64,000 nt of DNA from Cupriavidus taiwanensis (GTDB taxonomy: Bacteria > Pseudomonadota > Gammaproteobacteria > Burkholderiales > Burkholderiaceae), in assembly GCF_900250115.1 (NCBI RefSeq), contig NZ_LT984803.1, forward strand, positions 2,879,583-2,943,582, read 5' to 3'. The notes below the pieces were generated by a model. That model was not told where the DNA came from. It searched no databases and saw only the letters and a program-made list of their open reading frames with translations. The position numbers and the translations under genes were made by a program. This document shows positions 1-64,000 of this stretch, piece by piece. Numbering within the stretch: the stretch's first letter is position 1; each line of letters begins with the position of its first letter.

Positions 1-12
1 AAGCACAAATGA

Positions 13-47
13 CAACGGCCGCAGCGGAATCTCCGCTGCGACCGTTG
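13..47 (-). terminator. Hairpin downstream of oxyR
   Basis: A near-perfect inverted repeat lies just past the oxyR stop: 15 of 16 positions pair around a 3-nt loop, with one C/A mismatch. Read leftwards it could end oxyR transcription, but the following tract (TCATTTGTG) is only moderately T-rich, so it may be a weak or Rho-assisted terminator. Confidence 0.5.
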
Positions 48-72
48 CATGGACAGTTCTTTGACGCGACGC

Positions 73-1023
73 TCAGGCGGCTTCGGCCAGTTCCTTGGCG
101 TCGAGCTTGCGCACGCCGGGCAGGTCGCAGGCCGCCACGGCCTTGGCCAGCGCTTCCATCGCCGGCAGCCGGGTGAAGCTCTTGCGCCAGGCCAGCACCA
201 CGCGCCGGTCGGGCACCGGATCGGCAAACGGCACGTACGACAGCATGTCGCCCTTGGCCTTCAGGTCGGGCACCGAGGTGCGCGGCAGCACGGTGATGCC
301 GACCCCGCTGGCCACCATATGGCGGATGGTCTCCAGCGACGAGCCTTCAAAGGTCTTCTGGATGCCGTCGGCCGCTTGCGAAAAGCGCGACAGCTCGGGG
401 CACACGCCCAGCACGTGGTCGCGGAAGCAGTGGCCGCTGCCCAGCAGCAGCATGGTCTGCTGCTTCAGTTCCTCGGGATCGACGGCGTGGACCTGCGCCA
501 GCTGGTGGCCGCGCGGCACCGCCACGACGAAGGGCTCGTCATAGAGCGGGCGCACCGTCAGGCCGGAATCGGGGAACGGCTCGGCCATCACCGCGCAGTC
601 GATCTCGCCCTGCTTGAGCAGCTCGATCAGCTTGTGGGTGTAGTTCTCCTGCAGCATCAGCGGCATCTGCGGCACGGTGTCGATCATCTGCTTGACCAGC
701 GACGGCAGCAGGTACGGCCCGATGGTGTAGATCACGCCCACGCGCAGCGGCCCGGCCAGCGGGTCCTTGCCCTGCTTGGCGATCTCGCGGATGGCCATGG
801 TCTGCTCCAGCACCCGCTGGGCCTGCGCCACGATCTGCTCGCCGACCGAGGTCACCGACACTTCGGAGGTGCCGCGCTCGAAGATCTGCACGTTGAGTTC
901 GTCTTCCAGCTTCTTGATGGCGACCGACAGTGTCGGCTGCGATACGAAGCAGGCCTCGGCGGCCCGGCCGAAATGGCGCTCGCGCGCCACGGCGACGATG
1001 TACTTGAGTTCGGTGAGCGTCAT
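73..1023 (-). CDS. oxyR: LysR-type peroxide sensor OxyR
   Basis: This 316-residue protein is a LysR-family transcription factor that senses hydrogen peroxide and activates antioxidant genes. The N-terminal helix-turn-helix spans about residues 1-60 (FGRAAEACFVSQPTLSVAIK), followed by the effector domain. The two redox cysteines sit at 199 and 208 in the GSGHCFRDHVLGVCPE segment, the same numbering as the E. coli disulfide pair, which makes OxyR far likelier than a generic LysR protein. It lies 121 bp downstream of recG on the same strand, so the two may be co-transcribed, an arrangement I recognise from related betaproteobacteria. No obvious catalase gene adjoins it here. The start is the ATG at 1023, which gives the standard OxyR N-terminus MTLTELKYIV. 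Confidence 0.93.
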   Translation of the reverse strand: MTLTELKYIVAVARERHFGRAAEACFVSQPTLSVAIKKLEDELNVQIFERGTSEVSVTSVGEQIVAQAQRVLEQTMAIREIAKQGKDPLAGPLRVGVIYTIGPYLLPSLVKQMIDTVPQMPLMLQENYTHKLIELLKQGEIDCAVMAEPFPDSGLTVRPLYDEPFVVAVPRGHQLAQVHAVDPEELKQQTMLLLGSGHCFRDHVLGVCPELSRFSQAADGIQKTFEGSSLETIRHMVASGVGITVLPRTSVPDLKAKGDMLSYVPFADPVPDRRVVLAWRKSFTRLPAMEALAKAVAACDLPGVRKLDAKELAEAA

Positions 1024-1144
1024 GACTTATCAAATCCGGGTAGGCGATAGATTTTACCTTCGATTGCCCGATCTGTCAGAGTGTCCGCTTCACGCGAACC
1101 GGCATGAGCCGGCTCCTTCACAAACCCGGCCAGCCAGACTTCAG

Positions 1145-3319
1145 TCAGGCCTTCAGGTAGTGCTCGCGCCCGCCCAGCCAGCGCGACAAGTGCGCTTCCA
1201 CCGCTTCCGGATAGTGCGCCAGCATCAGCTCGGCCGCCGCCTGGGCATACTCGACCAGCCAGGCATCGGTCTGCAGGTCGGCAAAGCGCAACATCGCCTC
1301 GCCCGACTGGCGCGCGCCGAGGAATTCGCCCGGGCCACGGATCTCCAGGTCGCGCCGCGCAATCTCGAAGCCGTCGGTTGTCTCGCGCATGGTCGCCAGG
1401 CGCTCGCGCGCGGTGGGCGACAGCGGCGCCTGGTACATCAGCAGGCACACCGATTCGGCGCTGCCGCGCCCGACCCGGCCGCGCAGCTGGTGCAGCTGCG
1501 CCAGGCCGAAGCGCTCGGCATGCTCGATCACCATCAGCGAGGCATTGGGCACGTCCACGCCCACCTCGATCACGGTCGTGGCTACCAGCACCTGCAGCCG
1601 GTTGGCGCTGAAGTCGTCCATCACCGCGGCCTTCTCCGCCGGCGGCAGGCGCCCGTGCACCAGGCCCACGCGCAGGTCGGGCAGCGCCGCCACCAGGGTC
1701 TCGTAGGTCTCGACCGCGGTCTGCAGCTGCAGCGCCTCGCTTTCCTCGATCAGCGGGCACACCCAGTAGACCTGGCGGCCTTCGGCGGCGGCATGGTGGA
1801 TGCGCCCGATCACCTCGTCGCGGCGCTCGTCGTTGACCAGACGCGTGACGATGGGGGTGCGCCCCGGCGGCAGTTCATCGATCACCGAGACGTCGAGGTC
1901 GGCGTAATAGGTCATGGCCAGCGTGCGCGGGATCGGCGTGGCCGACATCATCAGCTGGTGCGGCACGGTTTCGGCGGCGCTGCCCGCGGCGGGCTGCTCG
2001 GCCGCGCCGGCCTTGCCGCGCAGCGCCAGCCGCTGCGCCACGCCGAAGCGGTGCTGCTCGTCGACCACCGACAGCCCCAGCCTGGCAAAGCGCACGGTGT
2101 CCTGGATCAGCGCATGGGTGCCGATCACCAGCTGGGCCTCGCCCGCTTCCACGCGCGCCACCGCCGCGCGCTTGTCGCGCGCCTTCTGGCTGCCGGCCAG
2201 CCACGCCACCGGCACGCCCAGCGGTTCCAGCCACGCGGACAGCTTGCGGAAATGCTGCTCGGCCAGGATCTCGGTCGGCGCCATCAGCGCTGCCTGGAAA
2301 CCGGCATCGATGGCCTGGCACGCCGCCAGCGCGGCAACGATGGTCTTGCCGCTGCCGACGTCGCCCTGCAGCAGCCGGTGCATCGGGTGCGGCAGGCTCA
2401 TGTCGGCGGCGATCTCGCCGACCACGCGCTGCTGCGCGCCGGTCAGCCGGAACGGCAGGGCCGCCAGGAAGCGCGTCAGCAGCCCGCCGTCGCGGCGCGG
2501 CATGGTCGGCGCGGTCTTGTCGCGGCGCGCCGCGTGCGCGCGCCGCAGCGAGATCTGCTGCGCCAGCAGCTCGTCGAACTTGACGCGCTGCCACGCCGGG
2601 TGCGAGCGGTCGGCCAGCGCGGCCTCGCTTTCCTGCGGCGGCGGCGCGTGCAGCAGCCGCAGGCAGTCGGCCAGCGGACGCAGCTGCAGGCGCGCCAGCG
2701 GCCCCTTCAGCACCGCTTGCGGCAGCGTCTCGGGCAAGGGGGTACGCGCCAGCGCACCGCCGATGGCCTTGCGCAGATAGGCCTGCGGGATGCCGGCGGT
2801 GGACGGGTACACCGGCGTCAGCCGATCGGGCAGCGCCTCGCCCGCCAGCACCGGCCGCACCGTCGGGTGGACCATCTCGGCGCCGAAGAAGCCGCCGCGC
2901 ACCTCGCCGCGCACGCGCAGGCGCACGCCTTCGGCCATCTGCCTGGTCTGGCTGCCGTAGAAGTTGAGGAAGCGCAGGGTCAGCTCGCCGCTGTCGTCGG
3001 CAATCTTCACCACCAGCTGGCGCCGCGGCCGGAACGTGACTTCGTTGGTCACGACCTCGCCTTCCACCTGCGCCGGCAGCCCGAGCCCGGCACGGTGGAT
3101 GGCCTCGGCGATCGGCACCACCGTGGTCTCGTCCTCGTAGCGCATCGGCAGGTGCAGCACCAGGTCGACCGGGCGGCGCAGGCCCAGCTTGGCCAGCCGC
3201 GCGGCGGCCGTGGATGTGCCCTTGCCCGCGCCGGCCTTGCCGCGCGCGGGCGCCACCGCGTCGCTGGCGTCGTTGGCGTCGGCAGGGTCCTGGATCGGTT
3301 CGGCGGCGGTTCCGGGCAT
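1145..3319 (-). CDS. recG: ATP-dependent DNA helicase RecG
   Basis: RecG is a monomeric double-stranded DNA translocase that remodels stalled replication forks and Holliday junctions. The N-terminal wedge/OB region ([16 protein letters not shown]) is followed by the helicase core: Walker A in [18 protein letters not shown], the DEQH box in [14 protein letters not shown], motif III in [15 protein letters not shown], and the C-terminal motifs [20 protein letters not shown] and QLRGRVGRG. From the chosen ATG at 3319 ([10 protein letters not shown]) it is 724 residues. The frame stays open to 3493, but that upstream part is basic and low-complexity and would run through the putative divergent promoter shared with queA, so I left it out. 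The Shine-Dalgarno sequence is weak, so the exact start is uncertain. Confidence 0.93.
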
Positions 3320-3426
3320 CGGCGAAAAAGTTGGCAGCGGTCGCTGCGGGCTGCTGGACTGGCTGGCGCGGCGCCGGCGAATGGCCGGTATCACGCCCGG
3401 CGCGGCGGCAAGCGCGCCCGTGGCCT

Positions 3427-3451
3427 TACAATATCGGATTCGCCGATTGTA
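3427..3451. promoter_or_regulatory. Divergent TACAAT -10-like boxes, recG/queA
   Basis: Two TACAAT hexamers face away from each other at 3427-3432 (plus) and 3446-3451 (minus). With the internal CGG/CCG triplets they form an imperfect palindrome. Each resembles a sigma-70 -10 element pointing at queA or recG, but neither has a convincing -35 box at 16-18 bp, so this is a suggestion from position and sequence only. Confidence 0.35.
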
Positions 3452-3549
3452 CCCATGCCGGCTGCCAACCCGGGCAGCGGAGTGACGCGCCATGCCCGGC
3501 GCCCGCCTCCGCCACAGCCTGCAGCCCGCGCAGACCGCCCCCTCCCACG

Positions 3550-5767
<2,218 letters not shown>

Positions 5768-5956
5768 CAAAGCGGCACGGCGCGAACTTTGGCGCCGCCG
5801 GCGGTCGAATAGCCGGTCGAGGCGCGGCGCCCGCCGCGCAAGTTGCCCCCAGCGCACCCGAACAAACCCGTATTCCGCCCTAGAATGCCAAGGGCGGGCT
5901 GGGTGCGAATGGTAGAATGTTCGATTAATTGATTGACTTTGTGACGGAGAATCAAC

Positions 5957-6283
5957 GTGCTGATTTCTAACGCATTTGCCCAAACCGCCGGTGCCGGCGG
6001 CGCGGCTGGCGGCCTGATGAGCTTCCTGCCCATCATCCTGATGTTTGGTGTGCTGTGGTTCATCATGATCCGCCCGCAGATGAAGCGCCAGAAGGAAGCC
6101 AAGGCAATGCTCGAAGCGCTGGCCAAGAACGACGAAGTCGTCACCGCCGGCGGCATCCTGGGCCGCGTGACCAAGGTCACCGACCAGTACGTCAGCCTGG
6201 AAATCGCCGAAGGCACCGAGATCACGGTGCAGAAGAACGCCGTGACCACGGTGCTGCCCAAGGGCTCGCTGAAGGCGCTCTGA
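5957..6283 (+). CDS. yajC: Preprotein translocase subunit YajC
   Basis: YajC is a small inner-membrane protein that associates with SecDF and the SecYEG translocon. The 108-residue product has one transmembrane segment (about residues 18-38, LMSFLPIILMFGVLWFIMI) followed by RPQMKRQKEAKAML and the soluble domain with GGILGRVTKV, all typical. The start is a GTG at 5957, preceded by a GGAGA ribosome binding site at 5946-5950. A TAGAAT at 5913-5918 is a possible -10 box, but no good -35 is visible. secD follows after 209 bp. Confidence 0.95.
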   Translation: MLISNAFAQTAGAGGAAGGLMSFLPIILMFGVLWFIMIRPQMKRQKEAKAMLEALAKNDEVVTAGGILGRVTKVTDQYVSLEIAEGTEITVQKNAVTTVLPKGSLKAL

Positions 6284-6492
6284 TCCCCGGATCGCGCGCG
6301 CGACTCCCGCCTTTGTCTTTTCCGGCATGCCCGTTCGCGCATGCCCCGGCAGCCGCCTGATCCAGCCCGACGACGCCCCGGCGGCTTCGTTCCGCGGCTG
6401 CCAGGCGGCTGTTTGCCAAACCGGTTCGGCCCCGCCGTCGTGGCGCGCCACGCCTGCGCCGGCCCCGCCAACCGCTGAATGACTGGCCCGAG

Positions 6493-8364
6493 ATGAATCG
6501 TTATCCGCTTTGGAAATACCTCGTGATCCTGGTGGCGCTGACCATCGGCATCCTTTACACCTTGCCGAACTTCTTCGGCGAGGCGCCTGCCGTGCAGGTG
6601 TCCTCGGGCAAGGCCACGGTCAAGGTCGACCTGTCGATGCAGAAGCAGGTTGAAGAGATCCTGGCGCAGAACCAGCTGCAGCCCGACGGCGTCTTCTTCG
6701 ATATTTCCGGCCAGTCGGGCTCGGTCAAGGCGCGCTTCCGCACCACCGACGAGCAGCTCAAGGCCAAGGACGTGCTGTCGCGCGCGCTCAACCCGGACGC
6801 GTCCAATCCCGCCTACGTGGTCGCGCTGAACCTGCTGTCGGGGTCGCCGCGCTGGCTGACCTCGCTGCACGCGCTGCCGATGTACCTGGGCCTGGACCTG
6901 CGCGGCGGCGTGCACTTCCTGCTGCAGGTCGACATGAAGGGCGCGGTCGACAAGAAGCTCGACAGCCTGGCCGGCGACGCGCGCACGCTGCTGCGCGACA
7001 AGAACATCCGCCACGGCGGCATCGACCGCGACGGCGAGCGCCTGACGGTGCGCTTCAACAACGCCGACGACGCCGGCCGCGCCCGCGCACTGCTGACCGA
7101 CAACCTGCGCGAAGTGGCCTTCGCCATGGACGGCAACAATATCGTCGGCACCTTCACCGAAGCCGCCCGCCGGGCCGTGCAGGACGCCGCGGTCAAGCAG
7201 AACATCACCACCCTGCACAACCGCGTCAACGAACTCGGCGTGGCCGAGCCGGTGATCCAGCAGCAGGGCGCCGACCGCATCGTGGTGCAGTTGCCGGGCG
7301 TGCAGGACACCGCCAAGGCCAAGGACATCATCGGCCGCACCGCCACGCTGGAAGCGCGCCTGGTCGACAACGACGCGCCGCGCAGCCCGCGCCCGGGCGA
7401 CCCGATCCCGTTCGGCAGCGAGCTGTTCACGCAGGGCAACGGCGCCCCGGTGGTGCTGAAGAAGCAGGTCATCTTCACCGGCGACCGCATCGAGAGCGCC
7501 TCGGCCGGCTTTGACCAGAACCAGCAGCCGTCGGTCAACATCAAGCTCGACGCCCAGGGCGGCCGCGTGCTGCGCGACGTCTCGCGCGAGAACCTGAAGA
7601 AGCCGATGGCGATCGTGCTGTTCGAGAAGGGCAAGGGCGAAGTGCTGACGGTGGCGACGATCCAGTCCGAGCTGGGCTCGAGCTTCCAGATCACCGGCTC
7701 CTACTCCACCGAAGCCGCCAACGACCTGGCGCTGCTGCTGCGCGCCGGCTCGCTGGCCGCGCCGATGGAGATCATCGAAGAGCGCACCATCGGCCCGTCG
7801 CTGGGCGCCGACAACATCGAGAAGGGCTTCGATTCGGTCGCCTACGGCTTTGCCGCCATCGGCGTGTTCATGATCCTGTACTACATGCTGTTCGGCGTGT
7901 TCTCGGTGGTCGCGCTGGGCGTGAACCTGCTGCTGCTGATCGCGGTGCTGTCGATGCTGCAGGCCACGCTGACGCTGCCGGGCATCGCCGCGATCGCGCT
8001 GGTGCTGGGCATGGCCATCGACGCCAACGTGCTGATCAACGAGCGCATCCGCGAGGAACTGCGCGCCGGCGCGTCGCCGCAGATGGCGATCGCGGTCGGC
8101 TTCGACCGCGCCTGGGCCACCATCCTGGACTCCAACGTGACCACGCTGATCGCCGGCCTGGCACTGCTGGCGTTCGGCTCGGGCCCGGTGCGCGGCTTTG
8201 CCGTGGTGCACTGCCTGGGTATCCTGACCTCGATGTTCTCGGCGGTGTTCTTCAACCGCGGCCTGGTCAACCTCTGGTACGGCCGCAAGAAGAAGCTGCA
8301 GAGCGTGGCCATCGGCCAGATCTGGAAGCCGGGCAATACCACCGACACGCCGGTCGCCAAGTAA
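6493..8364 (+). CDS. secD: Protein translocase subunit SecD
   Basis: SecD works with SecF to pull secreted proteins through the SecYEG channel using the proton gradient. The 623-residue protein has an N-terminal transmembrane helix (WKYLVILVALTIGILYTLPN), then a large periplasmic P1 region containing the MYLGLDLRGGVHFLLQVDMK motif and the NELGVAEPVIQQQG segment. Five C-terminal transmembrane helices follow, with GLALLAFGSGPVRGFAV near the end. Length fits the proteobacterial family. It sits between yajC and secF, 41 bp before the latter, as one export operon. Confidence 0.97.
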   Translation: MNRYPLWKYLVILVALTIGILYTLPNFFGEAPAVQVSSGKATVKVDLSMQKQVEEILAQNQLQPDGVFFDISGQSGSVKARFRTTDEQLKAKDVLSRALNPDASNPAYVVALNLLSGSPRWLTSLHALPMYLGLDLRGGVHFLLQVDMKGAVDKKLDSLAGDARTLLRDKNIRHGGIDRDGERLTVRFNNADDAGRARALLTDNLREVAFAMDGNNIVGTFTEAARRAVQDAAVKQNITTLHNRVNELGVAEPVIQQQGADRIVVQLPGVQDTAKAKDIIGRTATLEARLVDNDAPRSPRPGDPIPFGSELFTQGNGAPVVLKKQVIFTGDRIESASAGFDQNQQPSVNIKLDAQGGRVLRDVSRENLKKPMAIVLFEKGKGEVLTVATIQSELGSSFQITGSYSTEAANDLALLLRAGSLAAPMEIIEERTIGPSLGADNIEKGFDSVAYGFAAIGVFMILYYMLFGVFSVVALGVNLLLLIAVLSMLQATLTLPGIAAIALVLGMAIDANVLINERIREELRAGASPQMAIAVGFDRAWATILDSNVTTLIAGLALLAFGSGPVRGFAVVHCLGILTSMFSAVFFNRGLVNLWYGRKKKLQSVAIGQIWKPGNTTDTPVAK

Positions 8365-8405
8365 GCGGCCCGCGGTACAACACGCAGTACAGAACAGGAT
8401 TCAAC

Positions 8406-9377
8406 ATGGAATTCTTCCGCATCCGGCGCGACATTCCGTTCATGAAGCACGCGTTGATCTTCAACGTGATCTCCTTCCTGACGTTTGCCGCGGCCGTGTT
8501 CTTCCTCTGGCAAAAGGGCCTGCACCTGTCGATCGAATTCACCGGCGGCACGGTGATGGAGGTCAGCTACCAGCAGGCGGCCGACCTGGAAAAGATCCGC
8601 GGCCAGGTGGGCAAGCTGGGCTATACCGACGTGCAGGTGCAGAACTTCGGCACCTCGCGCGACGTGATGATCCGCCTGCCCCTGCAAAAGGGCCCGGACG
8701 GCAAGCCCGCGACGTCAGCCCAGCAGAGCGAGCAGGTAATGGGCGCGCTGAGCGCGGCGGCGCCTGACGTCAAGCTGCAGCGCGTCGAGTTCGTCGGCCC
8801 GCAGGTCGGCAAGGAACTGGCCACCGACGGCCTGCTGGCGCTGCTGTGCGTGGTGGCGGGTATCGTGCTCTACCTGTCGTTCCGCTTCGAGTGGAAGTTC
8901 GCGGTGGCGGGCATCATCGCCAACCTGCACGACATCGTCATCATCCTGGGCTTCTTCGCCTTCTTCCAGTGGGAGTTCTCGCTGTCGGTGCTGGCGGCGA
9001 TCCTGGCGGTGCTGGGCTACTCGGTGAACGAATCGGTGGTGATCTTCGACCGGATCCGCGAAGCCTTCCGCAAGTACCGCAAGATGACCACCCACGAGGT
9101 CATTGACCACGCCATCACCAGCACCATGTCGCGCACCATCATCACCCACGGCTCGACCGAAATGATGGTGCTGTCGATGTTCTTCTTCGGCGGCCCGACG
9201 CTGCACTACTTCGCGCTGGCGCTGACGGTGGGCATCCTGTTCGGCATCTACTCGTCGGTGTTCGTTGCCGCGGCGCTGGCGATGTGGCTGGGCGTCAAGC
9301 GCGAGGACCTGGTCAAGGGCGAGAAGAAGGGCGAGTCGACCGACCGCAACGACCCCAACTACGGCGCGCAGGCCTGA
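8406..9377 (+). CDS. secF: Protein translocase subunit SecF
   Basis: SecF is the partner of SecD in the proton-driven export complex. The 323-residue protein has the N-terminal helix (ALIFNVISFLTFAAAVFFLW), the LSIEFTGGTVMEV motif, and five further membrane helices including GYSVNESVVIFDRIRE, the SecF signature around the conserved D/R pair. The gene ends in a charged cytoplasmic tail and is followed within 25 bp by a strong terminator, closing the queA-tgt-yajC-secDF block. Confidence 0.97.
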   Translation: MEFFRIRRDIPFMKHALIFNVISFLTFAAAVFFLWQKGLHLSIEFTGGTVMEVSYQQAADLEKIRGQVGKLGYTDVQVQNFGTSRDVMIRLPLQKGPDGKPATSAQQSEQVMGALSAAAPDVKLQRVEFVGPQVGKELATDGLLALLCVVAGIVLYLSFRFEWKFAVAGIIANLHDIVIILGFFAFFQWEFSLSVLAAILAVLGYSVNESVVIFDRIREAFRKYRKMTTHEVIDHAITSTMSRTIITHGSTEMMVLSMFFFGGPTLHYFALALTVGILFGIYSSVFVAAALAMWLGVKREDLVKGEKKGESTDRNDPNYGAQA

Positions 9378-9400
9378 GCCCTGCCCTGCCGCAAAACAGA

Positions 9401-9426
9401 ACGGCGCCCCGCGGGGCGCCGTTTTT
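9401..9426 (+). terminator. Rho-independent terminator after secF
   Basis: A perfect 10-bp GC stem (ACGGCGCCCC/GGGGCGCCGT) around a 2-nt loop is followed by a run of T. It lies between the convergent ends of secF and phcQ. The plus-strand T-run is the better one, but an A-rich left flank may let it work weakly on the other strand too. Confidence 0.88.
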
Positions 9427-9463
9427 CATGGCAAGGGGGCCGGCGACAGCCGGGCCCGCCCGT

Positions 9464-10471
9464 TCAGGCGGGCATCGAGAAGCGCTCGATCCAGGCGGCG
9501 AGGCGGTCGGCGGCGAAGCTCTCGCTGCGCGGGGCGGCGCGGCAGACGATGGTGTCGCCGTCGCGCACGAACTTCAGCGCCCCACCGGCCTCTTCCAGCC
9601 ACAGCAGGCTGGCCAGCCAGGCGGCGTGCTGCGCCGACACCGCGGTGCCCACGGGCTGGGCCAGGAACTCGGCCAGAGCGGCCGGCTGGGTCCAGACCAC
9701 CGTATCGCCGTCGCGGCGCACCACGTCGCTGCCGAGCGCGTCGGCAATCACCACGGCGGCATCGGCCGCGCCCTTGCCGGCATTGGCGCTACGCAGCCCG
9801 GCCAGGAGCGTGCTGACGGCATGGCCGAAGCTGCCGCTGCGCTCGGCTTCGGCGCGCACCAGGTCGGCATAGTCCATGCGTTGCCAGTCCGGATCGGCGT
9901 TGCGGGCCCCCGCCAGGTCGACCGCGACAAGGTAGGTCTCCACCGGCTGGAAATGGCCGGGACCGATCAGGCTCGCGCACAGCGCGTGCAGCATGCCGAT
10001 GCGGGTCGCCACGGTCTGGGTCTGCAGCACCGCCAGCTTCTCGCGCACCAGCTGGTCGCGCTCCTTGCGCAGGCCGGACATTTCCAGCGCCTGCTTGAGC
10101 TCCATGCGCAGCGCGGTGATGTCCCACGGCTTCTTGATATAGCGGTGGATCTGCCCCTGGTTCACCGCCTCGACGGTCTGGTCGAGTTCCGAGTACGCGG
10201 TGGTCAGGATGCGCACGATATGCGGGTAGCGTTCGCGCGCATAGCGCAGCAGCTCGTTGCCATACTCGCCCGGCATGCGCTGGTCCGAGACCAGCACGGC
10301 GAGGCTGTCGGCGTGAGCGTCGAGCAGCGTCTTGCCCTCCTCCACCGAGCCGCCAGTCACCACCGGCGCCAGCGCGCCGATGGCCCGCTGGAAATATTTG
10401 ACGGCGGTCGCCTCGTCATCGACGAACAGAATCGCCGGGGGTGGTGCCTGGGTGGCAATCGGTTCGCTCAT
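9464..10471 (-). CDS. phcQ: PhcQ-like response regulator of a cell-density system
   Basis: This 335-residue protein has an N-terminal receiver domain (acidic pair D18/D19, phosphoacceptor D63 in LVSDQRMPGEYG, TT in RILTTAYS, lysine in YIKKPWD). A coiled linker and a roughly 190-residue C-terminal region without DNA-binding features follow. By order and neighbours it matches PhcQ, the last gene of the Ralstonia phcBSRQ operon, which there modulates release of PhcA from repression. It overlaps phcR by 4 bp (ATGA), implying translational coupling. The C-terminus contains LHALCASLIG and a possible degenerate ATPase fold, suggesting a dead histidine-kinase-like output; that is inference. A stand-alone regulator of other function is possible, but less likely given the operon. 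Confidence 0.8.
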   Translation of the reverse strand: MSEPIATQAPPPAILFVDDEATAVKYFQRAIGALAPVVTGGSVEEGKTLLDAHADSLAVLVSDQRMPGEYGNELLRYARERYPHIVRILTTAYSELDQTVEAVNQGQIHRYIKKPWDITALRMELKQALEMSGLRKERDQLVREKLAVLQTQTVATRIGMLHALCASLIGPGHFQPVETYLVAVDLAGARNADPDWQRMDYADLVRAEAERSGSFGHAVSTLLAGLRSANAGKGAADAAVVIADALGSDVVRRDGDTVVWTQPAALAEFLAQPVGTAVSAQHAAWLASLLWLEEAGGALKFVRDGDTIVCRAAPRSESFAADRLAAWIERFSMPA

Positions 10472-11607
10472 CGGTCACTCCTAATCATTCGATTCCTGAA
10501 ATTTGGAAAGTCCAGCGTCACTGTGGTCCCGGCACCGGGAGCGGAGGCGATCCGGATGCCGCCGCCGAAGGACTGCATGACGCGGTTGCAGAAAATCATG
10601 CCGAGGCCACTGCCGCCAGCACTGGCGTGGGTAGTGACCGGATCGACCAGCAGGCGTCCCATCACCTCCGGCGGGATGCCCGGGCCGTTGTCGCAGATGC
10701 GGATTTCCTGGTTGGGCTGGGTTGTCACCACGAAGCGCAGCGATGGCCGGTCCACGCCCGCCAGCGCGCGTAGCGCGTTGCTCATCACCGACGACAGTAC
10801 CAGCGCGACGCAGTTGGGCAGCGTCTGCACCGGGAAATCGCCCTGCATGTCGACCTCGACCCACTGGCGCTGCCCGCCGGTGAACGGATACGTATCGAGC
10901 AGCGACGTCACCAGCGCGCCCGCGCTGACCTCGGTGCCGGCGTCGGCCGCCGGCGCCTTGCTGACACCCGCGCTGTTGCGCACCGACTCCAGGAACGACG
11001 ACAGCACCGCCAGGCAATACTGCGCGTTGTCGTACATGGCGCCCGCGGCCTGCCCGATTTCTCCTTGCCGCTGCTCGCTGTACTCGGCCTGGACGCGGCT
11101 TTCGATGCCGCGCGCGAAGTTGGCGATCGCGGCCAGCGGCGTGTTCAGTTCATGCGCCAGGAACGCCAGGGTTTCGTCGATCGCCATCAGGCGGTGCTGG
11201 CGCAACGCGCGCTCCAGGTGGCGCTCGCCGGCCAGGTGCAGCACCTGGCGCACGTCGCTGACACTGAGCGGCTTTTCCAGGATGCGGAAGACCTCGCCGC
11301 TGTTGACCGTCTGCAACAGCATGTCCTTGTCGGCGTAGGCCGTCACCAGGATGCGCACGATCTGCGGATAGGCCTGCGCGACCTCGCGCAGCAGGTCGCC
11401 GCCATCGCGGCCGGGCATGCGGAAATCGGTGACCAGGATCGCGATCCGCCCGCCCTCGGCGCGCAGCATCGCCATCGCCTCGTCGGCGCCGGCGGCAAGC
11501 AGGACCTCATACTCGCTGCCGACCGCGCGCGCAAAGTACTTGCGCGCCATGTCCTCGTCATCGACGTAAAGGACCACGTTTGGCCGCGCTTGCTGGAGTT
11601 CGCCCAT
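10468..11607 (-). CDS. phcR: PhcR-like response regulator with histidine-kinase output domain
   Basis: The 379-residue protein begins with a receiver domain (D16/D17, phosphoacceptor D61 in LVTDFRMPGRDGG, lysine in ILEKPLS). It ends in a histidine-kinase module: H-box FLAHELNTPLAAI with H152, an N-box-like region (SSVMSNALRAL), and G-boxes ICDNGPGIP and GGSGLGM. A receiver in front of a kinase rather than a DNA-binding domain is the hallmark of Ralstonia PhcR, the partner phosphorylated by PhcS. The ATG at 11607 (MGELQQARPN) lies 5 bp after the phcS stop; the open frame extends 15 codons further into phcS but is not needed. It overlaps phcQ at ATGA. Confidence 0.85.
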   Translation of the reverse strand: MGELQQARPNVVLYVDDEDMARKYFARAVGSEYEVLLAAGADEAMAMLRAEGGRIAILVTDFRMPGRDGGDLLREVAQAYPQIVRILVTAYADKDMLLQTVNSGEVFRILEKPLSVSDVRQVLHLAGERHLERALRQHRLMAIDETLAFLAHELNTPLAAIANFARGIESRVQAEYSEQRQGEIGQAAGAMYDNAQYCLAVLSSFLESVRNSAGVSKAPAADAGTEVSAGALVTSLLDTYPFTGGQRQWVEVDMQGDFPVQTLPNCVALVLSSVMSNALRALAGVDRPSLRFVVTTQPNQEIRICDNGPGIPPEVMGRLLVDPVTTHASAGGSGLGMIFCNRVMQSFGGGIRIASAPGAGTTVTLDFPNFRNRMIRSDR

Positions 11608-11612
11608 GCGAC

Positions 11613-12944
11613 TTACTCCGCGCGAGGCAGGTCGAAGCTGAACGCGGCCCACTGGCCGAGCTCGCTCTCGGCAAACAGCTGGCCGCCGTGGCGCTCGATC
11701 ACGGCATAGCTGATCGAGAGCCCCAGGCCCAGGCCCTGCCCGACTTCACGGGTGGTGAAGAACGGCTCGAACACCCGCGCCAGGTGTTCCGCCGCGATGC
11801 CGGGGCCGTTGTCGCGCACGGTCACGTGCAAGCGGCCTTCGGTCCAGCGCACCGCGGTATGGATCGCGGGTTCGGTGGTGCCGGCCTTGCGCATGGCCAG
11901 CGCCGCGTTGGAAAACAGGTTGATCAGCACGCCGATGATGGCGGCCTCGTCGCCCAGCACCAGCGTGTCGGCGGGCAACTCGCGCGTCACCTTGACGCCG
12001 CGCAGCTCATGCGCGGTCAGGCGGATCGACGAATCCAGCGCCTTTTCGAACATGAACGGCGTGCCTTCCACCTCGGCGCCCGGCTTGCGGTAGGCGAAGG
12101 TCTTCAGGTCGGAAACGATATGCTGGATGCGCTGCATCCCCTGCTTGGCATCCACCAGGCATTCGGTCAGCGACTCGCTTTCCTTGGCCTGGGGTTCTTC
12201 CATCGCCACCTCGATCGCCATCAGGCAGAAGTTCACCGGATTGTTGACTTCATGCAGCAGACCCGCGGCCAGGGTACCGATCGCGGCCATCTTTTCCTGC
12301 TGCAGCATCTGGCCCTTGATATCGACCAGCTTGCGGTTGATGACCTCGAGTTCGGCGTTCTTCTCGGCCACCTCCGCCTTGAGGCGGAACAGCATGAAGC
12401 GCGCGCGCTCGTTGAAATAGGTGTAGACCGCGCTGGCCGCGGCGGCAAACAGCAGGAACAGCGAATTGACGATAAAGGTCCCGAGCGGCTCGATGCCGCC
12501 GGGATGAAACAGGCACGCCAGCACGTACAGCAGGTACGAAAGCACGCCGAATACCAGGTTCTGCCACAGGCCGAACGGCAGCGCGATGCCTGACGCGAAG
12601 ATGGCCAGGTTCAGTCCGACGTAGTACGGCGAATGCACGCCTTCAGTCTGCGAGATCATCCAGGCAATCATGATCTGCGGCAGCAGCAGCCAGGTCAGCG
12701 TCAGCCAGGGCGCGAAGCGGCGGCCGGCGGCGCTGTACAGGACCACCACGACCCCGGCGATCAGCATCGACACCACCACGCGCGCCACCGCGAAGGGAAA
12801 CTGCTGCTGCGGATACTGTCCGTAGTCGAGCCCGACGCCGAGCAGGACCAGCACGATCGCGGTGTAGGCGCCGCCGCGGCTGAAGGCCAGGCGGAAGTCG
12901 ACCAGTTCGGACTGGTAGCCGGCGTAGAGTTGGTTGGTGCTCAT
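11613..12944 (-). CDS. phcS: PhcS-like membrane sensor histidine kinase
   Basis: The 443-residue protein has about six hydrophobic helices in residues 25-175 and then a coiled linker (LKAEVAEKNAELEVINRKLV). The kinase core has H231 in AAGLLHEVNNPVNF, an N-box in GVLINLFSNAALAM, and G-boxes VRDNGPGIA and GLGLGLSISYAV. It should detect the fatty-acid-ester signal at the inner membrane and phosphorylate PhcR, as known in Ralstonia solanacearum. I chose the ATG at 12944 (MSTNQLYAGY), 22 bp after the phcB stop. A TTG at 12974 would extend the frame by 10 codons into phcB. The ligand specificity cannot be read from the sequence. Confidence 0.85.
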   Translation of the reverse strand: MSTNQLYAGYQSELVDFRLAFSRGGAYTAIVLVLLGVGLDYGQYPQQQFPFAVARVVVSMLIAGVVVVLYSAAGRRFAPWLTLTWLLLPQIMIAWMISQTEGVHSPYYVGLNLAIFASGIALPFGLWQNLVFGVLSYLLYVLACLFHPGGIEPLGTFIVNSLFLLFAAAASAVYTYFNERARFMLFRLKAEVAEKNAELEVINRKLVDIKGQMLQQEKMAAIGTLAAGLLHEVNNPVNFCLMAIEVAMEEPQAKESESLTECLVDAKQGMQRIQHIVSDLKTFAYRKPGAEVEGTPFMFEKALDSSIRLTAHELRGVKVTRELPADTLVLGDEAAIIGVLINLFSNAALAMRKAGTTEPAIHTAVRWTEGRLHVTVRDNGPGIAAEHLARVFEPFFTTREVGQGLGLGLSISYAVIERHGGQLFAESELGQWAAFSFDLPRAE

Positions 12945-12966
12945 GGCGTGGCCCGCGAGGACAGCC

Positions 12967-14358
12967 TCAGTCAATGGTGGCTTCCGCGAACACGTTGACC
13001 CCGGTGCTGTCGACGTAGACGCGGTGCGAATGCGAGTGTTCGGGCAGCAGTTGCGCCATGCCCGAATCGTCGCGATAGATCAGGTACCACTCGAGCAGGT
13101 GCTCCATGCCGAATTTCTCCGGATTGTCCGCATGGACGTTGGTCACCAGGATCTGGCCGCCAGGGCGCGAGCGCGAGGCGAAGTACGACAGCAGCCGGGC
13201 GCAGACCTTGTCCGACAGGTAGTCGAACAGGCCGGCACAGTAGACCGCGTCGAACTCGCGTGCGGCGGCATCGTCCGGCGAGATGCGACGCTTGAGCAGT
13301 TCATGCACCGACTGGTGCACCATCTCGACGGCAAACTTGTTGCCGGCGCTGTTGGCCGAGTGCTCGATCGACTTGCGCGTGTAGTCGAGCGTCTCTTCGC
13401 TGAAATCGACCAGCTGGAACGACAACAGCTCCGGGTTCGGGTATTCGCGCACGAAGCGCTGGATTTCGAAGGCGGGGCCGCAACCCACGTTGAGCACGCG
13501 GAACGGCCGCCCGGCGGCGCGCGCGCGCTCGGCCTGGCGCTTGAGGAAATCGATCAGCAGGTCGATGCGGTTGCGGTGCGCGGTCGCCACCGCCGCCTTC
13601 AGGAAGGCGGTATTGACGATCTGGAAATAGGTGGTCGGACCTTGTTGCGGATCCCCCAGGATCTGGTTCACCATTTCATAGTCGCCGGCATAGCCAAGCG
13701 GCTTGGTGAACGTGCGATAGACGAACGGCGCGCGCAGCAGCAACGGATGCAGCGCCGACTGCGCGTAGGTGCGGTGCACCGGTGCGATTTCGGCGTCCAC
13801 GCGCTGGGCTTCGCCCTCGAGCCAGTCCAGGTAGGTCTTGGTCTTGGCCATGATGGGCGTGGCCAGCTCGTAGAAGACGTCCTGGCGCAGCTTGCCTTCG
13901 GTCTTGGGCAGCGACTCGGTCAGGTCGACCTGCTCGACCCAGCGCGACACTTCGGACAGGAAGGCGCGCATCTCGTTGACCACGATCTGGTAGTCGCGCC
14001 GGATATTGAAGCGCGTGTCCCAATCCTGCACGAACAGCTCGGCTTCGCGCGCGACTGACTTGGGCTCGTTGTTGAGATCGGACAGTTCGCGCCACTCGTC
14101 GATCAGTGTCAGCGACACCACCGCGGTCAGGCCGGTGTTCACCAGGCTCATCACCACGGCCTTGCCGAGATAGGCATTCTTGGCGCCCATGCGGACGCTG
14201 AGCTCGCTCAGCACCTCGCTGACCTGCACGATCGAATACGGATTGTAGATTTCCATCACCAGAGACTTTCTCTGGAGATTGATGATCGTGCCCCGCACCT
14301 GCTCGCCCTGCGAGTTGCGGAAACTAACTACCGGATCGATTTGCGTTTTGGAGTACAC
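12967..14358 (-). CDS. phcB: PhcB-like SAM-dependent methyltransferase making the cell-density signal
   Basis: This 463-residue protein begins with a PilZ-like beta region (RGTIINLQRKSLVMEIYNPY) and ends in a class I methyltransferase domain with the SAM-binding motif RVLNVGCGPAFEI at about 287-299 and FDAVYCAGLFDYLSD. In Ralstonia, PhcB methylates a 3-hydroxy fatty acid to 3-hydroxypalmitic or 3-hydroxymyristic acid methyl ester, the Phc signal. The identical gene order with the sensor and both regulators downstream supports the call. The start is a GTG (MYSKTQIDP); the next in-frame ATG is 34 codons in and would cut the PilZ-like part. Which fatty acid is used here is unknown. Confidence 0.85.
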   Translation of the reverse strand: MYSKTQIDPVVSFRNSQGEQVRGTIINLQRKSLVMEIYNPYSIVQVSEVLSELSVRMGAKNAYLGKAVVMSLVNTGLTAVVSLTLIDEWRELSDLNNEPKSVAREAELFVQDWDTRFNIRRDYQIVVNEMRAFLSEVSRWVEQVDLTESLPKTEGKLRQDVFYELATPIMAKTKTYLDWLEGEAQRVDAEIAPVHRTYAQSALHPLLLRAPFVYRTFTKPLGYAGDYEMVNQILGDPQQGPTTYFQIVNTAFLKAAVATAHRNRIDLLIDFLKRQAERARAAGRPFRVLNVGCGPAFEIQRFVREYPNPELLSFQLVDFSEETLDYTRKSIEHSANSAGNKFAVEMVHQSVHELLKRRISPDDAAAREFDAVYCAGLFDYLSDKVCARLLSYFASRSRPGGQILVTNVHADNPEKFGMEHLLEWYLIYRDDSGMAQLLPEHSHSHRVYVDSTGVNVFAEATID

Positions 14359-14644
14359 GGTATAGCGCCAGGGAAAACCGGGAAACGCTGCGGGCCATAC
14401 AGCCAGGGCAGAACGGCCAGGTACAGCATGAGGGGCGAGGGGGTCGCGGGGATGGCTACCGGTATCGGGACATGCAGCGAATGCTCATAGTGATGCGCTC
14501 TGGCCAGTTGCGGGCATGGCTGCCCCCCGCCGTGGCAGGAGTCGCAATACCCCGGATCATGGTGATTGCCGCGGGCCATTGTACTGTGCTCGTCGCAACT
14601 CGCACAACAAAGTGCCTTGCGGTCCCCTCGCATGGTGCGATACA
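14359..14644. other. Intergenic region ahead of phcB
   Basis: About 350 bp separate phcB from the yceI gene upstream; the far end holds the yceI terminator. The rest must contain the phcB promoter and 5' leader, but I could not pick out a convincing -35/-10 pair. The open frames crossing it look like random GC-rich frames. Confidence 0.5.
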
Positions 14645-14672
14645 ACAAAAAAGGCCGGCATGCGCCGGCCTT
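14645..14672 (-). terminator. Rho-independent terminator after yceI
   Basis: Read leftwards, AAGGCCGGC and GCCGGCCTT form a 9-bp stem around a 4-nt loop and are followed by TTTT then GTTG. This closes the cytochrome b561/yceI operon before phcB. Confidence 0.85.
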
Positions 14673-14706
14673 GACAGCAGGTTGCCCGCCGCAGCGGGCC
14701 GCGCGC

Positions 14707-15297
14707 TCAGTCGGCGCGCACGCCTTCCACCTGGATGGCGAGCTTGACTTCGGGCCTGAAGCCCATCTTGACGCCATAGTCCAGGCCGAAATCGGCCCGG
14801 TTGAACTGGCCGACGGCGTCGGCGCCGCAGGCTTCGCGCTTGAGCATCGGGTGCTGGATGCACTTGAATTCGCGGATCTCGAGCTTGACCGGCTTGGACA
14901 CGCCGCGCAGCGTCAGCACGCCGTCGACCTCGGTCGGCACGTCGCCCTTGAACTTCGAGAACTTGCCCTTGTAGGTGGCCTCGGGGAAGGCTTGCACGTC
15001 GAACATGTCCGGGCCCTTGGCGTGCTGGTTCAGCTTGGGATTGCCGAAATCGATCGAAGCCGGGTCGATGTTGACCTCGACCGAGCCCGCCTTGGCGGCG
15101 CGGTCCAGCGTCACCACGCCGCTGGACTTGTCGAACTTGCCGCGCCAGGTCGACAGGCCGCCCAGGTGGTCGGCCTCGAAGCTGGGGTAGGTATGGGTCG
15201 GATCGAGGTTGTACGTCACGGTGTTGGCCGAAGCCACGCCGAAGGCGGCGGTTGCGGAAACGGCCGCGACGGCGGCAACGAGGGAACGCAGTTTCAT
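14707..15297 (-). CDS. YceI family periplasmic protein
   Basis: YceI-family proteins are periplasmic lipocalin-like barrels that bind polyisoprenoid lipids. The 196-residue product has a signal peptide (about residues 1-24, ending VASA before NTVTYNLD) and then the typical [19 protein letters not shown] and [13 protein letters not shown]. The ATG at 15297 follows a GGGAGAC ribosome binding site; a start 5 codons earlier is possible but unneeded. It is the last gene of a three-gene operon with a second, diverged yceI and a cytochrome b561, a recurrent combination that suggests a redox or quinone-linked envelope role. Two cysteines (CIQHPML...EACGADA) may form a disulfide. Confidence 0.88.
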
Positions 15298-15372
15298 GGT
15301 GTCTCCCGACAAATCAGGGTTGGGATGGAGCGGTTCAGGTAAGTCCTGGGGTACGTCAGAGGTATGCCGGCC

Positions 15373-15954
15373 TTATTTCTTGGCCAGCACGATACGGAAT
15401 TTGATCTGGACATCATCGGCGACCACGGAGGTGTCCTTCCATTCGCCGTCGCCGATATTGAACGCGGTGCGCTTGATCGGCAGCGCGCCCTCGAACACCT
15501 GCGCGCCGCCCTCCTGGCGGTAGGTGGCGGGCACCACCACGTCCACGGTCTTGCCCTTGATGGTCAGCTTGCCGGCGACGTCGTACTTGCCCGGCGTGCC
15601 GTTCTTGATGCTGGTCGACTGGAACACCGCCTTGGGATACCTGGCGGCGTCGAACCAGTCCTTGCCCTTCACTTCCTTGGTGGTCTCGGCATCGCCGATC
15701 TCGAAGCTGGCCACGTCGATCTCGATCTTGGCCGTCGAGGTCGCCAGCTTGGCGGGGTCGAAGCTGACGTTGGCGTCGAATTTCCTGAACTTGCCCTCCA
15801 TCGGCACGCCGATCTGGCGCGCCACCGCGGTCACCGAACTCCTGGCGGCGTCGACCTGGGCCCAGGCCAGGTTGGCGGCGATGCCGGTGGCGGCCAGCAC
15901 GGCGGCCAGGCTGGCGCGGATAGTGGCCGAGCCGCGGCGGGAATTGCGTTTCAT
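15373..15954 (-). CDS. YceI family periplasmic protein (second copy)
   Basis: This is a second YceI protein of 193 residues with an N-terminal signal peptide (residues about 1-32, ending AWA before QVDAARSS). The barrel segments include AVARQIGVPMEGKFRKFDA and KDWFDAARYPKAVFQST. It is clearly paralogous to its neighbour but strongly diverged, lacking the cysteine pair. A good AGGAG site precedes the ATG. It lies between the cytochrome b561 gene and the other yceI with short gaps of 66 and 75 bp, so all three are probably one transcript. Confidence 0.87.
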   Translation of the reverse strand: MKRNSRRGSATIRASLAAVLAATGIAANLAWAQVDAARSSVTAVARQIGVPMEGKFRKFDANVSFDPAKLATSTAKIEIDVASFEIGDAETTKEVKGKDWFDAARYPKAVFQSTSIKNGTPGKYDVAGKLTIKGKTVDVVVPATYRQEGGAQVFEGALPIKRTAFNIGDGEWKDTSVVADDVQIKFRIVLAKK

Positions 15955-16020
15955 CTGAGAAAACTCCTGTCAGGGACGGCGCAACGGCGCCGCGGTACGA
16001 AAATGATTGGCGCGCCAGGC

Positions 16021-16575
16021 TCAGCGCAGGAACGGCAGCATCCGGCCCAGCGTGCCGTCACGGTCGACAAACTGGTGTTTCACCGCCGCCGCCGCATGGA
16101 CAACGACCACTGCGGCCATCAGGTAGTTCAGCCAGATATGGGTGAACTTCAGCACGTCCTTGAGCGCATCGCTTTTCTCGATCAGCGCCGGCATCTTCCA
16201 CAGGCCCAGGTACACCACCGGCACGCCCGCGGCCGAGCTGTACAGGTAGCCGCTGATCGGCACGATCACGATCAGCAGGTACAGCAGGTGGTGGGCCCCG
16301 GCCGCGGCCCTGGCCTGCCACGCCGGGGTACCGGGCGCGACCGGCGGCGCGGCGTGGGTGGCGCGCCACAGCACGCGCAGCAGGGCGATGGCGAAGATCG
16401 TCACGCCCAGCCACTTGTGCCAGGAGTACAGCTTGAGCTTGGTCGGCGTCAGCCCGGGAATGCCGGTCATGTAGAGGCCCAGCCCGAACGCGGCAAAGAT
16501 GGCCAGCGCCACCAGCCAGTGCAGGGCGATCGCGGTGGCACCATAGCCGGCGGGGGCATTGGCGGTAGAACGCAT
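16021..16575 (-). CDS. Cytochrome b561 family protein
   Basis: The 184-residue protein has four transmembrane helices with paired histidines suited to bind two b hemes: H19 in IALHWLVALAIF, H53 in YSWHKWLG, H94/H95 in GAHHLLYLL and H144 in FTHIWLNYL. CybB-type proteins transfer electrons from quinol in the inner membrane. It is the first gene of the operon with the two yceI genes, an arrangement seen in many bacteria, where YceI may bind an isoprenoid such as a quinone; that functional link is inference. It resembles E. coli CybB in length and helix layout. Confidence 0.9.
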   Translation of the reverse strand: MRSTANAPAGYGATAIALHWLVALAIFAAFGLGLYMTGIPGLTPTKLKLYSWHKWLGVTIFAIALLRVLWRATHAAPPVAPGTPAWQARAAAGAHHLLYLLIVIVPISGYLYSSAAGVPVVYLGLWKMPALIEKSDALKDVLKFTHIWLNYLMAAVVVVHAAAAVKHQFVDRDGTLGRMLPFLR

Positions 16576-16783
16576 CGGATTCCTCTCGCCCGCGGCACGG
16601 GCGTTTCACAATTTTGGGGAAGGCAACGGCCGGATCCACCCGCCCGTGCGCTGACGATTCTCGCATTATTGCGGCCGGATGTGCGCCGGTGCAGGACAGT
16701 CCTTCATTAAGTTATTCAAATGCTTTGAAGCGACATTCCGGCGCAAGCGCCACAACGGTGGCCCGCAGGCAGCCGAGCATGCC

Positions 16784-16816
16784 CAAAACAAAAAAGCCAT
16801 CCCGCGGGATGGCTTT
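16784..16816 (-). terminator. Rho-independent terminator after purB
   Basis: Read leftwards, AAAGCCATCCC/GGGATGGCTTT pairs around a 2-nt CG centre, followed by TTTTTTG. It lies 40 bp past the purB stop. The remaining 200 bp up to the cytochrome b561 start hold a short AT-richer stretch (about 16700-16735) but no gene I can support. Confidence 0.88.
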
Positions 16817-16854
16817 CCGTTGCGACCGCCGGCTGGCGGCGGCAAGACGTGGCG

Positions 16855-18492
<1,638 letters not shown>

Positions 18493-18558
18493 TTATGAAG
18501 TGCATCGGGCAAGCCATCGCTGCCTCCCCGCCGCCGAGCGACGATGCACTTCATAACA
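18493..18558. repeat. Perfect 16-bp inverted repeat upstream of gst
   Basis: GTTATGAAGTGCATCG at 18493-18508 is exactly complementary to CGATGCACTTCATAAC at 18543-18558, separated by 34 bp. It lies downstream of a TATACT box and ends 8 bp before the ribosome binding site (GGGGAG) of the glutathione S-transferase gene. There is no T-run, so it does not look like a terminator. It may be an mRNA hairpin or a regulator-binding dyad; function unknown. Confidence 0.85.
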
Positions 18559-18574
18559 AGCTCAAGGGGAGAAC

Positions 18575-19189
18575 ATGAAGCTGTATGCATCCCGGACCAG
18601 TCCATACGCGCGCAAGGTGCGCGTGGTGATGGCGGAGAAGAAGATCGAGTGCCAGCTGATCGAAGAGGACGTCTGGTCGCCCGAATCCCGGATCGGCCAG
18701 TACAACCCGCTGGGCAAGGTGCCGTGCCTGGTGATGGAAGACGGCGGCGCGATCTTCGACTCGCGCGTGATCGTCGAGTATGTCGACACGCTCACGCCGG
18801 TCAGCCGGCTGATCCCGCAGGGCGGGCGCGAGCGCCTGGAAGTACGTTGCTGGGAGGCCCTCGCCGACGGCCTGCTCGACGCCGCGCTGCTGGTGCGCCT
18901 GGAGGCCACCCAGCGCGAGCCGCACGAGCGCAGCGAGCGCTGGGTGCAGCGCCAGCGCGGCAAGATCGACGCGGCACTGGTGGCCATGGCCCATGGCCTG
19001 GCCGACCGCCCGTTCTGCACCGGCACGCACTACTCGCTGGCCGACGTGGCGGTGGGCTGCGCGCTGTCCTACCTGGACTTCCGCTTCCCGGACATCGCCT
19101 GGCGCGAACGCCATCCCAACCTGGCGGCGCTGGAGGAAAAGCTGTCGAAGCGCCAGTCGTTCATCGATACCGAGCCGCCGCGGGGATAA
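18575..19189 (+). CDS. Glutathione S-transferase family protein
   Basis: The 204-residue protein has a thioredoxin-like N-terminal domain (MKLYASRTSPYARKVRVVMA; the serine in TSPYARK is the likely catalytic or glutathione-contacting residue), the conserved cis-proline in GKVPCLVMEDG and the DSRVIVEYVDT glutathione contact. The all-helical C-terminal domain holds THYSLADVAVGCALSYLDFR. It is of the bacterial YibF-like or beta-type class and is probably cytosolic; the substrate cannot be told. A strong AAGGGGAG site precedes the ATG. It is convergent with mnmA. Confidence 0.9.
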   Translation: MKLYASRTSPYARKVRVVMAEKKIECQLIEEDVWSPESRIGQYNPLGKVPCLVMEDGGAIFDSRVIVEYVDTLTPVSRLIPQGGRERLEVRCWEALADGLLDAALLVRLEATQREPHERSERWVQRQRGKIDAALVAMAHGLADRPFCTGTHYSLADVAVGCALSYLDFRFPDIAWRERHPNLAALEEKLSKRQSFIDTEPPRG

Positions 19190-19223
19190 ACGCCGGCGCC
19201 CGTGGCTACCCTATTGCCTGCTT

Positions 19224-19246
19224 CCTCTCCCCCAAGCGGGAGAGGG
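19224..19246. repeat. Dispersed CCTCTCCC/GGGAGAGG palindrome, copy 1
   Basis: The sequence CCTCTCCCCCAAGCGGGAGAGG is an imperfect palindrome in the 93 bp between the convergent ends of gst and mnmA. Closely related palindromes occur at 22652-22675 and 29702-29818, always between genes, so this is a member of a dispersed repeat family. It might also act as a bidirectional terminator stem. Confidence 0.75.
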
Positions 19247-19282
19247 AAACAAACCGCGAGCGGCTTACTGCGGCGACGGCAC

Positions 19283-20368
19283 TTACTGGATGATCCCGCC
19301 CCCCAGGCAGATCTCGCCGTCATACAGCACCGCCGACTGCCCGGGCGTGACCGCCCATTGCGGCTCGGCAAACGACAGCGTCAGCGCCTGCGCGTCGACC
19401 GCCTGCACCGTGCAGGCGGCATCGCTCTGGCGATAGCGGGTCTTGGCCGCCATCGCCGCCCCCGCCGCAGGCGGCTCGCCGGCCACCCAGGACAGGTCCG
19501 ACGCGGTCAGCACGGGCGTCAGCAGCCACGGATGGTCGTGGCCCTGCACCACGTAAAGCGTATTGTTGGCCATGTCCTTGCGCGCGACATACCAGGCATC
19601 GCCGTTGCCGTCGCGGCTGCCGCCCAGGCCGATGCCCTTGCGCTGGCCCAGCGTATAGAACGCCAGCCCGATATGCTCGCCGACCACCTTGCCCTCGGGC
19701 GTCTTCATCGGCCCCGGTTTGGTCGGCAGGTAGCGGTTGAGGAAGTCGCGGAACGGGCGCTCGCCGATAAAGCAGATCCCGGTCGAATCCTTCTTTTTGG
19801 CGTTGGGCAGGCCGATCTCGGCGGCGATCTCGCGCACGCGCGTCTTCGGGATCTCGCCCAGCGGGAACAGCGTGCGCGACAGCTGCGCCTGGTTCAGCCG
19901 GTGCAGGAAGTAGCTCTGGTCCTTGGTATGGTCGAGCGCCTTGAGCAGCTCGAAGCGGCCGGCCGCATTCTGGCGCACGCGCGCATAGTGGCCGGTGGCG
20001 ATGGTCTCGGCGCCCAGCGACATGGCGTGGTCCAGGAACGCCTTGAACTTGATCTCGGCATTGCACAGCACATCCGGGTTGGGCGTGCGGCCGGCCGAGT
20101 ATTCGCGCAGGAAGTCGGCGAAGACGCGATCCTTGTACTCGGCGGCGAAGTTGACCGCCTCCACGTCGACGCCGATCAGGTCGGCCACCGAGACCACGTC
20201 GAGCCAGTCCTGGCGCGTGGAGCAGTATTCGCTGTCGTCATCGTCTTCCCAGTTCTTCATGAACAGGCCGATGACCTCATAGCCCTGCTGCTTGAGCAGC
20301 CACGCGGTGACCGACGAATCGACCCCGCCGGACATCCCCACCACGACACGCTTTGCGGCACCGCTCAC
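19283..20368 (-). CDS. mnmA: tRNA-specific 2-thiouridylase MnmA
   Basis: MnmA adds sulfur to U34 of tRNA-Lys, -Glu and -Gln using a persulfide relay and ATP. The 361-residue protein has the PP-loop GMSGGVDSS near the start, the first catalytic cysteine in [14 protein letters not shown] and the second in [13 protein letters not shown], plus [15 protein letters not shown] set the start at a GTG (20368) whose codon overlaps the nudJ stop as GTGA, leaving [12 protein letters not shown] at the expected distance. A longer upstream frame overlaps nudJ and is not family-like. The nudJ-mnmA order is also found in E. coli. Confidence 0.94.
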
Positions 20369-20856
20369 GACTGCGCCCCCGCCTGCAGCACGGACGGGTG
20401 CGTGTACAGTGCGTCCAGCGCAAAGCGCTTGCCGGCCAGGTAGTCGTCCACGCACGCCATCACCAGCGGCGAGCGATGCCGCTCCGGGCACGCGCGCAGC
20501 TCGTCGGCACCCATCCAGACCGTGCGCACGATGCCGGTGTCGAGCTGGCGGCCGGCGTCGAGCGAGCCGAGGTCGCCGGTAAAGGCAAAGCGCACGTAGG
20601 TCACGTCGCCACCGGTGCGCGACGACAGCGAACGCCCCATGTAGCAGCCCAGCAGCGCGCGCGGCTCGAAGGTGTGGGCGGTTTCTTCCAGGGTTTCGCG
20701 GATCACGGCGCGGATCAGGCTTTCGCCCGGATCCAGGTGCCCCGCGGGCTGGTTCAGGCGCAGCCCGTCGGCGGTTTCCTCTTCCACCAGCAGGAACCGG
20801 CCGCCGCGTTCGATCACGGCGGCAACGGTCACGCTGGCATTCCAGTCACTTGACAT
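20365..20856 (-). CDS. nudJ: NUDIX hydrolase, NudJ-like
   Basis: The 163-residue protein carries the Nudix box in [20 protein letters not shown] (residues about 39-58), with the usual final glycine replaced by alanine, and binds Mg for pyrophosphate hydrolysis. The N-terminal part [18 protein letters not shown] and the pattern of [10 protein letters not shown] resemble E. coli NudJ, a phosphatase acting on thiamine pyrophosphate precursors and nucleoside phosphates. The immediate downstream mnmA, overlapping by 4 bp, matches the E. coli nudJ-mnmA pair. The exact substrate is inferred from synteny only. Confidence 0.85.
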
Positions 20857-21100
20857 GATGCTTATTTTTTAGGCAATGCCGCATTCTACCGGTTGCCGGC
20901 CCATCGTGCAGCCCGGCGGGGCCGGCACCGGCGCGCCACCCAGGCGCGGCAAAAGCCGACCGGCCGGTCACCATAGCAAGTCAGATTCCTGTAAGCTGCG
21001 GAAAAATTGTGCGCTGCGGCTTAACCCGTTCCGGCAGCGCGCACGGGCCAGACGTCGGTCCGCCAACCAGACAAGACGCCAGCTAAAGGAGAAATTGACG

Positions 21101-22222
21101 ATGTACATCGGCATCCCGCAGGAGACGCGGGCCGGCGAGACTCGCGTCGCCGCCACCCCGGAGACCGTCAAGAAATACGTCGCCCAGGGCCACAAGGTGG
21201 TCGTTCAGGCCGGCGCCGGCCTGAGCGCCAGCCAGCCCGACAGCGCGTATGAGGCGGTCGGCGCCACCATCGGCAGCGCCGCCGACGCGCTCGGCGCGCA
21301 ACTGGTGCTGAAGGTGCGCGCGCCCGAGGCCGCCGAACTGGCGCAGATGAAGCCCGGCGCGGTGCTGGTGGGCATGCTCAACCCGTTCGATACCGAGAAC
21401 AACGCGCGCATGTCGGCCGCCAACATCACCGCCTTCGCGCTCGAGGCCGCGCCGCGCACCACGCGCGCGCAGAGCATGGACGTGCTGTCGTCACAGGCCA
21501 ATATCGCCGGCTACAAGGCCGTGCTGGTGGCCGCGCACCACTACCAGCGCTTCATGCCGATGCTGATGACCGCCGCCGGCACCGTCAAGGCCGCGCGCGT
21601 GCTGATCCTGGGCGCCGGCGTGGCCGGCCTGCAGGCAATCGCCACCGCCAAGCGCCTGGGCGCGGTGATCGAAGCCTCGGACGTGCGCCCCGCGGTCAAG
21701 GAGCAGATCGAATCGCTCGGCGGCAAGTTCCTCGACGTGCCGTTCCTGACCGACGAAGAGCGCGAGATCGCGCAGGGCGTAGGCGGCTATGCGCGCCCGA
21801 TGCCGCCGGACTGGATGAAGCGCCAGGCCGAGCTGGTGCACCAGCGCGCGCTCCAGGCCGACATCGTCATCACCACCGCGCTGATTCCGGGCCGCAAGGC
21901 GCCGGTGCTGCTGCAGGAAGCCACCGTGGCGCAGATGAAGCCCGGCTCGGTGGTGGTGGACCTGGCCGCCGCGCAGGGCGGCAACTGCCCGCTGACGGTG
22001 GCCGACCAGGTGGTCAACCACAACGGCGTGATCCTGATCGGCCATACCAACCTGGCCAGCATGGTCGCGGCCGACGCCTCGGCGCTCTATGCGCGCAACG
22101 TGCTGGACTTCCTCAAGCTGGTCATCGACAAGGACGGCCAGTTCACGCTCAACCTCGAAGATGACATCGTCGCCGCCTGCCTGATGTGCAGGGACGGCCA
22201 GGTCGTGCGCGAGGCGGCGTAA
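21101..22222 (+). CDS. pntAA: NAD(P) transhydrogenase alpha subunit, part 1 (soluble NAD-binding domain)
   Basis: This 373-residue protein is domain I of proton-translocating transhydrogenase, which binds NAD(H) and transfers hydride to NADP+ on PntB. It begins MYIGIPQETRAGETRVAATP, has the RQD-loop-like segment SSQANIAGYKAVL, and the nucleotide fold VLILGAGVAGLQAIATAKRLGA. An AAAGGAGA site precedes the ATG at 21101. As in many bacteria the alpha subunit is split: the membrane part is encoded separately by pntAB. Here panD lies between the two. The 244 bp upstream hold the presumed promoter, which I could not define. Confidence 0.94.
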   Translation: MYIGIPQETRAGETRVAATPETVKKYVAQGHKVVVQAGAGLSASQPDSAYEAVGATIGSAADALGAQLVLKVRAPEAAELAQMKPGAVLVGMLNPFDTENNARMSAANITAFALEAAPRTTRAQSMDVLSSQANIAGYKAVLVAAHHYQRFMPMLMTAAGTVKAARVLILGAGVAGLQAIATAKRLGAVIEASDVRPAVKEQIESLGGKFLDVPFLTDEEREIAQGVGGYARPMPPDWMKRQAELVHQRALQADIVITTALIPGRKAPVLLQEATVAQMKPGSVVVDLAAAQGGNCPLTVADQVVNHNGVILIGHTNLASMVAADASALYARNVLDFLKLVIDKDGQFTLNLEDDIVAACLMCRDGQVVREAA

Positions 22223-22279
22223 CTCCAACGGGCGCAGCGCGCCCACTGCTTTCGCTTCAGATATAAGGACGTATCACCC

Positions 22280-22642
22280 ATGCAACGCATCATGCTCCGC
22301 GCCAAGCTCCACCGCGTCACCGTGACGCAGGCGGACCTCAACTACGAGGGTTCGTGCGGCATCGACCAGGACCTGCTGGACGCCGCCGACATGAAGGAGT
22401 TCGAGAAGATCGAGCTGTACAACGTCAACAACGGCGAGCGCTTCTCCACCTACATCATCAAGGGCGAGCGCGGCAGCGGCGAGATCTCGCTGAACGGCGC
22501 CGCCGCGCGCCGCGCGCACCTGGGCGACCAGCTCATCATCTGCACCTATGCGCCGATGACGGACGAGGAAATCGCCACGTACAAGCCCAAGGTCATCCTG
22601 GTGAACGAGAAGAACGCGATCAAGGAAATCAAGAAGGTCTGA
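22280..22642 (+). CDS. panD: Aspartate 1-decarboxylase
   Basis: PanD makes beta-alanine for pantothenate and coenzyme A. The 120-residue proenzyme has the self-cleavage site Gly24-Ser25 in [10 protein letters not shown], which yields the pyruvoyl cofactor, with catalytic-site residues in [20 protein letters not shown] and [11 protein letters not shown]. It sits inside the transhydrogenase operon, 57 bp after pntAA and about 150 bp before pntAB, all in the same direction. A copy of the dispersed CCCTCTCCC palindrome follows its stop by 9 bp. A link through NADPH demand of pantothenate synthesis is possible but is inference. Confidence 0.96.
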
Positions 22643-22651
22643 CGCCTTGCC

Positions 22652-22675
22652 CCCTCTCCCGCAAGCGGGAGAGGG
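22652..22675. repeat. Dispersed CCCTCTCCC/GGGAGAGGG palindrome, copy 2
   Basis: CCCTCTCCCGC and GCGGGAGAGGG form a perfect 11-bp palindrome around AA, between panD and pntAB. The same core is present at 19224 and twice at 29702-29818. Being inside an operon, it may affect mRNA stability or partial termination rather than end transcription. Confidence 0.85.
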
Positions 22676-22792
22676 AGTACGCCGCCGGCCATTCAAGAGC
22701 CCGTGTCCGGCCGCGTGCCCCGCCGTAATACTGCAAACAACAATCACAGCAACACGCAGCATCCCGGTTTCAAAGCAACGGAGGAGAAGTCG

Positions 22793-23134
22793 ATGGAGAT
22801 GGTGAACCACACGGTGATCAACCTGATCATCTTCGTGCTGGCGATCTACGTGGGTTACCACGTGGTCTGGACGGTCACGCCGGCCCTGCATACGCCCCTG
22901 ATGGCGGTAACCAACGCGATCTCGGCCATCATCATCGTCGGCGCCATGCTCGCCGCGGGCCTGACCGAAGGCGGCGTCGGGCGCGTGATGGGCACGCTGG
23001 CGGTGGCGCTGGCGGCGGTCAACGTGTTCGGCGGCTTCCTGGTGACCCAGCGCATGCTGGAGATGTTCAAGAAGAAGGAACCGAAGGCCAAGGCGTCCGA
23101 GGCCAAGCCGGCACTGGCCAAGGAGGGCGCGTGA
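22793..23134 (+). CDS. pntAB: NAD(P) transhydrogenase alpha subunit, part 2 (membrane)
   Basis: The 113-residue protein has three transmembrane segments ([49 protein letters not shown]) and a charged C-terminal tail rich in K, E and A. It forms part of the proton channel of transhydrogenase with PntB. A strong GGAGGAGAA site lies at 22780-22788 before the ATG at 22793; an ATG two codons later is also possible. Its stop overlaps the pntB start (TGATG). Confidence 0.93.
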
Positions 23135-24609
23135 TGGCGGGCCTTGTCAGCATGAACCTCGTCACCCTGCTCTACCTGGTGGCCTCGGTCTGCTTTATCC
23201 AGGCGCTCAAGGGGCTGTCTCACCCGGCCTCGGCGCGCAAGGGCAATGCCTTCGGCATGATCGGCATGGCCATTGCGGTGGTCACCACGCTGGTGCTGAT
23301 CATCAAGCTGAAGAACGAGTTCCTCGCGGCGGGCACGGCCCAGTCGTCGGTGGGCACGGGGCTGGCGCTGATCTTCGCGGCGCTGGTGGTCGGCGGCGGC
23401 ATCGGCGCCTATGTGGCGCGCAAGGTGCAGATGACCAAGATGCCGGAACTGGTCGCGGCGATGCACTCGCTGATCGGCCTGGCGGCGGTGTTCATCGCGG
23501 TGGCCGCGGTGGCCGAGCCCGCCGCCTTCGGCATCAGCCCGGCCGGCTCGCACCTGATCCCGCTGGGCAACCGCATCGAGCTCTTTATCGGCTGCTTCGT
23601 CGGCGCGATCACGTTCTCGGGCTCGGTGATCGCCTTCGGCAAGCTGGCCGGGCGCTACAAGTTCCGCCTGTTCCAGGGCGCGCCGGTGGTGTTCGCCGGC
23701 CAGCACCTGCTGAACCTGGCGCTGGCGGTGGCCATGGTCGGCTTCGGCATCGCCTTCTTCATGACGCAGGAATGGCTGCCGTTCCTGGTGATGCTGGCGA
23801 TCGCCTTCGTGCTGGGCGTGCTGATCATCATCCCGATCGGCGGCGCCGACATGCCGGTGGTGGTGTCGATGCTGAATTCGTACTCGGGCTGGGCCGCGGC
23901 CGGCATCGGCTTCTCGCTGAACAACCCGATGCTGATCATCGCCGGCTCGCTGGTGGGCTCCAGCGGTGCGATCCTCTCGTACATCATGTGCCGCGCGATG
24001 AACCGCTCGTTCTTCAACGTGATCCTGGGCGGCTTCGGCGGCGATGCATCGGCTGGCGCGGCGGCCGGCGCGCAGGCGCAGCGCAACGTCAAGTCGGGTT
24101 CGGCGGATGACGCCGCCTTCCTGATGGGCAACGCCGAGACCGTGATCATCGTGCCCGGCTACGGCCTGGCGGTGGCGCGCGCCCAGCACGCGCTCAAGGA
24201 ACTGACCGAGAAGCTGGCCGAGAAGGGCGTGACCGTAAAGTACGCGATCCACCCGGTGGCGGGCCGCATGCCGGGGCACATGAACGTGCTGCTGGCCGAG
24301 GCCGAGGTGCCGTACGACCAGGTCTTCGAGATGGAAGACATCAACAGCGAGTTCGGCCAGGCCGACGTGGTGCTGGTGCTGGGCGCCAACGACGTGGTCA
24401 ACCCGGCGGCCAAGACCGACCCCAAGTCGCCGATCGCCGGCATGCCGATCCTGGAGGCGTACAAGGCCAAGACCATCATCGTCAACAAGCGCTCGATGGC
24501 GGCCGGCTACGCCGGGCTGGACAACGAGCTGTTCTACATGGACAAGACCATGATGGTGTTCGGCGACGCCAAGAAGGTGGTCGAGGACATGTTCAAGGCG
24601 GTCGACTAA
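23134..24609 (+). CDS. pntB: NAD(P) transhydrogenase beta subunit
   Basis: PntB holds the larger membrane domain and the NADP(H)-binding domain III. The 491-residue protein has about nine membrane helices up to residue 300 (including the conserved GGADMPVVVSMLNSYSGWAA loop). The C-terminal nucleotide fold contains VIIVPGYGLAVARAQHALKE, HPVAGRMPGHMNVLLAEA and NKRSMAAGYAGLDN. Starts at GTG 23131 or ATG 23134 are both possible; I chose the ATG because AGGAGG lies 8 bp before it and it overlaps the pntAB stop. The complex couples NADPH production to proton entry. Confidence 0.95.
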   Translation: MAGLVSMNLVTLLYLVASVCFIQALKGLSHPASARKGNAFGMIGMAIAVVTTLVLIIKLKNEFLAAGTAQSSVGTGLALIFAALVVGGGIGAYVARKVQMTKMPELVAAMHSLIGLAAVFIAVAAVAEPAAFGISPAGSHLIPLGNRIELFIGCFVGAITFSGSVIAFGKLAGRYKFRLFQGAPVVFAGQHLLNLALAVAMVGFGIAFFMTQEWLPFLVMLAIAFVLGVLIIIPIGGADMPVVVSMLNSYSGWAAAGIGFSLNNPMLIIAGSLVGSSGAILSYIMCRAMNRSFFNVILGGFGGDASAGAAAGAQAQRNVKSGSADDAAFLMGNAETVIIVPGYGLAVARAQHALKELTEKLAEKGVTVKYAIHPVAGRMPGHMNVLLAEAEVPYDQVFEMEDINSEFGQADVVLVLGANDVVNPAAKTDPKSPIAGMPILEAYKAKTIIVNKRSMAAGYAGLDNELFYMDKTMMVFGDAKKVVEDMFKAVD

Positions 24610-24759
24610 GGCCCCACAAGGCCAGTCCGCCCGCGCCCGCGCGCCGGGGCCGTTGCCGGTCCTGGCGCGGGCCGCGGTCCTCGCCCGCCGGCCCCGCAGG
24701 AACGGGGGCCGCCCTCCCATCCTTTCCCGCCGCAAGCCGCCTTGGCCGCAAGGCGTGCC

Positions 24760-24787
24760 TTGCAAGGCAGCCGTGGCGCGCTATACT
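24760..24787 (+). promoter_or_regulatory. Sigma-70-type promoter ahead of the orphan response regulator
   Basis: TTGCAA (24760-24765) and TATACT (24782-24787) are 16 bp apart and resemble the -35 and -10 consensus well. Transcription would start near 24794, 60 bp before the response regulator ATG. It implies that this regulator is transcribed separately from the pnt operon. Confidence 0.7.
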
Positions 24788-24854
24788 GGCCTGCGAATAC
24801 GCACGCTGGCTTGCCACTTGCGCCACGCCTGTGCCAACCCCTGCCCGCCGCTCC

Positions 24855-25901
24855 ATGACCTTCAATCCCCACGACAGGAATCTGTCGGTCTTCCATCACC
24901 CGGTCCTGACTGTCCTGGTGGATGACAGCAAGTCCTTCATCGACAGCCTGGCGTTCCAGATGGATGCCGCGCGCGGGGTGATCACCTTCACCGACCCGCG
25001 CGAAGCGTTGCAATGGATCCGCGAAGCCTACGCCACCCGCTTCCCCGGCTTCCTGCCGGTGCGCGTCACCCATGACGACCTGACCTTCCTGACCGAGCGC
25101 CGCACGGTCCAGCTCGACATCGACCGCATCTACCGGCAGATCCACGACGTCAACCGATTCCTGCAGCCCGGCGTGGTGGTGGTCGACTATTCGATGCCGC
25201 AGATGGACGGCCTGGAGTTCTGCCAGGCGCTGCAGGACCTGCCGTGCAAGACCATTCTCCTGACCGGCACCGCCGATGAAAGCATCGCGGTGCAGGGCTT
25301 CAACCACGGGCTGATCGACCGCTATGTGAAAAAGCACGACAGCAATATGGTGGAGCGCCTGGACCAGGAAATCGAAGCCATGCAGCAGGCCTACTTCGCC
25401 ACGCTGTCGCGCACGCTGCGCGAGCTGCTGACGCGGCATTCGTTCTCGTTCCTGTCCGATCCCGCCATGACCGAGCGCGTGCGCCAGCTGACCGCGCGCT
25501 ACGGCTTCGTCGAGTACTACCTGTACCCCAATCCCGCCGGCATCCTGCTGCTGACCGCGCAGGGCCACGCCACGCTGATGGTGATCGAGACCCGCGCCGG
25601 ACTGATGACGCAGGTGGAGTCGGCCGAGGCCTACGACGCCCCCGCCGCGCTGATCGAAGGCCTGCGCGAAGGCCGGCTGGTGCCGTTCTTCTGGCCCGGC
25701 AACGGCATGTACACGCCGGCCTGCGTCGATTGGGAACAATACTGCCTGCCGGCCGAGCGCTGCGACGGCAGGGAAGAATTCTTCTACGCGCTGTTCGACC
25801 TGCCGCGCCACCTGCTGCAGGAGCCGGTGGTCAGCCTGCAGAGCTTCCTGGCGGATTTCAGCCGAAACCCGGAAGCCTTGACGGGGCGCAAGCGCCCCTG
25901 A
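24855..25901 (+). CDS. Orphan response regulator with an enlarged receiver domain
   Basis: This 348-residue protein starts with a receiver-like domain: acidic pair D23/D24 in TVLVDDSKSF, phosphoacceptor D111 in VVVVDYSMPQMDG, T137 in ILLTGTAD and a lysine in RYVKKHDS. In ordinary receivers the phosphoacceptor lies near residue 55; here about 50 extra residues (about 60-105, including RTVQLDIDRIYRQIHDVNRF) sit between the second helix and the third strand. The C-terminal 180 residues match no DNA-binding or enzymatic domain that I recognise. No kinase gene adjoins it. It has its own promoter and a start at ATG 24855; the short frame upstream is not used. Confidence 0.85.
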   Translation: MTFNPHDRNLSVFHHPVLTVLVDDSKSFIDSLAFQMDAARGVITFTDPREALQWIREAYATRFPGFLPVRVTHDDLTFLTERRTVQLDIDRIYRQIHDVNRFLQPGVVVVDYSMPQMDGLEFCQALQDLPCKTILLTGTADESIAVQGFNHGLIDRYVKKHDSNMVERLDQEIEAMQQAYFATLSRTLRELLTRHSFSFLSDPAMTERVRQLTARYGFVEYYLYPNPAGILLLTAQGHATLMVIETRAGLMTQVESAEAYDAPAALIEGLREGRLVPFFWPGNGMYTPACVDWEQYCLPAERCDGREEFFYALFDLPRHLLQEPVVSLQSFLADFSRNPEALTGRKRP

Positions 25902-25928
25902 CGCCACCAGACCGGCGGCTGGGCCGGA

Positions 25929-27182
25929 TCAGTCCGCCTGCGGCGCCCGGTTGGCGCCGCGCACCATGTCGAAACGGAACAGCCGGCACTCGATATTGCC
26001 GTTATAGAGCGGCGTGCGGCGCGATTCCTTCAGCCGCAGCCGGCGCGGAAAGCCCAGGTCGCCGGTGAACACCCACGCCTGCCAGCCCGCGAAGTGCTGC
26101 TTCAGGGTGGTGGCAAAGGCGCTGGCGAACTGGTTGGCGGCGGCCTCTTCCACCTCGTCGCGCGGCGCTTCCTCCTCCGGCGCGCGGCGCTGCCCGCGCA
26201 CCGCAATGCGCTCGCCGTACGGCGGATTCATCAGCAGCAGTCCCGGCTCGTCAAAGGGCGGCTGCACGAAACGCGCGTCCACCTGCTTGGTGCGCGCCTC
26301 GCCCGGCAGGCCGGCGCGCTCCCAGTTGGCGCGCGTGATCGCCAGCATGTCGATGGAGATGTCCGAGCCGACCACCTGCAGTTCATCGGCCGAGGCCAGC
26401 ATGCGGGCGCGCTGCGCGTCCGACTTCAGCTTCTGCCAGGCTTTGGTGTCCATGCCCTTGAGCCATTCGAAGGCAAAGCTGCGGCTGCCACCCGGCGCGA
26501 TGCCCAGCGCCACCTGCGCGGCCTCGACCAGGAAGGTGCCGCTGCCGCACATCGGGTCGTAGAAGGGCCGGAACGTCTGGCCCGGCACCCAGCCCGCCAG
26601 ACGCAGGATCCCGGCCGCGAGGTTTTCCTTCAGCGGCGCCTCGCCCTTCTCGGTGCGCCAGCCGCGCTTGAACAGCGGCTCGCCGGTGGTGTCGAGATAC
26701 AGCGTGCAGTCGCGCTCGGTCAGGTGGGCGTAGATGCGGACATCCGGGCTGACCGTGTCGACGCTGGGCCGTGCCCCCAAGCGCTCGCGCATGGCATCGC
26801 AGACGCCGTCCTTGACCCGCAGCGCGGTGAAATTCAGGCTGCGCAGCGGCGACTTGTGCGCCGTAATATCCACGCGCAGCGATTCGTCGGGCGAGAACCA
26901 TTGCTCCCAGCGCACGCCGCGCGCCAGCGCATAGATGTCGTCCTCGTGCCGGTAGCCGCGCGCGGCCACGCGCATCAGCACCCGGCTGGCAATGCGCGAA
27001 TGCAGGTTGACCGCATAGGCGGCGGCCATCTCGCCCGAGAAATTGACGCCGCCCGGCACTTCCTGGTGCACCGCGAACGGCGCCAGCGCGGCCATGCCCG
27101 GCATCGCGGCGATCTCGCGCAGCTCTTCGGCGAGCGCGCTCTCCAGGCCGCGCGGGCAAGGGGCAAAGAAGGCTTGGGTCAT
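25929..27182 (-). CDS. THUMP-domain 23S rRNA guanine-N2 methyltransferase (RlmL-like)
   Basis: The 417-residue protein has an N-terminal THUMP region (about 50-160, ALRVKDGVCDAMRERLG) and a Rossmann methyltransferase domain with FYDPMCGSGTFLVEAA and the N6/N2-methyltransferase motif LLMNPPYGERI. It resembles the N-terminal half of E. coli RlmL, which methylates guanine 2445 of 23S rRNA, without the fused RlmK half. The ATG at 27182 (MTQAFFAPCPRGLESAL) is preferred to one 7 codons earlier. An AGGAA site lies 9-13 bp before it. It is convergent with the response regulator and leads the leftward hemJ-proA-type cluster only by strand. Confidence 0.9.
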   Translation of the reverse strand: MTQAFFAPCPRGLESALAEELREIAAMPGMAALAPFAVHQEVPGGVNFSGEMAAAYAVNLHSRIASRVLMRVAARGYRHEDDIYALARGVRWEQWFSPDESLRVDITAHKSPLRSLNFTALRVKDGVCDAMRERLGARPSVDTVSPDVRIYAHLTERDCTLYLDTTGEPLFKRGWRTEKGEAPLKENLAAGILRLAGWVPGQTFRPFYDPMCGSGTFLVEAAQVALGIAPGGSRSFAFEWLKGMDTKAWQKLKSDAQRARMLASADELQVVGSDISIDMLAITRANWERAGLPGEARTKQVDARFVQPPFDEPGLLLMNPPYGERIAVRGQRRAPEEEAPRDEVEEAAANQFASAFATTLKQHFAGWQAWVFTGDLGFPRRLRLKESRRTPLYNGNIECRLFRFDMVRGANRAPQAD

Positions 27183-27245
27183 GAGAGGGATTCCTGCAAA
27201 CAAAAACGTCCGCCGTGGCGGACGGGGAAGTATCGGTAGCTTAGG

Positions 27246-27851
27246 TCAAGCCGCTGCCAGGGCGCGGTCGAGAAAATCAAGGCGGTCCTGGCCCCAGAAC
27301 GGCTCGCCGTCGAACACGTACCACGGCGCGCCGAACACGCCGGCCGAGATCGCGTCCTGCGTGTTCTGCGCGTAGGCGGCCTGCACCGACTGGGCCTCGC
27401 TCGCCTTGACCAGGCCGGCGCCATCCAGGCCGGCCTCGTCGGCGATCTGCGCCAGCGTGGCGGCATCGGCGATATTGCGCTGCTGTGCCCACACCGCCGC
27501 GCCGATCGCGCCGGTCAGCGCCATCGCGCGCGCGGTGCCGTGCGCGAGCTGCGCGGCAATGATCAGCTTGCTGGCGGCATCGCCCGACACCGGAAAGAAC
27601 GTCGGTTGCAGGTTCAGCGGCAGGTTCAGGAACTCGCTCCAGCGCCTGAGTTCGACCAGGCGATACGCCTGCCGCTGTGGCGGGCGCTGCGCCAGCGGCA
27701 GACCGCCGGAAACCGAGAACACCTTGCCCAGGTCGCACGGTTTCAGGTTCACCTGCGCGCCATGGCGCGCGGCGATGGCGCTGAACCGGGCATGGCCCAT
27801 GTAGACGTACGGCGATTGCGGCGTAAGGTAGTAGTCGACCAGCTTGCTCAT
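27246..27851 (-). CDS. 2-hydroxychromene-2-carboxylate isomerase family protein (DsbA-like fold)
   Basis: The 201-residue protein has the thioredoxin/DsbA-like fold of the kappa-class GST / 2-hydroxychromene-2-carboxylate isomerase family: an N-terminal DYYLTPQSPYVYMGHARF with serine in place of a CXXC pair, and GVFGAPWYVFDGEPFWGQDRLDFL near the end (cis-proline in GAPW). Family members isomerise a glutathione-dependent intermediate of naphthalene breakdown, but many chromosomal copies have unknown substrates; no aromatic-degradation genes adjoin this one. It lies between the rRNA methyltransferase and hemJ. Confidence 0.85.
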   Translation of the reverse strand: MSKLVDYYLTPQSPYVYMGHARFSAIAARHGAQVNLKPCDLGKVFSVSGGLPLAQRPPQRQAYRLVELRRWSEFLNLPLNLQPTFFPVSGDAASKLIIAAQLAHGTARAMALTGAIGAAVWAQQRNIADAATLAQIADEAGLDGAGLVKASEAQSVQAAYAQNTQDAISAGVFGAPWYVFDGEPFWGQDRLDFLDRALAAA

Positions 27852-27897
27852 CTCGGTTCTCGCGACGGAATAGGCAGCAATGTAAAGGCGGCCAGCC

Positions 27898-28320
27898 TCA
27901 GAACGGCTTGACCACGACCAGGATCACCACCGCCAGCAGCACCAGCACCGGCAGCTCGTTGAACCAGCGATAGAACTTGTGCGAGCGCGCGTTGCGCCCC
28001 GCCTCGAACTTGCGCAGCAGCACGCCGCAGCCGTGGTGGTAGCCGATCAGCACCAGCACCAGCGCCAGCTTGGCGTGCATCCAGCCTTGCCCGGCACCGC
28101 GGCCGATGCCGTAGCCCAGGTACAGCCACAACCCGAACACCAGCGCCGGCACCGCCAGCATGGTCATGAAGCGGAACAGCTTGCGCGCCATCAGCAGCAG
28201 GCGCTGCGTGCTGGCGGCATCGGTCTCCATCGCCAGGTTGACAAAGATGCGCGGCAGGTAGAACAGGCCGGCGAACCACGAAACGACGAAGACGATATGC
28301 AGCGCTTTGACCCAGAGCAT
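27898..28320 (-). CDS. hemJ: Protoporphyrinogen IX oxidase HemJ family (membrane)
   Basis: This 140-residue membrane protein has four transmembrane segments and matches the HemJ family (UPF0093/CopD-like), which oxidises protoporphyrinogen IX in heme synthesis. Landmarks are the N-terminal LWVKALHIVFVVSWFAGLFY with the conserved histidine, RKLFRFMTMLAVPALVFG, and HAKLALVLVLIGYHHGCG, followed by RWFNELPVLVLLAVV at the end. It lies 61 bp from the proA stop on the same strand, so may be transcribed with it. Confidence 0.88.
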   Translation of the reverse strand: MLWVKALHIVFVVSWFAGLFYLPRIFVNLAMETDAASTQRLLLMARKLFRFMTMLAVPALVFGLWLYLGYGIGRGAGQGWMHAKLALVLVLIGYHHGCGVLLRKFEAGRNARSHKFYRWFNELPVLVLLAVVILVVVKPF

Positions 28321-28381
28321 CGGCGGACAGACGTTGGCTTGCGGTGGTTATTGTTGTTGGCGGGCCGGCTTCAGGGCCGCG

Positions 28382-29662
28382 TCAGGTCCGGATCTCGCCG
28401 TGCCCGAACACCACGTACTTGAGCGAGGTCAGCCCCTCCAGCCCCACCGGCCCGCGCGCATGCAATTTGTCGTTGGAGATGCCGATTTCCGCGCCCAGGC
28501 CGTACTCGAAGCCATCGGCGAAGCGGGTCGAGGCATTGATCATCACGCTGGCCGAATCGACCTCGCGGATAAAGCGCATGCCCGCCGAGTAGTTCTCGGT
28601 GATGATCGAATCGGTATGGTGCGAGCCGTATTCGTTGATATGCGCGATCGCTTCATCCAGGCCGGCAACGGTCTTGATGGCCAGGATCGGCGCCAGGTAT
28701 TCCAGGCGCCAGTCTTCCTCGCTGGCATCCACCAGGCCGCTGAAGCCCGCCGCTTCGAGCGTGGCGCGGGTGGCCGGGCACACGCGCAGCTCGACGCGCT
28801 TCTGCTGGTAGACGCGGCACAGCGGCGGCAGCGCTGCGGCGGCGATGTGCTGCGACACCAGCAGCGTCTCCATGGTGTTGCAGGGCGCATAGCGCTGGGT
28901 CTTGGCGTTGTCGCAGACGCGCACGGCCTTGTCCAGGTCGGCCTCGGCGTCGATATAGACGTGGCAGATGCCGTCCAGGTGCTTGATCATCGGCACGCGC
29001 GCTTCTTCCATCAGGCGCGCGATCAGGCTCTTGCCGCCGCGCGGCACGATTACGTCGACGTACCCGGTCATGGTGATCAGCCGGCCGACCGCGGCGCGGT
29101 CGGTGGTCTCGATCACCTGCACCGCCTCGGACGGCAGCCCGGCCGCTGACAAGCCCTCGGCCACCAGCTTGGCCAGCGCGGTGTTGGATTCGATCGCTTC
29201 GGACCCGCCGCGCAGGATGGTGGCGTTGCCCGACTTCAGGCACAGCGCCGCGGCATCGATGGTCACGTTGGGGCGCGACTCGTAGATGATGCCGATCACG
29301 CCCAGCGGCACGCGCATCTGGCCCACCTGGATCCCGGTCGGGCGGAACTTCATGTTCGAGATCTCGCCGATCGGGTCGGCCAGCGCGGCGATCTGCTCCA
29401 GGCCCGCGGCCATGGTGGCGATGGCCTTGTCCGACAGCGTCAGGCGGTCGACGAAGGCGGCGTCCTGGCCGTTGGCGCGGGCGCGCTCCACGTCGCGCGC
29501 GTTGACGGCCTTGAGCTTGTCGGCATCACGGCGGATGGCGGCGGCAATGGTCAGCAGCGCCTGGTTCTTGTCGGCGGTGGAGGCACGCGCCATTGCGCGC
29601 GACGCCGCGCGGGCCTGGCGGCCGACGCGGTCCATGTATTGGTTGAGGTCGAGCTCGGTCAT
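28382..29662 (-). CDS. proA: Gamma-glutamyl phosphate reductase
   Basis: ProA reduces gamma-glutamyl phosphate to glutamate semialdehyde with NADPH, the second step of proline synthesis. The 426-residue protein has the expected aldehyde dehydrogenase-like features: [33 protein letters not shown], the catalytic cysteine in [13 protein letters not shown], and [19 protein letters not shown]. It follows holA in the leftward cluster but is separated by 179 bp that holds the complex double palindrome at 29702-29818. proB is not in the window. Confidence 0.96.
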
Positions 29663-29701
29663 GTCAGTGGCCGGGGGGAAGGCCGTCTATGTGTGTTCCT
29701 T

Positions 29702-29818
29702 CCCTCTCCCGCGCGCGGGAGAGGGGTTGGGGGAGAGGGCCGGAGCATCTCGCGGCGAGATCGCCCGAGCCACCGCCTGCCCTCTCCCCCGGCCCCTCTC
29801 CCGCGGGCGGGAGAGGGG
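29702..29818. repeat. Two CCCTCTCCCGC palindromes forming a nested inverted repeat
   Basis: Between proA and holA lie two copies of the palindrome (29702-29725, perfect; 29793-29818, near-perfect). Between them, GGGGGAGAGGGC at 29729-29740 is complementary to GCCCTCTCCCCC at 29779-29790. The element can fold either as two small hairpins or as one long hairpin. The same core occurs singly at 19224 and 22652. It looks like a BIME/REP-type composite repeat rather than a gene. Confidence 0.85.
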
Positions 29819-29841
29819 AGCAAACCTTCGGGACGCGAACG

Positions 29842-30900
29842 CTAGCGCGCAACCATCAGCGCCAGCTGCTGCAAGCCGTCCCACGGCTCGGCCGGCAGCG
29901 GCGCGGCGCCTGGCGGCGGCAGGTCCTGCAGGCCCTTGACCTGGCGGTCCAGCCGCGCGGCCAGCGCCAGGGCTGCTTCCAGCCGGGCCTGCGACAGGCG
30001 CTGCGCGGCCTGCGGCACCAGCCGCTCGCGCGGGCCCCAGACGCGCAGTTCGCGCATCAGCACGCCCGCCGGCTTGCCGGCCGCGAGCCCTTGCCGGACC
30101 TTGGATAATACGCGAATTTCCTCGGTCAGCGCCCACAGCACCAGCACCGTGGCCTCGCCCTCGCCGCGCAGCCCTTCGAGCATGCGCACCAGCCGCGGCA
30201 CGTCGCCCGAGAGCATCGATTCCGACAGCTTGAACACGTCGTAGCGGGCCACGTTCAGCACCGCGTCGTGGACCTGGTCGAAACTCACTTCGCCGGGCGG
30301 GTACAGCAGGCCCAGCTTCTGGATTTCCTGGTGCGCCGCCAGCAGGTTGCCCTCGACCTTGTCGGCGATGAATTGCAGCGCACGCCGGCCCGGCTCTCCG
30401 CCCTGCACGTGCTGCTGCTGCAGCGCCAGCCGCTCGCCGACCCAAGCCGGCAAGCGGGTGCGGTCCACGGTGTCGACCTTGATCGACACGCCGGCGCCTT
30501 CCAGCGCCTGGAACCACGCCGACTTGGACGCGGCAAAATCCAGCCGCGGCAGCGTCACCAGCATCACCACGTCGGGCGACGGCTGCGCGGCCACGGCGCG
30601 CAGCGCCTCGCCGCCGTCCTTGCCGGGCTTGCCCGAGGGAATGCGCAACTCGACGATCTTGCGGTCGCCGAACAGCGACATCGACTGCTGCGCCTCGACC
30701 AGCCGGCCCCAGTGGAAGCCGCGTTCGGCCACCAGCACCTCGCGTTCGGTAAACCCCGCTTCGCGCGCCGCCGCGCGCAGGCGGTCGACCGCCTCCAGCA
30801 CCAGCAGGTGCTCGTCGCCGTGCACCACATACAGCGGCGCCAGGCCCTTGGCCTTCGCCTGCTTCAGGTGCGCGTCGAGCCCGTCGAGCTTGAGTTGCAT
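29842..30900 (-). CDS. holA: DNA polymerase III delta subunit
   Basis: HolA is the clamp-loader wrench that opens the beta sliding clamp. The 352-residue protein shows the family pattern: PLYVVHGDEHLLVLEAVDRLR near the start, RKIVELRIPSGKPGKDGGEAL, and the AFQ-like C-terminal collar (LWALTEEIRVLSK, WGPRERLVPQAAQRL). It lies 7 bp after lptE on the same strand, the universal lptE-holA arrangement, and both follow leuS. The protein is somewhat divergent, as HolA usually is, but length and context make the call safe. Confidence 0.95.
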   Translation of the reverse strand: MQLKLDGLDAHLKQAKAKGLAPLYVVHGDEHLLVLEAVDRLRAAAREAGFTEREVLVAERGFHWGRLVEAQQSMSLFGDRKIVELRIPSGKPGKDGGEALRAVAAQPSPDVVMLVTLPRLDFAASKSAWFQALEGAGVSIKVDTVDRTRLPAWVGERLALQQQHVQGGEPGRRALQFIADKVEGNLLAAHQEIQKLGLLYPPGEVSFDQVHDAVLNVARYDVFKLSESMLSGDVPRLVRMLEGLRGEGEATVLVLWALTEEIRVLSKVRQGLAAGKPAGVLMRELRVWGPRERLVPQAAQRLSQARLEAALALAARLDRQVKGLQDLPPPGAAPLPAEPWDGLQQLALMVAR

Positions 30901-30907
30901 GCGCGCG

Positions 30908-31423
30908 TCAAATGGCCTTGACGGCGGCCAGCCGGCGCATCAGCTGCTGCACGATGTCGCGCTGCATGTCGCGGTACAGCTGCTGCTCTTCATAGTCCTT
31001 GGCCAGCGTGTTGGCTTCGTTGTAGGTCAGGTCGCGCGTCAGCACCAGCTGCGACGGCGCAATCAGTTCCTTGCCCGCGGCATCGCGCAGGCGGAAGGTG
31101 AAGCGCTGCGTCAGGCGGTATTCGCGCACCACGCCCTCGGTCGTGATCGACAGGATGGACTTGGTGCGGGTGTCCTGCAGCACGTCCAGCAGCGCGTCGG
31201 CCTCTTTCTGGTCGGCCACCACCTGGGTGTCAGAGCCGCCTCGGATCGCGCGGCGCAGGTCCGCGCCCATCAGCGAGTTGGGCGGGATGCCGATATACAG
31301 CCGCTTGAAGGCGAAGTCCGAGTTGCCGCGCAGATGGAAGCCGCAGCCGGCCAGCACGCCCGCGGCCGGCACTGCCAGCAGGGCTGCGAGCAGCTTGCGG
31401 CGTCCCAGGTTCAGTCGCTTCAT
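30908..31423 (-). CDS. lptE: LPS assembly lipoprotein LptE
   Basis: LptE plugs the LptD barrel and helps deliver lipopolysaccharide to the outer surface. From the ATG at 31423 (MKRLNLGRRKLLAALLA) the 171-residue protein has a lipoprotein signal with lipobox VLAGC ahead of GFHLRG, then the RLYIGIPPNSLMGADLRRAI region and a C-terminal helix YRDMQRDIVQQLMRRL. An upstream extension of the frame overlaps leuS and is rejected. The preceding leuS ends 47 bp before it and holA starts 7 bp after it, as in other proteobacteria. Confidence 0.94.
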   Translation of the reverse strand: MKRLNLGRRKLLAALLAVPAAGVLAGCGFHLRGNSDFAFKRLYIGIPPNSLMGADLRRAIRGGSDTQVVADQKEADALLDVLQDTRTKSILSITTEGVVREYRLTQRFTFRLRDAAGKELIAPSQLVLTRDLTYNEANTLAKDYEEQQLYRDMQRDIVQQLMRRLAAVKAI

Positions 31424-31470
31424 GGTTGGCGATTCCTTTGTCAGGTTCCGGCGGGCGGACGACGGTGCTG

Positions 31471-34233
<2,763 letters not shown>

Positions 34234-34272
34234 TTATAACCGTGGCGGCAGCGCTGGCCGCCCGCGGCGGCC

Positions 34273-35070
34273 TTACTTCAGGCCCAGCACGTCCTGCATG
34301 TCGAACAGCCCGTTGGCCTTGTCGGCCAGGAAACGGGCCGAACGCACCGCGCCGTCGGCATACGACTGGCGGCTCGACGACTTGTGGCTGATCTCGATGC
34401 GCTCGCCGATGCCGGCGAACATCACGGTGTGGTCGCCGACGATGTCGCCGCCGCGAATGGTGGCAAAACCGATCGAACCCGGGTCGCGCTCGCCGGTATG
34501 GCCTTCGCGGGCGAACACGCCGCAGGTCTTGAGGTCGCGGCCCAGCGCATCGGCGATCACTTCGCCCATCTTCAGCGCGGTGCCCGACGGTGCGTCGACC
34601 TTGAAGCGGTGGTGGGCCTCGATCACCTCGATGTCATAGCCGCTCGACAGCAGCCTGGCCGCGACTTCCAGCAGCTTGAAGGTGGCATTGACGCCGACGC
34701 TGAAGTTGGCGGCAAAGACGATGCCGATCGATTTGGCGGCCTCGGCCAGCGCGGCCTTGCCGGCCTCGTCGAAGCCGGTGGTGCCGACCACCATCTTGAC
34801 GCCCAGCTTCTGCGCCGCTTGCAGGTGCGCCAGCGTGCCTTCCGGGCGGGTGAAGTCGATCAGGCAATCCGCGCCGGCCAGGCCGGCGTCCAGGTCCGCC
34901 GTGATCGCCACGCCGGTGTTGCGGCCCAGGAACAGGCCCGCATCCTGGCCCAGCGCCGGCGAGCCCGGCAGGTCGAGCGCGCCCGACAGCTTCACGCCCT
35001 CGGTGTTCAGCACTTGTTCGATCAGCATGCGGCCCATGCGGCCCGATGCGCCTGCGATGGCGATGTTCAT
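34273..35070 (-). CDS. dapB: 4-hydroxy-tetrahydrodipicolinate reductase
   Basis: DapB reduces hydroxytetrahydrodipicolinate in the lysine/diaminopimelate pathway. The 265-residue protein has the NAD(P)-binding [29 protein letters not shown], the active-site [21 protein letters not shown] and the C-terminal [17 protein letters not shown]. Length matches the family. It lies between bamE (upstream, 108 bp) and leuS, an order common in the Burkholderiales. Confidence 0.97.
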
Positions 35071-35178
35071 GGTGTCTGGCTCTGCGGAATATGCGCGGTG
35101 CGCGAAAGAGAAACGAGCCGGCCATGACTGGCCGGCCCGGAAAACCGGCAGCGCGCCGCGGCTGGCGCGCGTGATCGA

Positions 35179-35835
35179 TCAGTTGGCGGCGGGCTTGGTT
35201 GCGTCGGCAGGCGCGGTGGCCTGGGCCGGAGCAGACGCTTCGGCGGCGGGCTGCACCGCCTGCGCCGGTTGTGCGGGAGCGCCGGACGCTTCCGGCTGCG
35301 CCTGCCGCGGCACGAAGTTCTCGACCGTGGTCTGCTGCTCGGCCGGGGCCGGGGCCGGGGCCGGGGCCGCGGCTGCGCTGGTGGATATCCTGCCCGGCGT
35401 CTGCTCCTTGAGCGCCTTCTTCATGCCGTCGATTTCGGCGATCAGCTCATACTCGGACGGCAGTTCGTCACCGCCAAACTTGACCAGGCGCTCGCCCTCG
35501 AAGAACACCGTGTAGCGGCGCTGCTGGACCACGGAGGTATTGCCGCGGCGGAACGAAAACACATAATCCCAGCGGTTGGCATGGAACACGTCGTTCAGCA
35601 GCGGCGTGCCGAGCAGGAACCTGACCTGGTCGCGGGTCATGCCTTCGCGCAGCTGCGAGGCGGCTTCGCGCGAGACGAAGTTGCCCTGCACGATGTTGAT
35701 CCGGTACGGCGTGATGGCGTTGGCTACCTTGCGCGAAGTGGAATCGTAGGCCGAGCAGGCGCCGGCCAGCAGGGCCGCGGCCAGCAGGGAAACAACCAGC
35801 GTCGGACGCATGGCGGACGAACGGATAGAACGCAT
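35179..35835 (-). CDS. bamE: Outer membrane assembly lipoprotein BamE with A/P-rich tail
   Basis: BamE is a small lipoprotein subunit of the barrel-assembly complex. From the ATG at 35835 (MRSIRSSAMRPTLVV) the 218-residue product has a lipobox LLAGACSAYD and the SmpA/OmlA domain (ITPYRINIVQGNFVSREAAS, MTRDQVRFLLGTPLLNDVFH, RWDYVFSFRRG). A C-terminal tail of about 80 residues is rich in alanine, proline and glutamine. The tail contains a tandem hexanucleotide at 35341-35370 encoding AP repeats. BamE in enterics is about 110 residues, so the tail is an extension typical of this group. It is divergent from fur across 244 bp. Confidence 0.92.
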   Translation of the reverse strand: MRSIRSSAMRPTLVVSLLAAALLAGACSAYDSTSRKVANAITPYRINIVQGNFVSREAASQLREGMTRDQVRFLLGTPLLNDVFHANRWDYVFSFRRGNTSVVQQRRYTVFFEGERLVKFGGDELPSEYELIAEIDGMKKALKEQTPGRISTSAAAAPAPAPAPAEQQTTVENFVPRQAQPEASGAPAQPAQAVQPAAEASAPAQATAPADATKPAAN

Positions 35836-36079
35836 GGATCTCGTTTCCGGAGGGAAAGAAAAGTAACGCGGCAGAGAACGGCTGCGCAGGCATAAAAATG
35901 GCGCAAAATGCGCCGATTGCACCCCACGCGCGGATGGCATCTGCCGCCGCAACCACATGGGTCGGCAGCCTCGCCGGGCACGCGATGCCGACCCGGGACA
36001 TCGTCGGCACGAGCGACTTTTGCTGCCAAAACCCTTATGATTCAACTATCCAGACATTGTACTCTAGGGAGTCACCCAC

Positions 36080-36511
36080 ATGCCGAGTCCGGCGGACCTC
36101 AAGAATATCGGCCTGAAGGCGACCGTGCCCAGGCTGAAGATTCTTGAAATTTTTCAGACCAGCGAACAGCGTCACCTGAGCGCGGAAGACGTCTACCGCA
36201 TCCTGCTCAACGAGCATATGGATATCGGCCTGGCCACCGTCTACCGCGTGCTGACCCAGTTCGAGCAAGCCGGCCTGCTGTCACGCAACAACTTCGAGTC
36301 CGGCAAGGCGATCTTCGAGCTCAACGAAGGCAAGCACCACGATCACCTGGTGTGCCTGGACTGCGGCCGGGTCGAGGAATTCTTCGATTCCGAGATCGAG
36401 CAGCGCCAGCAAAGCATTGCGCGCGAGCGCGGCTTCACCCTGCAGGAACATGCGTTGTCGCTGTACGGCAACTGCACCAAAACAAACTGTCCCCACAGAC
36501 CTAAACGATAA
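36080..36511 (+). CDS. fur: Ferric uptake regulator Fur
   Basis: Fur is the iron-responsive repressor. The 143-residue protein has the winged helix ([51 protein letters not shown]) and the metal sites [16 protein letters not shown] and the C-terminal cysteines in [11 protein letters not shown]. An AGGGAG site precedes the ATG at 36080. It is divergent from bamE, the standard Burkholderiales arrangement, and its transcript ends at the perfect palindromic terminator shared with phcA. Confidence 0.97.
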
Positions 36512-36546
36512 GCAACCGCTCGCTCCCTTGCCGGAGCGCAGACGGG

Positions 36547-36583
36547 CAACAAAAAACCGGCGCCAGGCGCCGGTTTTTTGTTG
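36547..36583. terminator. Bidirectional terminator between fur and phcA
   Basis: CAACAAAAAACCGGCGCC and its exact complement form a perfect 18-bp palindrome around a single A. It has A- and T-runs on both flanks, so it can end fur transcription rightwards and phcA transcription leftwards. Confidence 0.93.
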
Positions 36584-36604
36584 GTGGCGTGCAGCAGCCA
36601 CGGC

Positions 36605-37600
36605 TCAGCGCGCCTGCAGGTCCTGCAGGTCCTGCTCGCTCACCGCCCGTGCCGTGCGTGCCGGCGGCAGGCCGACGAACTCGCCCACCACCTGGCGGAA
36701 CAGGCCGCGCGCCCACACCAGCATCGGGTGAGTGTTGCGGCTGCGATGCCAGAACATGTTCAGGCCGAGCGTGGTGTTCAGCTCTGCCGGCAGCGGGAAG
36801 GCCTTCAAACCATAGGTTTCGCAGGCCATGTCCTTGGTCAGCGCATTGACGGTGAAGATCATGTCGGTCTGCGAGGCCAGTTCTGCCTGGGCCCGCCACG
36901 AATGTACCGTCAGTGAGGCATTGCGCTTGAGGCCGCGCTGCTGCAGTGCGTAGTCAAGCGGAATCAGCGAAGGCGCCGGGCGTCCCGAGCCACCGGAGTG
37001 CGCCATGAAGATATGGCCGCAGTCCAGGTATTGCTCCAGCGTGCAGTGGCCCTTCAGCACCGGATGGTCCTTGCGCGCGCACACCCACAGGTTCAGCGAC
37101 GTCACCATTTCCTCGACGATTTCCGGATGGCGGGTCGGGAACGGCGAGAATGCCAGGTCGAGTTCATTGGCGCGCATCGAGGCCACGTCGGTTTCCCACG
37201 AATGGGACTCGACCAGCTTGATATGCAGGTCCGGCGCCAGCGCCTTGATGCGCAGCACGAAACGGTTGAACACCGTATCGCCCAGTTCCGCGGCAAAGCC
37301 GATGCTGAGCGTGCCGGTGGCGGTGGCCGGATCGAAGTTGTCCGCGTCGCCCTCGTTGATCGACGACCACAGGTCCAGCATGTCGCGGACCTTGGGCCCC
37401 AGCTCGAGCGCGCGCGGTGTCGGCGTCAGCCCGTGCGGGACGCGGATAAAGAGTGGATCGTCAAAGATTTCGCGCAGCCTGCCCAGCGAATGCGAGACCG
37501 CCGGCGCGGTCATGTGCATCTTCTCAGCCACGTAGGTGGCATTACGCTTGCTCAGCAGCTCGGTGAAGATCACTAGAAGCTTTGTGTCTACGTTCACCAT
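36605..37600 (-). CDS. phcA: LysR-type cell-density master regulator PhcA
   Basis: The 331-residue protein has the LysR helix-turn-helix (MVNVDTKLLVIFTELLSKRN, YVAEKMHMTAPAVSHSLGRL) and an effector-binding domain. I recognise the N-terminus as near-identical to Ralstonia PhcA, the regulator that switches on density-dependent genes when PhcS/PhcR sense the methyl-ester signal. The phcB-S-R-Q operon lies about 22 kb away in this window, which supports the call. The ATG at 37600 gives the standard PhcA start; the frame extends upstream only into AT-rich leader. It ends in a terminator shared with fur and is preceded by an AT-rich 372-bp leader region. Confidence 0.93.
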   Translation of the reverse strand: MVNVDTKLLVIFTELLSKRNATYVAEKMHMTAPAVSHSLGRLREIFDDPLFIRVPHGLTPTPRALELGPKVRDMLDLWSSINEGDADNFDPATATGTLSIGFAAELGDTVFNRFVLRIKALAPDLHIKLVESHSWETDVASMRANELDLAFSPFPTRHPEIVEEMVTSLNLWVCARKDHPVLKGHCTLEQYLDCGHIFMAHSGGSGRPAPSLIPLDYALQQRGLKRNASLTVHSWRAQAELASQTDMIFTVNALTKDMACETYGLKAFPLPAELNTTLGLNMFWHRSRNTHPMLVWARGLFRQVVGEFVGLPPARTARAVSEQDLQDLQAR

Positions 37601-37919
37601 GATCAGGCCCCGGTCAGATTTTTCACAGCTAAGATGGCCCCACCACTTGCACTGGCTGCACATCAGATTTCAACAGCGTCTTAATAGTGTAAGAGGAAAA
37701 ATCAGGCTCGGAAAGCAAATTCGGCATTTCTGAAACGGCCGCGCACGACATTACTTCGAAAAATTGCGCGATTTTGCCGCCATTGATTGCAGATGCGTAC
37801 ATTACTGGCGGCTCAACCGGCACTTCATTCCCGCAGGACCTGCAACTTCGGTTTCCACTTTTATCATTCTTTTCTGACGCAACTATTTCAGTGGCGCCAG
37901 CAGACCAGCCATCCTGCCT
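37601..37919. promoter_or_regulatory. AT-rich region upstream of phcA
   Basis: This stretch is visibly less GC-rich than its surroundings and holds no gene I can support. It should contain the phcA promoter and leader. An imperfect palindrome AAAATTGCGCGATTTT lies at 37760-37775, the kind of site LysR-type proteins bind, but no promoter hexamers are certain. Confidence 0.5.
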
Positions 37920-37951
37920 GAAAAAAGAAAAACGCGCCCGCAGGCGCGTTT
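37920..37951 (-). terminator. Rho-independent terminator after gapA
   Basis: Read leftwards, AAACGCGCC and GGCGCGTTT form a 9-bp stem around a 4-nt loop, followed by TTCTTTTTT. It lies just beyond the gapA stop at 37973. Confidence 0.88.
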
Positions 37952-37972
37952 CCGTGCTGTGGTAGCGGCGGA

Positions 37973-39052
<1,080 letters not shown>

Positions 39053-41086
39053 TTAGATAAGGGAGTCCTTCACCGTACGGACCACATTCTCGACGGTAAA
39101 GCCGAAGTGCTTGAACAGCACGCCGGCCGGGGCCGATTCACCGAAGGTATCGATGCCCACCACCGCCTGGACCTGGTACTTCCACCAGAAGTCCGTCACG
39201 CCCGCCTCGACCGCCACGCGCGGCACGCCGGCCGGCAGCACGCTGGCCTTGTAGGCGGTGTCCTGCTTGTCGAACACGGTGGTCGCGGGAATCGACACCA
39301 CGCGCACATGCACGCCTTCGGCGGCCAGCGCATCGGCGGCGCCCACGGCCAGGCCCACTTCCGAGCCGGTGGCCAGGATCACGGCGTCCGGACGGCCGGT
39401 CTTGGCATTGACGCTGTCGCGCAGCACGTAGCCGCCGCGCGCGATATTGGCGCGGGTGGCGTCGTCGCGCTGCTGGAACGGCAGGTTCTGGCGGCTGAAG
39501 ATCAGGCAGCTCGGGCCGTTCTCGCGGCGGATCGCCTCAGCCCAGGCCACGGCGGTCTCGGTGGTGTCGGCGGTACGCCAGACGTCCATGTTGGGGATCA
39601 GGCGCAGGCTGGCGACGTGCTCGATCGACTGGTGCGTCGGGCCGTCTTCGCCCAGGCCGATCGAGTCATGGGTGAACACGAACAGCGAGCGGATCTTCAT
39701 CAGCGCCGCCATGCGCAGCGCATTGCGGCTGTAGTCCGAGAAGGTCAGGAAGGTCGCGCCGTAGGGGATGTAGCCACCGTGCAGCGTGATGCCGTTCATG
39801 ATGGCGCTCATGCCGAATTCGCGCACGCCGTAGTTGATGTGGTTGCCCCAGGCGTCCACGCGCACGGCCTTGCTGCCCGACCAGTTGGTCAGGTTCGAGC
39901 CGGTCAGGTCGGCCGAGCCGCCGAGGAACTCGGGCAGCACCGGGCCGAAGGCCTCGATGGTGTTCTGGCTGGCCTTGCGGGTGGCGATGGTCTCGGCCTT
40001 TTCCTCGCACTTGGCAATGAAGGCTTCCACGGCGGCATCGAACGAACCCGGCAGCTCTCCCTTCATGCGGCGGGTGAATTCGCCGGCCTCGTACGGGTGG
40101 CGCTCGGCATACGATTCGAACAGCGCGTTCCAGGCACGTTCCAGCGCCTGGCCGTTGGCCTTGGCGTCCCAGGCGTCGTAGACCTCGGCCGGCACCTCGA
40201 ACGGGGCGTGGGCCCAGCCCAGCGCCTCGCGCGTGGCCAGCACTTCGGCGCCGCCCAGCGGGGCGCCGTGCACGTCGTGGCCGCCTTCCTTGTTGGGCGC
40301 GCCCTTGCCGATCTTGGTACGGCAGCAGATCAGGGTGGGCTTGTCGCTGGCCTTGGCCTGCGCGATGGCGTTGTCGACCGCGACCACGTCGTGGCCGTCG
40401 ATGCCGCGGATCACGTTCCAGCCGTAGGCTTCGAAGCGCTTCGGGGTGTCGTCGTTGAACCAGTGCACCACGTCGCCGTCGATCGAGATGCCGTTGTCGT
40501 CCCACAGCGCAATCAGCTTGTTCAGCTTCAGCGTGCCGGCCAGCGAGCAGGCCTCGTGCGAGATGCCTTCCATCAGGCAGCCGTCGCCCAGGAACACATA
40601 GGTGTAGTGGTCGACGATGTCGAAGCCCGGGCGGTTGAATTCCTCGCCCAGCAGGCGTTCGGCCAGCGCCATGCCGACCGCGTTGGTAATGCCCTGGCCG
40701 AGCGGGCCCGTGGTGGTCTCCACGCCCGGGGTGATGCCGTATTCCGGGTGGCCGGCGGTCTTGCTGTGCAGCTGGCGGAAGTTCTTCAGCTCTTCGACCG
40801 GCAGGTCGTAGCCGGTCAGGTGCAGCAGCGCGTAGATCAGCATCGAGCCATGGCCGTTGGACAGCACGAAGCGGTCGCGGTCGGCCCACTGCGGGTTGCC
40901 CGGGTTGTGCTTCAGGTGCCGGCCCCACAGCGCCACGGCGATGTCTGCCATGCCCATCGGCGCACCGGGGTGGCCGGAATTGGCCTGCTGGACGGCGTCC
41001 ATGGCAAGCACGCGGATGGCGTCGGCCATCAGCTTGGCGGGCTGGGAAGCAAAAGGACTTGTGGCGGGATGGGCAAGGGCGGACAT
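39053..41086 (-). CDS. tkt: Transketolase
   Basis: Transketolase exchanges two-carbon units in the pentose phosphate pathway. The 677-residue protein has the thiamine-diphosphate motif in [20 protein letters not shown], the substrate histidines in [19 protein letters not shown] and [16 protein letters not shown], and the pyrimidine-binding [19 protein letters not shown]. Length is normal. The start [11 protein letters not shown] at 41086 is the only ATG near the family N-terminus. gapA follows by 81 bp. Confidence 0.97.
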
Positions 41087-41387
41087 GCGGGCGGATTCGG
41101 CGTAAGCCTTGGCGGCAGGAAAACCGCAATTTTAGCAGAAGCCAGGGGGTTCTCCGGACTGCCGGACGCCCCGTCGGCCGAGTCCGGGCGATCATCGCAG
41201 GCCGCCCGCGCAGCCGCATGCCGGCAAGCGGAACTATCCGGGCCCCGGCATGCCTGATGCTTCACCCCGACGCCATGCCACGGAACGTGGCGCGGCACTT
41301 CGACAGCGTAGCGCGGCACGCGTAAGATGCACTCTCGCACCGCGCGGCCCGCCGCCGCGCCGGGTTTCCCGCAATCAGGAGACGATC
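41087..41387. other. Intergenic region between tkt and the VOC gene
   Basis: About 300 bp separates these divergent genes and presumably holds both promoters. I see no clear hexamer pair and no gene. The end nearest the VOC gene has a TCAGGAGACG ribosome binding site (41376-41385). Confidence 0.5.
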
Positions 41388-41822
41388 ATGACCAGACCGG
41401 CCAACACCCCCTGGCTCACCCCCTACCTGACCGTCGCCAACGGCCGCGCCGCGCTGGACTTCTATGGCCGCGCCTTCGGCTTCAGCCCCGGCAACGTGGT
41501 CGACGAGAACGGCGTCCCGACCCACGCCGAGATGCACTACCAGGGCCAGCTGGTGGTGATGTTCGCGCCCGAAGGCGCGTGGGGCAGCACGGCGCGCACG
41601 CCGCGCTCGCTGGGCGTGGAGTGCCCGCAGACTTTCTATGTCTATTGCGACGATGTCGACGCCATGCACCAGCGCGCGGTCGATGCCGGGGCGGTCAGCC
41701 TGATGGCGCCGGCCGACCAGTTCTGGGGCGACCGCTACTGCATGGTCGAGGATCCCGATGGCTACCGCTGGGGCTTCGGCAAGCCGCTGGCCGAGGCCAG
41801 CCAGGCCAGTCAGGCAAGCTGA
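41388..41822 (+). CDS. VOC family protein (glyoxalase/PhnB-like)
   Basis: The 144-residue protein has the beta-alpha-beta-beta-beta repeats of the vicinal oxygen chelate superfamily, close to the PhnB-like group: PYLTVANGRAALDFYGRAFG, HAEMHYQGQLVVMFAPEG, VYCDDVDAMHQRAVDAGA and WGDRYCMVEDPDGYRWGFG. The metal-binding residues are likely H46 and a later E. The substrate is unknown. The stop overlaps the rsmE start by one base (TGATG), so the two are translationally coupled although functionally unrelated. The ATG at 41388 is chosen for its AGGAG site. Confidence 0.85.
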   Translation: MTRPANTPWLTPYLTVANGRAALDFYGRAFGFSPGNVVDENGVPTHAEMHYQGQLVVMFAPEGAWGSTARTPRSLGVECPQTFYVYCDDVDAMHQRAVDAGAVSLMAPADQFWGDRYCMVEDPDGYRWGFGKPLAEASQASQAS

Positions 41823-42583
41823 TGGCGCCACGATTTTTTGTCGGCGGCGCGGACGCCGTGCTGGCCGCCGACTCCGATTTCACGCTGCCCGAACCCGTGG
41901 TGCGCCACGCGCAGGTGCTGCGCCTGGCGCCGGGCGACGCCATCACCCTGTTCGATGGCCGCGGCGGCAGCCACGCCGCCACGCTGGTCGAGCTGGGCAA
42001 GCGCCACGCGCTGGCGCGCATCGGCGCGCATGACGCCGCCGAGGCCGAGCCGCCGTTCCGCGTCACGCTGGCACAGGGCCTGGCCGGCGGCGACAAGATG
42101 GACTGGCTGATCGAGAAAGCCGTCGAACTGGGCGTCGCGGCGATACAGCCGCTGCAGGCCAGCCGCTCGGTGGTGCGCTTGTCCGGCGAACGCGCGCAGA
42201 AACGCCAGGCACACTGGCAGGCCCTGGTCCAGGCCGCCTGCGAGCAATGCGGCCGAAATCGTTTGCCGGCGGTGACGGAGGTCACTAACTTGGATACGTG
42301 GCTGGCGCGCGCAGACCGGTCCGGCAACGGCGGCACCAGGCTGCTGGTGTCGCCGCGTGCCGCGCAAGCGCTGCCGGCGCTGGTGGCGGAACGGCGCGAG
42401 GCCTTGCTGGCCGATGGCGTCACCTTGCTGATCGGCCCGGAAGGCGGGCTGGCACCCGAAGAAGAGCAGGCCGCGCTGCGGGCGGGTTTCACCGGCGTGT
42501 CGCTCGGTCCGCGCATCCTGCGCACGGAAACCGCCGGGCTTGCGTGCCTGGCAACCCTGAACGCCTTGCTGGGCGGATTCTGA
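41822..42583 (+). CDS. rsmE: 16S rRNA (uracil1498-N3)-methyltransferase RsmE
   Basis: RsmE methylates U1498 of 16S rRNA. The 253-residue SPOUT-class protein has an N-terminal PUA-like domain (RFFVGGADAVLAADSDFTLP, HAQVLRLAPGD) and the knotted SAM-binding C-terminus with LLIGPEGGLAPEEEQAAL and SLGPRILRTETAGLACLA. It begins at the ATG overlapping the VOC stop; a longer upstream frame overlaps that gene and is rejected. It is followed 57 bp later by the YidB-like gene. Confidence 0.94.
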   Translation: MAPRFFVGGADAVLAADSDFTLPEPVVRHAQVLRLAPGDAITLFDGRGGSHAATLVELGKRHALARIGAHDAAEAEPPFRVTLAQGLAGGDKMDWLIEKAVELGVAAIQPLQASRSVVRLSGERAQKRQAHWQALVQAACEQCGRNRLPAVTEVTNLDTWLARADRSGNGGTRLLVSPRAAQALPALVAERREALLADGVTLLIGPEGGLAPEEEQAALRAGFTGVSLGPRILRTETAGLACLATLNALLGGF

Positions 42584-42640
42584 CGACAGGGCCGCCCCGG
42601 CCCTGTGTCACCTTGCAACCCTGACTGAAAGGAGTCGACC

Positions 42641-43255
42641 ATGGGACTACTCGATAGCGTGCTGGGCGGTGTGCTCGGACAGCTCGGCGGCGCGCGCGGC
42701 GAGGATGGCCAGGCCGGCGGGCTCGACCCCAAGCTGATGATGGCGCTCGGCCTGCTGGCGACGCTGGCCATGCGCAGCCGCGCGCAAGGTGGCGATGCCG
42801 CCGGCGACGCACCCGCGGCCGATGATGGCCTGGGCGGGCTGGGCAGCCTCGGCGGGCTGCTGGGCGGCATGCTCGGCGGCGGCGCCGGCACGCCCGGCGG
42901 CGCTACCGGCGGTCTCGACCTGGGCTCGCTGCTCGGCGGCCTGCTGGGCGGCCAGGGCGGCGCGCCGGCCAACAGCCAGGCGCTGGGCGCGGCCGCCGGC
43001 GGCATCGGCGCGCTGCAGCAGATCCTGGCGCAGGCGGGGCTCGGCGAACAGGTCGATTCGTGGATCGCCAGTGGCGCCAACCAGCCCGTCACGCCGTCAG
43101 CGCTGAGTGATGCGCTGAACGACACCGGCGCGCTGCAGTCGCTGGCGCAGAGCACCGGCATGTCGGAGGACGACGTGGCGGCACAGCTGAGCGAAGGCCT
43201 GCCGGAACTGATCGACCGGCTCACGCCGCATGGGCACCTGCCGGCGCAGGAATAA
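42641..43255 (+). CDS. YidB-like protein (DUF937), glycine-rich
   Basis: The 204-residue protein begins MGLLDSVLGGVLGQLGGA and matches the YidB/DUF937 family of unknown function. A glycine-rich low-complexity core (LGGLGSLGGLLGGMLGGGAG and a second run near 90) separates it from a C-terminal YidB domain with ILAQAGLGEQVDSWIASGAN and VAAQLSEGLPELIDRLTPHG. An AAGGAG site precedes the ATG. Its transcript ends at a bidirectional terminator shared with the barstar-like gene. Function is unknown. Confidence 0.85.
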   Translation: MGLLDSVLGGVLGQLGGARGEDGQAGGLDPKLMMALGLLATLAMRSRAQGGDAAGDAPAADDGLGGLGSLGGLLGGMLGGGAGTPGGATGGLDLGSLLGGLLGGQGGAPANSQALGAAAGGIGALQQILAQAGLGEQVDSWIASGANQPVTPSALSDALNDTGALQSLAQSTGMSEDDVAAQLSEGLPELIDRLTPHGHLPAQE

Positions 43256-43276
43256 GCGCCCTATCTGCCCCGACAA

Positions 43277-43306
43277 GCAAAAAGCCCGCATCAGCGGGCT
43301 TTTTGC
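43277..43306. terminator. Bidirectional terminator between the yidB-like and barstar-like genes
   Basis: GCAAAAAGCCCGC and GCGGGCTTTTTGC form a perfect 13-bp stem around ATCA, with A- and T-runs on opposite sides, placed between convergent genes. Confidence 0.92.
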
Positions 43307-43336
43307 CTGGTATGCCGTGGAACGGCAGCCGCGCGC

Positions 43337-43954
43337 TCAAGCGAACGAGTAGAACACGCGGAACTGCACCTTGCGCTCGCCCCAGAACTCCGCGGCGTCG
43401 CGGAACACGTCGAGCAGCACCTCGCGCGCTTCCTTGTCGAACTTCTGAGCGATCGGCAGTCCCTCCAGCACGATCACGAAACCCGGCTGCGGGCCGGCCT
43501 TGTAGATCATGTCGGTCAGGCAGTCGGCCAGCGCATCGAAATTCTTGCCGAAATGCTTGGGAAAGGTGAACGAGGTGGCGATGGTTTCGAGGATCTCCGC
43601 CTTGCTGGCGCAATGCGCGCAATTGGCATAGAGAAAATGCTGGCCGAGATCGGCCGCGGCCTGGGCCAGTTCCGGCACGCGGAAGGCGCGGATCGACTGG
43701 ACGATGTTCGGACGCACCGTCTTGAACAGGTTCATGGCCCCCTCGCTGGTGCCGTCGTTCCAGCCGGGACCGGCGGGCATGGCCACGGGCGCGGTCGCGG
43801 GCGGGAGTTTTTGCATGAGCTCCTGGCTCGGCATCATCAGCACGTTGTCGTATAGGTTCTGGGCCTGCTGCTGAGCCCGCTGCCAGCCATCTCCGGCGCC
43901 GCGCTCTTCGCGGGCGGCAAGGGCGTCGCCCAGTCCGAAAATGTCAGTCATCAT
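43337..43954 (-). CDS. Barstar family ribonuclease inhibitor with N-terminal extension
   Basis: The C-terminal half of this 205-residue protein matches barstar, the intracellular inhibitor of barnase-type RNases: FTFPKHFGKNFDALADCLTDM is the characteristic binding-helix segment, followed by GFVIVLEGLPIAQKF and the final FRVFYSFA. Barstar is normally about 90 residues; here about 85 extra N-terminal residues (DIFGLGDALAAREERGAG and a Q/N-rich helix) of unknown role precede it. Its ATG at 43954 overlaps the stop of the RNase gene (ATGA), so toxin and inhibitor are coupled. No signal peptide is seen, consistent with a cytoplasmic inhibitor. Alternative start at 43951. Confidence 0.88.
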   Translation of the reverse strand: MMTDIFGLGDALAAREERGAGDGWQRAQQQAQNLYDNVLMMPSQELMQKLPPATAPVAMPAGPGWNDGTSEGAMNLFKTVRPNIVQSIRAFRVPELAQAAADLGQHFLYANCAHCASKAEILETIATSFTFPKHFGKNFDALADCLTDMIYKAGPQPGFVIVLEGLPIAQKFDKEAREVLLDVFRDAAEFWGERKVQFRVFYSFA

Positions 43955-44340
43955 TTGAGTATCCGTTTGAAGCTGTTGTAGTGGTCTTCCGTGTAGTAAC
44001 AATCGTTGGCAGCGCGCTGTTCCCCGCCGCAGACGATCCGCTTGGCTCCCCGGTTCCGGCTCCTGGCGCTCTTGACCGTGTATTCGCGGTAATAACCGCG
44101 TTCTCTTTGCGGCAGGATGCGTTCGTAGTTGCCGAATCTCGAGCCGTCCTTGTCATACGCGAACGGGCCGCCGGCTTCGATGCGCTCCAGGGTCTGCCGC
44201 GCTTCGTTGGGCAACTGCTGCACTGCAATGGTTCCCAGCCCTTCGGTCTGCGCCTGGCGTGCCAGGGTCGGCTGCGCCAGGGCCAGCACCAGCGCCGCGC
44301 CGGTCAGGGACCGGGCCAGCATGCGCGTTGCCTGCCGCAT
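43951..44340 (-). CDS. Secreted barnase-like guanyl-preferring ribonuclease
   Basis: From the ATG at 44340 the 129-residue protein has a signal peptide (MRQATRMLARSLTGAALVLA, cleaved near LAR-QAQ) and a ribonuclease N1/T1 (barnase) domain. Catalytic residues line up with barnase: Glu in GYYREYTVK, arginines in RSRNRGAKRIV and His in YYTEDHYNSFKRI. A cysteine pair (IVCGGEQRAANDCYY) may add a disulfide. The barstar-like gene starts within its stop codon, the classic RNase-inhibitor pair. Lack of any visible targeting domain suggests simple export rather than contact-dependent delivery. The frame upstream of 44340 is open but not protein-like. Confidence 0.9.
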   Translation of the reverse strand: MRQATRMLARSLTGAALVLALAQPTLARQAQTEGLGTIAVQQLPNEARQTLERIEAGGPFAYDKDGSRFGNYERILPQRERGYYREYTVKSARSRNRGAKRIVCGGEQRAANDCYYTEDHYNSFKRILK

Positions 44341-44635
44341 CGGAGAAACTTGGAAACCCACGTTGCTTGTCTTGGTTGAACCGGAAATCGAGCCTGCCGC
44401 TGGTTGGGTAGACGATCTGTCCGGGCCACCCTGGCCTGCCCCTCTGCGCTGCATGAAGCGTCGCAAGAGGAATGCCGGCCGCACCGGGGCGCTCATGGCG
44501 AGCGCCTGTATCAAAGGCGTAAGGTTACGCGCATGCACGCAATTAATCAATCCCGGCCCTGTTGCAGCGCAATTTCTTCAATTGTTTCAATATGTTAAGC
44601 GTATGTGTGCGCATACTAACCAGAATCACGAGGGG
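44341..44635. promoter_or_regulatory. AT-richer region upstream of the ribonuclease gene
   Basis: Nearly 300 bp upstream of the RNase gene includes an AT-rich part (about 44560-44640) unlike the surroundings. GTATGTGTGCGCATAC at 44601-44616 is a dyad that could be an operator. No gene is supported and no -35/-10 pair is certain. Confidence 0.45.
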
Positions 44636-44664
44636 ATAAAAAAAGCCGGGCAAACCCGGCTTTT
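44636..44664 (-). terminator. Rho-independent terminator after maeB
   Basis: Read leftwards, AAAAGCCGGG and CCCGGCTTTT form a 10-bp stem around a 4-nt loop, followed by TTTATCCCC. It lies about 36 bp past the maeB stop. Confidence 0.9.
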
Positions 44665-44700
44665 CGTCACCCTGGCCCGTAACGGGCCAGCGAAATCGGC

Positions 44701-47022
44701 TCAGCGCTTGGCGGCGGCGTCGACCACCACCAGCGACGTCATGTTGACGATGCGGCGCACCGTCGCCGACGGCGTCAGGATGTGGACCGGCGCCTTCACA
44801 CCCAGCAGGATCGGCCCGATCGCGACATTGTTGCCCGCGGCAACCTTGAGCAGGTTGTACGAGATGTTGGCCGCGTCGATATTCGGGCACACCAGCAGGT
44901 TCGCCTCACCCTTGAGCGTGCCGTCCGGCACCAGCTGGTCGCGCAGCTTCTGGTCGAGCGCGCAGTCGCCGTGCATTTCGCCGTCGATCTCCAGCTCCGG
45001 CGCCTGCTCGCGCAGGATCGCCAGGGTTTCGCGCATCTTGCGCGCCGACGGCGCCTCGGACGAGCCGAAGTTTGAATGCGACAGCAGGCCGACCTTGGGT
45101 TCGATGCCGAAGCGCTTCAGCTCTTCCGCGGCCATCAGCGTGATCGCGGCCAGTTCCTCTGCGTTCGGGTCGACGTTGACGTGGGTATCCACCAGGAAGA
45201 TCTGGCGGCCCGGCAGCACCAGGCCGTTCATCGCCGCATAGACCTTGTTGGTACCGCCCAGCACCTGGTCGATATAGCGCAGGTGCGCCGCGGTGTTGCT
45301 GACGGTGCCGCAGATCATGCCGTCGGCCTCGCCCTTGTGCACCAGCATGGCGCCGATCAGCGTGGTGCGGCGGCGCATTTCGAGCTTGGCGTACTGCGGC
45401 GTGATGCCCTGGCGGGCCATCATGCGGTAGTAGGCGTCGGAATAATCGCGGAAGCGCTCGTCGTGTTCCGGGTTGACCACGGTGAAGTCCACGCCGGCGC
45501 GCAGGCGCAGGCCGAAGCGCTCGATGCGGTGCTGCAGCACGGCGGGGCGGCCGATCAGGATCGGGTTGGCCAGCTTTTCGTCGACGATCACCTGCACCGC
45601 GCGCAGCACGCGCTCTTCCTCGCCCTCGGCGAAGACGATGCGCTTCTTCTCCATCTCGACCTTGCGCGCGGCGGCGTAGATCGGCTTCATCACCGTGCCG
45701 GAGTGGTACACGAACTGCTGCAGCTGCAGGCGGTACGCGTCCATGTCCTCGATCGGGCGCGCGGCCACGCCGGACTTCATCGCGGCTTCGGCCACGGCCG
45801 GTGCCACCTTGACGATCAGGCGCGGGTCGAACGGCTTCGGGATCAGGTATTCCGGACCGAACGAAAGGTCCTGGATGCCGTAGGCGGTGGCAACGATATC
45901 GCTCTGCTCCTGGCGCGCCAGTTCGGCCAGCGCATTGGCCGCGGCAATCTCCATCTCGCGCGTGATGGTGGTGGCGCCGCAGTCCAGCGCGCCGCGGAAG
46001 ATGAACGGGAAGCACAGGACGTTGTTGACCTGGTTCGGGTAGTCGGTACGGCCGGTGGCCATCACCGCGTCCGGACGCACTTCCTTGACCAGTTCCGGCG
46101 AGATTTCCGGGTTCGGGTTGGCCAGCGCCAGCACCAGCGGCTTGTCGGCCATGCGCTGGACCATGTCCTGCTTCAGCACGCCTGCTGCGGACAGGCCGAG
46201 GAAAATGTCGGCGCCGTCGATCACTTCGCCCAGCTTGCGCTTGTCGGTCTTTTGCGAGAAGCGCGCCTTCTCGGGGTCCATCAGCTCGGTGCGGCCCTCA
46301 TAGACCACGCCGGCGAGGTCGGTCACCCAGATGTTTTCGATCGGCAGGCCGATATCGACCAGCAGATCCAGGCAGGCCAGCGCGGCCGCGCCGGCGCCGG
46401 AGGCCACCAGCTTGACCTTGGTGATGTCCTTGCCGACCACCTTCAGGCCGTTGATGACGGCAGCGGCCACCACGATGGCGGTGCCGTGCTGGTCGTCGTG
46501 GAAGACCGGAATCTTCATCTTCTCGCGCAGCTTGCGCTCGACGTAGAAGCACTCCGGTGCCTTGATGTCTTCCAGGTTGATGCCGCCGAAGGTGGGCTCC
46601 AGCGCGGCGATGATCTGGACCAGCTTTTCCGGGTCCTTTTCGTCGATTTCGATATCGAACACGTCGATACCGGCAAATTTCTTGAACAGCCCGCCCTTGC
46701 CTTCCATCACCGGCTTGGATGCCGCGGCGCCAATATCGCCCAGGCCCAGCACGGCGGTGCCGTTGGTGATCACCGCGACCAGGTTGCCGCGCGCGGTATA
46801 GCGGAACGAGTTGGCCGGATCGGAAACGATTTCTTCACAAGCCGCCGCCACCCCGGGCGAATACGCCAGGGCCAGGTCGCGCTGGTTCGACAGGGGCTTG
46901 GTCGGCGTGACCGAGATCTTGCCGGGGGTGGGAAACTCGTGATACTCGAGCGCCGCTTTGCGCAGCGCCTCGCGCTGCTGCTGTTTCAGATCGTCTTGGG
47001 ACGGGGACTGTGGGCTGGTCAT
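44701..47022 (-). CDS. maeB: NADP-dependent malic enzyme (MaeB, with phosphotransacetylase-like domain)
   Basis: MaeB decarboxylates malate to pyruvate, yielding NADPH. The 773-residue protein has the N-terminal malic enzyme domain ([40 protein letters not shown]) and NAD-binding domain ([20 protein letters not shown]). The C-terminal half (about 430-773, [17 protein letters not shown] through [15 protein letters not shown]) is the phosphotransacetylase-like domain of this family, usually regulatory and not catalytic. The ATG at 47022 ([13 protein letters not shown]) is preferred over one 5 codons upstream. It is divergent from thiL; an AT-rich palindrome lies in its promoter region. Confidence 0.95.
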
Positions 47023-47130
47023 CGGCGCATCTTCCAATCGGTGGAGCCGTCATTGACGAGGCGGGGACGATCGGCGGACCGGCTCCACGCGTCCGCCCTT
47101 CTCTTCCTTTGGAACCCAGCATTTTATATA

Positions 47131-47147
47131 GTGAAAAACTATTTCAC
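47131..47147. promoter_or_regulatory. GTGAAA-N5-TTTCAC palindrome ahead of maeB
   Basis: A perfect 6-bp inverted repeat lies in an AT-rich pocket 110 bp before maeB. On the minus strand it overlaps a possible -35 TTGTGA and -10 TATAAA (15-bp spacing), so a regulator bound here could control maeB. The rest of the 386-bp maeB-thiL gap holds a possible -10 TACAAT (47184-47189) for thiL and no gene. Confidence 0.5.
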
Positions 47148-47408
47148 AATAAGCGTTTTGCTTGGGGCACCTTTGCGATTCGGTACAATATGCCCCATCC
47201 TCCCGGGCAACACCAGCAAGCGTAGCGCCGAGCCGGCAAAGCGGCGCAGCGCATGGCGGTCATGGCTGTGATGCGCGGCAGTATCTTGCTGAAACGCACG
47301 GCGCGCCCCATGCTGATGCCGCGCCGCTGCGGGATTTTCCGCAAACCCGCTGATCTGCCGCAAAATCCCGCCGTCACTCCACCGCCCGTCCCGGCACGTC
47401 GTCGACCC

Positions 47409-48389
47409 ATGCCCAACGCCCAGTCCGTCCAGCTCTCCGAATTCGACCTGATCCGCCGCTATTTCACACGGCCGGTGCGCAAGGCTGCGCTCGGCGTGGG
47501 CGATGACTGCGCGCTGGTCGAGGGCCGTCCGGGACACCATCTGGCCATCAGCACCGACATGCTGGTCAGCGGCCGCCATTTCTTTCCCGACGTGGCGCCG
47601 CGGGCGCTCGGCCACAAGGCGCTGGCCGTGAACCTGTCAGATCTCGCCGCCATGGGTGCCGAGCCCCGCGCCTTCACGCTGGCGCTGGCCTTGCCGGAGG
47701 CCGAGCCCGACTGGCTGGCCGAACTTGCCGCCGGCATGCTGGCGCTGGCCGACGAACATGGTTGCGAACTGGTGGGCGGCGACACCACGCGCGGCCCGCT
47801 GACGCTGTCGCTGACGGTATTCGGCGACGTGCCGCTGCGCGCCGCGCTGCGCCGCGACGCCGCGCACCCGGGCGACGATATCTGGATTTCCGGCACCCTG
47901 GGCGACGCGCGGCTGGCGCTGGGCGACTGCCGCGGCGAATGGCTGCTGCCCGAACCCGAGTTCAGCCAGGTCCGCCCCCGCATGGACACGCCCACGCCGC
48001 GGGTGGCGCTGGGCATGGCCTTGCGGGGTGTGGCGCATGCAGCACTTGACATTTCGGACGGCCTGATTGGGGATCTCGGCCATATCCTGGTCCGCTCTCA
48101 GGTCGGGGCCCTGGTCGATATCGACGCCTTGCCCCGCTCGGCAGTGCTGGCCGGCCAAAGCGACGCCATCCAGCGCGAATGCGTGCTGGCCGGCGGCGAC
48201 GACTATGAACTGTGCTTCACCGCGCCGGCGGGCCAGCGCGACGCCGTTGCCGCGATCGGCGAGCGGCTGGCGCTGCCGCTGACGCGCGTCGGCACGATCA
48301 CGCCCGAGCCGGGCCTGCGGCTGGTCGACCGCGCCGGCAACCCGACCCGCTACGAGGGCGCCAGCTTCGACCATTTCGCTGCCCCCTGA
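47409..48389 (+). CDS. thiL: Thiamine-monophosphate kinase
   Basis: ThiL phosphorylates thiamine monophosphate to the active diphosphate cofactor. From the ATG at 47409 (MPNAQSVQLSEFDLIRRYF) the 326-residue protein has GVGDDCALVEGRPGHHLAI, the Mg/ATP-binding STDMLVSGRHFFPDVAPRAL and NLSDLAAMGAEPRAFTLAL, LVGGDTTRGPLTLSLT, and ALDISDGLIGDLGHILVRS. The frame is open upstream but lacks family sequence. Neighbours pgpA and cinA follow in the same direction with gaps of 124 and 46 bp, a grouping seen in many proteobacteria. Confidence 0.95.
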   Translation: MPNAQSVQLSEFDLIRRYFTRPVRKAALGVGDDCALVEGRPGHHLAISTDMLVSGRHFFPDVAPRALGHKALAVNLSDLAAMGAEPRAFTLALALPEAEPDWLAELAAGMLALADEHGCELVGGDTTRGPLTLSLTVFGDVPLRAALRRDAAHPGDDIWISGTLGDARLALGDCRGEWLLPEPEFSQVRPRMDTPTPRVALGMALRGVAHAALDISDGLIGDLGHILVRSQVGALVDIDALPRSAVLAGQSDAIQRECVLAGGDDYELCFTAPAGQRDAVAAIGERLALPLTRVGTITPEPGLRLVDRAGNPTRYEGASFDHFAAP

Positions 48390-48513
48390 CACTCGGTCAC
48401 AGGCATGTCATGATGCCGGCATCGGCGCCTGCGCGGGCACGGGAATCCCGCACGAATCGCAGCGCAGCCGGCCATAACCATAAGCCGCATCCGCATCACA
48501 CGAGCCAACTTTG

Positions 48514-49080
48514 ATGTCCACCTTCCCTCCCGGGGCCGCGCCGCGCGACCCCGCCCTGACCCTGGAAGCCGGCCAGACCGTCAAGGTCACGCGCCCCAGC
48601 GCGCGCTTCATGCTGGCGCATCCGGCGCACCTGATCGCCTTCGGCTTCGGCTCGGGCCTGTCGCCGGTCGGCCCCGGCACCGTCGGCACGCTTTACGCCT
48701 GGCTCTCGTTCGTGGTGATCTCACTGTGGATCGAGCCCGCCGCCTGGCTGTGGATCATCGCCGGCGGCTTCGTGCTGGGCCTGTGGGCGTGCGCCCGCAC
48801 CGCGCGCGACATGGGCGTGCACGACCACGGGAGCATGGTCTGGGACGAGATCGTCGCGTTCTGGCTGGTGCTGGCCTTTGTCATGCCGACCGGCTTCTGG
48901 GGCCAGTTCGCCGCGTTCCTGTGGTTCCGGCTGTTCGATATCGCCAAGCCGGCCCCGATCGGCCACTATGACCGCGCCCTGAAAGGCCCGGGCTTGCGCG
49001 GCGGCTTCGGCGTGATGTTCGACGATATCTTCGCGGCGTTCTACACGCTGCTGGTGTTTGCGCTGTGGCGCTCGTTCTGA
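48514..49080 (+). CDS. pgpA: Phosphatidylglycerophosphatase A
   Basis: PgpA removes the terminal phosphate from phosphatidylglycerophosphate to give phosphatidylglycerol. The 188-residue membrane protein has FGSGLSPVGPGTVGTLYAW, MGVHDHGSMVWDEIVAFWLV, and the C-terminal KPAPIGHYDRALKGPGLRGG with VMFDDIFAAF, all characteristic of the family. The ATG at 48514 directly follows a TTG that would add one residue. An N-terminal soluble tail of about 30 residues precedes the first helix. Confidence 0.94.
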   Translation: MSTFPPGAAPRDPALTLEAGQTVKVTRPSARFMLAHPAHLIAFGFGSGLSPVGPGTVGTLYAWLSFVVISLWIEPAAWLWIIAGGFVLGLWACARTARDMGVHDHGSMVWDEIVAFWLVLAFVMPTGFWGQFAAFLWFRLFDIAKPAPIGHYDRALKGPGLRGGFGVMFDDIFAAFYTLLVFALWRSF

Positions 49081-49126
49081 GCGGCGAACGCCAGACTGAT
49101 TCCCCCAAAACAACCCTGCACCCATC

Positions 49127-49624
49127 ATGTCCGTCAGCCGCCTGCTCGACCAGCTCGCCATCCAGGCCGGCGTAGCCCTAGCCGACAAATCCCTGATGCT
49201 CGCCACCGCCGAATCCTGCACCGGCGGCCTGGTCGCCGCCGCCATTACCGACGTGTCGGGCTCGTCGGGCTGGTTCGAGCGCGGCTTCGTCACGTATTCC
49301 AACGAGGCCAAGTCCACCATGCTGGGCGTGCCGGCCAAGCTGATCCGCGATCACGGCGCGGTCAGCGAGGAAGTGGCGCGCGCGATGGCGGAAGGGGCGC
49401 TGCTGAACAGCCGCGCGCAGGTTTCCCTGTCGATCACCGGGGTCGCCGGCCCCAACGGCGGCACCCCGGAAAAGCCGGTTGGCATGGTGTGCTTCGGCTG
49501 GAGCAACCGCATCACCACCATCGTCGAAACCCAGCGCTTTCCCGGCGACCGCGCGCAGATCCGGCGTCAGGCGGCCGAGCACGCGATGCGCGGCCTGGTG
49601 GAGCTGTTGCGTAACGAGGCCTGA
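49127..49624 (+). CDS. pncC: Nicotinamide-nucleotide amidase (CinA C-terminal family)
   Basis: This 165-residue protein is the stand-alone CinA C-terminal domain, which deamidates NMN to nicotinic acid mononucleotide (PncC). It shows MLATAESCTGGLVAAAITDVSG, the VTYSNEAKSTMLGVP segment, GAVSEEVARAMAEGAL, and SITGVAGPNGGTPEKPVGMV, with the catalytic serine in AESCTGG and the later conserved T/K motif. The N-terminal MoCF-like half of longer CinA proteins is absent, as is common. It follows pgpA by 46 bp. Confidence 0.93.
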   Translation: MSVSRLLDQLAIQAGVALADKSLMLATAESCTGGLVAAAITDVSGSSGWFERGFVTYSNEAKSTMLGVPAKLIRDHGAVSEEVARAMAEGALLNSRAQVSLSITGVAGPNGGTPEKPVGMVCFGWSNRITTIVETQRFPGDRAQIRRQAAEHAMRGLVELLRNEA

Positions 49625-49653
49625 AAGACCGGCCGCGGCAAGCAGCCCGATCC

Positions 49654-49686
49654 AAAAAAAACCGCGCCAGCAGGCGCGTTTTTTTT
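49654..49686. terminator. Bidirectional terminator between pncC and pyrF
   Basis: CGCGCC/GGCGCG pairs around AGCA, with an A-run on the left and eight T on the right, so it can end both the rightward pncC and the leftward pyrF transcripts. Confidence 0.88.
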
Positions 49687-49714
49687 ATCCTGCCGCGTGT
49701 GGCGGCCGTGGCGG

Positions 49715-50533
49715 TCAGCCGTGGCGATAGCGGTTGATGGTATCGCGCGTCTGCAGCGCAACGTTGCGCGCAGCCGCCGCGAAGTCTTTCTCGCGGCTGG
49801 CGTACAGGATGGCTCGCGAAGAGTTGATCATCATGCCGGTGCCGTCGGCGGTGCGACCGGCCTTCACCGTGGCCTCGATGTCGCCGCCCTGGGCGCCGAT
49901 GCCGGGAATCAGCAGCGGCATGTCGCCGACGATCTGGCGCACCCGCGCGATCTCATTGGGGAAAGTCGCGCCGACCACCAGGCCCATCTGGCCGGTGGTG
50001 TTCCAGCGCTCGCGCGCGGCCTCGGCCACGAGCTGGTACAGCGGCTTGCCGTCGACCTGCAGGAACTGCACGTCCGAGCCGCCCGGGTTGGAGGTGCGGC
50101 ACAGCACGATCACGCCGCGGTCCGGGTAGGCGAGGTAGGGCTGCATCGAGTCGAAGCCCATGTACGGGCTGACCGTGACCGCATCGGCCTTGTAGCGCTC
50201 GAAGGCTTCCAGCGCATAGTGCTCGGCGGTCGAGCCGATGTCGCCGCGCTTGGCGTCGAGGATCACCGGGATGCCGGGGTGGGCGTCGTGGATATAGTGG
50301 ATCAGCTGCTCGAGCTGGTCTTCGGCGCGCTGCGAATGGAAGTAGGCGATCTGCGGCTTGAAGGCGCACACCAGGTCCGCGGTGGCGTCGACGATCTCGC
50401 GGCAGAACGAGAAGATGGCGCCGCCGGCCCCGGTCAGGGACAGAGGAAGCTTGTGCGGGTCTGGATCGAGCCCGACGCACAGGAGGGAATCGTTGCGCTG
50501 CCAGGCGGCAGCAAGCTGCTCGATGAAGGTCAT
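49715..50533 (-). CDS. pyrF: Orotidine 5'-phosphate decarboxylase (PyrF, type 2)
   Basis: PyrF makes UMP from OMP. The 272-residue protein belongs to the longer type-2 group: [36 protein letters not shown], the catalytic [18 protein letters not shown] (lysine and aspartates), and [20 protein letters not shown] with [17 protein letters not shown]. The start [15 protein letters not shown] is at ATG 50533. It is divergent from the EamA transporter across 208 bp, in which a TAAAAT on the minus strand could be its -10. Confidence 0.95.
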
Positions 50534-50741
50534 GGGTACTCGAAATGTCCTGGTGGCGCCGGCGTCTCATCATGAGGCCCGTCGTGACCGATGGACTCGG
50601 CCGGCGCGGTTGGCCGCAGTGGCGTGAAAACCTTTCATCCCTGCAGCATATGTCGCTTTCGGCAATTTTACCCGCTGCGTGCTATCGTTTTGCGCTTCGT
50701 CTCAAAACAATGCGCGGCATCCCGCACAGCCGCGTCCCGCC

Positions 50742-51641
50742 ATGTCTCTCGATCGCCGTGGTCTCTTCCTGCTTGTGGTGCTGACGCTCGCCTGGGGCAT
50801 CAACTGGCCCATCATGAAGGTGGGCGTGGCGCATTTCCCGGCAATGGGTTTTCGCCTGCTGTGCATGGCCGGCGGGCTGGTGGCGCTGGGGCTGGCGCTG
50901 CGGCTGCGCGGCGATTCGCTGGCCGTGCCGCGGCGCGAATGGGGCACGGTATTGCGGCTGGCGCTGCCCAACATGGTGATCTGGCACCTGTTCGCGATCT
51001 GCGCGGTCAAGATGCTGTCGTCTGGCCGCGCCGCCATCCTCGGCTACACCATGCCGATCTGGGCGGTGGTCTGGGGCCTGGTCTTCTTCCGCGAGCGCAT
51101 CGGCGCATGGGCCTGGCTGGGTATCGGCTGCGCGCTGGCGGGCACGGTGCTGCTGCTGTCGGGCGAACTCGCCGCGCTGACCGGCAGCCCCGCCGGCACG
51201 CTGCTGATGCTGCTGGCCGCGGCCGGCTGGGGCTTCGGCACCCAGCTGATGAAGCGCACCCAGACCGATGTGCCGATCGGCGCCATGACCTTCTGGATGC
51301 TGGCCGTGACGCTGCCCTTCCTGGCGCTGGGCTCGCTGCTGCTGGAACACGGCTGGCGCATGCCCACCGCCATCGAATGGGCCGCGATCGCCTACAACGC
51401 GGTGGTGGTCTTCGCCTTCTGCCACCTGGTCTGGTTCGGGCTGGCGCGCAGCCTGCCGCCGGTGGTGTCGAGCCTGTCGATCATGTTTATCCCGGTGGTC
51501 GGCGTGTTCTCCGGGATGTGGATGCTGGGCGAGCAGCCGCACTGGCAGGACTACGCCGCGATCGTGCTGATGTTCCTGGCGCTGTCCTCGGTGATGCTGG
51601 CGCCGCTGCTGTGGCGCCGGCTGCGCGGCGCTGTGAGCTGA
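50742..51641 (+). CDS. EamA/DMT-family transporter
   Basis: The 299-residue inner membrane protein has about ten transmembrane helices arranged as two EamA repeats: LFLLVVLTLAWGINWPIMKV at the start, then AILGYTMPIWAVVWGLVFF, and in the second half VVVFAFCHLVWFGLARSLPP and LSIMFIPVVGVFSGMWMLGE. Family members export metabolites or amino acids; the substrate cannot be read. The ATG at 50742 (MSLDRRG) is chosen; a 21-codon extension upstream is not hydrophobic and is rejected. Confidence 0.9.
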   Translation: MSLDRRGLFLLVVLTLAWGINWPIMKVGVAHFPAMGFRLLCMAGGLVALGLALRLRGDSLAVPRREWGTVLRLALPNMVIWHLFAICAVKMLSSGRAAILGYTMPIWAVVWGLVFFRERIGAWAWLGIGCALAGTVLLLSGELAALTGSPAGTLLMLLAAAGWGFGTQLMKRTQTDVPIGAMTFWMLAVTLPFLALGSLLLEHGWRMPTAIEWAAIAYNAVVVFAFCHLVWFGLARSLPPVVSSLSIMFIPVVGVFSGMWMLGEQPHWQDYAAIVLMFLALSSVMLAPLLWRRLRGAVS

Positions 51642-51705
51642 GCCGGCGCAGCGCGACCGGGGTCGCGAGCGGGCAACGGCGTGCGCCCCGTCGCCGAGAT
51701 TTCAC

Positions 51706-51735
51706 TTAACAAGCCACCCTCCGTTGGGCTACACT
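51706..51735 (+). promoter_or_regulatory. Sigma-70-type promoter for corA
   Basis: TTAACA (51706-51711) and TACACT (51730-51735) are 18 bp apart, a good -35/-10 pair. Transcription would start near 51742, leaving a leader of about 455 nt before the corA start. Confidence 0.6.
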
Positions 51736-51741
51736 CGCGGC

Positions 51742-52197
51742 CATCACAATCCCGGAGAAATTACGTGGGCAGTAGCATCGGGTGTTCGAGTTGGCGCGGC
51801 AACGCTGCGACCTCTGCGAATGCCATGTCACTGCGGGCTGCGTAACGACGACCCGCCCGGAGCATCCGGCTCCGCGCTTCGTCGGCCTTGCCCGCAGTCA
51901 GAACTGCGGGCGAGTGTCTTTCCGTGCCACCGGCGGCGCCTCCATGCGCGCCCACCGTGGCGGATCTTCCCTCTCCCGGCTAGCCAGCCAACCCAGGCAA
52001 ACGCCATCGCCTTGTCCGCCTGCCGCACGCAGCCGCGGGACAGCGCGATCACGCTTGCCCGTGGCCCGGCCCCGCGCGGCATGCCGCGGGGCCATGACGG
52101 GGCATGACGCAATACCTGGGAATGCGGCGAGCCGCCTGCGCTTGTCTTCGCGCTTGTCTTTGTTTTTCGTCGCAATCAGCAATAAGGAATCCCGGGG
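51742..52197 (+). promoter_or_regulatory. Long structured leader of corA
   Basis: No protein-coding gene of normal length fits this stretch. It holds a short ORF (51765-51845) with its own ribosome binding site, then hairpins: GGAGC/GCTCC (51859-51873), a perfect 9-bp stem GCCCGCAGT/ACTGCGGGC with a CAGA loop (51890-51911), and GGCCCCGCG/CGCGGGGCC (52068-52093). The layout resembles metal-responsive leader RNAs of Mg transporters, but sequence similarity to a known riboswitch is not apparent. Confidence 0.5.
51765..51845 (+). CDS. Putative 26-codon leader peptide ahead of corA
   Basis: A GTG start preceded by CGGAGAAA (51753-51760) opens a 26-codon frame ending in TAA: translation begins MGSSIGCSSWRGNAATSANA. 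It lies about 25 nt after the predicted corA transcription start. A leader peptide would fit a translation-coupled attenuation mechanism such as that known for Salmonella corA/corL, but this product has no similarity I recognise and may be fortuitous. Confidence 0.4.
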   Translation: MGSSIGCSSWRGNAATSANAMSLRAA

Positions 52198-53160
52198 ATG
52201 ATCAACCTGTTCGTCCTGCAAAAAGGCCGGCTTGCCCAGGAGCAGGTCGACGAGCGCAATGAGCTGCTGCAGCACAAGCCGATCTGGATCGATGTCGTCA
52301 ATCCCGACGACGAGGAACTGAACTGGATCAAGGAAGCCTATGGCGTCGCCCTTCCTGAACTGGAAGACCTGGGCGACCTGGAAGCGTCCGCGCGTTATTT
52401 CGAGGGCGAGGACGAGAACATCCATATCCGCACCGACTTCCTGCTCGACGAGGAAGAGGTGTCGCGCAACGTGCGCGTCGCCTTCGTGCTGACCAAGGAC
52501 GTGCTGTTCTCCATCCACGACGAAGACCTGCCGGTGTTCCGTCTGGTGCGGCTGCGCGCGCGCATGCGCCCGGGCTCGGTGCGCAACGCCAAGGACGTGC
52601 TGATGGACTTGTACGCGACCGACGCCGAATACTCGGCCGACTCGATCGAGGAAATCTACGAACGCCTGGAAGAAGCCAGCCGCCGCGTGCTGGCCGAAAA
52701 CGTTACCGATGCCGCCGCGGCCGACGTGCTGGAAACCATCGCGCGCGAGGAAGACCTGAACGGGCGCATCCGCCGCAACGTGATGGACACGCGCCGCGCG
52801 GTGTCCTTCCTGATGCGCAGCCAGCTGCTGTCGGCCGAGCAGCAGGACGAGGCGCGCCAGATCCTGCGCGACATCGATTCGATCGAGAACCACACCGCGT
52901 TCCTGTTCGACAAGATCAACTTCCTGATGGACGCCACCGTCGGTTTCATCAACATCAACCAGAACAAGATCATCAAGCTGTTCTCGGTGGTGTCGGTGGC
53001 GCTGATGCCGCCCACGCTGATCGCCAGCATCTACGGCATGAACTTCAAGTTCATGCCGGAACTGGACTGGGGCGCCGGGTATCCGTGGGCGATTGCGCTG
53101 ATGGCGGTGTCGGCGGCGATCCCGCTGGTGTATTTCCGCAGGAAGGGTTGGCTGAGCTGA
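52198..53160 (+). CDS. corA: Magnesium/cobalt transporter CorA
   Basis: CorA is a pentameric Mg2+ (Co2+, Ni2+) channel. The 320-residue protein has a long cytoplasmic funnel with coiled helices (EIYERLEEASRRVLAENV, EDLNGRIRRNVMDTRRAVSF) and two C-terminal transmembrane helices joined by the signature YGMNFKFMPEL. It begins MINLFVLQKGRLAQEQ at ATG 52198. The gene has its own promoter and a long leader. It is convergent with mtgA, with only 11 bp between stop codons. Confidence 0.95.
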   Translation: MINLFVLQKGRLAQEQVDERNELLQHKPIWIDVVNPDDEELNWIKEAYGVALPELEDLGDLEASARYFEGEDENIHIRTDFLLDEEEVSRNVRVAFVLTKDVLFSIHDEDLPVFRLVRLRARMRPGSVRNAKDVLMDLYATDAEYSADSIEEIYERLEEASRRVLAENVTDAAAADVLETIAREEDLNGRIRRNVMDTRRAVSFLMRSQLLSAEQQDEARQILRDIDSIENHTAFLFDKINFLMDATVGFININQNKIIKLFSVVSVALMPPTLIASIYGMNFKFMPELDWGAGYPWAIALMAVSAAIPLVYFRRKGWLS

Positions 53161-53171
53161 GGCCGGCGGCT

Positions 53172-53945
53172 TCAGTCGGGCAGCGTCGCTGCCCCCATCC
53201 GCCGCGCGATGATGCCCGCCTTGGCGCGGAAGTTCACGCGCACGTTGGCGCAGTACTCCTTCTTGTCGAAGCACTTGGGCGCCGGCAGCGCCGCCGCCAG
53301 GCGCGCCGACTGGCCCACGCTGAGCTTGTCGGCGCTGGTGCGGAAGTAGTGCTGGGCCGCGGCCTGGACGCCGAACACGCCCTCGCCCCATTCCACCGAA
53401 TTCAGATAGATCTCGTAGATGCGCTGCTTGTCGAGCCAGAACTCGAGCATCCAGGTGATGGCGAGTTCCTGGCCCTTGCGCAGGTAATGCTGCTCGGACG
53501 ACAGGAACAGGTTCTTGGCCAGCTGCTGCGTGATGGTCGAGCCGCCACGCACGATGCGCCCCCGCTTCTTGTTGCGCTCCCAGGCATCGAGCATGGCATC
53601 GAGCTCGTAGCCGGGATGGTTGACGAAATCGGCGTCCTCGCTGGCGATCACCGCGCGCTTGAGATTGCGCGAGATGCGGTCGTATGGCACCCACTGCCGG
53701 TCCAGGCCGCAGCTCCACACGTTGATGCCGCACAGGCGCCAGCGCTCGGCGCGCATGAAGGTGGTGGTGGTGGGATTGAGGTACTGCCAGCTGGCGATCT
53801 GCATGAAAAAGTACAGCTGCATCGCCACCACGCCGGCGGCCACGCAGCCCAGCAGATAGCCGAGCCAGCGCACCGGATTGAAGACGGCGCGCGCCGGCGC
53901 CGCGTGGGTGCGGGCGGCACTGGCCGTGCGGTTGCGGTTGGCCAC
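53172..53945 (-). CDS. mtgA: Monofunctional peptidoglycan transglycosylase MtgA
   Basis: MtgA polymerises glycan strands from lipid II. The protein has one N-terminal transmembrane helix ([20 protein letters not shown]) and a GT51 domain with catalytic glutamate in [16 protein letters not shown], the [20 protein letters not shown] motif, and [21 protein letters not shown] set the start at GTG 53945, giving 257 residues, because the frame upstream overlaps aroE antiparallel to no family feature; a GGGACG site lies about 10 bp before it. aroE ends 17 bp upstream on the same strand, so the two are co-transcribed. Confidence 0.92.
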
Positions 53946-53962
53946 GGCCGGCGGCGTCCCGG

Positions 53963-54850
53963 TCAGCCCTTGCGTTCGGCCTGCAGCGCGGCGCGCAGCT
54001 CGGCCAGCACGGGCGCGGTGCGGGGCCGCACGCCGCGCCAGATATAGAAGGCCTCGGCGGCCTGCTCGACCAGCATGCCGAGGCCGTCGCTGACGCGCGC
54101 GCCGCAGCGCGCGGCGAACTGCAGGAACACGGTGGGCTCGGCGCCGTACATCATGTCGTAGGCCAGCACGCCTTCCCCCAGCAGGAACTCCGGCACCGGC
54201 GGCACCTCGCCCTGCAGGCTGCTGGACGAGGCATTGATCACCACGTCGACGGCCTCGTCCTCGGACAGGCCCTCGAGCGCATCGAGGCCGCCGCCCCACA
54301 GCTCGACGCCATACTGGTCGGCCGCCTCGACAAATTCTTCGAGCATGTCGCTGGCGCGCGACGCGGTGCGGTTGGCCACCACGATGCGCGACGGCCGGCA
54401 TTCGATCAGCGGCAGCATCGCGCCCATGGCCGCGCCGCCGGCACCCAGCAGCAGCACGCGCCTGCCTTCGATCAGCGTGTCGAGGTTGTCCTGGATATCG
54501 CGCACCAGGCCGATGCCGTCGGTGTTGTCGCCATGGATCAGGCCTTCTTCGATCCACAGCGTGTTGACCGCGCCGGCGGCCTCGGCACGCTCGGTCAGGC
54601 GGTCGGCCAGGTCATAGGCTTCCAGCTTGAACGGCACGGTCACGTTGCAGCCGTAGCCGCCATCGGCGAAGAACCGGCGCACGGTGTCGGCGAACCCGTC
54701 CAGCGGCGCCTCCAGGCGGTCATATTGCACGGCCTCGCCGGTCTGGCGCGCGAAGGCGGCGTGGATCGCCGGCGAGCGGCTGTGCGCGACCGGGTTGCCG
54801 ATCACCACATAGCGGTCGGCGCTGGCTTGGGAAGGGGCAGTGGATGTCAT
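53963..54850 (-). CDS. aroE: Shikimate dehydrogenase
   Basis: AroE reduces 3-dehydroshikimate to shikimate with NADPH in aromatic amino acid synthesis. The 295-residue protein has the substrate site [20 protein letters not shown] and [20 protein letters not shown] (catalytic lysine), [13 protein letters not shown], the nucleotide-binding [19 protein letters not shown] and [13 protein letters not shown]. It overlaps the tonB-like stop by one base (TGATG) and precedes mtgA by 17 bp. An aroQ gene for the preceding pathway step lies about 9 kb further on. Confidence 0.96.
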
Positions 54851-55782
54851 CAGCGTGCCTGCAGGCGGGTTTCCAGCCCGCTGCGCGAAAACTTGAAAGT
54901 GGATATGACTTCGAGGATGTCCTGGCGCGCCGACATCTCCGCGGTAAAGGCGCCGAACGGCGCGGCCGCACGCACGATCGCCACCGCCTGGCGGTCGAGC
55001 GCGGGATCGCCCGAGCTCTTGACCACGTCGATGGCATCGACGTTGTAGCCGTCGCGGTTGTAGCCGAGCTTGCCCTGCCGGTTGACGTTGATCACCAGGA
55101 TCAGCTGGCCGTAGAGCGGCTTGCCGTTGCGTTGCGGGAAATCGGTGGTGCCGCGCGCCTCGATCTTGCGGCGCAGCCGGTCATAGTACTGCGCGTAGTC
55201 GACCGCCTGCGCGCTGGTGGCGGTCAGCTGGAAACGCTTGGGCCGCTTGGCGTAGTGCTCCAGGTTGCGGCCGATCTCGGCTTCCAGCCTGGCCATCTCG
55301 TCGGCCGAGGTGCGCTCGTCCTGGCCGCGCTGCGGCGCGTCCTGGCGCTTCTCGCCCGGCCTGAGCGGCTGGTTGCGCACCGCCGGCGCGGCTTCGCGCG
55401 CCTGGGTCAGCAGGCGCTGCTGCTCCTGTTCCAGCTGCTCGACCCGGCGCTGCACCTGGCGCACCAGGTCGCCCTCCTGCGTCAGGGTCTGCGCCGGCAG
55501 CGGCGTGGTGGCGCGCTGCCGGTCATGGTCGCCGCCGCCGTCGAGGTTGGCCTGCGCCAGGGCGGTCGGGTTGCGCGGCTTCTGCGCCGACTTGGCATTG
55601 ACCAGCACCACGTCGAGCGCGGCGTCGCTGCGCTTGATCTCGAACACTTCCGGCGCGGCCACCCGCACCATCAGCAGCAGTGCGTGCACGGCCACGGAAA
55701 TGGCCAGCGCCCGGGCCAGCATACTGCTGTGGTGCCACCTGGCGTGCCACCAGGGGCGGGAAGCGGCAAGAGTGGCGTTCAC
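54850..55782 (-). CDS. TonB family energy-transducing protein
   Basis: The 310-residue protein has a short cytoplasmic N-terminus, one transmembrane anchor (MLARALAISVAVHALLLMVR), a long charged periplasmic region with a predicted coiled coil (QRRVEQLEQEQQRLLTQARE) and a TonB-like C-terminal domain (GKPLYGQLILVINVNRQGKL, PAFGAFTAEM-like end). Such proteins couple ExbB/ExbD energy to outer membrane transporters; no exbBD or receptor gene adjoins it. The start is a GTG at 55782 (NATLAASRPW). It leads the tonB-aroE-mtgA transcript. Confidence 0.88.
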   Translation of the reverse strand: MNATLAASRPWWHARWHHSSMLARALAISVAVHALLLMVRVAAPEVFEIKRSDAALDVVLVNAKSAQKPRNPTALAQANLDGGGDHDRQRATTPLPAQTLTQEGDLVRQVQRRVEQLEQEQQRLLTQAREAAPAVRNQPLRPGEKRQDAPQRGQDERTSADEMARLEAEIGRNLEHYAKRPKRFQLTATSAQAVDYAQYYDRLRRKIEARGTTDFPQRNGKPLYGQLILVINVNRQGKLGYNRDGYNVDAIDVVKSSGDPALDRQAVAIVRAAAPFGAFTAEMSARQDILEVISTFKFSRSGLETRLQAR

Positions 55783-55904
55783 GATGGATGGATGAGGGCT
55801 CGGGAGACAAGCGCGGCGGCACCGGCCGTGCCGGCAGGCAGGGCGGGCCCGGGGGCCCGGATCAGACCCGCATTGTAAGGGAGCCCCGCGGATTTCCGAA
55901 GGCT

Positions 55905-58007
55905 TCAGCCGGCCGCCGGGGTGCCGGTGTCGCGCTCGCCCGACGCCGCGCCGGCGGCGTCGCCGTCCGCCTGGGCCGGCTCCTGCTCCGCGACGCCCGC
56001 GGCTTGCTCGGCGGCTTCCTCGGCCGCGGCCTCGGCTGCGGCTTCGGCGGACATTTCGGCGGCTTCCTCGTCGCTTTCCAGCTCTTCCTCGGGAACCTCG
56101 CCTTCACCGGCGAAGATCTCGAGCACCCGGCACGAGACCTCCAGCGTGATCTCGTCGGTCTCGCCGATTTCCAGCAGCACCTGGGTGCCGCGCTGCGCCT
56201 GCACCAGCTCGGGCACGCGCGTGACCAGCGGGATCTCGGTGAAGCGCACCGCGCCTTCCTTGAGCACCGAGGCCACCATGCGCTCGCGGTTTTCCTGCTT
56301 GAGCCAGCGCAGGCACCAGTAGCGCTCCATGGTCGACTGGTGGTCGGCATAGGCGGCGTAGGTGCCTTCGAAGTCGGCCACCGCGGCCAGCAGGTCGGCG
56401 TCCTTGGGCTTGAACGGCGCCACCAGCTTGGCGGTCACGCCGTGCTGGGCCACCGCCAGGATCTGCCACTGGTTGACCAGGTCGACATAGCGGCGCAGCG
56501 GCGAGGTGCTCCACGCGTACTGCGCCACGCCCAGGCCCTCGTGCGGCGCCGGGTAGGTCTGCATGCGCGTGCGATGCATGCCCCAGGCCTTCTGCGTGCG
56601 ATAGATGCCGGGCACGCCATGGTCCGCCAGCAGCTTGCCCCAGGTGCTGTTGGCCAGGATCATCATCTCGGCCACGATCTTGTCCAGCGGCGAGCCGCGC
56701 TTGCGCTGCTCGATGCGCACGCGCTGGCTGCCGTCGGGCTGGTCGTCGAGGTAGAAGTTGAAGTCGGCGCGGTTATGCGTCTCCGGGCGCAGGCCGCTGG
56801 CCAGGCGTGCCCGCTGGCGCTCGTCGTACAGGTAGCCGGCAAAGTGCCACAGCCGGGTCAGCGCCTCGCGGAACGGGTAGTCGCCGGTGCCCCCGGCGAG
56901 CGAGGCCTCGGTGATGACATCGTCGAGCAGGTTGTGGCGCAGGTTGGCGGCGATCGGCACCATCTCGGCGCGGGTCTCGCTGCCGGTGACTAGCCACACC
57001 GACGGGTCCACCGTCACGTACAGCGACAGCGCCGGGCAAACCCGGCCCTCCTGCAGCGTGTAGCGCTCGACCACCGGGTCCGGCAGCATGGTGATCTTGT
57101 CGCCCGGGAAATAGACCGTCGACAGCCGCTGGCGCGCGATGGCATCGAGCGGCTCGCCGCGACGGATGCCCAGCGCCGGCGCGGCGATATGGATGCCGAT
57201 GCGCAGCTTGCCGTCGGGCAACTGCGTCACCGACAGCGCATCGTCGATCTCGGTGGTGGTGACGTCGTCGATCGAGAACGCCTCGACCTCGGCCAGCGGC
57301 AGCTCGGCGGGCGGCTCGGGCACGTCGGTATCGGGGAAGCCGGTGCCCTTGGGGAAGCACTCGGCGAGGAACTTGGCTTCGTGCAGCGCGCGCGCGCTGG
57401 CGACGCCGCCTGCAGCCACCATCAGCCGCATCGGCGACATGCCGAGCGCGCTGCAGGCGGCGTCCATGGCCTTGTATTCCAGGCTGTTCTTGTCGGGCTT
57501 GAACAGCAGCTGCAGCACCTTGTTGCGGAACGATTCCGGCAGCGTCAGCGCCTTCAGCTGGTCCTCATACTCGGCCTGCACCAGCGCCTGCTGGCGCTTG
57601 CGCTCGAGCGCGGCCAGCGCGGCCTTGAGCTGGTCTTCGGGGGCGCGCTGGTAGCGCCCGCGCCCCTTGCGGCGAAAGTACACCGGGTTGCCGTGCAGCG
57701 CCATCGCCAGCGCCGCCTGCTGCACCGCGCCGGGCTCCGCGCCGTAGTATTCCGCGGCCAGCTCGGCAAAGCCGAACTCGGCCTCGGGCGCGCATTCCCA
57801 CAGGAAGTCCAGGTCGATCTCGGCCACCAGCTCGCCGGTCTGGCGCACCAGCTCGGGCGCCGACGGCTGCGCGAACTGCAGCAGCACGTCGCGCGACTTG
57901 ACCTTGGTGCGCTTGCCGGCCGGCAGCTCCACCTGGTAAGCCTCGCCCTGCTGGTTCAGCACGGTGCCGGCGCGGATCTCGCCGCCTTCTTCGAACAGCA
58001 ACTGCAT
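55905..58007 (-). CDS. RNB-domain (RNase II family) exoribonuclease with acidic tail
   Basis: The 700-residue protein is a 3'-5' exoribonuclease of the RNase II/R family. It has an N-terminal OB-like region, the RNB catalytic core with FSIDDVTTTEIDDALSVTQL (metal-binding aspartates) and GIHIAAPALGI, and an S1-like C-terminal region. It ends in a tail of about 70 residues rich in E and A (EEELESDEEAAEMSAEAAAE). The tail is low-complexity and not part of the conserved core; its role is unknown. The start MQLLFEEGGEIRAGTV at ATG 58007 matches related proteins. Confidence 0.9.
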   Translation of the reverse strand: MQLLFEEGGEIRAGTVLNQQGEAYQVELPAGKRTKVKSRDVLLQFAQPSAPELVRQTGELVAEIDLDFLWECAPEAEFGFAELAAEYYGAEPGAVQQAALAMALHGNPVYFRRKGRGRYQRAPEDQLKAALAALERKRQQALVQAEYEDQLKALTLPESFRNKVLQLLFKPDKNSLEYKAMDAACSALGMSPMRLMVAAGGVASARALHEAKFLAECFPKGTGFPDTDVPEPPAELPLAEVEAFSIDDVTTTEIDDALSVTQLPDGKLRIGIHIAAPALGIRRGEPLDAIARQRLSTVYFPGDKITMLPDPVVERYTLQEGRVCPALSLYVTVDPSVWLVTGSETRAEMVPIAANLRHNLLDDVITEASLAGGTGDYPFREALTRLWHFAGYLYDERQRARLASGLRPETHNRADFNFYLDDQPDGSQRVRIEQRKRGSPLDKIVAEMMILANSTWGKLLADHGVPGIYRTQKAWGMHRTRMQTYPAPHEGLGVAQYAWSTSPLRRYVDLVNQWQILAVAQHGVTAKLVAPFKPKDADLLAAVADFEGTYAAYADHQSTMERYWCLRWLKQENRERMVASVLKEGAVRFTEIPLVTRVPELVQAQRGTQVLLEIGETDEITLEVSCRVLEIFAGEGEVPEEELESDEEAAEMSAEAAAEAAAEEAAEQAAGVAEQEPAQADGDAAGAASGERDTGTPAAG

Positions 58008-58237
58008 CGATCGGTACTTTCAACTATGCGCGGAACCGCGCCGGGCGGCCCTGTGGCCAGCGCTGGAGCGGATCCGGTGGGAGAAATGGTGCCACCGCGC
58101 GCACCCGGACATCAACGCGTGCGAACGGGAACGGGTGCGGGGCGCGAGGGCCTGTCGGCGGCCTGCCGGTGACCGGCAAAGACCCAGGCCGAGACCTGGC
58201 ATGATACCGCACCCCGGTGCGGCCGCCCTCCGGGGGT

Positions 58238-59636
<1,399 letters not shown>

Positions 59637-59640
<4 letters not shown>

Positions 59641-60251
59641 GCCGCGTCGGCGCCGGCCGGCACCCTGCCGCCGGGGCCATAGCCGCAGAAGGCGAGCACA
59701 TCGTCGACATAGTCGGCAAATCCGCTGATGCCGTGGTCGCTGCCCTCGATCACGCGGATGTTCGCGCCGGGGCAGGCCGCCACCATTTCGCGGTAATCCA
59801 GCACCTCGTCGCCGGTGGCGGCGAGCAGGTAGTAGCGCTCGGGGCGGGTGATGGTGTCCACGCGCAGGTCCAGCAGTTCCTGCAGGTGGCGGCGTTCGAC
59901 CGTGACCGAGCCGCCGCCGTGCCACAGCGGCTGTTCGCCGAGGTAGCTTTCGAGGTCGGTCCAGGGATGGATGGCAGGATTGAGCAATACGGTCTTGCAG
60001 CCGTGCTGCTCGCCCAGCCAGCGCGCGTAGAAGCCGCCCAGCGACGAGCCGACGATGGCGATTTGCTGGTCGCCACCCGCCTGCGCGGCGCGGATCGCCG
60101 CCTGGGCCTGGGCCATGGCGAGCGCCGGCGAGACATTGAGCAGGGGGCAGGCATAGTAGCGCCCCACGCCCCACTCGCGCATGCGCGCCTGCACCAGCTG
60201 GGCCTTGAACGATTGCGGCGAAGAGCGGAATCCGTGCAGATACAGCAGCAT
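59637..60251 (-). CDS. YqiA-like alpha/beta hydrolase (esterase)
   Basis: The 204-residue protein is an alpha/beta hydrolase of the YqiA/YcfP family: an N-terminal [18 protein letters not shown], the nucleophile elbow [17 protein letters not shown] (serine in SSLGG), a late acidic residue in [15 protein letters not shown] and the histidine in [19 protein letters not shown]. coli YqiA has esterase activity; the natural substrate is unknown. From the ATG at 60251 it starts 14 bp after mpl. It overlaps ubiC by 4 bp (ATGA). Confidence 0.9.
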
Positions 60252-60265
60252 GGCGGTGCGTCCGG

Positions 60266-61654
60266 TCAGCCCGCGGCGCCCTGGTGCAGCGCGTCCAGCA
60301 GCTTCTGGTGCACGCCGCCGAAGCCGCCGTTGCTCATCACCAGCACATGGTCGCCCGGCCGCGCCGCGGCGCACACCGCCTGCACCAGTTCGCCGAGATC
60401 CTGGAACGCGGTGGCGGTGGCGCCCAGCGGCGCCAGCGCTTCGGCCAGGTCCCAGCCCAGCGCGTCCTTGCCAGCGGGAGCGCCGTAGCCGAACACCAGG
60501 TCGGCCTGCTCCAGGCTGGCCGGCAACTGCGCCTTCATCACCCCCAGCTTCATGGTGTTGGAACGTGGCTCCAGCACCGCCAGGATGCGGGCACCGCCGA
60601 CACGGCGGCGCAGCCCTTCGAGGGTGGTCTGGATCGCCGTGGGATGGTGGGCGAAGTCGTCATAGACGGTGACGCCGCCGGCCACGCCGCGCACTTCCAT
60701 GCGGCGCTTGACGTTGGCGAAGCGCGACAGCGACGCGATCGCCTGCGCGACCGGCACGCCCACGTGGCGCGCGGCGGCGATCGCGGCCAGCGCGTTCATG
60801 CGGTTGTGGGTGCCCTGCAGGTCCCACACCACGGTACCGGCGACGGCGTTGCCGAACCACACATCGAACGCATCCTTGCCCGGCGCCGCCTTGGTGCCGG
60901 CAGCGTCGCTCTCGCGCCAGTCGCCGACGCCGAACTGCTCCACTTCACTCCAGCAGCCGCGTTCCAGCACGCGCGCCAGGCTCTCCTCCACGCCGTTGAC
61001 GACGATCCGGCCCTGGCCCGGCACGGTTCGCACCAGGTGATGGAACTGGGTCTCGATCGCGGCCAGATCCGGGAAGATGTCGGCGTGATCATATTCCAGG
61101 TTGTTCAGGATGGCGGTGCGCGGCCGGTAGTGGACAAACTTGCTGCGCTTGTCGAAAAACGCCGTGTCGTACTCGTCAGCCTCGATCACGAAGAAGTCCG
61201 ATTCGGTCACGCGCGCCGAAATACCGAAGTTCTGCGGCACCCCGCCCACCAGGAAACCAGGGTTGTAGCCGGCATCTTCCAGGATCCAGGCCAGCATCGA
61301 GGTGGTGGTGGTCTTGCCGTGCGTGCCGGCCACCGCCAGCACCCACTTCCGCGCCAGCACATGCTCGCCCAGCCATTGCGGGCCTGACACATAGGGCTGG
61401 TTGCGGTCGAGGATGGCCTCCATCAGCGGATTGCCGCGCGAGACCACATTGCCGATCACGAACAGGTCCGGCTCCAGCGCCAGCTGGGCCGGGTCGAAGC
61501 CCTCGATCAGTTCGATGCCCTGGGCTTCGAGCTGGGTGCTCATCGGCGGGTAGACGTTGGCATCGCAGCCGGTGACGCGGTGGCCGGCCTGCTTGGCCAG
61601 CACCGCCAGGCCGCCCATGAAGGTGCCGCAGATGCCAAGGATATGAATATGCAT
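60266..61654 (-). CDS. mpl: UDP-N-acetylmuramate:L-alanyl-gamma-D-glutamyl-meso-DAP ligase Mpl
   Basis: Mpl reattaches recycled tripeptide to UDP-MurNAc, feeding peptidoglycan synthesis. The 462-residue Mur-ligase-family protein has the N-terminal [21 protein letters not shown], the ATP-binding [40 protein letters not shown] and the C-terminal [20 protein letters not shown]. MurC shares some motifs, but the [11 protein letters not shown] start, length and position fit Mpl. It leads an apparent transcript with the yqiA-like gene, ubiC and the SDR gene. A -10-like TACAAT lies on the minus strand at 61760-61765. Confidence 0.93.
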
Positions 61655-61841
61655 GGGTTCCCGGAAAGACTTGAAGCCCGCAGGCGAGGGGATTCGGGCC
61701 CGGCGGCGCGGCGGCTGGGTTGGAGCCTTGCGGCGCTGCGGCCGGGCAGGAAGCCTTCGATTGTACCCGAGCGCCAGCGCCCTTCCCTGCACTGGGACAG
61801 CGCCGGCAGCGCGTGCGCTGAAGCCTCCGGTATCATGGGGC

Positions 61842-62531
61842 ATGAACCGACGTACCGCCCCAGACCCCACCCGCCTGCGCGAGGAAATCGCCCAGGCCGC
61901 CGCCCGCATGATTGCCGAAGACGGTGCCGACTACGCCACCGCCAAGCGCAAGGCCGCGCGCCAGGTGCTGGGCGAACAACGCGTGCCGGGCGAATGGTTG
62001 CCCGACAACGAGCAGGTCGAGGCCGAGGTACGCGCCTACCAGGCGCTGTTCCACGCCGACAGCCAGCCGCGCGTGCTGGCGCTGCTGCGCCGGCTGGCGG
62101 TCATGGCCATGGAAGACCTGGCAACGTTCCGTCCTTATCTGGTCGGCGCCGTGCTCAACGGCACCGCGACCGAACACTCCGATATCTATCTGCAGTGCTT
62201 CTGTGACAGCGCCAAGGATGCCGCGCTGCACCTGATCAACGCCGGTGTCGACTTCGAGACCAGCGAGAGCCGCCATTTCGGCGGCCGCGGCGAGGTCGAA
62301 ACGCTGAGTTTCCTGTGGAAAGGCCAGTGGCCCGACCGCCGCGAGGCGCGACTGCTCGCGGGGGAGGTCCGTGCCGAACTGGGTGCGCCAGTCGGCATCC
62401 ATATCGCACTGTATGATGCCATCGACGAACGGGGCGCAATGCGGACCGACGCCTCCGGGCGCCCGGCACGCGCCGATGTGCAGGCCGTGCAGGCCTTGCT
62501 GGATGCCGCCGGCGCCGCCGGCAACGCCTGA
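61842..62531 (+). CDS. Conserved hypothetical protein
   Basis: I do not recognise this 229-residue protein. It begins MNRRTAPDPTRLREEIAQAA and has a charged helical N-terminus (residues 1-60). A middle region (LLRRLAVMAMEDLATFRPYL, LNGTATEHSDIYLQCFCDSA) follows, then a C-terminal part with VGIHIALYDAID. Codon use matches its neighbours and an intact frame of this length supports a real gene. The H-S-D-I pattern in the middle faintly recalls nucleotidyltransferases but is too short to rely on. It is divergent from mpl and lies 35 bp before the tlpA-like gene. Confidence 0.7.
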   Translation: MNRRTAPDPTRLREEIAQAAARMIAEDGADYATAKRKAARQVLGEQRVPGEWLPDNEQVEAEVRAYQALFHADSQPRVLALLRRLAVMAMEDLATFRPYLVGAVLNGTATEHSDIYLQCFCDSAKDAALHLINAGVDFETSESRHFGGRGEVETLSFLWKGQWPDRREARLLAGEVRAELGAPVGIHIALYDAIDERGAMRTDASGRPARADVQAVQALLDAAGAAGNA

Positions 62532-62566
62532 AGCCCCGTCCCACCTTCTACTGTTCAAGCCATTCC

Positions 62567-63115
62567 ATGACTGAAACCATCGCCCCGCCCGCACGCCGCT
62601 CCCGTCTCTGGCTGTGGGTCGCCGTCGCCGTAGTCGCCTGTGCGGCCGGAGCCCTGGCTGGGCATTTCGTGTTCACGCCGAAGCCCGTCAGCGATCAGGC
62701 CGTCGAAACCTTGTTCCAGTCGCGTCTGCCCGATCCCGCTGGCGCAGAGCTGGACCTGAACAAGCTTCGTGGCAAGACCGTCGTGGTCAACTTCTGGGCG
62801 CCGTGGTGCGGTCCATGCGTCGAGGAAATGCCGGAGCTGACCGCGCTGCATGACGAGTTCAAGCACCGCCAGGTGGAATTTGTCGGCATCGGTATCGATT
62901 CCGCGGCAAACATCCAACAGTTCACTAAAAAGGTGCCGGTCGCTTACCCGCTGGCCGTGGCGGGATTCGCCGGGACCGAGTTGTCCCGCAATTTTGGCAA
63001 CAGTGCCGGCGGCTTGCCCTATACGGTCGTCATCAATCCGGACGGATCGGTCAAGTATCGAAAGATGGGCCGGGTCACCGCGGACGAACTACGTGCCGTG
63101 TTGCCGCGCACTTGA
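62567..63115 (+). CDS. TlpA-like thioredoxin family protein
   Basis: The 182-residue protein has an uncleaved-signal-like membrane anchor (LWLWVAVAVVACAAGALAGH) and a periplasmic TlpA/ResA-type thioredoxin domain: KTVVVNFWAPWCGPCVEEMP with the WCGPC redox pair, and GLPYTVVINPDGSVKYRKMG with the cis-proline. It is likely to reduce disulfides in the periplasm, for example in cytochrome c or copper-site assembly, though no such genes adjoin it. It starts 35 bp after the hypothetical gene. Confidence 0.9.
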   Translation: MTETIAPPARRSRLWLWVAVAVVACAAGALAGHFVFTPKPVSDQAVETLFQSRLPDPAGAELDLNKLRGKTVVVNFWAPWCGPCVEEMPELTALHDEFKHRQVEFVGIGIDSAANIQQFTKKVPVAYPLAVAGFAGTELSRNFGNSAGGLPYTVVINPDGSVKYRKMGRVTADELRAVLPRT

Positions 63116-63310
63116 GTCACTTTCGCGCCATCATCGCGCAATTTCGGGTTTCTGGACGGAATTACGCAAGACCCGCATCCTTTTGCGTGAAGGTGCTCGA
63201 AAGGCCGGCGCGAGCGCTTCGCAAGCCCGCAAGCCCTGTATCGCGTGCTAGACAAATCCCTCTAAGCTACGGTAATCTCCGCGCAATTTCGTTGATCTGG
63301 TCGAGCCGCC

Positions 63311-63808
63311 GTGACTGCATCCCGCTCTATCCGTCGCTCACCCCGCTACCGCAAGGTGCTGGTCCTGCATGGACCGAACCTTAACCTGCTGGGAACGCGC
63401 GAGCCGGAAACCTACGGGCACACCACGCTGGCCGATATCGACGCGGCGCTGGCCGAACGCGCGGCGAAAGCCGGCATTTCGCTGGCTACGTTCCAGTCCA
63501 ACCACGAGGGAGCGCTGGTCGACCGCATCCATGCCGCGCGCGCGGAGGGGGTCGAGTTCATCATCATCAACCCGGCGGCCTATACGCATACCAGCGTGGC
63601 ACTGCGCGACGCGCTGGCCGGCGTGGCGATCCCGTTCGTCGAGGTGCACCTGTCGAACGTGCACCGGCGCGAAAGCTTCCGGCACCACTCCTATTTCTCG
63701 GACGTGGCGGTCGGGGTGGTCTGCGGGCTTGGCTGGCAGGGTTATCTGCTGGCGCTGGACTATGTATTGGGCCAGGAGCAGCCCCCGCCCGACAGTTCGG
63801 GGAGCTGA
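63311..63808 (+). CDS. aroQ: 3-dehydroquinate dehydratase, type II
   Basis: AroQ dehydrates 3-dehydroquinate in the shikimate pathway. The 165-residue type II enzyme has [59 protein letters not shown] and [20 protein letters not shown], all catalytic or substrate-binding segments (Tyr in the PETYG loop, His in VHLSNVH). The start is a GTG at 63311 and adds about 13 residues before the usual N-terminus. The accB gene follows after 167 bp, the common aroQ-accB-accC order. Confidence 0.95.
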
Positions 63809-63975
63809 ACCCCCACAAGGATTTTTTCGACAACCTGCGCGCGCCGCCCGGCGGCCTGCGCCCGTTGGCGTGCCTCGGCACGGCGGGTGCGGACTTCCGG
63901 TGGCCGGCACAACGATTGTTCCGCCACGGCCCGTCTCGGGCAGCGGCGGAAAACCCGATTCAGGAGGATAAAAAG

Positions 63976-64000
63976 ATGGACCTGCGCAAGCTGAAGACGC
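63976..64000 (+). CDS. accB: Biotin carboxyl carrier protein of acetyl-CoA carboxylase (start only)
   Basis: Only the first codons are in the window: MDLRKLKT, the exact opening of AccB in this group, preceded by AGGAGGATA at 63963-63971. AccB carries biotin in acetyl-CoA carboxylase for fatty-acid synthesis. The aroQ gene just upstream supports the call, since aroQ-accB-accC is a standard order. The gene runs off the edge. Confidence 0.85.

What the first reader, a model, noticed from the sequence alone, without database searches (positions are those of the whole stretch)
9464..14358. phcBSRQ-type operon of a fatty-acid-ester quorum-sensing system
Seen: four leftward genes, methyltransferase with PilZ-like N-terminus, six-helix histidine kinase, receiver-plus-kinase protein and a second receiver protein, with the last pair overlapping at ATGA. 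Known: this is the composition and order of the Ralstonia solanacearum phcBSRQ operon, which makes and senses 3-hydroxy fatty acid methyl esters. To my knowledge a functional Phc homologue has been reported in Ralstonia eutropha (Cupriavidus). Inference: this organism has its own version, whose signal chain length is unknown.
Basis: partly seen in the sequence, partly recalled or inferred. Interest (0 to 1): 0.7.

Follow-up and report, generated by a model that had tools for sequence, protein, structure and literature searches.

The report
Phc quorum-sensing operon, class I allele
The four genes are the Cupriavidus version of a known fatty-acid-ester quorum-sensing system; comparing relatives shows that the signal-making and signal-sensing parts change together as a block that comes in at least three types, as if neighbouring strains spoke different dialects.

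Summary
Window 9464-14358 (-) holds phcB, phcS, phcR and phcQ in the R. solanacearum order. The genome is a Cupriavidus, and a phcA candidate lies beside fur 22 kb away. PhcB is 70% and 68% identical to two proteins named PhcB of R. pseudosolanacearum. Phc in Cupriavidus is already in print, so the operon itself is not new.

What I did not find in print is its allele structure. All 60 Cupriavidus genomes searched carry phcB: 47 full-length at 84-100% identity to the window (class I), 8 at 74-76% (II), 2 at 69-70% (III), 3 in pieces. In the closest pairs (flanks 94-98% identical) divergence peaks in PhcB from about residue 45-100 to its end and in the six-helix sensor of PhcS (1 to ~190). Between classes I and II the PhcS kinase, PhcR, PhcQ and neighbours have 1 class-specific residue, PhcB and the sensor 82. 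Class II is scattered on the flank tree and one clade on the phcB-S-R tree. Two R. pseudosolanacearum PhcS show the same sensor/kinase break; in that complex PhcB/PhcS groups follow signal type (C14 or C16 ester). I infer signal types in Cupriavidus too; chemistry is untested.

The parts
12967..14358 (-). phcB, SAM-dependent methyltransferase, predicted synthase of a 3-hydroxy fatty acid methyl ester; class I allele
   Evidence: R22, N290, G292, G294, D318 kept in 46 of 46 Cupriavidus rows
11613..12944 (-). phcS, six-helix sensor histidine kinase (443 aa, H231)
   Evidence: the histidine kept in 46 of 46 rows
10468..11607 (-). phcR, receiver plus histidine kinase (379 aa)
   Evidence: receiver Asp and H-box His kept in 46 of 46 rows
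9464..10471 (-). phcQ, receiver protein without a recognised output domain (335 aa), overlaps phcR by ATGA
   Evidence: receiver Asp kept in 45 of 46 rows, one row gapped
12375..14133 (-). block that differs between allele classes: PhcB residues ~76-463 plus PhcS residues 1-~190; the 5' edge varies with the pair (PhcB ~45-100)
   Evidence: DNA profiles, class-specific residues, trees, linkage
36605..37600 (-). phcA candidate (LysR family, 331 aa from the ATG at 37600)
   Evidence: three listed homologues carry the name 'LysR family transcriptional regulator of virulence genes'; not compared directly with a protein named PhcA
36080..36511 (+). fur, neighbour of the phcA candidate
   Evidence: ORF; PF01475 at 159 bits
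24864..25892 (+). phcX/lqsR orthologue: 67% to the ORF that precedes phcB in L048 (R. pickettii), taken as phcX by its place

Best explanation
This is a Phc quorum-sensing operon of Cupriavidus. PhcB methylates a 3-hydroxy fatty acid to a diffusible methyl ester (inferred from orthology). The six-helix part of PhcS senses the ester and drives autophosphorylation at H231, the counterpart of H230 reported in R. pseudosolanacearum. The phosphoryl group passes to the receivers of PhcR and PhcQ, and PhcA activity rises with density (inferred). The signal-making part of PhcB and the sensing part of PhcS form one contiguous block of about 1.76 kb whose versions vary together and are replaced in otherwise near-identical loci (shown by comparison). 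Cupriavidus carries at least three versions. This genome has class I, 98% identical in PhcB to G055, whose first contig is 3,416,911 bases; I recall that as chromosome 1 of C. taiwanensis LMG 19424. The classes are most likely signal types (inferred). For class I my guess is methyl 3-hydroxymyristate (C14), recalled for C. taiwanensis from an abstract I could not check. The confidence given is for the Phc operon; for the signal-type part I hold about 0.6.
For: Architecture and orthology; phcA candidate near fur. Discrete classes: 60 of 60 genomes have PhcB; 47 full-length at 84-100%, 8 at 74-76%, 2 at 69-70%, 3 in pieces of 83-95%. Block: window vs L084, flank DNA 97.3%, PhcB 1-75 97.3%, PhcB 76-463 70.2%, PhcS sensor 59.6%. 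L098 vs L044: flank 94.8%, sensor 59.6%, kinase 94.5%, PhcR 94.7%. Residues that never overlap between classes I (36 rows) and II (8), of variable columns: PhcB 76-463 42/183, sensor 40/125, kinase 0/83, PhcR 1/199, PhcQ 0/179, SecF 0/75, YceI 0/103; sensor vs kinase p = 8e-11. Class II needs 7 changes on the flank tree, 1 on the phcB-S-R tree; held as one clade on the flank tree p-AU 3e-91. PhcB-C and sensor identity correlate at 0.96 (partial 0.89) over 89 rows; all 87 pairs with kinase >= 90% and sensor <= 77% have PhcB-C 65-71%. Precedent: P0251 and P0252, both named PhcS of R. pseudosolanacearum, sensor 73.5%, kinase 97.6%; in that complex PhcB/PhcS group by signal type, PhcR/PhcQ by phylotype (passages of PMC8578825).
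Against: No signal molecule was measured. In the C. taiwanensis-like class II strains divergence runs on through the PhcS kinase (88.9%) and PhcR (80%), and holding the window's species group together is rejected there too, so the replaced tract is not always the bare block. On phcR, phcQ and kinase segments class II as one clade is rejected (kinase only at p = 0.036), and on the separate phcB and sensor segments its support is only 74-88. Class III (2 rows) against II (8) also shows private residues outside the block: kinase 17/66, PhcR 35/158, PhcQ 33/148; and III against I has 8/16 in PhcB 1-75. Control clades inside class I have up to 12/84 in the sensor and 15/77 in the kinase (C. gilardii). 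Seven pairs break the linkage rule mildly (PhcB-C 85-86%, sensor 71-75%). A C. metallidurans PhcB (P0030) is 86%, i.e. class I, yet extraction of CH34 gave no 3-OH PAME. In R. pseudosolanacearum OE1-1, phcS deletion alone has minor effects and VsrA also senses (passages), so PhcS need not be the sole sensor.
Confidence: 0.85

Rival explanations
1. The block is a fast-diverging stretch (membrane sensor and substrate-binding region under weak constraint); the classes carry no difference in signal.
For: The sensor is the more variable part of PhcS in general: pairs with kinase 70-80% have a median sensor identity of 49%. Close class II pairs are themselves more diverged in the block than class I pairs at like flank distance (6.9-7.9% at 2.6-3.6% flank, against 3.8-4.4% at 3.0-3.8%).
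Against: At fixed kinase identity the sensor is two-peaked (kinase 95-99%: 5th percentile 58, 25th percentile 92; duplicates included). No full-length PhcB lies between 76 and 84%. One clade for the block against seven changes on flanks, and linkage of PhcB-C with the sensor, fit replacement better than drift.
Confidence: 0.2
2. Diversity in phcB and phcS of C. taiwanensis reflects positive selection and rewiring on becoming a legume symbiont (Clerissi et al. 2018, PMC5995829).
For: Passages report excess changes in phcBQRS on the branch to C. taiwanensis, positive selection on phcB and phcS, and lower in planta fitness of a phcA mutant. The selection test was confined to genes without a PHI recombination signal, so phcB and phcS apparently showed none in that strain set.
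Against: The dimorphism is genus-wide, with class II also in L045 (C. basilensis), L044 (C. yeoncheonensis) and L047 (C. lacunae), and similar breaks occur in Ralstonia. UYPR2.512, one of that paper's other symbiont lineages, is class II (L046). Proteins named C. taiwanensis fall in both classes (P0271, P0297 class I; P0296 class II). I did not re-run that paper's tests.
Confidence: 0.2
3. The cluster is a Phc-like relic whose PhcB no longer makes a signal here.
For: Three of 60 genomes have phcB in pieces and one has a stop inside the frame.
Against: The window's frames are intact and catalytic residues kept; phcB is present in 60 of 60 genomes.
Confidence: 0.05

Closest known systems
[quoted passage not shown]
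   Same: Gene order and domains; PhcB 70/68%; two PhcS types there show the same sensor/kinase break.
   Different: phcX/lqsR is 10.5 kb away here, not adjacent. PhcS kinase 72% to P0252. Signal unmeasured here.
Phc of Cupriavidus metallidurans CH34 and C. necator JMP134
   Same: phcBSRQ and phcA present in both (passages); phcA beside fur in CH34.
   Different: 3-OH PAME itself was not recovered from CH34. No allele classes in the passages seen.
Phc of Cupriavidus taiwanensis (Wakimoto et al. 2020, not held; cited)
   Same: PhcS 98% to P0271 and P0297 named C. taiwanensis.
   Different: P0296, also named C. taiwanensis, is class II: sensor 59.5%, kinase 89.3% to the window.
agr of Staphylococcus aureus (works like, not kin)
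   Same: Signal-making part and receptor sensor vary together between specificity groups (recalled). PMC6580516 passages draw the parallel between RSSC phcBRS and agr.
   Different: Peptide signal, unrelated proteins.

Membership tests
Phc quorum-sensing system (phcBSRQ + phcA) | Four genes in the order phcB-S-R-Q on one strand with the defining domains | tested here: met
Phc quorum-sensing system (phcBSRQ + phcA) | Orthology to named PhcB and PhcS | tested here: met
   PhcB 70/68% to P0066/P0086 named PhcB; PhcS 98% to P0271/P0297, given name 'SENSOR HISTIDINE KINASE, repressor of PhcA', and kinase 72%, sensor 56% to P0252 named PhcS
Phc quorum-sensing system (phcBSRQ + phcA) | PhcA orthologue in the genome | tested here: met
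   LysR gene at 36605-37600 beside fur, the place of phcA in CH34; 85-99% matches in 14 of 14 genomes searched, one of them partial. Not compared with a protein named PhcA: none of the 120 listed was so named
Phc quorum-sensing system (phcBSRQ + phcA) | Phosphorylatable His in PhcS (H230 in R. pseudosolanacearum) and receiver Asp in PhcR and PhcQ | tested here: met
   (passages)
Phc quorum-sensing system (phcBSRQ + phcA) | phcB-dependent production of a 3-hydroxy fatty acid methyl ester | not testable with these tools
   needs GC-MS or LC-MS
Phc quorum-sensing system (phcBSRQ + phcA) | Density-dependent control of PhcA targets | not testable with these tools
   needs mutants and reporters
   no PilZ family among hits at E <= 5; six strands at low confidence; fold comparison covered mainly residues 212-463

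The most novel reading that the evidence does not exclude
PhcB(~76-463) plus PhcS(1-~190) is a portable signal-specificity cassette. Cupriavidus strains near-identical elsewhere are split into at least three dialects that do not understand each other. The dialects persist across species (class II in the basilensis, pinatubonensis/yeoncheonensis and necator-taiwanensis groups) and are shared between genera (class I with Paraburkholderia, class III with P. caledonica and kin), presumably under frequency-dependent selection as in agr. Published selection signals at phcB/phcS of C. taiwanensis would then be allele replacement.
Probability: 0.5. Interest if true: 0.7.

Novelty: new member of a known kind. 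Interest (0 to 1): 0.5.

Why it matters
The operon alone adds one more Cupriavidus Phc system. The block pattern turns 'chain length unknown' into a test with predictions: strains such as those behind the window and L084 are 97% identical around the locus but should make and hear different esters. It may bear on why CH34 gave no 3-OH PAME, it offers an alternative reading of reported selection on phcB/phcS in a legume symbiont, and it marks where specificity probably resides (the six-helix part of PhcS and the larger part of PhcB).

Tried and rejected
Paralogues: one PhcB match in 57 of 60 genomes and 2-4 fragments in the other three. In this genome the 30 further PhcS matches at E <= 1e-5 align only from residue 197 on, so no second PhcS sensor was seen. 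The classes therefore look like alleles at one locus.

Chain length from sequence: given up. Two types of RSSC PhcB and of PhcS are in the data, but I had no labels tying them to C14 or C16, nor which PhcB goes with which PhcS.

Circularity and tests: the classes were defined on PhcB identity, so PhcB counts are partly circular; the PhcS sensor/kinase contrast and the linkage are less so. The species group in the AU tests was named after the flank tree was seen. The trees are quick trees.

Rows dropped: one search used 41 of 46 rows (L003, L006, L022, L038, L024 left out for low or doubtful flank coverage). Ten duplicate loci were left out. Searches used 45 Cupriavidus loci plus the window (SecF in fewer: 33 class I rows). 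One search used 88 loci plus the window; one search used 98 of 100 loci, 120 proteins and the window, duplicates included. Alignment A1 took 59 of 120 listed proteins, A2 53 of 120.

Print: the ten searches gave listings; in those and in the passages opened I saw no report of allele classes in Cupriavidus. The library is open-access only; Kai 2015 and Wakimoto 2020 were not seen.
Full report
What is there. The four leftward genes exist as described with these likely starts: phcB GTG at 14358, phcS ATG at 12944, phcR ATG at 11607, phcQ ATG at 10471 overlapping phcR by ATGA. Domains are as expected; PhcQ shows only a receiver, and the PhcS model has six long helices before the kinase. Terminator-like stems lie just beyond phcQ (9423-9400) and upstream of phcB (14672-14651), but the scan found no more than shuffles give. 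The window lies in a 7.01-Mb genome of three contigs. Its nearest rows on the flank tree are L084, L042, L001 (C. neocaledonicus), L087 and L093.

Membership. PhcB is 70% and 68% identical to two proteins named PhcB of R. pseudosolanacearum. PhcS is 98% identical to two C. taiwanensis proteins whose given name is 'SENSOR HISTIDINE KINASE, repressor of PhcA'. A LysR gene at 36605-37600 lies beside fur, the place of phcA in C. metallidurans (passages). It has homologues named 'LysR family transcriptional regulator of virulence genes', though none of the 120 listed is named PhcA. A phcX/lqsR orthologue lies at 24864-25892, in line with the report that in Cupriavidus this gene is near the phc genes (passages). 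Phc in Cupriavidus is in print: JMP134, CH34 (3-OH PAME itself not recovered), C. taiwanensis. Across the family the gene is patchy: 45 of 200 genomes, 6 of 25 genera, one of the 45 a weak partial match.

Allele classes. All 60 Cupriavidus genomes searched hold PhcB: 47 full-length at 84-100% identity to the window (one with a stop inside the frame), 8 at 74-76%, 2 at 69-70%, and 3 in pieces (83-95%). I call the first three groups classes I, II and III; the window is class I.

Where the classes differ. Projected DNA comparison shows a block of low identity between stretches of normal identity. Window against L084: flanks 97.3%, falling to 68-74% around the phcB/phcS junction. By protein: PhcB 1-75 97.3%, PhcB 76-463 70.2%, PhcS sensor 59.6%, kinase 88.9%, PhcR 80.3%, PhcQ 91.0%, SecF 99.1%. 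The cleanest pairs are L098/L044 (I/II: sensor 59.6%, kinase 94.5%, PhcR 94.7%) and L089/L026 (III/I: sensor 49.7%, kinase 98.7%, PhcR 98.4%). For each of the ten class II/III loci compared with its nearest class I locus by flanks (85-98% identical), the sensor (63-71%) and PhcB 76-463 (72-76%) are the two lowest segments; in L088 phcR (77%) comes close. The 5' edge lies between PhcB codons about 45 and 100, the 3' edge near PhcS codon 190 in the clean pairs; in the C. taiwanensis-like class II strains divergence extends into phcR.

Class-specific residues. Columns in which classes I (36 rows) and II (8 rows) share no residue, of variable columns: PhcB 1-75 0/14, PhcB 76-463 42/183, PhcS 1-200 (453-residue numbering, i.e. 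1-190 from the ATG) 40/125, PhcS 201-453 0/83, PhcR 1/199, PhcQ 0/179, SecF 0/75, YceI 0/103. Sensor against kinase p = 8e-11; the PhcB N-terminal contrast is weak, p = 0.04. Class III (2 rows) against I gives PhcB 1-75 8/16, PhcB 76-463 90/175, sensor 71/130, kinase 1/82, PhcR 0/199, PhcQ 1/180; class III against II, both small, also differs outside the block (kinase 17/66, PhcR 35/158, PhcQ 33/148). The same count for five clades inside class I gave 0-7 in PhcB 76-463, 1-12 in the sensor, 0-15 in the kinase and 1-23 in PhcR, so ordinary clades spread their private residues over all genes.

Trees. On 7.6 kb of flanking genes (41 rows) class II needs 7 changes, no fewer than shuffled labels (mean 7.5; as low in 202 of 500); starred branches force at least 6. 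On 10480-14150 it needs 1, support 100. Holding class II together on the flank tree is rejected (p-AU 3e-91). Holding the window's species group together, with its class II members, is rejected for both phcB segments, the PhcS sensor, the PhcS kinase and phcR, but not for phcQ (p 0.59). Class II as one clade is rejected on phcQ, phcR and, at p = 0.036, the kinase; on the phcB and sensor segments it is found with support 74-88. In the PhcB protein tree the class I clade also holds 13 Paraburkholderia/Burkholderia loci (within L025-L040), and class III groups with P. caledonica, P. bannensis and P. ribeironis.

How old. At middle distances the block in class II diverges much as in class I: 10.4-10.9% flank with 15.0-17.5% block in II, 10.7% with 15.7% in I. 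It is steeper in II for close pairs (2.6-3.6% with 6.9-7.9%, against 3.0-3.8% with 3.8-4.4% in I) and for pairs of the basilensis-like L045 or L088 with the other six (12.7-14.1% with 23.5-29.0%, against 12.8-13.2% with 17.5-19.7% in I). Long maintenance in several species groups is therefore plausible but not shown; repeated replacement fits too.

Linkage and generality. Over 89 rows PhcB 90-463 identity correlates with sensor identity at 0.96 (partial 0.89 given kinase, PhcB N-terminus, PhcR and PhcQ; for PhcB-C with the kinase the partial value is 0.37). All 87 pairs with kinase at least 90% and sensor at most 77% have PhcB-C 65-71%; all 475 pairs with kinase at least 90% and sensor at least 85% have PhcB-C at least 83%; seven pairs have PhcB-C at least 85% with sensor at most 75%. 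Among 219 PhcS sequences, duplicates included, 259 pairs have kinase at least 92% with sensor at most 77%, e.g. P0280/L083 99.6%/58.0% and P0244/L061 (Ralstonia) 97.5%/48.1%. P0251 and P0252, both named PhcS of R. pseudosolanacearum, have sensor 73.5% and kinase 97.6%; PhcB P0066 and P0086 have 98.7% over 1-75 and 81.9% over 76-463. In that complex PhcB/PhcS are reported to group by signal type, PhcR, PhcQ and PhcA by phylotype (passages citing Kai 2015, which I have not seen), and phcB/phcS show balancing-selection signals (passages). This precedent is why I read the Cupriavidus classes as signal types.

How it most likely works. Shown here: gene content, conserved catalytic residues (46 of 46 rows; PhcQ Asp 45 of 46), block replacement. 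From literature on R. pseudosolanacearum: H230 autophosphorylation of PhcS on sensing 3-OH MAME, with VsrA also sensing and minor effects of phcS deletion alone (passages). PhcQ's role is reported as signal production rather than transduction (passages) and as binding and stabilising PhcA (abstract only). Inferred: the same relay here, with the ester type set by the block. C14 for class I rests on a recalled abstract and is a guess.

A published result seen differently. Clerissi et al. (PMC5995829, passages) report excess changes of phcBQRS on the branch to C. taiwanensis and positive selection on phcB and phcS, read as rewiring during symbiosis. Here proteins named C. taiwanensis fall in both classes and UYPR2.512 is class II (L046), so allele replacement is a rival cause. 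Against it, that paper confined its selection test to genes without a PHI recombination signal. I did not re-run its tests.

Scores. The operon is ordinary for the genus; the linked block and its classes are the part worth following. Interest 0.5.

Noticed in passing
L057, about 10754-11334: P. caledonica phcR matches the window PhcR only at residues 1-140 and 302-377, so the middle with the H-box appears missing, while ORFs for phcB, phcS and phcQ are there.
   Followed up: partly
L053, 10803-11171: In this Burkholderiales MAG the phcR position matches PhcR only over the receiver (38%), so a shorter PhcR may stand there.
   Followed up: no
G043, G047, G058: Three of 60 Cupriavidus genomes have phcB in two or more pieces; real change or assembly error not told apart.
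   Followed up: no
G050:C1:871583-872305: The phcA candidate of this class II genome matches only residues 1-241 of 333, in an open frame of 267; possibly a natural phcA change.
   Followed up: no
L057 phcQ: P. caledonica PhcQ is 79% to the window, against 62-68% in the class I Paraburkholderia loci, hinting at a separate transfer.
   Followed up: no
L025-L040: Thirteen Paraburkholderia/Burkholderia loci hold relatives of all four phc genes, whereas PMC5995829 found the system intact only in Cupriavidus and Ralstonia; phcA was not sought there.
   Followed up: no
[not shown]
   Followed up: no
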